Shown here piece after piece: positions 1 through 39,836 of a stretch of DNA of 39,836 nucleotides (positions are counted from its first letter, which is position 1; each line of letters begins with the position of its first letter). The translations under genes were made by a program, and so were the position numbers. Source of the stretch: Chloroflexota bacterium (lineage in GTDB: Bacteria; Chloroflexota; Anaerolineae; 4572-78; J111); NCBI GenBank assembly GCA_024277275.1, contig JAJRVO010000168.1, positions 1 to 39,836 of the forward strand, in the 5' to 3' direction. Under the pieces are notes generated by a model. That model did not search any database and was not told where the DNA came from. It saw only the letters and a program-made list of their open reading frames with translations.

Positions 1-2
1 GC

Positions 3-107
3 TGGAAATTCAAAACAGACGGCCCTATTCCGTCATCGCCTCTGGTTGTTGATGGCGTTGTGTATATAGGCTCAACCGACCACTACGTTTACGCATTGCC
101 GGCTTAA
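3..107 (+). CDS. C-terminal end of a PQQ/beta-propeller repeat protein (5' truncated by window)
   Basis: Open frame from base 3 reads WKFKTDGPIPSSPLVVDGVVYIGSTDHYVYALPA*, a typical PQQ_2-type blade. Confidence 0.7.
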   Translation, partial: WKFKTDGPIPSSPLVVDGVVYIGSTDHYVYALPA

Positions 108-130
108 GAAAACCTTAAAGACCATAACCC

Positions 131-1036
131 ATGAATTTTTTACAACGACTCTTCTCGCAACCAAAAACTGAAACCGCGCCACTATCGCCGCCGCCATCTA
201 CTCTTCCAGACATAGAATCTGAACCTGACCAATTGGAACCTGTCCAAACCGTTGGGCTTGATCATCTTCCACCAGGCATCCACGTTGGTAAACTTTCTGA
301 TGTTGGTTGTGAACGTGAGCGTAATGAGGATTCATTTTTCGTTATTGAGTCTTTGGTACACCACCATTTGGGAGCAGAACCGTTTGGTTTATTTATTGTA
401 GCGGACGGGATGGGCGGTCATCAAAAGGGTGAAGTAGCCAGCTCGTTGGCGGCCCGGATGGCTGCCAATACTGTTCTGGAAGAGATTTACCTTCCTTATC
501 TGCAAAACACCAATGCCCGTCCTTTAAATGAAGCCTTAGTAGCAGCCGTAGAAAGCGCCAATGCGGCTGTGCATAAAACAGTGCCAGATGGAGGCACTAC
601 TTTGCTTGTAGCCCTGGTTATGGGTAACAACGCTTACATTGCTCACGTGGGAGATTGCAGAGCTTATGTTATAAAGCAAGGCGAGGTGAAGCAAATTACC
701 CAAGACCATTCTCTGGCGCAACGATTAGAGGATTTGGGTCAGGCCACAGCAGAAGAAGCGGCTCAGGTTCAAAACGTTTTGTATAGGGCTATTGGGCAAG
801 ACAGCAAGGTAGAGGTGGATACCTATATTCAGTATTTACCTGACGGCGCTTCTTTGTTGCTTTGCAGCGATGGTTTATGGGGGCCAGTAAAGAACGAGAG
901 TTTTAAAGAAGTTTTTGCATCGGCCTTAACGCCTCAAGACGCTTGTGAACAACTGATAAAAATGGCCAATGAAAACGGCGGGCCGGATAATATTACAGCA
1001 GTTATTGTTTCTATGGGCGTTGAAAGCCAGGAATAG
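131..1036 (+). CDS. PP2C-family protein serine/threonine phosphatase
   Basis: Motifs VGCERERNEDSF, VADGMGGHQKGEVAS, AHVGDCRAYV, LCSDGLWG, GGPDNITAVIV. Confidence 0.93.
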   Translation: MNFLQRLFSQPKTETAPLSPPPSTLPDIESEPDQLEPVQTVGLDHLPPGIHVGKLSDVGCERERNEDSFFVIESLVHHHLGAEPFGLFIVADGMGGHQKGEVASSLAARMAANTVLEEIYLPYLQNTNARPLNEALVAAVESANAAVHKTVPDGGTTLLVALVMGNNAYIAHVGDCRAYVIKQGEVKQITQDHSLAQRLEDLGQATAEEAAQVQNVLYRAIGQDSKVEVDTYIQYLPDGASLLLCSDGLWGPVKNESFKEVFASALTPQDACEQLIKMANENGGPDNITAVIVSMGVESQE

Positions 1037-1240
1037 ACACACTTTCTATGTTCCTAAACTGATGACGCCTATCCCGAAATTTTTTTGTTGAAGCAGCTAT
1101 AACGTGTAGCAATCAAGATGATGTTCAGTTTTATGAAGTTGCATTTGAGACAGCGCACCCAAATTATTGGACGGCTTTGCCTGAAATTGAGTTTCTTGGG
1201 AGACTTAGTCTGACATCAACTGCTACAGAAAGCAGCTATA

Positions 1241-2722
1241 ATGCAATCTAATAAAGATTATTACAAAATCCTTAATATATCTGACGACGCTACTGAAGAT
1301 CAAATCAGAAAAGCGTATCGCGCTCTGGTGCGAGAACATCATCCTGATGTAAGTAATGCTCCAGAAGCAACCGAGATATTTAAAGAGATACAAGAAGCCT
1401 ATGAGGTTTTAGGAGATCCGCCACAACGCCGAAAATATGACCGGCTACGAGCGGTAGAAGGGCAAGATAAATCTTCAGCCATTGCTATCCGCGCATTGGT
1501 TAGCCACAAGTTTTTGCTAACCAATGTTGAAGAACAGGCCTTTTACACGTTAATAGACGTTACCCCGGCTGCCGATTTACCATCTTCTCGATTACCCCTG
1601 AATTTATGCCTGGTGCTGGATCGTAGTACGTCTATGCAGGGGATGCGGTTGCAACAGGTTAAAGAGGGGACCCGCCAAATAATAGAAAGACTCAATGAGA
1701 GCGACGCCCTTAGCGTAGTTGTATTTAGCGACCGGGCCGAAGTAATTTTACCCAGTGAAAAAAATGTTGACAAAGCCCTGGCAAAATCTATTGCCAGCAC
1801 TATTCAACCCGGTGGCGGTACAGAAATGCTCCAGGGTCTTAGCGCCGGATTAAAGGAGTTGGAACAAAATAGAGCGCAACCCTCCGTTAATCATTTAATC
1901 CTGCTTACAGATGGTCAAACCTATGGCGACGAACAAGGATGTTTGGAACAAGCCGAGTTGGCGGGGCATAACCAGATAAGTTTAACCACAATGGGCGTTG
2001 GCTCAGACTGGAATGAGAGCTTGCTGGATCAGATGGCCGCTTCTTCTGGCGGAACATCAGTCTATATCGACTCGCCCAGAAAAATAGTAGATGTTTTTAA
2101 AGACACAATCCGTAGCCTTAGTAGCGTTGTTGCTCGCGAATTATCTATGACCATAAACCCGACCGACGGGATTAACTTTAAAGAAGGGTTTCAAATTACA
2201 CCGCATATTCGTCGCATAGATGTGCGGACCGATAAAGCAATGCTTGGTCCTTTGGGCACAGGTCATGGCAAAACTATACTGATGGAGTTTAGAGTTAGTT
2301 CTGAGTCTAATTCGGGTGAAAAGCGATTAATGCGCTTAACTATAGATGGCGATGTGCCGGGCCAGACCAATCGCCGGAGTTGGGAGTGGGTAGACCTTTA
2401 CGCTAACTTTGTAGCCAGCCCTGAAGAAAACGTAGCAATCCCCTCAACAATAGTTACGGCCTTGGGCAAATTGGCCATCTTTAAAATGCAAGAAAAAGCA
2501 ATGCAAGATTTGGAACAAGGCCGGGTTAGCGCCGCCACACAACGTCTGGAAACTATGGCAACCCGTTTGCTCAATTTAGGAGAAACCGACCTGGCCAGAG
2601 CCGCTTTGCTTGAAGCGGGACGGTTGGCTAGAACCGGAGGACTGTCCGCCGAAGGCCGCAAGAAGATAAAATACGGCACGCGCAGTCTGTCAATATTACC
2701 AAAGGAGATACACCGTGATTAA
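1241..2722 (+). CDS. J-domain / von Willebrand factor A (VWA) fusion protein
   Basis: N-terminus DYYKILNISDDATEDQIRKAYRALVREHHPDVSN (J domain with HPD) followed by VWA domain LNLCLVLDRSTSMQGMRLQQVKEG (DxSxS MIDAS). Confidence 0.9.
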   Translation: MQSNKDYYKILNISDDATEDQIRKAYRALVREHHPDVSNAPEATEIFKEIQEAYEVLGDPPQRRKYDRLRAVEGQDKSSAIAIRALVSHKFLLTNVEEQAFYTLIDVTPAADLPSSRLPLNLCLVLDRSTSMQGMRLQQVKEGTRQIIERLNESDALSVVVFSDRAEVILPSEKNVDKALAKSIASTIQPGGGTEMLQGLSAGLKELEQNRAQPSVNHLILLTDGQTYGDEQGCLEQAELAGHNQISLTTMGVGSDWNESLLDQMAASSGGTSVYIDSPRKIVDVFKDTIRSLSSVVARELSMTINPTDGINFKEGFQITPHIRRIDVRTDKAMLGPLGTGHGKTILMEFRVSSESNSGEKRLMRLTIDGDVPGQTNRRSWEWVDLYANFVASPEENVAIPSTIVTALGKLAIFKMQEKAMQDLEQGRVSAATQRLETMATRLLNLGETDLARAALLEAGRLARTGGLSAEGRKKIKYGTRSLSILPKEIHRD

Positions 2723-3224
2723 GTGTCCATTTTGCGGAACAACACACGTAGCAAACACCCTCTTTTGCAGCGAGTGTGGAACCTACCTGCTGGAAGATGA
2801 CCGTAGAGGTACAGACCCTTTAGGCACCGATGAAATTGGCTGGGTGGGTGAAGACGATGAGGATGCTGAAGGTAATGCGCTTATGAAAGGCACCGGCCCC
2901 TTAGCCATTCGCTTAAGAATTGGCGAAGGCGGGCGGGAAGTGGAGGCTACGCTTAACAAAGCCATTCATATGGGGCGTTTGGATCCGGCCAGCGATGTTT
3001 TTCCTGAAATTGATCTGACCAATGATAACGGCCTGGAAAAAGGCGTTTCTCGGCGACACGCCAGAATTCTTAAGCGAGAAGGCACGGTTGTTGCTGAAGA
3101 CTTGGGTAGTATCAATGGCACTTTCATCAATGGCAAAAGGTTGGCTCCCTACTTGCCGGAAGTGCTACGCCACGGCGATCAGCTTCAACTTGGAAAACTG
3201 CTGATTGAAGTAGAGATGCATTAA
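2715..3224 (+). CDS. Zinc-ribbon + FHA domain protein
   Basis: CPFCGTTHVANTLFCSECG zinc ribbon and FHA motifs MGRLDPASDVFPEIDL / VSRRHARI / SINGTFINGKRL; overlaps the upstream stop by 8 nt. Confidence 0.9.
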   Translation: MIKCPFCGTTHVANTLFCSECGTYLLEDDRRGTDPLGTDEIGWVGEDDEDAEGNALMKGTGPLAIRLRIGEGGREVEATLNKAIHMGRLDPASDVFPEIDLTNDNGLEKGVSRRHARILKREGTVVAEDLGSINGTFINGKRLAPYLPEVLRHGDQLQLGKLLIEVEMH

Positions 3225-3300
3225 TCTCAACACTATATTATGGAGGAGGTGTCAAGTGTCAATTTAAATTGTTATACATGTTCAAGGGGGAGAGGCATTA

Positions 3301-3501
3301 TTGGGTGAAGTGGACGAAATGCCAGACCCCAAGTCAAACTATGTTACTTTTACAAATGTGCGTGCCCGGGATGGTAAGCCCATTGTTTATATTGACCAAG
3401 AAGCAACGCGAGTGATGTTTCCGTGGCATCGCATTAGCTTTTTAGAAACTTTGCCTTCCGATGAAGATCAGGAAGAAATCGAAACCTTCTTCCGCGATTG
3501 A
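3301..3501 (+). CDS. Small acidic hypothetical protein (TTG start)
   Basis: 66-codon ORF preceded by a purine-rich stretch (gggggagagg) and followed by a terminator-like hairpin. Confidence 0.6.
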   Translation: MGEVDEMPDPKSNYVTFTNVRARDGKPIVYIDQEATRVMFPWHRISFLETLPSDEDQEEIETFFRD

Positions 3502-3516
3502 TCCCAAACCAACAAT

Positions 3517-3557
3517 AAAAAAACCGTCACGTTATTGTATTGTGGCGGTTTTTTTAT
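3517..3557 (+). terminator. Rho-independent terminator
   Basis: aaaaaaccgtcac...gtggcggtttttttatttt hairpin plus T-tract. Confidence 0.75.
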
Positions 3558-3731
3558 TTTAATGTGTGCGGAACAGGAATGAAACTAAACAATTTTTGAC
3601 AAATACAACTATTTAACCGATGATAATCAGGCTCAATTAAAAGAGCGTTAACCTGGATTTGAATAACAACAGAACAATCGCTTTTCCAAAAGAACCATTT
3701 CAAATTAGAACTTGTATAAAGGAGAATAATC

Positions 3732-4160
3732 ATGTCTCGTGTAGAAGGTTCAATTACAATTAACGTATCGCCCGAGGTTGTCCATACTGCACTTGAAGAT
3801 GTAGCTTATGCCCCAGAATGGACCCCCCCATTGGTCAAAGTGTGGGATATTCAAGGCCGGGGGGCCGGTTGCACCTACAAATGGAGTTACAAACTGGGGC
3901 CAACTACTATTGACGGCAGCACCGAGATTACCGAGTCGACTATGGAACGTTTTGTAATGAACACAACGGGCGGTATCCCCAGTACCTGGACCTGGATTAT
4001 GACCCCGGTTGAAGCCGGCACAGAGATCAACGTTGCCGTTGAATACAGCGTTCCCGGCTCTATTTTTGGGGCCTTTGCCGATAAGCTGGTTATTGAGAAT
4101 CAAAACAAAAAAGCTATGACCGAAACCCTGGCCGCGTTAAAAGCCAGGTTAGAGGGGTAG
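3732..4160 (+). CDS. SRPBCC / START-like superfamily protein
   Basis: 142 aa ORF with polyketide-cyclase-like pattern (SITINVSPEVVHTALEDVAYAPEWTPPLVKV... WIMTPVEAGTEINVAVEYSVPGS); RBS aaaggag. Confidence 0.75.
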   Translation: MSRVEGSITINVSPEVVHTALEDVAYAPEWTPPLVKVWDIQGRGAGCTYKWSYKLGPTTIDGSTEITESTMERFVMNTTGGIPSTWTWIMTPVEAGTEINVAVEYSVPGSIFGAFADKLVIENQNKKAMTETLAALKARLEG

Positions 4161-4210
4161 CGAATAATAATATACGTCTTAGGCTTTTACATCGACAAAT
4201 TGTTGTCGAT

Positions 4211-4274
4211 CAAGGTTGCAGGGTTGCAAAGTTGCAAATCACCGAACCTGCTACCCTGCAACCTTGCAACCTTG
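4211..4274. repeat. Imperfect inverted repeat built of GGTTGCA units
   Basis: caaggttgcagggttgcaaagttgcaa (4211-4237) versus taccctgcaaccttgcaaccttg (4252-4274), between convergent genes. Confidence 0.7.
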
Positions 4275-4308
4275 TTTTCCAGGCGTAATCTTGGAAAAAC
4301 TTAGGTGG

Positions 4309-5460
4309 TTACTCTTCCACTTGCCAAAAGGGGCGGGCATATTTAGCCGTTTCTTCCGGGGCTATAAAGGTAGTCATATCTCCAAGCATTATCTCGTACC
4401 CGGTGCGGTCGTTACGCACCCAGGGAGCGTAGTTAGAGCGGACCAAAATTACCACCCGTAGTTCAAGACAACTGGCTTTATCTTCTACCAAAAGGATGCC
4501 CAGGTTGTATCCGTTCCTGTGGAGACTTCGGTAAAATTGCTGGGTGTTGAGGACACCCCTGGCCAGGGCTTCCCACTCTACAATGCTCAGTTGACGCAAA
4601 GAAGTGACTTGAGGGAGAACCCCCCAAATCTCAAAAAAGCCTTCCGGCGCAAAGGCCGCCATCCATTACCAGGAGCCGGTTTGTCCTATATAGCGGGCGA
4701 CATCTTTCTTTTCATAGCGCAAATAGTCAGAAAAAAGATAGGAACGGGTCTCTGCAAAGTAGCGCGTCGCTCTTTCCTGAAGAAAGCGATGGTTGTTGGC
4801 GGCAACCTTATCGGCATGAACTTGCAGGTGCGGATGCAAAAGAGAACCCCCGGCCGAGGGAAGATGGTTTTGGGTAATAGACATATAAATTGCCTGGGAA
4901 TCGCCGGCTAGAACTTGCCGCAGATATTCATCACAGTTTAAAAAACTGTTGACATACGACGACAAGGAGGCCGTGCCAATCTCAACAAAATGGTTATTGT
5001 CGATTAGGCTCACGGCAGAGTAGCTTCCGTACGGAAAAAGGTTGGGAAACAAGATAGAATCGCCTCGCGCAAGTCGCCCGGAGGGGGCGAATTCTGGCGG
5101 AAATTGGGGGGTCTTTGACATAACCTGGGGACGGCAAAAAGGGCAGCTTGATGTCTCTTCGGCGTCGGGGGGCGGCGGAGGTATAACCTCTATACCGGTT
5201 TCACTTTGGGCAATGCGACTAAAGGCAATGCGACTTGTACGCCGGGTAATGGGATTGGTGCGGATTTCAATATTTCTTTCAACCGCTTCCCCGGAGGGGG
5301 CGATGATTTTGGCCGTAACTGTCTCTTTTTGAAAAGTGAGGGCTGTGTCGCCATTGTTAGCAATTTTTGTATTCATTTGTACTTGACCTTTTATTCCTGA
5401 ACGAGTAAGATAGTCTCTTTCCCGAAAATATAAAGTACGTGCTGTCGTTCTTGTTCCCAA
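4309..5460 (-). pseudogene. Galactose-1-phosphate uridylyltransferase-like protein interrupted by one in-frame TAA (4666-4668)
   Basis: ORFs 4666-5460 and 4309-4662 are in the same frame. CPFC and HPHLQ motifs lie upstream of the stop; WMAAFAPEGFFEIWGV resumes directly after it. True start may be ATG at 5376 (MNTKIANNGD). Confidence 0.75.
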
Positions 5461-5498
5461 TCTCCGGATTGGCCCAATCCGGAGATTGGGAACAAGAA
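5448..5498. repeat. Perfect palindromic repeat, 25-bp arms, 1-nt centre
   Basis: ttcttgttcccaatctccggattgg c ccaatccggagattgggaacaagaa. Confidence 0.95.
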
Positions 5499-5547
5499 TG
5501 TAAAAAATTAATTAATAAAACGCCATTAGAAAGGTTATTTTAACTTT

Positions 5548-6729
5548 ATGTCTGTTCAACAAGTAGCGCCCATAATTTGCTCTGCCTGCAATGCTCAATT
5601 CACTGCGCCTGTTCACAATATCATTAACGGGCAAGATATGGCCATGAAATCCGCTTTTTTACAGGGACAAATGAATGCCGTTCAGTGCCCGCAGTGTGGC
5701 ACCGTAGCTTCAGCGGCCATTCCAATCTTGTATTACGATCTGGAAAAAGAATTGGCCCTTGTCTTTGCTCCCCCTGAACTCGGTCTGGCCGGTTCCGCTC
5801 AAGATAAAGTAATTGGCAAATTAACTAATTCTGTGGTTGACAGTTTGCCCGCAGAACAAAGAAAGTTCTATCTATTTAACCCCAAACCTTTTTTGTCGTT
5901 TGAGAGTATGATTAAAGCCATTTTAGAAGCAGATGGCATCACCGAAGAGGTCATGGAAGCCCAGGCAGCCAGAGTAAAGTTGCTTGAAGAGTTTTTTGAA
6001 ATCTCCGATGAAGCCGCGCTCAAGGAAAAAGTAAAGGCGCACGACGCCGAACTTGATTACGAGTTTTTTGGAATGATCACCGCCTACATGCAGGTTGCTC
6101 AGTCTGGAGGCGATCCGGCTCAGGCTCAAACCTTTTTGGCTTTGAGAACAATTCTGGCTCAATTAAGCACCAATGGTAAAGAACATACGGCCAAAATTGA
6201 CGCTGAACTTGGCATTGTTACTATCCAAAATCAAGAGGACCTGCTGGAAAAAATACAAAACGCCAAAGATGACCGCGAACTTGAATCTTTAATTGCTACC
6301 GGACACGCGCTGCTTGATTACACCTTTTTTGAAAAACTGACGGCCAAAATTGACCAGGCTACAAAAAACGGCGATGCAAAAACGGCAGGCACGCTAAGAG
6401 CATTAAGAAGCGATATTCTGGATATCAAAGCCAGATTTGAAGAACAAAGTCGAGCGGCTCTGGAAAAGGCTTCCAAGTTGCTGCAGGAGATATTACAATC
6501 TGACAGGCCGGATAAAGCGCTGGAACAAAAACTGGATGAGATTGACGAGGCATTTTTCTATCTATTGCAGATGAACATAGAAGAAGCCCGGCGACAAAAG
6601 CAGGAAGAACCGGCCCGAGCCTTAGAGATGATTGGCAATATGGCTATGTCTATGCTTCAGGCGCGTCATGCGCCAGAGCCACAAGCCGAGCAACCTGAGG
6701 CTGAACCCCAGATATTGACCAGCAAGTAA
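5548..6729 (+). CDS. CpXC-domain protein
   Basis: N-terminal IICSACNAQFTAPVHNIINGQ...AVQCPQCGTVASAAIPILYYD matches the CpXC family; long helical C-terminus. Confidence 0.8.
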   Translation: MSVQQVAPIICSACNAQFTAPVHNIINGQDMAMKSAFLQGQMNAVQCPQCGTVASAAIPILYYDLEKELALVFAPPELGLAGSAQDKVIGKLTNSVVDSLPAEQRKFYLFNPKPFLSFESMIKAILEADGITEEVMEAQAARVKLLEEFFEISDEAALKEKVKAHDAELDYEFFGMITAYMQVAQSGGDPAQAQTFLALRTILAQLSTNGKEHTAKIDAELGIVTIQNQEDLLEKIQNAKDDRELESLIATGHALLDYTFFEKLTAKIDQATKNGDAKTAGTLRALRSDILDIKARFEEQSRAALEKASKLLQEILQSDRPDKALEQKLDEIDEAFFYLLQMNIEEARRQKQEEPARALEMIGNMAMSMLQARHAPEPQAEQPEAEPQILTSK

Positions 6730-6750
6730 CAACAAGCATTATTACCCCGC

Positions 6751-6806
6751 AACTGTTCTCTTCTCTTGTTCCCACGCTTTACGTGGAACGAGAGAAGAGA
6801 ACAGTT
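6751..6806. terminator. Long inverted repeat / likely bidirectional terminator between convergent genes
   Basis: aactgttctcttctcttgttcccacg ... cgtggaacgagagaagagaacagtt. Confidence 0.7.
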
Positions 6807-6808
6807 AC

Positions 6809-7492
6809 TTACACTCTAATCATCTCAACCATCCCCGCTTCATCATCATAAATAACATACGCCGCCCCCGGTCCATCCATAGGGCGACCCACGCTGCCCA
6901 CGCCTACAATCAACGTGTTGCCCGGCTCAAAAGCCATAGTACGCCCGGAAAGCCGTTGCAACTGGTTGTCATCGCTAAAACGCCACCCTAACTGCCGATG
7001 CGTGTGCCCGTGAAACATCAGCGGAATATTGGCTTCAGTCAGGGTAGCCATTGTTTCCCATAATATTTCCGACTCGGCGTGCAGGTAGGGAAAGAGCCTG
7101 GACATTGGCGTTTGATGGCGGTTTTCATTCAAATCGGCCAGGGTGGCTAATTGTTGCGGCCAAAAAGGAGCGGCGTGAGTCAACCAGAAATGTTCCTCTC
7201 GGTGCATTGGGGGCAGGTTTAGCGTCCATGTTTGATTATCCGGGGAAAGGTAGCGCCAACCTGATACCTCCCAGTTGCCAAACATAGCCTGCGCCCCTAC
7301 CTGGCGGACCAGGTTGACACAATCGTCAATGCCTACATCGCCCAAACAATAGTAACCGTCTATCCGTTGCGTTTGGGCGTGTCTCAACACTGCTGCCAGA
7401 GCGGAAGCGTGATTGTGAATATCGGAGAAAATGGCGTAGCGCATGCCGGAAAGAGTAACACAAGATAAACGATGAGGCAAGGTGAATTGCAT
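6809..7492 (-). CDS. Metallophosphoesterase family protein
   Basis: MRYAIFSDIHNHASALAAVLRHA, YCLGDVGIDD, MFGNWE, MFHGHTHRQLGW motifs; start may be the internal Met at MRYAIFSDIH. Confidence 0.85.
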   Translation of the reverse strand: MQFTLPHRLSCVTLSGMRYAIFSDIHNHASALAAVLRHAQTQRIDGYYCLGDVGIDDCVNLVRQVGAQAMFGNWEVSGWRYLSPDNQTWTLNLPPMHREEHFWLTHAAPFWPQQLATLADLNENRHQTPMSRLFPYLHAESEILWETMATLTEANIPLMFHGHTHRQLGWRFSDDNQLQRLSGRTMAFEPGNTLIVGVGSVGRPMDGPGAAYVIYDDEAGMVEMIRV

Positions 7493-7539
7493 AGCAATTC
7501 ACGACCCTGGCAGGAATTTAAGCAGTCGGCTTATTTTTA

Positions 7540-7568
7540 TGGACATCCCCCCGAAATTAGGCTATAAT
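7540..7568 (+). promoter_or_regulatory. Sigma70-type promoter upstream of hisS
   Basis: TGGACA - 17 nt - TATAAT. Confidence 0.5.
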
Positions 7569-7604
7569 CCCCCTCACAAATCTATCCCCAGGAGAAGTTG
7601 AACA

Positions 7605-8867
7605 TTGACTAAATACAAGCGCATTACCGGCATGCGCGATGTTCTTTTTGACGACCAGCCCTACTGTCGCTACATTTTAGCCAAAATTCAAGAAACAACG
7701 GACCTGTTTGGCTACCGGCGGCTGGATACGCCGCTGCTGGAACAGGCCAATCTTTTTGTTCGCGGTGTGGGCGAGGGAACCGACATTGTGGAAAAAGAGA
7801 TGTATATCTTTGACGATCGGGACGGAGCGCAACTGGCCCTGCGTCCGGAATTTACGGCGGGCATTATGCGGGCCTTTGTTGAAAACGGCCTGCACACCCT
7901 GCCCACCCCGCTCAGAGTGTGGACGGTTGGGCCTCTCTTTCGGCATGAGCGCCCGCAGGCTGGGCGCTATCGCCAGCACAGCCAATTTGATATCGAAATC
8001 ATCGGCGAGCAAGACCCGGCGGTTGATGTCGAAATAATCAGCGTGGCCTGGCATCTCTTTACCAGCCTGGGATTTTACGGCTTGCGGCTTTACATCAACT
8101 CCACCGGCTGCCCGGCCTGCAAACCGACCTACATCCAGGCTTTGGTTGACTACTTTACCCCTCACGCCGGCAAACTCCCCCCCGACGACCAAATGCGCCT
8201 GCAAAAAAATCCACTCCGCATTTTGGACAGCAAAGAAGAAGCTACCCAGCCCTTGCTGGAAAACGCCCCCCACATCACCGACCATCTCTGCGACGACTGC
8301 GACGACCACTTTACAAAATTCAAAGCCTACCTGGATGCTATCGAGCGGCCTTACGTTGTTGATTACCGGATTGTGCGCGGCCTGGATTACTACACCAAGA
8401 CCGTTTTTGAAATCAAGGCTGATGGTTTGGGCAGTCAGGACACCATTTGCGGCGGGGGCCGTTACGATAAATTGATTGAAGAGCTAGGTGGAAGGCCCAC
8501 TCCCAGCACCGGCTTTGGCTCTGGCATAGAGCGGTACGTGATTGCCCTGCGTCACCTGGGCATAGAACCGCCGGCGGAACCTTTGCCCAAAGTGACGGTT
8601 TCGTATCTGGGGCAACCGGCTAAATTAGCGGCTCTCCAACTGATTGAAACGCTGCGCAGTGAAAATATCGGCGCCATTCTCACCCCTGGCGACCGTAGTT
8701 TCAAAGCCCAATTGAAAGCGGCCAATCGCAATGATGCCGCATTTGCTATTATTCTGGGTGAAGACGAGGTAAAAGCCGGTCAGGCTACGGTTCGCAATAT
8801 GGTTGATAGCCAACAAACAGCCGTAAATCTAACCGAGTTAGTGGATTGGTTGAAGGAAAGACTGTGA
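7605..8867 (+). CDS. hisS: Histidine--tRNA ligase
   Basis: Class II aaRS/HisRS motifs: GMRDVLFDDQ, LRPEFTAGIMRAFVENG, FRHERPQAGRYRQHSQFDIEIIG, VRGLDYYTKTVFEI, GGGRYDKL, GFGSGIERY; TTG start. Confidence 0.95.
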   Translation: MTKYKRITGMRDVLFDDQPYCRYILAKIQETTDLFGYRRLDTPLLEQANLFVRGVGEGTDIVEKEMYIFDDRDGAQLALRPEFTAGIMRAFVENGLHTLPTPLRVWTVGPLFRHERPQAGRYRQHSQFDIEIIGEQDPAVDVEIISVAWHLFTSLGFYGLRLYINSTGCPACKPTYIQALVDYFTPHAGKLPPDDQMRLQKNPLRILDSKEEATQPLLENAPHITDHLCDDCDDHFTKFKAYLDAIERPYVVDYRIVRGLDYYTKTVFEIKADGLGSQDTICGGGRYDKLIEELGGRPTPSTGFGSGIERYVIALRHLGIEPPAEPLPKVTVSYLGQPAKLAALQLIETLRSENIGAILTPGDRSFKAQLKAANRNDAAFAIILGEDEVKAGQATVRNMVDSQQTAVNLTELVDWLKERL

Positions 8868-8870
8868 AAA

Positions 8871-9755
8871 ATGATCAACTCCCCGGACTCGCCTGATCCT
8901 GCTCAATTGGCATTTTGCAATGTAGGCGTGCTTTACCACCCCAAACTGGCCGAGTCGCGAGTAATGGCCGCCGAGATGTTGGAATACATAGAAGGTCTGG
9001 GCGCGTCAGCGTGGGTAAGATCAGGTTGGAACGGGGAGTCTATAAAAGAGCACCTTACAAAACTAGACCTGCTTATCACGCTTGGGGGCGATGGTTCATT
9101 ACTACGAGCCGCTCGCTTAACTGCCCGTCATAACATTCCTCTTTTAGGCATAAATATGGGGCGACTTGGCTTTTTGGCCGAGATACAACCCGCCGAGTGG
9201 CCCGATAGAATCCGGCAAGCATTTCTTGGCGATTATTGGGTAGAAGAGCGAATGATGGTTCACGCCAAGCATTGCCGCGATGGGGAAGCGATCAACGTTT
9301 ACGAAGCGTTGAATGAAATTGTTATCAGCCGGGGGCATTTGCCCCGGGTAGTTCGGCTGGATACTTACATTGACGGGGGATTTTTAACCACCTATACGGC
9401 TGATGGGTTGATTATTGCTACCGCAACCGGCTCTACCGCTTACGCTCTGGCCGCAGGCGGCCCAATTTTACCGCCGGAATTAGAGAATTTCCTTCTGATT
9501 CCTCTGGCCGCGCACTTAAGTCTGGATCGGGCGCTGGTGTTATCAAGTGGGGTTACAGTTCGAGTTCGGGTTTCAACCGACCACACAGCCATTTTGACGG
9601 GCGACGGTCAATTTGAGATAGAGCTGGTCGATGGTGATGAGATAGTTATGAATGCCAGCCCCTCGGTGGTGCGTTTTTTGCGCTTGCAAGAAAAAAACTA
9701 TTTTTATCGAACCTTGATGCGTCGCCTGGGTTGGCCTCAAACCAAAAAACGATAG
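8871..9755 (+). CDS. nadK: NAD kinase
   Basis: LLITLGGDGSLLRAARL, LGINMGRLGFLAEI, ADGLIIATATGSTAYALAAGGPI motifs. Confidence 0.93.
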   Translation: MINSPDSPDPAQLAFCNVGVLYHPKLAESRVMAAEMLEYIEGLGASAWVRSGWNGESIKEHLTKLDLLITLGGDGSLLRAARLTARHNIPLLGINMGRLGFLAEIQPAEWPDRIRQAFLGDYWVEERMMVHAKHCRDGEAINVYEALNEIVISRGHLPRVVRLDTYIDGGFLTTYTADGLIIATATGSTAYALAAGGPILPPELENFLLIPLAAHLSLDRALVLSSGVTVRVRVSTDHTAILTGDGQFEIELVDGDEIVMNASPSVVRFLRLQEKNYFYRTLMRRLGWPQTKKR

Positions 9756-9857
9756 GTTTAGTATCATAGCGCGGCAAGCCGCAAATTAACAATGAGCAAT
9801 TAACAATGAACAAATGATTCTCGCGGATAACGCAAATGTTGCGAGGTAATACTATAA

Positions 9858-9995
9858 GGGGATTCGGTAATTCAATGTAGCCGTAAAAAAGGACGAATGA
9901 CGGACGACGGCGGACGAGTAAAACGATAGCACAGGGTATTCGTCGTTCGTCCATCGTCGTTCGTCCGGTTGAATAAAACGCTCCAAACAATTACC
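9858..9995. repeat. 138-bp MITE-like repeat, copy A
   Basis: Near-identical to 35419-35556 over the same 138 bp; internal inverted repeats (ggacgaatgacggacgacgg / cgtcgttcgtccatcgtcgttcgtcc) and GGTAATT/AATTACC near the ends. Confidence 0.9.
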
Positions 9996-10079
9996 TAATC
10001 ATCTCATCATAGAAGTTGTCTTTTGCGGGACAGGCTTGAAAGCCCGTCCAACCAGATTATTTGGAGCGCTTAAAATCTA

Positions 10080-10904
10080 ATGAGTGAGTTAACAGAAGAT
10101 TTAGTTCAACAAGGTTTAACCGCTGCCCGCGTGGGAGATACGGACCAGGCTCGCCGCCTGCTGACAAAAGCTACCCAACAAACGCCTGATAATGTTGACG
10201 CCTGGTTAGGTTTGGCCGGTGTGGTTGAGTCGTTAGAAGAAAAAAAGGAGTGCTTTGCCAAAGCTCTAAACCTTGACCCTGACCATATCGAGGCCAACGC
10301 CGGCTTGACCCTGGTGGAAGAGAAACTGGCCGCCCAAAACCCCGGCGCTGCGCTCACGGAAGAGAAAAGCGCAGAAGCAAAAGTTAAAGTTGATACCGGC
10401 GTGGGCTTTTGCCACCGTCATCCCCAAACCGAGACAGGATTGCGCTGTAATCGGTGCAATAAGTTTATTTGCCCCAAATGCGCTGTGCGAACCCCGGTTG
10501 GGTTTCGCTGCCCGGACTGTATTCGCCAGCAAGAAGATAAATATTACACCGGCGGCAATAAGGATTATATTATTGCGGCAGTTATTGCCGTACCGTTTTC
10601 ATTGATTGTGGCCGGATTATTTACAACCATTTTAGGCAGCTTTGGATTTTTTGCGCTTATTATTGGCTTTTTTGTTGCTCCCGCTGCAACCGGCGCTATT
10701 GCCGAAGCTGTGCGCTGGGGGGTTCAAAGGCGCCGGTCTCGATATTTGAGGCACGTGGTAGTTGGCTCTTTTCTTTTGGGCGTCGCGCCCTTTTTGCTCT
10801 TGTCCTTGATGTCGGGCATATTGGGTATGGGCTTTGGCGGCTTGCTTGCCCCCGGCATCCTGCTTTTTTTGTGGATAGCCACTATTTCTGCTCGTTTGCG
10901 TTAG
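10080..10904 (+). CDS. TPR + B-box-type zinc finger membrane protein
   Basis: TPR pattern near N-terminus, CHRHPQTETGLRCNRCNKFICPKCAVRTPVGFRCPDC, then hydrophobic segments. Confidence 0.8.
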   Translation: MSELTEDLVQQGLTAARVGDTDQARRLLTKATQQTPDNVDAWLGLAGVVESLEEKKECFAKALNLDPDHIEANAGLTLVEEKLAAQNPGAALTEEKSAEAKVKVDTGVGFCHRHPQTETGLRCNRCNKFICPKCAVRTPVGFRCPDCIRQQEDKYYTGGNKDYIIAAVIAVPFSLIVAGLFTTILGSFGFFALIIGFFVAPAATGAIAEAVRWGVQRRRSRYLRHVVVGSFLLGVAPFLLLSLMSGILGMGFGGLLAPGILLFLWIATISARLR

Positions 10905-10952
10905 CGTTATTTTTGAAACTTGTAACTATTCGGCCTATCCTGCTACAGGTTA

Positions 10953-11027
10953 CAATTTGGTAATTGGTAAATAGTAATTGGTTATGACTTACGCAAAATA
11001 ATTATTATTTACCAATCCCTAATTACC
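10953..11027. repeat. Imperfect inverted repeat
   Basis: ttggtaattggtaaatagtaatt ... aattattatttaccaatccctaattaccaa. Confidence 0.65.
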
Positions 11028-11076
11028 AAGACCTGTAAATGTTGTGAGCGACTGGATAGTTACGGAAACTTTCTCT

Positions 11077-12018
11077 ATGGAATACCGAGACTATTACAAA
11101 ATCCTGGGCGTTGGCAAAAATGCCGACAAAAAGGAGATAAAATCCGCCTATCGCAAGTTGGCCCGTAAATACCATCCTGATGTTAACCCGGATGACCCTC
11201 AGGCTGAAGATCGACTAAAAGAGATTAACGAAGCGTATGAAGCGCTTAGCGACCCGGAAAAGCGGGCCACTTATGATCAACTGGGGACCAACTGGCAGCG
11301 CTGGCAACAAGCCGGGCAGCCGGGCGGCTTTGACTGGGGGCAGTGGGCCAACGCAGACGATCGGGTGCGGGTGCATTATGCAGACGGTGTAGAGGACATA
11401 TTTGGAGGCGACCCCCAATACTCTGATTTTTTTGCCGCTATTTTTGGCGATGGGGGTTCTCCCGGTACGCGCCGGGCACGCAGCTACCAGTCCCGCTCGC
11501 AGCCCCAGACCGGTCAGGATATAGAGCAAGAAATTGAAATCAGTCTGGCCGAAGCCTACTTTGGCGCTACCCGGCGCTTGAACAAAGACGGACGGCGTTT
11601 AGAGGTAAAAATCCCCGCCGGGGCCAAAACCGGCACCAAAGTCCGTATTCGCGGCGAGGGCAACTCCGGCTTTAGAGGAGGCCAGGCAGGCGATCTATAC
11701 CTTAAAATAAAAGTTGCCGCCGATCCTCGCTTTGAGCGTAAAGAAGATGACTTGTATGCCACGGCGCAGATTGACCTGTACACCGCTGTTTTAGGCGGCG
11801 AAATTGACCTGCCTACCCTGTCCGGAGATGTCAAGTTAAAAATCCCGACCGGATTACAAAACGGGCAAAGTCTTCGGTTGCGGGGCAAAGGTATGCCCAA
11901 ACTCTGTAAATCCAATGATTATGGCGACATGTACGTTCAACTTGATGTGCGTTTGCCTACCGACCTCACCCCTGAACAGCGCGACCTTTTTGAACAATTA
12001 CGCAAACTGGCAGATTAA
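11077..12018 (+). CDS. DnaJ-like J-protein without zinc finger (CbpA-type)
   Basis: [40 protein letters not shown] plus DnaJ_C; ATG at 11077 preferred over upstream GTG (11044). Confidence 0.9.
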
Positions 12019-12059
12019 CCTCTTTAATACCCCCCAGCAAAAATCGTAACTGTTCAAGT

Positions 12060-12249
12060 ATGTCATTTCGACCGTTGCACAGAGTTATACTGAGTCAGAA
12101 CATGTCATTTCGACCATCGGGAGAAATCCCTGCGGAGGTCGGTCTAAATTCAAGGGTGATTGGCACGCTTGGCTCACTCTTGATGCCAAACATCATGTCT
12201 TATAGACACGACTCCTGGGATTTCTCGGCTTGCAGCCTCGAAATGACAT
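12060..12249. repeat. MITE-like element with terminal inverted repeats ATGTCATTTCGA / TCGAAATGACAT
   Basis: ATGTCATTTCGA at 12060 and 12102; inverse end cgaaatgacat at 12239-12249; internal GAGAAATCCC / GGGATTTCTC arms. Confidence 0.8.
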
Positions 12250-12276
12250 GAGGGGTAAATAGTTGCCAAAAATCTA

Positions 12277-12305
12277 TTGCAATTCTAATAGTTGTCCCCT
12301 ATATT
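12277..12305 (+). promoter_or_regulatory. Putative sigma70-type promoter for clpB
   Basis: TTGCAA - 17 nt - TATATT. Confidence 0.4.
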
Positions 12306-12345
12306 TAAGGTTATGAAAACTCCACGTTATAAGGAGGCTTAACCG

Positions 12346-14946
12346 ATGAATCTAAGCAAATTTACTGAAAAAGCCCAAGAGGCTGTCATCCAGGCCCAGA
12401 GTCTGGCCGAAGAATATAGTCACAGCGAAGTCCAACCTCGTCATCTACTGCTGTCCTTGCTTCGGCAAAAAGATGGCGTTGTGCCGCAAATAGCCCGCCA
12501 CCTTGCCGCCGACCCTGACGCCCTGGCCCAGACAATCGAATTTGAGTTGCAAAAAAAATCCAAAGTCTACGGCGGTTCTCGCCCCAGCATGTCGCGGGCA
12601 TTAAGCAATATTTTGCGCGACGCCGAAAAAACCGCCGCAACTATGAAAGATGAGTATGTCTCTACCGAGCACCTGTTTTTGGTTCTAAGTAATGCTCGTG
12701 GCAAGTCTGGAAAATTGCTGCACGGCTACGGGTTGACCCAGGATGCCGTATTGCAAGCTCTCACCCGTATTAGGGGCAACCAGCGCGTTACCAGCCAAAA
12801 CCCGGAAAGCACCTACGAAGCTCTGCTTAAATATGGCCGCGATTTGACCGACCTGGCCCAAAGAGGCAAACTGGACCCGGTCATTGGCCGTGACGATGAA
12901 ATTAGACGAGTGGTGCAAGTTCTCAGTCGTCGTACCAAAAATAACCCCGTCCTCATTGGCGAGCCTGGTGTGGGCAAAACCGCTATTGTTGAGGGGTTGG
13001 CTCAACGCATTGTGCGCGGCGATGTCCCCGAAGGGTTAAAAAACAGACAACTTGTAGCTCTGGATATGGGGGCGTTGGTAGCCGGGGCCAAGTACCGGGG
13101 CGAATTTGAGGAACGCCTAAAAGCCGTGCTGCAAGAAGTAACCGGCAGCCAGGGACAAATTATCATGTTCATCGACGAGCTGCACACCGTTGTTGGCGCA
13201 GGCGCGGCAGAAGGGGCAATGGACGCCGGTAATATGCTCAAGCCGATGCTGGCCCGAGGCGAACTGCACGCCATCGGCGCAACTACGCTTGATGAGTATC
13301 GTAAGCACGTTGAAAAAGACGCCGCTTTAGAGCGACGTTTTCAGCCGGTACTGGTCAATGAGCCGTCGGCGGAGGATACCATCAGCATTTTGCGCGGCTT
13401 AAAAGAGCGATACGAAACTCACCATAATGTGCGCATTCAGGATGGGGCCGTAATTGCCGCCGCCACCCTGAGTCAGCGTTACATCTCTGACCGTTTCTTG
13501 CCCGACAAAGCCATCGACCTGATTGACGAGGCCGCCGCCCGACTGCGAACCGAAATTGACAGCAAACCCGCCGAGTTGGATAGTGTTGACCGTAAGATAC
13601 TACAATTGGAAATTGAGCAGAAAGCTTTGAAAAAAGAGAAAGACAAAGCCAGTAAAGATCGTTTGAAAAAATTGGAAGCAGAGTTGGGCAACCTTAGAGA
13701 GACGAGTCGCGCCCTAACCGCTCAATGGGAAAATGAAAAAAGTATAATTCATGGACTGGGGGAAATCAAAAGCCAAATTCAGCAAACCAACATTGAAATT
13801 GAGCAAGCCGAGCGCAACACAGACCTGGAAACGGCGGCACGCCTGCGCTACACTACGCTGCGTGATTTAGAGGCTCAATTAGTTGAGCAAGAAACTAAAC
13901 TCAAAGAGCTTCAGGCTAAAGGCGCCCTGCTGCAAGAGGAAGTTGACGCTGAGCAAATCGCCCTGATTGTGTCTCGCTGGACCGGGGTTCCCGTTAGCAA
14001 GCTGCTGGAAGGGGAGGTTGAGAAGCTGGTCAAAATGGAGGATCGCCTGCACCGGCGGGTGGTGGGTCAAGGCGAGGCTATTAAAGCGGTAGCCAATGCC
14101 GTCCGTCGGAGCCGGGCCGGGTTGCAAGACCCCAACCGGCCTATTGGCAGCTTTATCTTTTTGGGACCAACCGGCGTGGGCAAAACCGAGTTGGCTCGCG
14201 CTCTGGCCGAGTTTATGTTTGATGACGAAGACAACATGGTGCGCATCGATATGAGCGAGTATCAGGAGCGACACACCGTAAGTCGTCTGGTTGGCGCGCC
14301 CCCCGGTTACGTGGGCTACGACGAGGGCGGCCAGTTGACCGAAGCCGTGCGACGCCGGCCCTACAGCGTGGTTCTGTTCGATGAGATTGAAAAGGCCCAT
14401 TCGGAGGTTTTTAACGCCTTGTTGCAATTGCTGGACGATGGTCGTTTGACCGATGGGCACGGGCGCACGGTCAACTTTAAAAATACGGTGGTGATTATGA
14501 CCAGCAATATTGGCAGCCACTATATTATGGAGTTAGGAGCGGAGGCCGGCGAGTCGAAAGTAATGGAGACTATGCGCCAGCATTTCCGGCCCGAATTTCT
14601 GAACCGGATTGACGACATCGTCACCTTCCACAGCCTGAGCCGCGAGGATTTGGCGCAGATTGTGGGCATCCAACTAAAGCATTTGAGCAAACTACTGGTC
14701 GAGCGCAAAATATCGCTTGAGCTAACCGATGCCGCCAAACTCCACCTGGCCGAAGCGGGCTACAATCCTGTTTTTGGGGCTAGACCCCTCAAACGCATTA
14801 TCCAGCGCGAACTGCAAGACCCGCTGGCTATGGCCCTATTAGAAGGCAGATTTGCAGAGGGCGACACAATTAGGGTTGACTATCGAGAAGACAGCATTGT
14901 TTTTGAAACTGTCTACGATGTAGTCGCTGAGCCGGTGGCAAGCTAA
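12346..14946 (+). CDS. clpB: ATP-dependent chaperone ClpB
   Basis: Clp N domain, [10 protein letters not shown] and [10 protein letters not shown] Walker A motifs, coiled-coil middle domain, [21 protein letters not shown]. Confidence 0.96.
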
Positions 14947-14978
14947 AACAGGAGTCCAAAGCGTAGCTTTGATAAAAC

Positions 14979-15016
14979 AAAAACCCAATGGCAATTCATC
15001 GCCATTGGGTTTTTTG
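14979..15016 (+). terminator. Rho-independent terminator after clpB
   Basis: aaacccaatggc aattcatc gccattgggttttttt. Confidence 0.85.
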
Positions 15017-15094
15017 TAAACCAATACTATTTATTTGGCGGGCCATGTCCCCATAATTTGCCTCAATATAGCAAACTCGCCAATGAAATTGATG

Positions 15095-16480
15095 TTAAAA
15101 TAACTTGGCAAAGTAGGAGCGAGCGGCCCGGTCTATCAGATCAGTTGTCATAATTAATGGTTTACCGTGATACATAGCAAAATCGGCCAGTTGGTCCAGC
15201 AAATCACGGGGGTGACACGCTTTTAGAGGACGTTTTTCTTTTACGTAATGTTCGCGCAGCAGATGAATAAAGGCGTTTTGCTCAAACTTAATGTCGCGTT
15301 CTTTGCACTCATTAACAAATATCTGGTAATATTGCTGTTGGGTAGGGTTGTCTATACCAAACTTGTGACGAATGCGCCGTAAAAAAGCCTCATCTACCAG
15401 AGATGCAGGATCAATATTGGTGGAGAAAACTATTAGAGTTTCAAAAGGGACCGCAAATTTTTTGCCGGTATGAAACGTTAAAAAATCTAGCCGTTCTTCT
15501 AAAGGGACAATCCAACGGTTAAGCAACTCTTTGGGGTCTACACATTGGCGGCCAAAATCATCAACCAGTAACATGCCGCCATTGGCTTTTAGTTGCAAAG
15601 GCGCTTCATAATAGCGGTTTGTGTCGCTCCAGGCCAGGTCAAGGTCTTGCATGGTCAATTCGCCCCCGGCCATTACAACCGGCGCATCACAGCGTACCCA
15701 ACGTTTGTCCAGGCCGTTTGCTTCGGCCAGTTGAGCCTGCTCGCTATTTATAACAGGATGCGCCTCGCTATCGAACACTTTGATAACTTGCCCATCCTCA
15801 AAAATTGCGTGAGGCACCATAATATTGCCCGACAACAACTCACGCGCCATACTTTTGGCAATGCTGGTTTTGCCGTTACCCGGCGGGCCGTAAACAAAGA
15901 CTGACTTAAACGAGTTTACCGCCGGGCCAATCCGGTCAATAATTTCTTGTGATAGAACCAGATTTCGCATAGCTAATCGCACGTCTGATTCGTAAACCAG
16001 GGTTCTATTCTCTGCCTGGAGTTTAACTACGTCAATATAGTGCCGTAAGGTGACAGGACATGGCCCCACGTAGCGGTTGCGCTCTAGCAGTTCCCGCGCC
16101 CGCTGCGCTCCCTTGCCGGTGATAACGTATCGATACGAGGCTCGATTTAGGCTATTGCCGCCAACAACCTCTATTAAATGGTGAGATTTTAGCGTTTGCA
16201 AAACAGGTTCAACCACGCTGCTAAAGTGCAGCCGTATTGCCTGCGCTACCTGCCAACCTTTCATCGTTGCCCCAAAATAGAGGGTTTTTAGGACTAAGTT
16301 AGCCAGAAATTCCTGAGGCATGCCTGTAGCCTCAATGGTGCGGGGTTCACTCAGCCTCTTCAAAAGCGGATCGCTGAAGATTTTGGTGAATATCAAATAA
16401 TCTTCAAGAAACAGAGCGCGGTTGTTGCTGTTTCTTGGCATGTGTACTGATTGCAGCCTGGGTTGGTAAGTATCGACCAT
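15095..16480 (-). CDS. AAA ATPase with N-terminal winged-helix-like region
   Basis: VFVYGPPGNGKTSIAKSMA (Walker A), GGMLLVDDFGRQ (Walker B), FSTNIDPASLVDEAFLRRIRHKF. Confidence 0.8.
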   Translation of the reverse strand: MVDTYQPRLQSVHMPRNSNNRALFLEDYLIFTKIFSDPLLKRLSEPRTIEATGMPQEFLANLVLKTLYFGATMKGWQVAQAIRLHFSSVVEPVLQTLKSHHLIEVVGGNSLNRASYRYVITGKGAQRARELLERNRYVGPCPVTLRHYIDVVKLQAENRTLVYESDVRLAMRNLVLSQEIIDRIGPAVNSFKSVFVYGPPGNGKTSIAKSMARELLSGNIMVPHAIFEDGQVIKVFDSEAHPVINSEQAQLAEANGLDKRWVRCDAPVVMAGGELTMQDLDLAWSDTNRYYEAPLQLKANGGMLLVDDFGRQCVDPKELLNRWIVPLEERLDFLTFHTGKKFAVPFETLIVFSTNIDPASLVDEAFLRRIRHKFGIDNPTQQQYYQIFVNECKERDIKFEQNAFIHLLREHYVKEKRPLKACHPRDLLDQLADFAMYHGKPLIMTTDLIDRAARSYFAKLF

Positions 16481-16858
16481 AACGCATCCTTCCCTGGAAA
16501 TGCTAAAAACACAAGGGACATAGCAGAGTAGTTCATCCTATAGACATCATCAGAGCAACAAGCGCCAACCTGCCTCCCATAGCGCTTGTTGGTTTATGCC
16601 ATCAATTGGATGCCGATCTCTTTCCACGTCCCTAATTATGGTTACGTTGTTAAACCGACTACCGATAATATAGCACATTGCGTATGTTTGTACAACCCTT
16701 CGCAACAAGCAGTTTCATATTACATCCTTTTCGGAAATTCATAGATAAAATATAGATTGCTGTAATGCTACTTATAATGTAAAATCTCTAATATAATTAG
16801 AAACAACACTCATCATAACGGGACCTTATAGCAAGGCATTGCCTGGAAGGATGATCTT

Positions 16859-17491
16859 ATGGAAAAGATAGAATTTATTGAGCGCAAAGCGCCGCCTCAG
16901 GGCAAAATCACTTTTGACGAGTTCCTGGCCTGGGCCGATGAAGATACACATGCCGAATGGGAGGATGAAGAGATTATTATGGCATCCCCTGCTTCAATAG
17001 AACATCAAGATTTAAGTGGTTGGCTAACTTCAATACTACGCCTTTACATCCGCCGGCGTAATCTGGGCCGGTTAATCAGCGCCCCTTTTTTGGTCCGATT
17101 ACAAGTAACCGATCAAGGCCGTGAGCCTGACCTGATTTTTCTAAAAACTGAGAGCCTGGATCGCTTGCAGCCAACTTATCTGGCCGGCCCGCCCGATTTG
17201 GTGGTCGAAATCATCTCACCTGAGAGCATAAGCCGGGACCGGGGACGCAAATTTGTAGAATATGAAAGCGAAGGCGTTCCCGAATATTGGCTGCTCGACC
17301 CTATCCGCCGCCAGGCCGAATTTTATAACCTGGGCGATGACGGTCACTATCATCTCTCGCTGCCCGATGTTGAGGGGATTTATCATAGCCTGAGCGTAGC
17401 CGGATTTTGGCTAAACGTGGATTGGCTCTGGCAAGACCCCTTGCCCGATGAATTGGACATTTTACGTCAGTTGGGGGTATTGACGGAATAG
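16859..17491 (+). CDS. Uma2-family (PD-(D/E)XK-like) protein
   Basis: HAEWEDEEIIMASPAS, GREPDLIFLK, GPPDLVVEIISPES, EGVPEYWLLDP. Confidence 0.88.
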   Translation: MEKIEFIERKAPPQGKITFDEFLAWADEDTHAEWEDEEIIMASPASIEHQDLSGWLTSILRLYIRRRNLGRLISAPFLVRLQVTDQGREPDLIFLKTESLDRLQPTYLAGPPDLVVEIISPESISRDRGRKFVEYESEGVPEYWLLDPIRRQAEFYNLGDDGHYHLSLPDVEGIYHSLSVAGFWLNVDWLWQDPLPDELDILRQLGVLTE

Positions 17492-17523
17492 ATTAGTTTG
17501 AGGATTGGGGCAAGATTTGTTGG

Positions 17524-17560
17524 AACTGGCCGGTTGTTGACCGGCCGGTTCTTTTTATTA
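17524..17560 (+). terminator. Rho-independent terminator
   Basis: aactggccgg ttgttg accggccggttctttttatt. Confidence 0.7.
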
Positions 17561-17593
17561 CCCCCGCCTCGTGGTATAATCTACACGATGTCT

Positions 17594-17733
17594 TAACGTA
17601 GTTACAGTATTTACGCAGTTTAGAGCAGAATTAGCTGAATGAGAGAATTTTATTCTAATATTCTGCCAATTCTGCTCTAAATGAAGCGCAAAATTGCACA
17701 CTGAACGGCAACTGCGTGAGTACTGGTAGTTAA
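17594..17733. repeat. Nested inverted-repeat (MITE/IS-remnant-like) element
   Basis: Outer arms gtagttacagtatttacgcagtt / aactgcgtgagtactggtagtt; inner perfect 14-bp arms tttagagcagaatt / aattctgctctaaa. Confidence 0.75.
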
Positions 17734-17795
17734 TCCTATTTCTCTCGTCCCCAATTCACAAATCTAAAATTTGGTTTTTGTGTTAAAATACCCCA

Positions 17796-20075
17796 ATGAA
17801 CCTATTTGACCACGCCCGCGAGCAACAAATAGAAAAAGAAGCCCCGCTGGCCGCCCGGATGCGCCCGCGCACGCTGGACGAGTTTATTGGCCAGGAGCAT
17901 ATTGTGGGGCCTGGCCGGCTACTGCGGCGGGCTATTCAGGCCGACCAGCTTTCATCGGTTATTTTTTACGGGCCGCCGGGTACGGGTAAAACCACCCTGG
18001 CCCGGATTATTGCCAACACCACCGACGCCCACTTTATCGCCCTTAACGCCGTGTTGAGCGGGGTTAAAAATATCCGAGAGTCCATCAGTATAGCCCAGGA
18101 CAAACGGGGGATGTTCGGCCAAAAAACCATCCTCTTTATCGACGAGGTGCATCGCTTTAACAAGGCTCAGCAAGACGCGCTGCTGCCCCACGTAGAAAAC
18201 GGCACGGTAATTTTAATTGGAGCCACCACCGAAAACCCCTACTTTGAAGTCATCAAAGCCCTAGTCTCTCGCTCGCGCATTTTTCAACTGCGTAGCCTTA
18301 ACCAGGATGACCTGCGCGGCATCGCCCGGCAAGCCCTGGCCGATGAAGAACGCGGCTACGGCAAACTCAAAGTCAATTTAACCAAAGGCGCTCTCGATCA
18401 CCTGGTCAACGTAGCCAACGGCGATGCGCGGGGCGTGCTGAATGCCATCGAACTGGCCGTCGAGACCACCCCCCCCGACGAGTACGGTCTGATTAACATC
18501 ACCACCGAAGTAGCCGAAGAGTCAATCCAGCGCCGGGCAGTGCTGTACGACAAAGACGGCGACGCCCACTTTGATACCATCTCCGCCTTTATCAAATCTC
18601 TGCGCGGCTCAGACCCCGATGCCGCCCTTTACTGGATGGCCAAGATGATTTACGCCGGAGAAGACCCCCGCTTTATCTTTCGGCGGATGATTATCCTGGC
18701 CGGGGAGGATGTGGGCATGGCCGACCCAAACGCTCTGCGGGTGGTTACAGCGGCGGCCCAGGCGTTTGATTACGTGGGGATGCCGGAGGGGCGTTTTCAT
18801 CTGGCCGAGGCTTGTCTTTACCTGGCTACCGCGCCTAAGAGCAACTCCGGTTTTGCCTTGTTAGACGCGCTGGCGGCGATTGAGCAGGAGCGCGAGGCCG
18901 AACCGCCCAACCACATCCGCGACGGCAACCGCGATGGTGATGATTTTGGGCACGGCAAGGGCTACCTTTACCCCCACGCCTACCGAGACCACTGGGTCGC
19001 CCAGCAATATTTGCCCGATAGCCTGCAAGGGCGCGTCTTTTACCAACCCAGCGATCAAGGCTACGAAGCTACTATCCGGGAACAGGTGGCTCGGCGGCGA
19101 GAAGAGCAGTTGGCGGCTATGCTGGAGCCGGATTTGCTGCTTGGGGGCCAGGTCGAAAGAGCAGGCAAGGGACCGGCCACGCAAAATCGCTGGCTGCAAC
19201 GGACTTTGAGTAGCGTTGGGCAGCAGTTGGGACAGGTCCGCGATAAAGTTTTTGCCCTGGCTAAAGTGGAGCGACACGAATTGGTGTTCGATTTGAATGC
19301 CGGTACCGGCTTGCTAACCTGGGAAGCTGTCCGGCGAGCGCCGGTGGGTGGGGTGTGGGCGCTGGTTGCTAACCGGCAAACGGCCAAAGCGTTTAACCAA
19401 CAGGCCGGCAACCTGGATGCTCTGGAACGTCCCGTCATTTTAACCGGCACGGTGACGGGGGAATGGAAAATGATGAATGATGAACGCGGAATGATGAATG
19501 AGGACGCATCGTTCATCGCGCATCGCTCATCATTTTTTGATGTGATTATTGGGCGTAATGTGTTTACCAATATGGCCGATAAAACCGGCTCTGCTGAGGC
19601 GATTGTAAATTTGCTAAAGCCCGGAGGGCGATTGGCGCTGGCCGAGATTATCCCCAGGCGCACTCAGAGATTATGCCAACTGGTCAATCTTTCTGCCTTG
19701 CCTGCCGAACTGGTTGAACGTGTGGCCGGCGCTGAAGAGGCCATTTACGCTGATGCAGATGACCCGATGGTTAATTGGGACGGAATTGACTTGCAAAGAA
19801 TTTTTGAGGAAGCGGGTCTCTTAAAAACAGAAATTATCATAGAAACCAGCGTTTCAGAATGGCGAATTAGCGCCGGGCAGATAGAACGCTGGTTTGGCCA
19901 GGAGTCGCAGGGTAATCGGCCTACATTTGCCCAACATCTGCTCAAAAAGGGAGACGGCATTGGCGTTGATTTGTCGGAATTGGAAACGCTCAAAACCGTA
20001 TTTCAACGCCAGTTGGCCGAAAAAGCAGCGCCGTGGCAATCGTCGATTGCTTATCTGGTTGCGTACAAAAGTTAA
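17796..20075 (+). CDS. rarA: RarA/MgsA AAA+ ATPase fused to a C-terminal methyltransferase-like domain
   Basis: [62 protein letters not shown]-terminus [19 protein letters not shown] and [10 protein letters not shown]...[13 protein letters not shown]. Confidence 0.9.
19467..19536. repeat. Palindromic repeat located in frame inside the rarA fusion CDS
   Basis: aaaatgatgaatgatgaacgcggaatgatgaatg ... catcgttcatcgcgcatcgctcatcatttt, translated as [23 protein letters not shown]. Confidence 0.75.
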
Positions 20076-20263
20076 AAAGATTTCTTCATTTTCGTTCTTA
20101 AATTCCAGTTGAAAACGAAGCAAGGACTTAAGGAGTCATCATAGATGGCATCCTTTTTCATTTGTCCCTGGTCATTTATCTTTAACCACCGCCCGCACAT
20201 TATAAAAGTTGGCGCAATTAAATGACAAATGACCAATGACAAGGTTTTAGAGGAGAACCACGC

Positions 20264-22047
20264 GTGACATTTGCAATTGCTTTGGCCTTTGCCATTTTAT
20301 TTGGGGCTTTAATAGTTTTTATGCTCGACATTTACCCCATTGATTTTGTAGCTTTTTCAATTATGGCCGTGGTTTTGGTCTTGGGGCCTATTTTGGGGGT
20401 AACGCCAAAAGAGGCTATTTCCGGCTTTAGCAACCCGGCTACAATCACCATTTTGGCTATGTTTATTTTGAGCGCGGGTATCTACCGCACCGGGGTAGTT
20501 AATTGGCTGGCTCATCATATGATCCGCCTTGCCGGGCACAGCGAGATAAGGCAGCTTGTTACCGTAATGCTGGTTGTTGGCCCTATTTCGGCCTTTATCA
20601 ATAATACGGCCGCGGTAGCAATTTTGATTCCGTCGGTAATTACTATGGCCCGCGAACACCACCGCGCCCCCTCTAAGCTGCTCATTCCGCTCTCGTACTT
20701 CTCGCAACTGGCGGGAGCAACTACCCTCATTGGCACGGCAACCAATATCTTAGCCAGTTCGCTGGCAGTCCAAGAGGGCTACGAGCCATTTAGCATGTTT
20801 GAGTTTACCAAAATTGGCCTGCTCATTTTTGGCACGGGGACATTGTATCTTATATTTTTTGGCCGGAAATTGCTTCCGGAGCGACACATTGAGCAGGAGG
20901 CATTAGAGAGTTATCGGCTTAAAGATTATCTAACCGAGGTCATTGTGCTTGAGGACTCCGCACTGATAGATAAAACTGTTGTTGAAAGTCGGATAAGAGA
21001 AAAGTATGATATTCACGTGCTGGAAATTCTTAGAAATGGACGAAAGTTAGAGCACCCTCTGGCCGACAAACCTTTTCAGGCTCATGATACCTTATTCATA
21101 AAAACAAACTCCAAGCAACTGCTCAAAATTTCAGAGGGAGAGAAACTAGCGCTTGAACCAGAAATTCATATGGGCGAGCAGGGATTGGAGAGCAGCAAGC
21201 GCGGGCTTTTGGAGGTGGTAATTGGCCCCAACTCAGACCTGATTGGCGGCACGGTTGAAAGCACCAACTTCCGTTATCACTATAACTGCACGATCATAGC
21301 CATCCGCAAACATGGATCGCTTATCCGGGAGCGGCTACGTGAAGTAATCTTGAATTTTGGGGATACGCTGCTGCTGCGGGGTTCCGCCGAGGCTTTGGAG
21401 CAGATCAAGCGAGAAGCCGGTTTTGTTGTCACTGAAGAACCGGAGCTTGAGGTGTTTCGCAATGAGAAAGGTCCGGTGGCGCTAACAATCATTGCCGGGG
21501 TGGTTATTCTGGCCGCTTTTGGAAATCCTATTTTGGTCACGGCTATTGTTGGTTGTGTACTGATGGTTTTGACAGATTGCCTGAAGGTCAATGAACTACA
21601 CGAGGCTATCAGGTGGGACGTGATTTTTTGCTGGCCGGCATTATTCCTCTGGGACTGGCTTTACAAAGGACCGGAGGCGCCCAGTTGCTGGCCGATTTAG
21701 GCACGCGTTCCGCCGATTACCTCCCTCCTGTTGCCGTTCTGGCCGTTTTTTACTTAATGTCGGTTACTCTGGCAGAATTTATTTCTCACAGCGCGGCAGT
21801 TGTGGTAATGGTTCCCGTAGGCGTGGGAGTAGCGGAGGCATTGGGATTGGACCCCCGGGCTTTTATATTAGCCTGCATGTTTGCCGCCTCAATGAGTTTT
21901 TCTACTCCGGTGGGGTATCAAACCAATGCGATGGTTTATGGGCCGGGAGGTTATAAGTTTTTGGATTACACGCGGGTGGGCGCTCCTCTTAGCTTGCTTA
22001 TGGCTATTGCCACCCCTGTTTACATTTACCTGGTGTGGGGACTCTGA
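20264..22047 (+). pseudogene. SLC13-like transporter with RCK/TrkA-C domains, split by a -1 frameshift at a T6 run (21624-21629)
   Basis: ORF 20264-21700 ends WDVIFCWPALFLW...; frame +1 ORF from 21613 continues FLLAGIIPLGLALQRTGG...FISHSAAVVVMVPVG. One extra T gives WDVIFLLAGIIPLGLALQRTGG. Confidence 0.8.
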
Positions 22048-22058
22048 TCTCCTTGTAT

Positions 22059-22092
22059 AAAATGATGATTGATGAACGATGAATGATGAATT
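22059..22092. repeat. Partial copy of the ATGATGA-type repeat seen in rarA
   Basis: aaaatgatgattgatgaacgatgaatgatgaatt resembles 19467-19500. Confidence 0.55.
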
Positions 22093-22130
22093 CTTATTGT
22101 TGGAGTAATGGCTCCCTCTGAAAATAGGGG

Positions 22131-22202
22131 TAGGTTGGGTTGAAGAATGAAACCCAACACAATTGGTCCAAGATTGTTGGGTTTTGTACCTCAACCCAAC
22201 CT
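22131..22202. repeat. Inverted repeat (AGGTTGGGTTGA...TCAACCCAACCT)
   Basis: taggttgggttgaagaatgaaacccaaca ... tgttgggttttgtacctcaacccaacct. Confidence 0.8.
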
Positions 22203-22238
22203 GCCAATTGCTGTTCAGTTCTCACCAATCGCCGGTGA

Positions 22239-22304
22239 TTTTACCGCCAAGATCGCCAAGATTTTTATAAATTCTTTGCGTCCTTGGCGCTCTTGGCGGT
22301 TCAA
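22239..22304. repeat. Inverted repeat (ACCGCCAAG...CTTGGCGGT)
   Basis: ttaccgccaagatcgccaag ... cttggcgctcttggcggtt. Confidence 0.7.
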
Positions 22305-22312
22305 AAAACACA

Positions 22313-23095
22313 CTACTCCTTAAAACTGAACAACCCTGCCCCATTATGTCCGTTGCGCGAGACCTCAACAAAAGCGTTAAACATTTTGCGGGCCGATTCG
22401 TGCTCCGCAACCAACTCTTCCGGATGCCACTGCACACCCAGGCCAAAGGGGTGGTTGGCAACTTCTAAAACTTCCACAACGCCATCATCGGCATATCCTG
22501 CGGTTTTTAGTGAAGGCGCTATATCCCTGGCCGCCTGGTGATGCAAACTGTTAACCGGCAAACGATCTGTTTCCAAGATTTTACTAAGCAAGGACGACTT
22601 TTCCAGCCTGACTTCGTGAGCAATATAGTTGCGCGGCAGTTTATCGTTATGGTAAAAATAATCATGACGCATAGCCTGAGAATATTGGCTGTAAATATCT
22701 TGCCACAAGCTGCCGCCGGCAGCTACGTTCATCACCTGAATTCCCCGGCATATGGCAAAAAAGGGTTTATAGTTTTCGATGGCCAGGCGGATTAATTCCA
22801 ACTCGTGCGTATCCCGGTCCTTTTGGATTGTGGACAGATTATCTACCTGGGGAGGTTGGTCATGAAAAACCGGGTCAATATCACCCCCGCCACAAAAAAC
22901 AAGACCATCTACCCGGTCAATTAGATTTTTTAAAGATTCCCCGCGTACCTCTACAGGGATTAAAACCGGAATTCCCCCTGCCTGGATGATGGCGTTGGAG
23001 TAAGCCAGGTTTTGAGCATTGATGGGACGGTTGGGATATAAACCACTGGTATCGGGTCGACAAGGGATGCCAATGAGTGGGCGATATTTTGACAC
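22313..23095 (-). CDS. Gamma-glutamyl-gamma-aminobutyrate hydrolase-like class I glutamine amidotransferase (peptidase C26)
   Basis: PLIGIPCR, FCGGGDIDPVFH, FAICRGIQVMNVAAGGSLWQDI, GVQWHPEEL. Confidence 0.9.
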   Translation of the reverse strand: MSKYRPLIGIPCRPDTSGLYPNRPINAQNLAYSNAIIQAGGIPVLIPVEVRGESLKNLIDRVDGLVFCGGGDIDPVFHDQPPQVDNLSTIQKDRDTHELELIRLAIENYKPFFAICRGIQVMNVAAGGSLWQDIYSQYSQAMRHDYFYHNDKLPRNYIAHEVRLEKSSLLSKILETDRLPVNSLHHQAARDIAPSLKTAGYADDGVVEVLEVANHPFGLGVQWHPEELVAEHESARKMFNAFVEVSRNGHNGAGLFSFKE

Positions 23096-23112
23096 AATTT
23101 TTCTCCAAAATC

Positions 23113-23790
23113 CTAGTAATTTTTAGCCAGATTCAGGCGAAACCCGTGCCCTCTGACTGTTTCAACATATTTATTTTCTGAGTCTATTTCGGCAATGCGC
23201 TCCCGTAGTCGCCGGGCCAGAGCATCTATGGCCTGTTCAGAAACACCTTCGGCTTCTTCCTCAGACCACACAACGTTCACCACGTCGTCGCGGGAAACAA
23301 CATTGCCGGCATTGTTGTATAATAGTTCCAATAAGTTGTATTGGGCCAAAGAAAGAGGCGGATTAACCTCTTGACCCATAATCCACACACGCTTGGCCGC
23401 CAAATCCATTTTGATTCCAGGTTCTTGTTCTGGTATCATAACAATTGGGGCGGTAGCATCTTCTGCAACAAATACTAATTTGGCGCATAAAGCAATTCCT
23501 ATTTCGTCGCCATTGCGAATGGGTTGCGCCTTTTGCGAAACAGGCTGACCATTTACAAATGTGCCATTTTTGCTCCCTAAATCGCGTATTGTATAAGATT
23601 GAGGCGTATAGGCTATTTCAGCATGTTGACGCGACACCTGCCGTTCATCAATTTGAATGTCGCTGTCCGTGTCTCGACCGATGATATGGCTTGCTTTGGT
23701 TAACGGCCACTGGGTTTTAGGGCTGTTTCCCTCTTGAACAAACAACATAGCCACTTCTTGATTAGGCATTACTATTACCTCCAAAATCAA
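23113..23790 (-). CDS. FHA domain / OmpR-type winged-helix transcriptional regulator
   Basis: IIGRDTDSDIQIDERQVSRQHAEI...LGSKNGTFVNG (FHA) and LSLAQYNLLELLYNNAGNVVSRDDVVNVVW...VETVRGHGFRL (Trans_reg_C). Confidence 0.9.
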   Translation of the reverse strand: MILEVIVMPNQEVAMLFVQEGNSPKTQWPLTKASHIIGRDTDSDIQIDERQVSRQHAEIAYTPQSYTIRDLGSKNGTFVNGQPVSQKAQPIRNGDEIGIALCAKLVFVAEDATAPIVMIPEQEPGIKMDLAAKRVWIMGQEVNPPLSLAQYNLLELLYNNAGNVVSRDDVVNVVWSEEEAEGVSEQAIDALARRLRERIAEIDSENKYVETVRGHGFRLNLAKNY

Positions 23791-23850
23791 TTATACAATG
23801 TAACTATCAGGCTAAGGCTAAGTGACCGTCCAAAAACAACTTCCCATTTT

Positions 23851-23880
23851 AGGAGTCAAAAAGTGCACTTTTTGACTCCT
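23851..23880. repeat. Perfect 30-bp palindrome, no spacer
   Basis: aggagtcaaaaagtg|cactttttgactcct. Confidence 0.97.
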
Positions 23881-24131
23881 TTTGCAGGAACTTATTTTTA
23901 GATAATTACTAAGGCTAAGGCTGAGGCCAAGTCTGAGAGTTTTATCTTAGCCTTAGCTTTAACTTAAGCCTGAATTGAGCGCCTTCTTGCAGTTATTATA
24001 CAATAGAACATACTGCCTTTTGACAGATACAGCCAGTTCGATTAAGCTACTGGTAGAGATTTGCCCGTTAAAGTAAAACGCCGGGTAAACTCTTAATGCA
24101 CCAACGTGCATTAAGGTGGAGAAGAAGAAAA

Positions 24132-25178
24132 ATGTCAGATATTTTAAGCCCTGACACCATCTTGTGGTCCCGGTATCGAATCCTGGACTTGGTGGGTCAG
24201 GGTGGTATGGGCGCCATTTACAAGGCGGAAGATTTACGCCTGGAAGGGCGTCTTTGTGCTATTAAAGAAGTTGTGCCAGATGCGGACGCTTCCAAAGAGT
24301 ACCGGGAGCAGTCTCAAACTGCCTTTCATCGAGAGGCAAGTATTCTGGCTCGTCTGGACCACGCCAACCTGCCCAAAGTTTCAGATTTTTTCTTATACAA
24401 TGGTCGCAATTACCTGGTTATGGATTTTGTACCCGGCCAGGACTTGCGTGAAATCATTGAAAATGCTCGCCACAAAGAAATATTTACCCCGGAAGAGCAA
24501 GTTCTTACCTGGGCAGAACAGTTAATGGACGCCCTGACCTATCTTCATCACCAAGACCCCTCGGTTCTTCACCGAGATATAAAACCTTCAAATATTAAAT
24601 TAACGCCAAACGGCACCATTAAACTTGTTGATTTTGGTCTGGTAAAGCTGTTGCTACCAGATGATAATAGAACTATAACAGTTTTGCAAGGCCGGGCTAC
24701 CATACAATATGCTCCACTTGAGCAAATTGGCGGTGATTCCGGCCACACCGGCGTTCGCTCTGATATCTACTCGATGGGAGCGACATTGTTTCACCTGCTG
24801 ACCAATCAACCGCCTCCTGACGCTAAAACGCGCTACATCCGGGTTAAGGAGTTGGCGCAGTTAAGCATTAGAGACATCAATCCCGATGTTTCACCCCAAA
24901 CGGAGCAGGCCATTTTACATGCATTGGGGCTGCACCCGGAAGATCGACCGGAGACCGTTGAGCAATTTAGGCAAGAACTGCTGGCAAACGCACCGATTGT
25001 AGTAAACGGTCAAACCAGAAATGGCTGGCGTTTTGCTTTTTGGCGAAACCGGGTCTTATTAGCCCTGATTACGGCGCTGTTAACATTGGCTATTATTTTG
25101 ACCTTTACCCCCGGTATTTCCTCGCAGAACGAGACCCAACTTAATCAAGCTAATCCTATTAGCGAAGCAAATCCGTAA
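24132..25178 (+). CDS. Serine/threonine protein kinase with C-terminal TM helix
   Basis: YRILDLVGQGGMGAIYKAED, CAIKEV, VLHRDIKPSNIKL, VDFGLVKLL; TM VLLALITALLTLAIILTF. ATG 24132 preferred over 24096. Confidence 0.93.
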   Translation: MSDILSPDTILWSRYRILDLVGQGGMGAIYKAEDLRLEGRLCAIKEVVPDADASKEYREQSQTAFHREASILARLDHANLPKVSDFFLYNGRNYLVMDFVPGQDLREIIENARHKEIFTPEEQVLTWAEQLMDALTYLHHQDPSVLHRDIKPSNIKLTPNGTIKLVDFGLVKLLLPDDNRTITVLQGRATIQYAPLEQIGGDSGHTGVRSDIYSMGATLFHLLTNQPPPDAKTRYIRVKELAQLSIRDINPDVSPQTEQAILHALGLHPEDRPETVEQFRQELLANAPIVVNGQTRNGWRFAFWRNRVLLALITALLTLAIILTFTPGISSQNETQLNQANPISEANP

Positions 25179-25194
25179 CTTTTTGCCTCTCTTT

Positions 25195-25226
25195 TCTCGT
25201 TCCCAAACTCCAGTTTGGGCGTGAGA
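25195..25226 (+). terminator. Hairpin/repeat after kinase gene
   Basis: tctcgttcccaaact cc agtttgggcgtgaga; resembles the TTCCCA-type palindromes at 5448 and 6751. Confidence 0.6.
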
Positions 25227-25236
25227 CAAAACTCCA

Positions 25237-28200
25237 TCATTTAGCTTTCTTCCAAAAAACTCGACCTGGTTTTAAATGCCAAACAAATACCCCGCAGATG
25301 GCAAATACAAGACTAATTAAGGGGGCTACCCAGTGGCCCGCTGCATTTCGCTGGATCATACTGCGCATATATTCTGACTCAGAAAATACCCTGGCTGCAA
25401 GCGTATAACAGACGTACCCAATTAAACCAACCGCTATAGCCACCAGGGCAGACCGAACTCTTTCCTCCAATGCAAAACGTTCGCCCCCCAAGGTAAAAGC
25501 AATCCCTCCAATGAGCAACATACCCAGCAGCGAATAGGCCAGATCAATAAGGGTGGCCGGTCTGGGAGGGAGCGGCGGTTCTGGGGGAGGCGGCGTTAAT
25601 GTAGGTGTTATCTCTATGGTCGGCGTAGCTGTTGCCTCTGGCGTAGCTGTTGCCGTTGATGTTGCGGTAGGGGTAGGAGTGGGGGTGGGCGTAGGCGTAG
25701 GGGTAGGGGTGGGGGTGGGGGTATCTATAATGCCGGGACCAATATTAAACGTAATAGATTGCACAGCTAAATCGCTGGAAGCCCTAACCTGGAGGGGGGT
25801 GTCTCTCTCTTTGGTAATTGTAATTTCGGCTACACCCTGGGTGGTACTGGATTGAAGCGGCGATATAGATAAGCCTTCTAAAGGATAAAACTGGAAAAAA
25901 TCAACCCTTGTCCCATCTGGTACAGGGTTGCCGTGTTTATCTACAATTACATTAGTTCTAAAGAGAATTCGCTCGCCAATTTCTAAATCTATCGATACGT
26001 CATTTTCAAGAGGTTTTTCTAAGGGAATAATGTTATCATCCGTGTCGATTTTTTGAATCGGCTCAAGCTGGATAATTTGGTCGGGATTAGGGCTAAGATC
26101 AAGAGGTCCAATAGCGGGAATCCTTACCGGCGAAGCCCCCCTGGGTTCCAATTGGTGAAACAACAGCCTGGCAGCCACTTGTAAGTAATTTTGTGTTTTA
26201 CTGTAAAAACCGTAGTAAGCCGTTAACTGGCTAATTTCTGTTTCGTCTAAAAAGTAGGGGGCATTAAACGCAAATAGAACCAGGTTTTTATTTCGAAGGG
26301 TGTCAAAGCGTTCTCGCAGTAAAACCCTGACCGCATCGGAGTGGGGCGCTGCTTCGGTGTCGATATTAAGCATAGCAAAAATGATCCAATCCGCAGTCTC
26401 AATGAGGGCTTCGGCGTCTGGATTGCCGCCCAAATCCTCTTCTAGCACAACATCTTTTAGGTCTATAAAACTGAGGCTGTTAATCTGATCCGGCAATATT
26501 TGCCCCGTGGCATCCGGCCCAAATAGTTGGAGTATTGTCTCTTCCAGGGCTGTTGTGCCAATTAACGGAAATTCGGGGCAATTGGGACAATCTCTACCCA
26601 GGCGGTCATCGGTAAAGACAAGGATGTTTTCTCCGGGCTGGGGAGGATTAGCCAGGGGTCTTAGCCCCTCTTGGGTAGCGGGGGTAATAAGCGTTACGCC
26701 GGCCTGGGCAATTTGATCCAGGTCAACGGGGATACCACCCAAATTGATCAACCCCCCTTCCGATTGCCGAGCATTGGCATTTAACAAATCCTGGCCGTAA
26801 ATCTTTATTTTGGCTTTTATGATACGTCGCACGGCTCTATCAACAGCAGCCTGAAAGTTGGGATCGTTGGCATATTTTTCTTGAAAAAAGCCAATTGCAT
26901 TCTTAATATTAACAATTTCAGCATCGGCGCTGTCTTCTGCAAAGGCAAAATCGACCAGGAGTAGAACATCGCTCCCGGCCAAAAAGGCGTCTTGAGCCAG
27001 CCGCCGCGCCGGAAAGGTTTCTGTGCTGGCTACAATACCTTCCAGGGCGGCCGGCACGCCTAGCGGCGCGCTAACAATCAGCCCTCCCGCGTTCCGCCAG
27101 GGGGCCACCTCTTCTAGAGCCAGAATAGCCGGCAGGTTTCTGGCATCAAGGCTAAGGGGTACATTGCCTTGCAGTCCTTGATAGCGGATGTGGGTTGTCA
27201 TCAAGCCATCAGTTGTGCCTTCTGTATCATCCGGGTCAAGCTGTGTAACCTGAAAAAAGGGTAAAAGTTCCACTTGTCGCAAATCATCAAGCGATTTCAA
27301 AATGGTAGGAACTCCCTGGTTAATCTCGCGGTCGCTGCTGCCAAAGCCGGTAAAGTGTTTGGCGATGGTCAAAATCTGACCGCCGCTACCCTGGTGAACA
27401 CCTCGGATGTACGCTTGCCCCATTTCTCCCACCCAATAAGGATGCCCGCCAAAAGCGCGTGTCCCCAAAGAGTTGTCCCGTTCCGGGCGTGGATTATCCA
27501 GCACATCCAGCGAGGGGCCAAAGAGCAAATTAACCCCCAACACCGATAAATCGTGCCCAACTGCCTCGCCAACCAGGCGGGCGTTCTCTGTATCCCATGT
27601 AGCTCCAATCGCCATTTGATTGGGAATAGCGGTCAGGCCGCCCCGAATTTGGGTATGAGGAAAACCGTCCCCCTCGTGATTAACGCCAACAAACAGAGGG
27701 ACAGGCGCATAAGAGGCATCCGCTGTATCAGTTAACACGGGAGATGTTAGGGTAGTTGTTAGAGTCGTGGTTACACCTTCGCCGGTTGTAACCGAAGCAG
27801 GCGCTATCTGGGCTATGGTTTGTAAACGATTGGTTAGCGTTAAAAGTTGGATGGGCGTGTTTCCGTCATTGGTAAAGTTCTCGTTTTGAGCCGAGATAAA
27901 GACGCCGCCAATCCGGTACGTTTGTATCAATTCAACAATATCAGAGTCGGGGTTGATATTGGTTCCGTTAAAAGAAACCATAAAAAGCTGCCCCACCCGC
28001 TCGGTAGGGGTGAGGGTCTCAAATATTGCTTCAACAGTTGGGTCAGATTCATCCGTGCCGTTTTGAGCCTCAACCGGCAATGGATTGCTTGAGACCAGGA
28101 GCAGCATCGCCAGTAAGAGAAAAAGGATATAGAATTGGAGTTTCTGAGTGGTTTGTGTTATCAAAAATATTTCCTTATCAGCGCCGCGCGATACGAGCAT
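25237..28200 (-). CDS. Glycoside hydrolase family 3-like exported protein with Ig-like domain, TP-rich linker and C-terminal TM helices
   Basis: N-terminal hydrophobic segment; VGQLFMVSFNGTNI, IGGVFI, GVNLLFGPSLDVLDNPR, AKHFTGFGSSDREI; TPTPTPTPTP linker; several C-terminal TM segments. Confidence 0.82.
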   Translation of the reverse strand: MLVSRGADKEIFLITQTTQKLQFYILFLLLAMLLLVSSNPLPVEAQNGTDESDPTVEAIFETLTPTERVGQLFMVSFNGTNINPDSDIVELIQTYRIGGVFISAQNENFTNDGNTPIQLLTLTNRLQTIAQIAPASVTTGEGVTTTLTTTLTSPVLTDTADASYAPVPLFVGVNHEGDGFPHTQIRGGLTAIPNQMAIGATWDTENARLVGEAVGHDLSVLGVNLLFGPSLDVLDNPRPERDNSLGTRAFGGHPYWVGEMGQAYIRGVHQGSGGQILTIAKHFTGFGSSDREINQGVPTILKSLDDLRQVELLPFFQVTQLDPDDTEGTTDGLMTTHIRYQGLQGNVPLSLDARNLPAILALEEVAPWRNAGGLIVSAPLGVPAALEGIVASTETFPARRLAQDAFLAGSDVLLLVDFAFAEDSADAEIVNIKNAIGFFQEKYANDPNFQAAVDRAVRRIIKAKIKIYGQDLLNANARQSEGGLINLGGIPVDLDQIAQAGVTLITPATQEGLRPLANPPQPGENILVFTDDRLGRDCPNCPEFPLIGTTALEETILQLFGPDATGQILPDQINSLSFIDLKDVVLEEDLGGNPDAEALIETADWIIFAMLNIDTEAAPHSDAVRVLLRERFDTLRNKNLVLFAFNAPYFLDETEISQLTAYYGFYSKTQNYLQVAARLLFHQLEPRGASPVRIPAIGPLDLSPNPDQIIQLEPIQKIDTDDNIIPLEKPLENDVSIDLEIGERILFRTNVIVDKHGNPVPDGTRVDFFQFYPLEGLSISPLQSSTTQGVAEITITKERDTPLQVRASSDLAVQSITFNIGPGIIDTPTPTPTPTPTPTPTPTPTATSTATATPEATATPTIEITPTLTPPPPEPPLPPRPATLIDLAYSLLGMLLIGGIAFTLGGERFALEERVRSALVAIAVGLIGYVCYTLAARVFSESEYMRSMIQRNAAGHWVAPLISLVFAICGVFVWHLKPGRVFWKKAK

Positions 28201-28349
28201 CGTTCAAATGGGGGAGAAAACGGGGGAACTACCCCCTAGCTATGCCGTGCATAGCCCGTCCCCCAGCCTACGGCGTTTCCTTATCAGGTAATGTTATGCT
28301 CAAAGTATACTTCTATTTGAAGGCATCGTCAACAGAAACTATGGCGTGG

Positions 28350-29087
28350 TTAATTTGTTGCAACAATGGGTTTTTTGACCGGCAGGCCGGGGCGACGGGG
28401 ATACTGTTTGGGCGTAGATTTCTTTTTTTTAATGACCACCAAATGGCGCGCGGCATCCAGTCCCGGCAACTCAATGGGCACAATTTGATTAACTTGCCCC
28501 CCCAAAATGTCCAGCGCTTTGCTTGCCGCCTCAACCTCGCCTGCGGGGTGTTGGCCTTTTTGGGCAATGACTATTCCCCCTACTTTAACCAGGGGCAAGG
28601 TGTACTCGGCCAGCGCCGGCAGCGAGGAAACCGCGCGGGCTACCGCCGCATCATACTGTTCGCGGTGCGTGGCTTGTTGACCGGCCTCTTCGGCGCGAGC
28701 GGTCAGCACGGCGACATCGCTCAGTTGCAGCGTATCGACGATGTGTTGGAGAAAAGCCGTTTTTTTTGCCGTAGATTCCAACAGCGTCAATTGAATATCG
28801 GGGAGTGCAATTTTGAGGGGCAACCCGGGAAAACCGGCCCCACTGCCTACGTCAATCATTGAAAAGGCAGTGTTACCAGACGTGTCAGGTCTTAAAACCT
28901 GATACACAGACAGCGAGTCGAGAAAATGTTTAATAGCAATCTCTTCCGGCTCGACAATGCGGGTCAGGTTAACTCGCTCATTCCAGGCAACGAGTTCCCG
29001 GCTGTATCGTTCAAAGGCGTTAAGTTGGACCTCGGTGAGGATAAGGTTGAGTTGTGCAGCGCCGTGATAGAGGATTTGATGCATCAC
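28350..29087 (-). CDS. rsmG: 16S rRNA (guanine527-N7)-methyltransferase RsmG
   Basis: WNERVNLTRIVEPEEIAIKHFLDSLSV, MIDVGSGAGFPGLPLKIALP, LLESTAKKTAFLQHIVDTL, ARAEEAG; GTG start overlapping upstream TGA. Confidence 0.93.
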   Translation of the reverse strand: MMHQILYHGAAQLNLILTEVQLNAFERYSRELVAWNERVNLTRIVEPEEIAIKHFLDSLSVYQVLRPDTSGNTAFSMIDVGSGAGFPGLPLKIALPDIQLTLLESTAKKTAFLQHIVDTLQLSDVAVLTARAEEAGQQATHREQYDAAVARAVSSLPALAEYTLPLVKVGGIVIAQKGQHPAGEVEAASKALDILGGQVNQIVPIELPGLDAARHLVVIKKKKSTPKQYPRRPGLPVKKPIVATN

Positions 29088-29494
29088 TTTAATAAAGCGA
29101 CGAATTGCATTTGCTCAAAATGATGATCGCCGGTAAATGCTTCGACCATGTTTACTTGACGCATCACCACAAATGAAGTGCAATCCGTGAAAGAGAAATT
29201 TTTGTCAGAGTACTGCTTGAACAACTTCCAAGCTTCATCTTCTATGTCCTCGGTGATGTGAATAATTTGAACGGTACGTGAATTACGGATTCTTTCTCCA
29301 AAATCTACTGCGGCAAAATGCCCAACCTTCATCAACAAGCCTGTGTAGGTTTCATCCAATATAAAATTAGTAGTTACATAGCGATGACCCTCTCGAAGCA
29401 GTTCTTTATTTACTCTCATCGCTACATCGTGTAGTTGATCTCTCTTGCTATTTAGGGCAATCCAACCATTGGCATCCGCGAAAATCCGTTTCAT
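29084..29494 (-). CDS. PIN-domain toxin (VapC-like)
   Basis: FADANGWIAL, FILDETYTGL, FSFTDCTSFVVMR, AFTGDHHFEQM (acidic PIN residues). Confidence 0.85.
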   Translation of the reverse strand: MKRIFADANGWIALNSKRDQLHDVAMRVNKELLREGHRYVTTNFILDETYTGLLMKVGHFAAVDFGERIRNSRTVQIIHITEDIEDEAWKLFKQYSDKNFSFTDCTSFVVMRQVNMVEAFTGDHHFEQMQFVALLK

Positions 29495-29754
29495 TTTGGA
29501 GAACCTTCACCGTTTGGTGACTCTTCTTCATAAAGATACCGATCAAGATTAAACGATAGGTCTGGTGGAGCATCAGAATCATACCCCTCCATCTGAAAAA
29601 CAGGGTCCTGGGTTACGTCAAAAGATTCCTCAATTTCTGGCAACTGGATAATCCACTCATAAATGAATGTCTGAATAGACTTACCGGATTGTTTTGCAGC
29701 TTTCTCTAAGCGTTGATAATCAATTTTTGGCAATTTAATAGTTATAGTAGTCAC
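29491..29754 (-). CDS. Putative antitoxin (ribbon-helix-helix-like)
   Basis: MTTITIKLPKIDYQRLEKAAKQSGKSIQTFIYEWI; ATGA overlap with PIN toxin. Confidence 0.75.
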   Translation of the reverse strand: MTTITIKLPKIDYQRLEKAAKQSGKSIQTFIYEWIIQLPEIEESFDVTQDPVFQMEGYDSDAPPDLSFNLDRYLYEEESPNGEGSPK

Positions 29755-29813
29755 ATCACACCCCTTTTACTAAGATTCTACTCCGACAACTACTTTCAAC
29801 AAATGCTACAAGA

Positions 29814-30737
29814 TTATCTCTTCTCCTTCACTACCTTAATCCGATCAAAATCTCTGGCCACAATGGTGTTTGGAAAAATAGCTCGCGCTTCATTGAGGAC
29901 ATCTTGTTCCCGGTAGCGGCGGGAGAGATGAGTCAGGTAAAGCCGGCTTACATTAGCCTCAATAGCCAATTTGGCGGCCTGCGTCGCCGTAATATGACCA
30001 AAATTATGGGCCATTTTAGCATCAACATCCAGATATGTAGCCTCAATGACCAGCGCATCAGCGTTTTGGGCAACATCAACCAGGTTGTCTGTACGGCCCG
30101 CATCGCAGATAAAAACCAGTTTGGCGCCGGGAATTTCCGGGCCAAGAACATCATCGGGCTGAATTACCCGGCCATCAGGCAAGGTGATGCTCTCACCGGC
30201 CACAATCCGGCGTCGCTCCGGGCCGATGGGAACGCCCAGAGCCTCAGCTTTGTCATTGAGGAAAGGGCGGCGCGATTTCTCTTGAAAGAGAAAACCAAAA
30301 CAATCCGCTCCCCGGTGCGATACCGGAAAGGCGCTCAGTTGAAAAGTTTTGTCCTCAAAAATTAAACCCGGCTTGAGCGTGATAAAATCCAGCTTTAGCG
30401 GTAATTTTTCAGCGCGCAGAACCACCTTAAGCAATAAATCTTTAACCCGTTCCAGCGTTCTTGGCCCGCCGTAGATTTCCATTTTGTCAATGGCTTCCCA
30501 GCGGCTAAAGGTTGACGCTAATCCCCCCAACCCCAGAATATGGTCTAAATGCCCGTGAGTAAGCAAAATTTTATTGAGACGCTTAAAACCCAGGCCGCTT
30601 TGCAATATTTGGCGCTGCGTGCCTTCGCCGCAGTCAATTAAAAAGCGATACTCTTTGTGCAAAATCACATTGGCCGATAACCCTCGATGCACAGAGGGCG
30701 CAGAGGCAGAGGTGCCCAGAAAGACGACTTCGAACAT
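29814..30737 (-). CDS. rnz: Ribonuclease Z / MBL-fold nuclease
   Basis: [78 protein letters not shown]. Confidence 0.92.
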
Positions 30738-30751
30738 TGGTTGATTCCTTA

Positions 30752-31489
30752 TCAGGTTTTATGTGGAATATCGTTGCGAGTGAGCCACAAAATATCGGTT
30801 GATTTGAGCAGGATAACTTGATTGGTTAAAGGCTGCAAATCTTGAGGCGGCTGGTTGTGTTGGTCGGAGGCCGTGGGACGATGATAGATGTTTCGTAAAG
30901 CCAACTCAACCGTGTTTTCCTCATCTCCCACCAGGCGCATGCGGTACAGATCGCCTTCAAAATATTCGCCGTTGCGCATTTGGATTGCCAGGTGGGGCGG
31001 GGTCAAATTTAAATGCAATGGCTCAATTTGGAGTATGGTGTGCCATAACAGAAAGGGTTCCGGCGGGTCTTCTCCTAAAGCAACTTTCCACCACCGAGGC
31101 CGGTCTACCGCAATTTTGCGACCCAAAAAGGAGGCCATTCGGCGGGCCAATATCAGGCTCAAAGTCAAATAAATAATGCCGACAAATACAAAAAGCGAGA
31201 GTATTGGCAAAGCGTAGCTGGTAATAGGAGCAGTCAGGTCAAAAAAATTATTCAGGTAGAGCAAGCGCCCGGTTACGCCCGAATAAAGTAATACCCCCAA
31301 AGCAACAATAGTTAAGATAACGGCATGGATAATGGTACTGCCCACAATAGCCAACACAAATTGCTCAAAAGCCGTGGGGTCACGGTGATAGCGCGGGCGA
31401 TAGGCCGTGTAGGTCCGGGTAAAGAGAAAACCGGGCGCAATAAAAAAGAGAAGTAAGATGATGCTTTCAAGATTGAGATCTAAACTCAT
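30752..31489 (-). CDS. Membrane protein, possibly DUF6338-like
   Basis: [42 protein letters not shown] and TM helices. Confidence 0.6.
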
Positions 31490-31984
31490 TTATTTTTTCC
31501 GAAATTTTCGCAGCGGCCAACTGGATAGTTCGTCTGTAAAAGAAACCACCCGCCCGGCGCTGGCTTCCCAAATAGATTGAGCTTTAGCTTTTTCCTTACT
31601 TTCTAATAGACTAAAAACTTCTCGTACCACATCGCGGATAATTCTAATATTGCCGGCGACGTCGCTTTTATCAATAAAATCAAAGGCTTTGTACTTTTCT
31701 TCGGCCTCTACCTGGCTTTTATGTTCTGGATAGCCGGTTAAAACAATAGCGTTAATCCGGTACTCGGCCAACTCCTTTAACAAGTCCATCCCCTGCCGGT
31801 TGTTCTCGTCGGTTAAACTAAGGCGCAGGTCGACAATGACCAACTCAGCCTCCCGGTTGCGAACTATAATCTGGGCTGCATCGTAGCTTTCCACCGTTTT
31901 TACTTCATACTCGCCTGTCAAAATTTCTCGCAACTGGTCACGCCAGTCCGGCACATCGTCAACTACTAAAATACGTTTGCGCAT
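31490..31984 (-). CDS. Stand-alone response regulator receiver protein
   Basis: RILVVDDVPDWRDQL, ELVIVDLRL, AIVLTGYPEH, FIDKSD. Confidence 0.88.
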   Translation of the reverse strand: MRKRILVVDDVPDWRDQLREILTGEYEVKTVESYDAAQIIVRNREAELVIVDLRLSLTDENNRQGMDLLKELAEYRINAIVLTGYPEHKSQVEAEEKYKAFDFIDKSDVAGNIRIIRDVVREVFSLLESKEKAKAQSIWEASAGRVVSFTDELSSWPLRKFRKK

Positions 31985-32091
31985 AACTTAGTATCCTCCA
32001 TCTTTAAGCTATCACAGCAGCCTTGCGCCATCATCTTACTTCATTTCTATAAAGATTGCAATGAAGGTAACTGCTCAATATTCCGGGGTAA

Positions 32092-32124
32092 AGACCGCAG
32101 AGGTTTTTAAAACCTCTGCGGTCT
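32092..32124. repeat. Palindromic repeat, perfect 16-bp arms, 1-nt centre
   Basis: agaccgcagaggtttt t aaaacctctgcggtct. Confidence 0.95.
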
Positions 32125-32142
32125 GCACAAAGTCACCCCAAG

Positions 32143-34326
32143 TTATTGAGAAGATTGCAATGAAGGTAGATTACGCGGCAGAGTGATGGTAAATGTTGTG
32201 TTTTCGTTGGGTTCACTCTCAACGGTAATCTCGCCGTGCTGCTGCTCTAAAAAGGTTTTTACCCACCATAGTCCAAACCCTAATCCTCTGGGGTTGGTGG
32301 TATAAAAAATATCAAATACCTGTTTGATATTCTCCTCGGCGATTCCCGCCCCGTTGTCGGTAATTTGGATTGACACTCGATCACTGCCGGCTTTAAAAGT
32401 TGCTATCCGCAGCAGCCCATCGCGTCCGGCCATCATTTGTACAGCATTGGTCATAAGTTCCACAAAGACCTCAACCAGCAAATCGCTGGTATCTACAGCG
32501 GGCAGAGCAGGGTCAAGATGACAAATCAGATTGATGGTTTTGGGGATTTCAATTAACCCTAATGCCTGTTCTACCAATTGGTTAATATCATGAGCCTCGG
32601 CAGGTTTTTTCTTAAAGCGACGTAACAGGACCACGGCCAGGTCAACCGTATAAAGCGAGTTCCGCTCAATCCGGCCCAAATTACCTTCAACTCTCTCCCG
32701 AAGTTCCGGCGGCATATCTACCTGTTCCAGCAACTCGCGTAAGTGCTGAGCCGCAACGGGAACCAGCGCCGTGGAGTTGTTAATTCTGTGGGCCAAGTTA
32801 CCGGCGGCTTTGCCCAGCACCGCCCATCGCTCGGCGGCAATACGCTGCTCTTGGGCCTCACGCAATGCGATATGGGCTTGCTTAAGCGCCATGTATTGAC
32901 GCGCATTCCTGATAGCGCTGGCCGTAGCCGAAGCCACCAATGAGAGAAGTTGCATATCGTCCTGGGTAAAATCGCCCGTTTTTTTGTTGAGTAACTCTAT
33001 CACGCCCAAAATTTCGCCTTCGGCCATAAGCGGCACGGCAATGAGCTTTTTGGTGATAAAGCCGGTTATTTGATCAGGCAGGGCCGACCAGTTTGGGTGA
33101 TTTTGAGCGTCATTGGCTATAATCGACTGGCCGGTTTGAGCCACTTCTCCCATAATGCCGCTGCCAAGTGGCATCAAAAAACCTTTTAGTCCTTTTACCT
33201 CATTACCCTCATTGTCATAGGCCAGTTGAAAAACTACGCCCCCTTGCTCTTGCTCTATCAAGGCCAGCGAACCGCACTCTGCGCCTATAATTTTTGCGGT
33301 TTGTTGCACCAGCAAATGTGGAATTTGGTCTACATCAAGTGTGCTGGAAACCAACCGGCTAATTTCATTGACCAATTCCAAATTACGGCTAAATTGCCAG
33401 GTATCGGCATAAAGTTTGGCGTTTTGAATGGAAATAGCCGCCCAATCGGCCAGCGCGGAGAGCAGCTTTTTATCATTTTGGGTGAAAGACCGTTTTTGGC
33501 GGCGATTGTTAGCCCCCAACACACCAATTACATTTTGGCCTAAATTGACCGGCACGTTGACCAACGAGTAAACTGAGATGCCTGTTTTTACCTTTAAACT
33601 TCCGCTTTCTTTAGATATGGTAATGGGTTGACCCGTTTGCACCACCTGCCCGGCAATGGAATCTTTAACCTTAATCCTGAACTTTTTGGTTTCCTCGGCG
33701 CTCAAGTTGTTTTGAGCGCGGAGATACAAATCGCCGCTGGCATCATCAACCAAAAGCAGATAACTCTCATCGGCTCCGGTCAGGTTGACGGCGGCTTCTA
33801 CCACCAGGCGCAACACGCTCTCCAGGTCAAGCTGAGAGGTTACAGATTTGCCGATTTCAAACAGAGTTTGCAGCTCTTGCACTCGATGCGCTAAACGCCG
33901 GTTGGCGTCGACCAGTTCGGCTCGTTTGGCCAACACCAGTTCGCCGGCGGGCAGGGGGTGTTCCAGGGCGGTCTGGATGAGTAGAGCCAGCTCTGAGGCG
34001 GTAAAGGGTTGGTTAATCCAGCCAATAATGTGGGGATAATTAATGTCGGTTGATGCGGTGTCGCCATTAGCATCAACCAGAACCACCGGCGGAGTTATGT
34101 TTTGAGCCATCAACGCCGAAAGCAATCTGTCGGCAGGTGGGTTTGTTAAGTTGGCATTCAGCACAATCAAATCCGGCCTGATATTCTGCACGGTTTCCAG
34201 CGCCGTTTGCCCTTGCGTCAAATGTTCAACTCCTAAACCAAATTGCTGCTGCAAATTGGCGCGCAAAGCAGCGCTATCGTTTGGGTCAATGATTAAGATG
34301 TTGGGGGATTTTTTTGTAGAAGCCAT
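32143..34326 (-). CDS. GAF-domain sensor histidine kinase with N-terminal receiver-like domain
   Basis: NILIIDPNDSAALRANL receiver-like; two GAF-type regions; AAGNLAHRINNSTALVP (H-box-like); ELMTNAVQMM, ITDNGAGIAEENI, GLGFGLWWVKTFLEQQHG. Confidence 0.88.
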   Translation of the reverse strand: MASTKKSPNILIIDPNDSAALRANLQQQFGLGVEHLTQGQTALETVQNIRPDLIVLNANLTNPPADRLLSALMAQNITPPVVLVDANGDTASTDINYPHIIGWINQPFTASELALLIQTALEHPLPAGELVLAKRAELVDANRRLAHRVQELQTLFEIGKSVTSQLDLESVLRLVVEAAVNLTGADESYLLLVDDASGDLYLRAQNNLSAEETKKFRIKVKDSIAGQVVQTGQPITISKESGSLKVKTGISVYSLVNVPVNLGQNVIGVLGANNRRQKRSFTQNDKKLLSALADWAAISIQNAKLYADTWQFSRNLELVNEISRLVSSTLDVDQIPHLLVQQTAKIIGAECGSLALIEQEQGGVVFQLAYDNEGNEVKGLKGFLMPLGSGIMGEVAQTGQSIIANDAQNHPNWSALPDQITGFITKKLIAVPLMAEGEILGVIELLNKKTGDFTQDDMQLLSLVASATASAIRNARQYMALKQAHIALREAQEQRIAAERWAVLGKAAGNLAHRINNSTALVPVAAQHLRELLEQVDMPPELRERVEGNLGRIERNSLYTVDLAVVLLRRFKKKPAEAHDINQLVEQALGLIEIPKTINLICHLDPALPAVDTSDLLVEVFVELMTNAVQMMAGRDGLLRIATFKAGSDRVSIQITDNGAGIAEENIKQVFDIFYTTNPRGLGFGLWWVKTFLEQQHGEITVESEPNENTTFTITLPRNLPSLQSSQ

Positions 34327-34336
34327 ACCCGCTAAC

Positions 34337-35401
34337 TCACTGTTGTGATTGAAATTGAATGGTGTTGTTTTTTCTATTAACTTTTGCCACCGAGCCTAAA
34401 AACTGCTCGACTACCCGGATATTGGTCAAGGTGTGTTTAGATATTCGCTCGGCTGAAAAAACGCCGGAGTAACCGGATAAAGCCATCGGCAAAATAAGCT
34501 GGTCGGTGAGATGCTCATCAAAAATGGCGGCGCTTCGGTGAAACGCCAGCGCCGCTTTAACCGCTTCCTCGGCGACTCGTTCGGCAGGTTTCCCTTTTTT
34601 ACCAAGCGCCCCAAAACCGGCCCGGCTCGACTCGTATTCAGCCATCAAAAATATGCCGGCCCCCGGCGAGGTAGAACGAACTCGTTGCGGTTCAATTGAA
34701 ACTGGTAATCCCGCTTTTTCAAGGCGTCTGGCAGCGTAGTCGCTCATGCGCTGGGCAATGTGAGCCGGCAGGCTTGAGGCTACAGCAACACCCTTGATCT
34801 GTTTCAATTCGCCCCGGTCCAGCCAATTTTGGTTGGGTTTGCGACTCGCGTTGTGGTCAGTAAAAGCCTGACCGGGAATCTCCACAGCTATTTCGCCTTC
34901 GCCCGCCGGGTACCAACCCCAGGCTAACAGTTCGGCGTTTGCGTCCACGCCCAGGCCGGCAACCATTGGCAAATAAACGTTGCGTAGATAGTGAAATGAA
35001 GGACTCCAGGCTACGTGGGTTCCCCCTTTTACCGTGACCGTGCTGGAATTGTGGGCCATTGCCAAAGGCAGCAACACGGTTTGCAAAACCAAAGTGGCCG
35101 CTCCGGCGCTGCCACCCTCGCGGGCTTCGGCTACATCCAATTCATACAGACCCGGAATCGGCGGTTGCCGGGGTTCAAATGTAAGTTGTGTCGATCCCAA
35201 TGTGTCGCCGGAAAGGGCGGCATCGCAAATCATAGCGGCGGCCCGCACAGAGGTTAGGTGTTGGGCGGTCAGGCCGGGATTTTTACGTCCGGCCCGGATA
35301 TTTTCAATGCAAACGGGTCGATTTAGAATTATTGCCAAAACCAGGGCCGTGCGAAGAATTTGTCCTCCACCTTCTCCATAAGCCCCGTTAATGATTACCA
35401 T
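34337..35401 (-). CDS. rtcA: RNA 3'-terminal phosphate cyclase
   Basis: MVIINGAYGEGGGQILRTALVLAIILNRPVCIENIRAGRKNPGLTAQHLTSV; ATG at 35401. The track's longer ORF (to 35551) reads through a repeat. Confidence 0.93.
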   Translation of the reverse strand: MVIINGAYGEGGGQILRTALVLAIILNRPVCIENIRAGRKNPGLTAQHLTSVRAAAMICDAALSGDTLGSTQLTFEPRQPPIPGLYELDVAEAREGGSAGAATLVLQTVLLPLAMAHNSSTVTVKGGTHVAWSPSFHYLRNVYLPMVAGLGVDANAELLAWGWYPAGEGEIAVEIPGQAFTDHNASRKPNQNWLDRGELKQIKGVAVASSLPAHIAQRMSDYAARRLEKAGLPVSIEPQRVRSTSPGAGIFLMAEYESSRAGFGALGKKGKPAERVAEEAVKAALAFHRSAAIFDEHLTDQLILPMALSGYSGVFSAERISKHTLTNIRVVEQFLGSVAKVNRKNNTIQFQSQQ

Positions 35402-35418
35402 ATGTTTTCCTTTATCGA

Positions 35419-35556
35419 GGGGATTTGGTAATTCAATGTAGCCGTAAAAAAGGACGAATGACGAACGACGGCGGACGAATGAAACGATACAACAGGGGTT
35501 TTGTCGTTCGTCCATCGTCTTTCGTCTGATTGAACAAAACGTTCCAAACAATTATC
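35419..35556. repeat. 138-bp MITE-like repeat, copy B
   Basis: Same length and near-identical sequence as 9858-9995. Confidence 0.9.
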
Positions 35557-35814
35557 AAAATAGCTCTTATCTAATTATACCACAATTAGTAATAGGCGCG
35601 CTGAATTTATGTCAGCAAAATCCACTATTGAAGGATTTGCAAAATCTTGACGTTTGGGTAACATAATCCAGTCTTTATTAATACGCTAGAGAAGATGTTT
35701 GCCACTACAGCGATATTGGGACAATCGTTATAGCGGCGACTAAAGATCATCCTTAACCATAATCTCTAAAAGCGCATAATAAAGTCTGTAGAAATATTTA
35801 TTCTTTAACAACCG

Positions 35815-36078
35815 ATGGAAGGAGTAATGTTGTTTATGGATGTGATGTTACCAGGACGTGTTCTTTCTGATAAGTTAATCAGCTTTATTGGTTGGCTTAG
35901 ACAAGAGCGCGGGCAGGATGTTAGCCCCTACTCAGGGGATGCCTTTGACCAGGAACTTCATCAACTAGAACAAACATTGAACGATGTGTCAACTCGGCCC
36001 AGCAGTATCGTCCGCAGGCTTAACAATTCGTTAGAGCCAATAACGGAGCAGCAAAGAATTATAGATTTGGCCGGCTAA
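35815..36078 (+). CDS. Small hypothetical protein
   Basis: 87-codon ORF, followed by a strong terminator. Confidence 0.5.
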   Translation: MEGVMLFMDVMLPGRVLSDKLISFIGWLRQERGQDVSPYSGDAFDQELHQLEQTLNDVSTRPSSIVRRLNNSLEPITEQQRIIDLAG

Positions 36079-36127
36079 AAAAGGAATTAGTTAAAACAGA
36101 AACAGTGTTGTTTCAATGTAGTTCAAC

Positions 36128-36164
36128 AAAAAAAGCCCACCTGATCAGGTGGGCTTTTTTATTA
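36128..36164. terminator. Bidirectional rho-independent terminator
   Basis: aaaaaagcccacctgatcaggtgggctttttt, perfect palindrome between convergent genes. Confidence 0.92.
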
Positions 36165-36177
36165 TTTAGGATGCGGT

Positions 36178-36906
36178 TTATTCTGAGGCAATTGTATAGC
36201 CTCGACGGGGAATGGTTAAAATGAATTCGGGATTGCTGGGGTCTTCTTCAATTTTTGATCGCAGGTTTTTAATATGCATTCTTACTAAATCGGGGCTGCC
36301 GCTCTCCGAAGGGTAATCCCAAACTTCCTGAAGTAGTCTATCGCTGGTAAAAACCTCATTGGGATGCGTCATCAGGTGATAAAGCAAATCAAATTCAACG
36401 GGCGTAAGGGTGGCTTGATTTTTGTCAGTAGTAATACGATAGCTAAGTCTATCTAAAACTGCGCCATTAACCGTAATTTGAGAATTTGGCGGATTGGCGG
36501 CAGTTGCAGGCGAGATGCGCCGTAAGATAGCTTTAATTCTAAGTTGCAACTCTTCTAAATTAAAGGGTTTGGTTAAGTAGTCGTCGGCGCCGGCACGTAA
36601 ACCGGCCACTCTGTCTTCAGGCCGCCCCAGGGCAGTGAGAAACAAAATAGGGATATCGGTTAAAGCAGGGTCAACTCTAAATTGACGGCATGTTTCAAAA
36701 CCGTCCATTCCCGGCATAACCACATCTAATACAATGATATCGGGGGAGTGACGTCGAGCTTCTTTTATTGCCCCTACACCGCTATGAACCACAAAGACTT
36801 GATAATTCCGTCGTAAGGTTGCTTCAATGGATTTGGCAACCTCCTGGTCATCGTCAACCACAATAACACGCGGAGGGTTTGCCTCTGCTTGCAAGGATAC
36901 CGCCAT
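36178..36906 (-). CDS. OmpR/PhoB-family response regulator
   Basis: RVIVVDDDQEVAKSIEATL, DIIVLDVVMPGMDGFE, PILFLTALG, YLTKPFNLEEL; C-terminal wHTH LTPVEFDLLYHLMTHPNEVFTSDRLL...RRGYTIA. Confidence 0.94.
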   Translation of the reverse strand: MAVSLQAEANPPRVIVVDDDQEVAKSIEATLRRNYQVFVVHSGVGAIKEARRHSPDIIVLDVVMPGMDGFETCRQFRVDPALTDIPILFLTALGRPEDRVAGLRAGADDYLTKPFNLEELQLRIKAILRRISPATAANPPNSQITVNGAVLDRLSYRITTDKNQATLTPVEFDLLYHLMTHPNEVFTSDRLLQEVWDYPSESGSPDLVRMHIKNLRSKIEEDPSNPEFILTIPRRGYTIASE

Positions 36907-36952
36907 AGTAATAAATACTTCCCCCTAAATAACCTGCTTTAACGCTAGCCTA

Positions 36953-36981
36953 ATTATAGCATAAGGTTGGCGCTGAGCCAA
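36953..36981 (-). promoter_or_regulatory. Putative sigma70-type promoter of the response regulator
   Basis: On the minus strand: TTGGCT - 17 nt - TATAAT. Confidence 0.4.
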
Positions 36982-37097
36982 TCACCCAAATGTATGGGGA
37001 AAGCAGATAAATTTTAACTTTCTGAGGCGTTGAAACCTACTTGAATTTAACTTCTCTTTAATTTATGAGTGCTACTATTTGCGTATGAGAAATTATT

Positions 37098-37221
37098 ACT
37101 AGTACAGCTTGGCGGAAGTCTTTCGGTAGTTACAAGCAGCGCGTTGCTTAGTTTATGGAGTGAAAAAGTGCACTTTTTCACTCCATAAACTACCGAAGGA
37201 TTTACGCCGCCGTGTACTAGT
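37098..37221. repeat. 124-bp MITE-like element with ACTAGTAC / GTACTAGT termini
   Basis: Termini actagtaca/tgtactagt, sub-terminal ttcggtagtt / aactaccgaa, and central 40-bp perfect palindrome. Confidence 0.85.
37151..37190. repeat. Perfect 40-bp palindrome, no spacer
   Basis: gtttatggagtgaaaaagtg|cactttttcactccataaac. Confidence 0.97.
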
Positions 37222-37257
37222 GGCCTTAAATTCTTGCATTTTGCTCTACAAAAACCA

Positions 37258-37286
37258 TTGACACGTAACAAAAAGTACGTTACAAT
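37258..37286 (+). promoter_or_regulatory. Strong sigma70-type promoter of the GntR/B12-domain gene
   Basis: TTGACA - 17 nt - TACAAT; GTAAC...GTTAC inverted repeat in the spacer/-10 region. Confidence 0.7.
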
Positions 37287-37293
37287 AAGGTGA

Positions 37294-37313
37294 ACTGGTA
37301 TATACTGGTATAC
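37294..37313 (+). promoter_or_regulatory. Candidate GntR-type operator
   Basis: Two tandem 10-mers ACTGGTATAT ACTGGTATAC containing palindromic GTATATAC, just downstream of the -10 box. Confidence 0.5.
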
Positions 37314-37335
37314 ATTGCGTTGGTAGAGGAAGTTT

Positions 37336-38307
37336 ATGCATTTGGATAAACAACATCCCAGACCTGTTTACCTTCAGCTAAAAGAGTTGTTGCAGAATCA
37401 AATTGAACAAGGCGTTTACCTTTCGCACCAGCAATTACCATCTGAGCGCGACCTTTGCCAACATCATAACTTAAGCCGAATGACGGCGCGTCGTGCCTTA
37501 CAAGAACTTATTGCCGAGGGATTTGCTTATACTAGAGCCGGAAAAGGAACCTTTGTTAGCCAAAATCCAAATCTTTGCCGCAAAATATTTACGGATAAAC
37601 CAGATCAAATAGCGGCTTCTGATTTAGATAGCGCTATGCTCAATACTCACTATCAACAAAAACTGATGACTCCGTTACTATCTTTTGACTGTGTTGGGGT
37701 AGAGCGGGCCATTGGCGAAGCGTTGGCTGTATACTCACTTGAAACTGTAGCCGGAAGATTATTTTCGGAAACTATTAAAAATCTTGAACAAAAATGGCAT
37801 AAGGGAGAAATTAGTCTTTTAGTTTATAACTACGCAATTACTACCTTATGGTCGCAGTTAATTGCTATGGTAAATGCTGCCACAATGCCAGAAACCGGCC
37901 CAAGAGTATTATTAGCTTGCGCGCCGGGAGATCAACATGAAATAGGGCTGCTTTTGTTAGCCCTAAACTTACGACGACGAGGTTTTTTGGTTATCTATTT
38001 AGGGCCTAATCTTGGCGCGGATGAGTTTTACCAGGCTATAGAGACGGCGCAACCTAAACTTATATGCCTCTCTGCGGCTACCGAACAATCTGCAAAAAAT
38101 TTAATTGGACTAGAGCGGCAATATCAGGAACAGTGGATTTCAGATACAACCTATAAAAGGACTCACCTTTGGCAAAAACCGCTGTTTACCTTTGGCGGCG
38201 TAGTATTTAACCAAAACCCGGCGCTTGTATCAAATATATCCGGGGTTTATCTGGGTAACACAATTAAAGATGCCGTTACAAAAATACAAGAGCTATTTAT
38301 TGTGTAA
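37336..38307 (+). CDS. GntR-type winged-helix regulator fused to a CarH-like cobalamin-binding domain
   Basis: PVYLQLKELLQNQIEQGVYLSHQQLPSERDLCQHHNLSRMTARRALQELIAEGFAYTRAGKGTFV (GntR wHTH); LEQKWHKGEIS and ACAPGDQHEIGLLLLALNLRRRGFLVIYLGPNL (B12-binding DxHxxG). Confidence 0.85.
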   Translation: MHLDKQHPRPVYLQLKELLQNQIEQGVYLSHQQLPSERDLCQHHNLSRMTARRALQELIAEGFAYTRAGKGTFVSQNPNLCRKIFTDKPDQIAASDLDSAMLNTHYQQKLMTPLLSFDCVGVERAIGEALAVYSLETVAGRLFSETIKNLEQKWHKGEISLLVYNYAITTLWSQLIAMVNAATMPETGPRVLLACAPGDQHEIGLLLLALNLRRRGFLVIYLGPNLGADEFYQAIETAQPKLICLSAATEQSAKNLIGLERQYQEQWISDTTYKRTHLWQKPLFTFGGVVFNQNPALVSNISGVYLGNTIKDAVTKIQELFIV

Positions 38308-38417
38308 AGATTTGCAAGGCGGATAACCCCCAACTAATAATGAAGATTAAATTTACCAGACACGTATAAGTATAGAGCAAACCTGATGGTACTGGCACAG
38401 GTTAAGGAAAATTATTA

Positions 38418-39122
38418 ATGTTAGCAGATGGCGCAAATATTTCATTGTTCCCCTTAAATGTGGTTTTATTCCCTGGGATGATGTTGCCGCTACATATTTT
38501 TGAAGACCGATATAAATCAATGATTAATGCGTGTTTGGGCGGCGACCAAATATTTGGCGTGGTTTTGGCAAAAAATAAACTGGCTCAATCAGAAAACGTA
38601 GTCGATGTCTATACTGACGATCTCTACAACGTAGGGACAACGGCCCGCATTACGGCAGTGGAGCATTTGGATGATGGCCGTATGAATCTAATTACAATTG
38701 GTCAAGAACGGTTCACTATAAAAGGGGTTGCAGCCAGTGAAGATGATTTTCTTGTTGGACAAGTAAAGCCATTCCCTATGCAAGGCAGCGGCGACCCGGC
38801 AAGAATTGACAACATGGTTCAAAAGCTAAAGCCGTTGGTACAAGAATATATCAACTATTTGGCCGACGTGTCGGGCGAGGACCTTTCAAATGCAACGTTA
38901 CCCACAGATCCAGCGGCCCTGGCCTATTTGGCCGGCACAGCCGTACAGGGTCCTTTACCCGATAAACAGCAACTGCTCTCAGCCGAAACATTGAGCGCGT
39001 TAATATCCAAAACCGTGCGTGTGCTTGATAGAGAAAACCAAATTTTAGCTTATATGTTAAAAGCTTATCAAGCCCACCAACAAATAGAAAGACTACCTTT
39101 TGTAGACTACTCTCTAAATTAA
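38418..39122 (+). CDS. LON N-terminal (substrate-binding) domain protein
   Basis: ISLFPLNVVLFPGMMLPLHIFEDRYKSMINACLGGDQIFGVVL and GTTARITAVEHLDDGRMNLITIGQERF. Confidence 0.9.
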   Translation: MLADGANISLFPLNVVLFPGMMLPLHIFEDRYKSMINACLGGDQIFGVVLAKNKLAQSENVVDVYTDDLYNVGTTARITAVEHLDDGRMNLITIGQERFTIKGVAASEDDFLVGQVKPFPMQGSGDPARIDNMVQKLKPLVQEYINYLADVSGEDLSNATLPTDPAALAYLAGTAVQGPLPDKQQLLSAETLSALISKTVRVLDRENQILAYMLKAYQAHQQIERLPFVDYSLN

Positions 39123-39138
39123 GTAAGAGGTGAAAAAA

Positions 39139-39836
39139 ATGGCAACAACATGGGCCCCAGATGAAGCGCTGTTCAGATTAAGCATTGCTAATCTTGCGGC
39201 TACCGCGCCGGTATCCCCGGCCGAGGAGAGACGTTTGATTGCCGTGATGATGGAAGGCAAAGATGCCTCAACATACCTGGCACAATTTTCAAACCTAAAC
39301 CCTGCCGAGCGCAAAAAGCTTCAGGCGAAACGAGATGAAGGTATTGCATCTCGAAAAATGTTAATTCAAGCTAACGGTCGTCTGGTAATTAGTATTGCCA
39401 GCAAATATACAGGGCATGGTCTTAGCCTGGCAGAGCTTTCTCAAGAAGGTGTGTTAGGGCTAATTAGAGCTATCGACAAATTTGACACCAGTAAAGGCGT
39501 GCGCCTTAGCACCTATGCCAGCTACTGGATTAGACAAAGTGTTAGCCGGGCCGTGGCCGTACAAACTCGGGTAATCCGCCTGCCGGTTCACAAAGTAGAT
39601 CACCTGGGCAAAATTAGAAAGGTGATGGGACAGCTTACCCAAAAATTGGGACGCGCCCCGGAACTGGCAGAAATTGCAGCCCAAACCGGCGACAACCCGG
39701 AACAGATTCACGAGTTGCTTCAAGACGGGCAGGACACCCTGAGCCTTGAAGAACCTGTAGGTGATGACGGGGCAACCCTGGCCGACTTTGTAGAAAATGA
39801 TTTGGCCCAGGCTTTAGAAGACCAGGTCGATTCTAC
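39139..39836 (+). CDS. Sigma-70 family RNA polymerase sigma factor (3' truncated by window)
   Basis: Absent from ORF track. ATG at 39139 opens MATTWAPDEALFRLSIANLA...ANGRLVISIASKYTGHGLSLAELSQEGVLGLIRAIDKFDTSKGVRLSTYASYWIRQSVSRAVAVQTRVIRLPVH. Confidence 0.93.
   Translation, partial: MATTWAPDEALFRLSIANLAATAPVSPAEERRLIAVMMEGKDASTYLAQFSNLNPAERKKLQAKRDEGIASRKMLIQANGRLVISIASKYTGHGLSLAELSQEGVLGLIRAIDKFDTSKGVRLSTYASYWIRQSVSRAVAVQTRVIRLPVHKVDHLGKIRKVMGQLTQKLGRAPELAEIAAQTGDNPEQIHELLQDGQDTLSLEEPVGDDGATLADFVENDLAQALEDQVDS

Follow-up and report, generated by a model that had tools for sequence, protein, structure and literature searches.

A conserved Chloroflexota family of GntR regulators with a CarH-type cobalamin-binding domain

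The DNA analyzed here (39,836 bp, referred to as the window) makes up an entire contig of a 6.06-Mb MAG. It encodes a protein in which a GntR winged helix is joined to a cobalamin-binding domain of the CarH type. The analysis confirms this architecture, which is conserved and evolves under purifying selection. Judged from the aligned sequences, the residues that would read the adenosyl group are lost as a set across the family, while those that would hold the corrin are kept. Most of what is known about B12 regulation by proteins comes from CarH/LitR proteins of the MerR type, which use AdoCbl as a light switch. If the function proposed below is true, a GntR head on a CarH-type sensor would show that this domain is able to pair with a different family of DNA-binding domains and to be re-tuned for a different B12 signal. 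Also new are a candidate tandem operator 3' of a strong sigma-70 promoter, essentially unique to this gene, and the conserved order of the GntR-B12, LON-domain and sigma-factor genes (Table 1).

Table 1. Features of the GntR-B12 locus and its product, with positions in the window.
Feature	Position	Strand	Basis
Sigma-70 promoter TTGACA-17-TACAAT	37258..37286	+	11/12 consensus matches, best of scan
Candidate operator CTGGTATATACTGGTATAC: tandem pair of GGTATA sites, period 10 bp, just 3' of the -10	37295..37313	+	Conservation, uniqueness
GntR-B12 regulator gene	37336..38307	+	ORF from ATG to TAA, 323 aa; Pfam, PDB sequence matches, AlphaFold, Foldseek
Segments of the regulator: winged helix (residues 1-75), disordered linker (76-98), four-helix bundle (96-181), Rossmann cobalamin-binding fold (190-322)			
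GntR winged-helix DNA-binding domain, residues 1-76	37336..37563	+	Pfam, PDB matches; R38, R48, G69 as in NagR
Segment with W154, H155 and Y164-N165 (CarH W131, H132 and E141-H142)	37795..37830	+	CarH alignment
CAPGDQHEIG (C195-G204), DxHxxG motif with the lower-ligand-type His201	37918..37947	+	D199, H201, G204 invariant
Standalone LON substrate-binding-domain protein	38418..39122	+	Pfam PF02190, 127.6 bits; neighbor in all orthologues
Sigma-70 family sigma factor, group-2-like, SigB PRK07921-like	39139..39836	+	Ends at contig edge; 86% identity to L041:12502-13416

Domain architecture and spread of the family

The initial annotation of this ORF had proposed an N-terminal GntR winged helix and a CarH-like cobalamin-binding C-terminus, and both halves of that description hold. 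In the 323-residue product, the Pfam GntR model (PF00392) covers residues 12-74 with 58.3 bits (cut-off 27) and the Pfam B12-binding model residues 190-262 with 42.6 bits (cut-off 32.1). A phmmer search against the PDB matches residues 1-75 to NagR/YvoA (1e-14) and residues 110-231 to T. thermophilus CarH (1.5e-15), the best match for that part. The NCBIfam CarH model aligns to residues 104-256 with 76.5 bits, far under its cut-off of 400. The structural comparison with CarH that the annotation had suggested points the same way. An AlphaFold model built from a 7-row alignment has a mean pLDDT of 79, with low values in the linker (78-98) and the loop 270-279, and CarH structures rank first when it is compared with the PDB in Foldseek. 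Its C-terminal part is superposed on many chains that comprise only the CarH CBD at about 2.4-3.0 Å over some 205-220 columns, with a TM-score normalized by the CarH chain (the target) of 0.78-0.87. Purifying selection is evident from a dN/dS of 0.085 for the DNA-binding domain and about 0.045 for the cobalamin domain, both taken from the closest orthologue pair, as dS is at or near saturation in the other pairs.

Full-length matches are present in eight of 12 genomes of the same Chloroflexota family, spread over five genera (the window protein and seven orthologues), and those relatives that have names belong to Anaerolineae or 'Chloroflexi'. Both the GntR and the B12-binding Pfam domains are detected in all eight members; the Pfam scan finds no MerR domain in any of them, PF00392 taking its place. 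After the linker, only B12-binding domains are found, and the C-terminal domains that define FadR, HutC, MocR, YtrA, AraR and PlmA are absent from the eight proteins according to Pfam. These are the subfamilies named in GntR classifications, none of which has a B12 domain (PMC4494728, PMC5882156). A characterized GntR-B12 family, which the annotation had considered a possible refutation, was not found in the open-access literature searched; a description elsewhere is possible.

No further genome matches both domains among 396 genomes of the class (threshold 1e-30) and 400 of the phylum (1e-40), together around 780 genomes beyond the carriers, and the remaining matches start only from about residue 49-108. 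A MerR recognition-helix motif is present in 46 of the 47 distinct relatives examined, the 47th being incomplete at its N terminus. A wider search for the architecture, also suggested by the annotation, used two DNA-binding-domain peptides against one genome per species for 84,980 species; it recovers fusions only in the Chloroflexota orthologues and is blind to fusions bearing a different GntR sequence. Neither plasmids nor viral contigs yield a full-length match. In a tree of the cobalamin domain, the GntR group is a single clade (support 100) on a long stem, and its position among the MerR proteins has a support of 23. Many MerR-CarH-like proteins of Chloroflexota are around 440-550 aa long and carry an extra C-terminal region beyond the cobalamin domain (L019, L022-L028, L030-L033, L119-L138).

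The cobalamin pocket and the light signature

The C-terminal part aligns with CarH without gaps, placing W154 on W131, H155 on H132, Y164-N165 on E141-H142 and H201 (in GDQHEIG) on H177. The DxHxxG signature noted at the outset is thus present, and the corrin-holding residues W154, D199, H201, S246 and G287-288 are, like G204, invariant in the eight members. The D/ExHxxG...S...GG motif of base-off/His-on cobalamin-binding proteins is complete in each of them. Its first residue, position 199, is Asp in 8/8 members versus Glu in 45/47 CarH-like relatives, and its D, G and S vary less in the GntR-B12 family than in the MerR relatives. The annotation had stated that the Trp and the lower-ligand-type His are kept, which is correct for W154 and H201. 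It does not apply to H155, which corresponds to CarH His132 (the residue that becomes upper ligand once CarH is in its light state) and varies across the eight members (H in one, Q in three, Y in three, R in one).

In CarH, Glu141 forms a hydrogen bond to the adenosyl group and Trp131 stacks on it (PMC10442372), and a Pro from the neighboring monomer contacts it together with Glu141 (PMC10442372, PMC11796333). The published light signature of CarH-type photoreceptors comprises GxxW, EH, GxxH and GxxxP (PMC11796333), and Wx9EH is reported to be crucial for AdoCbl-specific binding, its loss marking the B12-independent CarA (PMC9304148). Three of these four signature motifs (GxxW, EH and GxxxP) are missing in 8/8 members, while both GxxW and EH are retained in all 47 CarH-like relatives compared. 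Position 151 is always Glu in the family versus always Gly in the relatives, which turns GxxW into ExxW. At position 164, the Glu of all 47 relatives is replaced by Y, H or Q, and position 165 is Asn in seven members and His in one, compared to His in 47/47 relatives. Pro at position 227 occurs in 0/8 members versus 32/47 relatives, where the placement of GxxxP at G223-x-x-x-227 is our own reading of the residue numbers in PMC11796333. The observation that the EH pair reads YN was accurate, and the suggestion that this change matters is strengthened.

The loss of His132 alone says little, since CtMerR, SasPcob and AbDPcob carry Arg, Gln or Tyr at this position and are yet photoactive (PMC11796333). 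Because the adenosyl and light signature is lost in all eight members, however, AdoCbl light sensing in the style of CarH is unlikely. By the signature of PMC11796333 and the Wx9EH criterion of PMC9304148, the GntR-B12 protein would not be classed as an AdoCbl photoreceptor. From the initial proposal of a B12/light-responsive regulator of unusual architecture, the architecture stands and the response to light is not upheld.

Promoter, candidate operator and gene order

Wherever sequence 5' of an orthologue is available, the TTGACA element is equally placed and the tandem site TGGTATAYAC-TGGTATAY (TGGTMTAYACTGGTATAY) follows the promoter; G007 was left out of this comparison, as its contig ends too early. 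Within the window, CTGGTATATACTGGTATAC is the sole match. At one mismatch or fewer, the site occurs before the GntR-B12 gene in seven carrier genomes and elsewhere only once, in G009 (G009:C193:14279; one mismatch), where no clear gene lies behind it and the surrounding stretch looks phage-like. Matches with two to three mismatches were rejected as further sites, being about as frequent as those of a reversed-pattern control. The first half-site, GTATATAC or GTCTATAC, fits the operator consensus of the HutC subfamily, GTMTAKAC (PMC4494728), with C instead of K in G002 and G008. Dimers of E. coli NanR bind cooperatively to GGTATA repeats (PMC8012715), and in NagR, Arg38 and Arg48 contact GG (PMC4333415); their equivalents here are R38 and R48. 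A conserved promoter-proximal operator, its likeness to HutC and NanR sites and the retained NagR arginines make autoregulation of the gene via this candidate operator likely. The operators of L013 (G009), L015 (G011) and L016 (G001) extend to a perfect palindrome, e.g., CTGGTATATACCAG, the others being direct repeats only.

Between 30000 and 39836, no Rfam family reaches its gathering threshold, and the gene is thus not preceded by a known riboswitch. An imperfect palindrome of around 116 bp with the ends ACTAGTACA...TGTACTAGT and a DNA fold z-score of -8 is located at 37102-37222 and precedes the -35 of the GntR-B12 promoter by about 36 bp. It has at least 40 copies in the genome at 99-100% identity (40 of 107 candidates scored) and resembles a MITE- or REP-like element whose amplification was recent.

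The order GntR-B12 gene, LON-domain gene and sigma-factor gene is found in every orthologue, with the sigma gene incomplete at the contig end in some genomes. The homologous sigma factor L041:12502-13416 carries sigma regions 2, 3 and 4. The gap between the LON and sigma genes is about 17 bp in the window and about 90-600 bp in several orthologues, in which the sigma gene may therefore have its own promoter. Three genomes of the family (G003, G005 and G010) have the LON and sigma genes without the GntR-B12 gene, an OmpR-type response regulator lying on the other side. Since one of them, G003, retains TTGACA and ACTGGTATAC at this locus, the sequence suggests that the GntR-B12 gene was lost from the non-carriers. 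A tree of the sigma factor, LON protein and response regulator, in which non-carriers are placed among carriers with a support of 45-76, agrees weakly with such a loss. Throughout this Chloroflexota family, the sigma-factor gene comes directly after the LON-domain gene in every case, including the genomes without a GntR-B12 gene. Gene position is the sole basis for the predicted link of the regulator with the sigma factor. Judged by gene order and sequence starts, and by Pfam for only a few neighbors, no carotenoid or photolyase genes were noticed beside the orthologues. The source genome does use cobalamin, as it encodes an ATP:cob(I)alamin adenosyltransferase and has cobalamin riboswitches at three sites.

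Proposed function and alternatives

In our preferred explanation, to which we give an even chance, the protein is a local regulator that represses its own operon, which includes a sigma factor, and its cobalamin domain responds to cobalamin without reading an adenosyl group. The HutC/NagR-type winged helix and the CarH-type cobalamin domain would together form a one-component transcription repressor. It would bind the tandem TGGTATA sites just 3' of its own promoter, most likely as cooperating dimers or a tetramer, and would repress its own gene, the LON-domain protein and the group-2-like sigma factor. Given that the cobalamin domain retains its corrin pocket and lower-ligand His but has lost the adenosyl-reading residues, it most likely senses the supply or state of cobalamin (methyl-, hydroxo- or reduced cobalamin) instead of acting as an AdoCbl light switch. 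Binding of the ligand would shift the oligomer state and the affinity for the operator, in one direction or the other. More tentatively, and with the balance tilting against it, the proteins could form a new GntR subfamily in which a CarH-type sensor was re-tuned from adenosylcobalamin to methyl-, hydroxo- or reduced cobalamin, setting the sigma-factor level according to B12 supply or redox. Control of the sigma factor, if real, would couple B12 state to a broad change of transcription in uncultured Chloroflexota.

The main rival, possible but rather unlikely in our judgment, is a B12-independent repressor resembling CarA of Myxococcus xanthus, in which the cobalamin domain would be a constitutive dimerization or protein-partner module and another signal would be sensed. 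CarA no longer has an intact Wx9EH and functions independently of B12, although its B12-binding motif is retained (PMC9304148, PMC8156234). The GntR-B12 family also breaks Wx9EH, in a different manner: CarA, with its MerR head, lost the Trp and kept EH, whereas the GntR-B12 proteins did the reverse. As CarA works without B12 despite its motif, conserved corrin residues are no proof of ligand control. Yet the invariance of DxHxxG, S246 and GG in 8/8 members, with D, G and S more uniform than in the MerR relatives, and the strong purifying selection on the cobalamin domain would be surprising in a protein that binds no corrin, even though CarA itself keeps the motif.

A green-light photoreceptor like CarH, in which AdoCbl would hold a DNA-binding oligomer together in the dark and light would break it, is improbable. 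The absence of GxxW, EH and GxxxP from all members, which removes the adenosyl contacts (Glu141 and the Pro of the neighboring monomer), and the lack of noticed carotenoid or photolyase genes near the orthologues outweigh the modeled fold, which is the same as that of the CarH CBD, and the retained Trp and lower-ligand His. A His at the His132 position in the window protein would also suit this alternative, as would the photoactivity of CtMerR and photocobilins without it (PMC11796333). We attach even less credence to a Rossmann domain that binds a different small ligand, or to a fusion decaying without current function. The gene is indeed missing in three family genomes that keep its neighbors, one with a promoter remnant, but low dN/dS, an invariant corrin motif and the fact that carriers have both promoter and operator intact argue against this reading.

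Returning to the non-adenosyl cobalamin regulator, parallels exist with several known systems. The MerR-type AdoCbl photoreceptors CarH/LitR (T. thermophilus CarH, 5C8D; C. thermophilum CtMerR, 8JBS) share the four-helix bundle and Rossmann cobalamin domain, the equivalents of Trp131 and His177, and a one-component layout with an N-terminal DNA-binding domain and a direct-repeat operator at the promoter. The GntR-B12 protein differs from them in its GntR head, in the loss of GxxW, EH and GxxxP, in DxH for ExH, and in its LON-domain and sigma-factor neighbors, without noticed carotenoid genes. Its winged helix with R38, R48 and G69 and an operator that fits GTMTAKAC resemble NagR/YvoA and the HutC subfamily, in which a UTRA domain stands where the cobalamin domain is found here. 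E. coli NanR likewise combines a GntR winged helix with a tandem GGTATA operator (predicted in the present case), but it has a FadR-type effector domain and needs for cooperativity a 32-residue N-terminal extension that is missing in the GntR-B12 protein. The eight proteins and their one conserved operator provide natural variants for testing what makes a cobalamin domain light-responsive.

Seven Actinomycetota loci (L086-L088, L090, L091, L097 and L110) were considered as further fusions and rejected, as the genes are separate. In these loci, a HutC-type GntR gene adjoins genes for an MtaC-like corrinoid protein and a UroD-like methyltransferase, product names that were judged from sequence without a domain scan.
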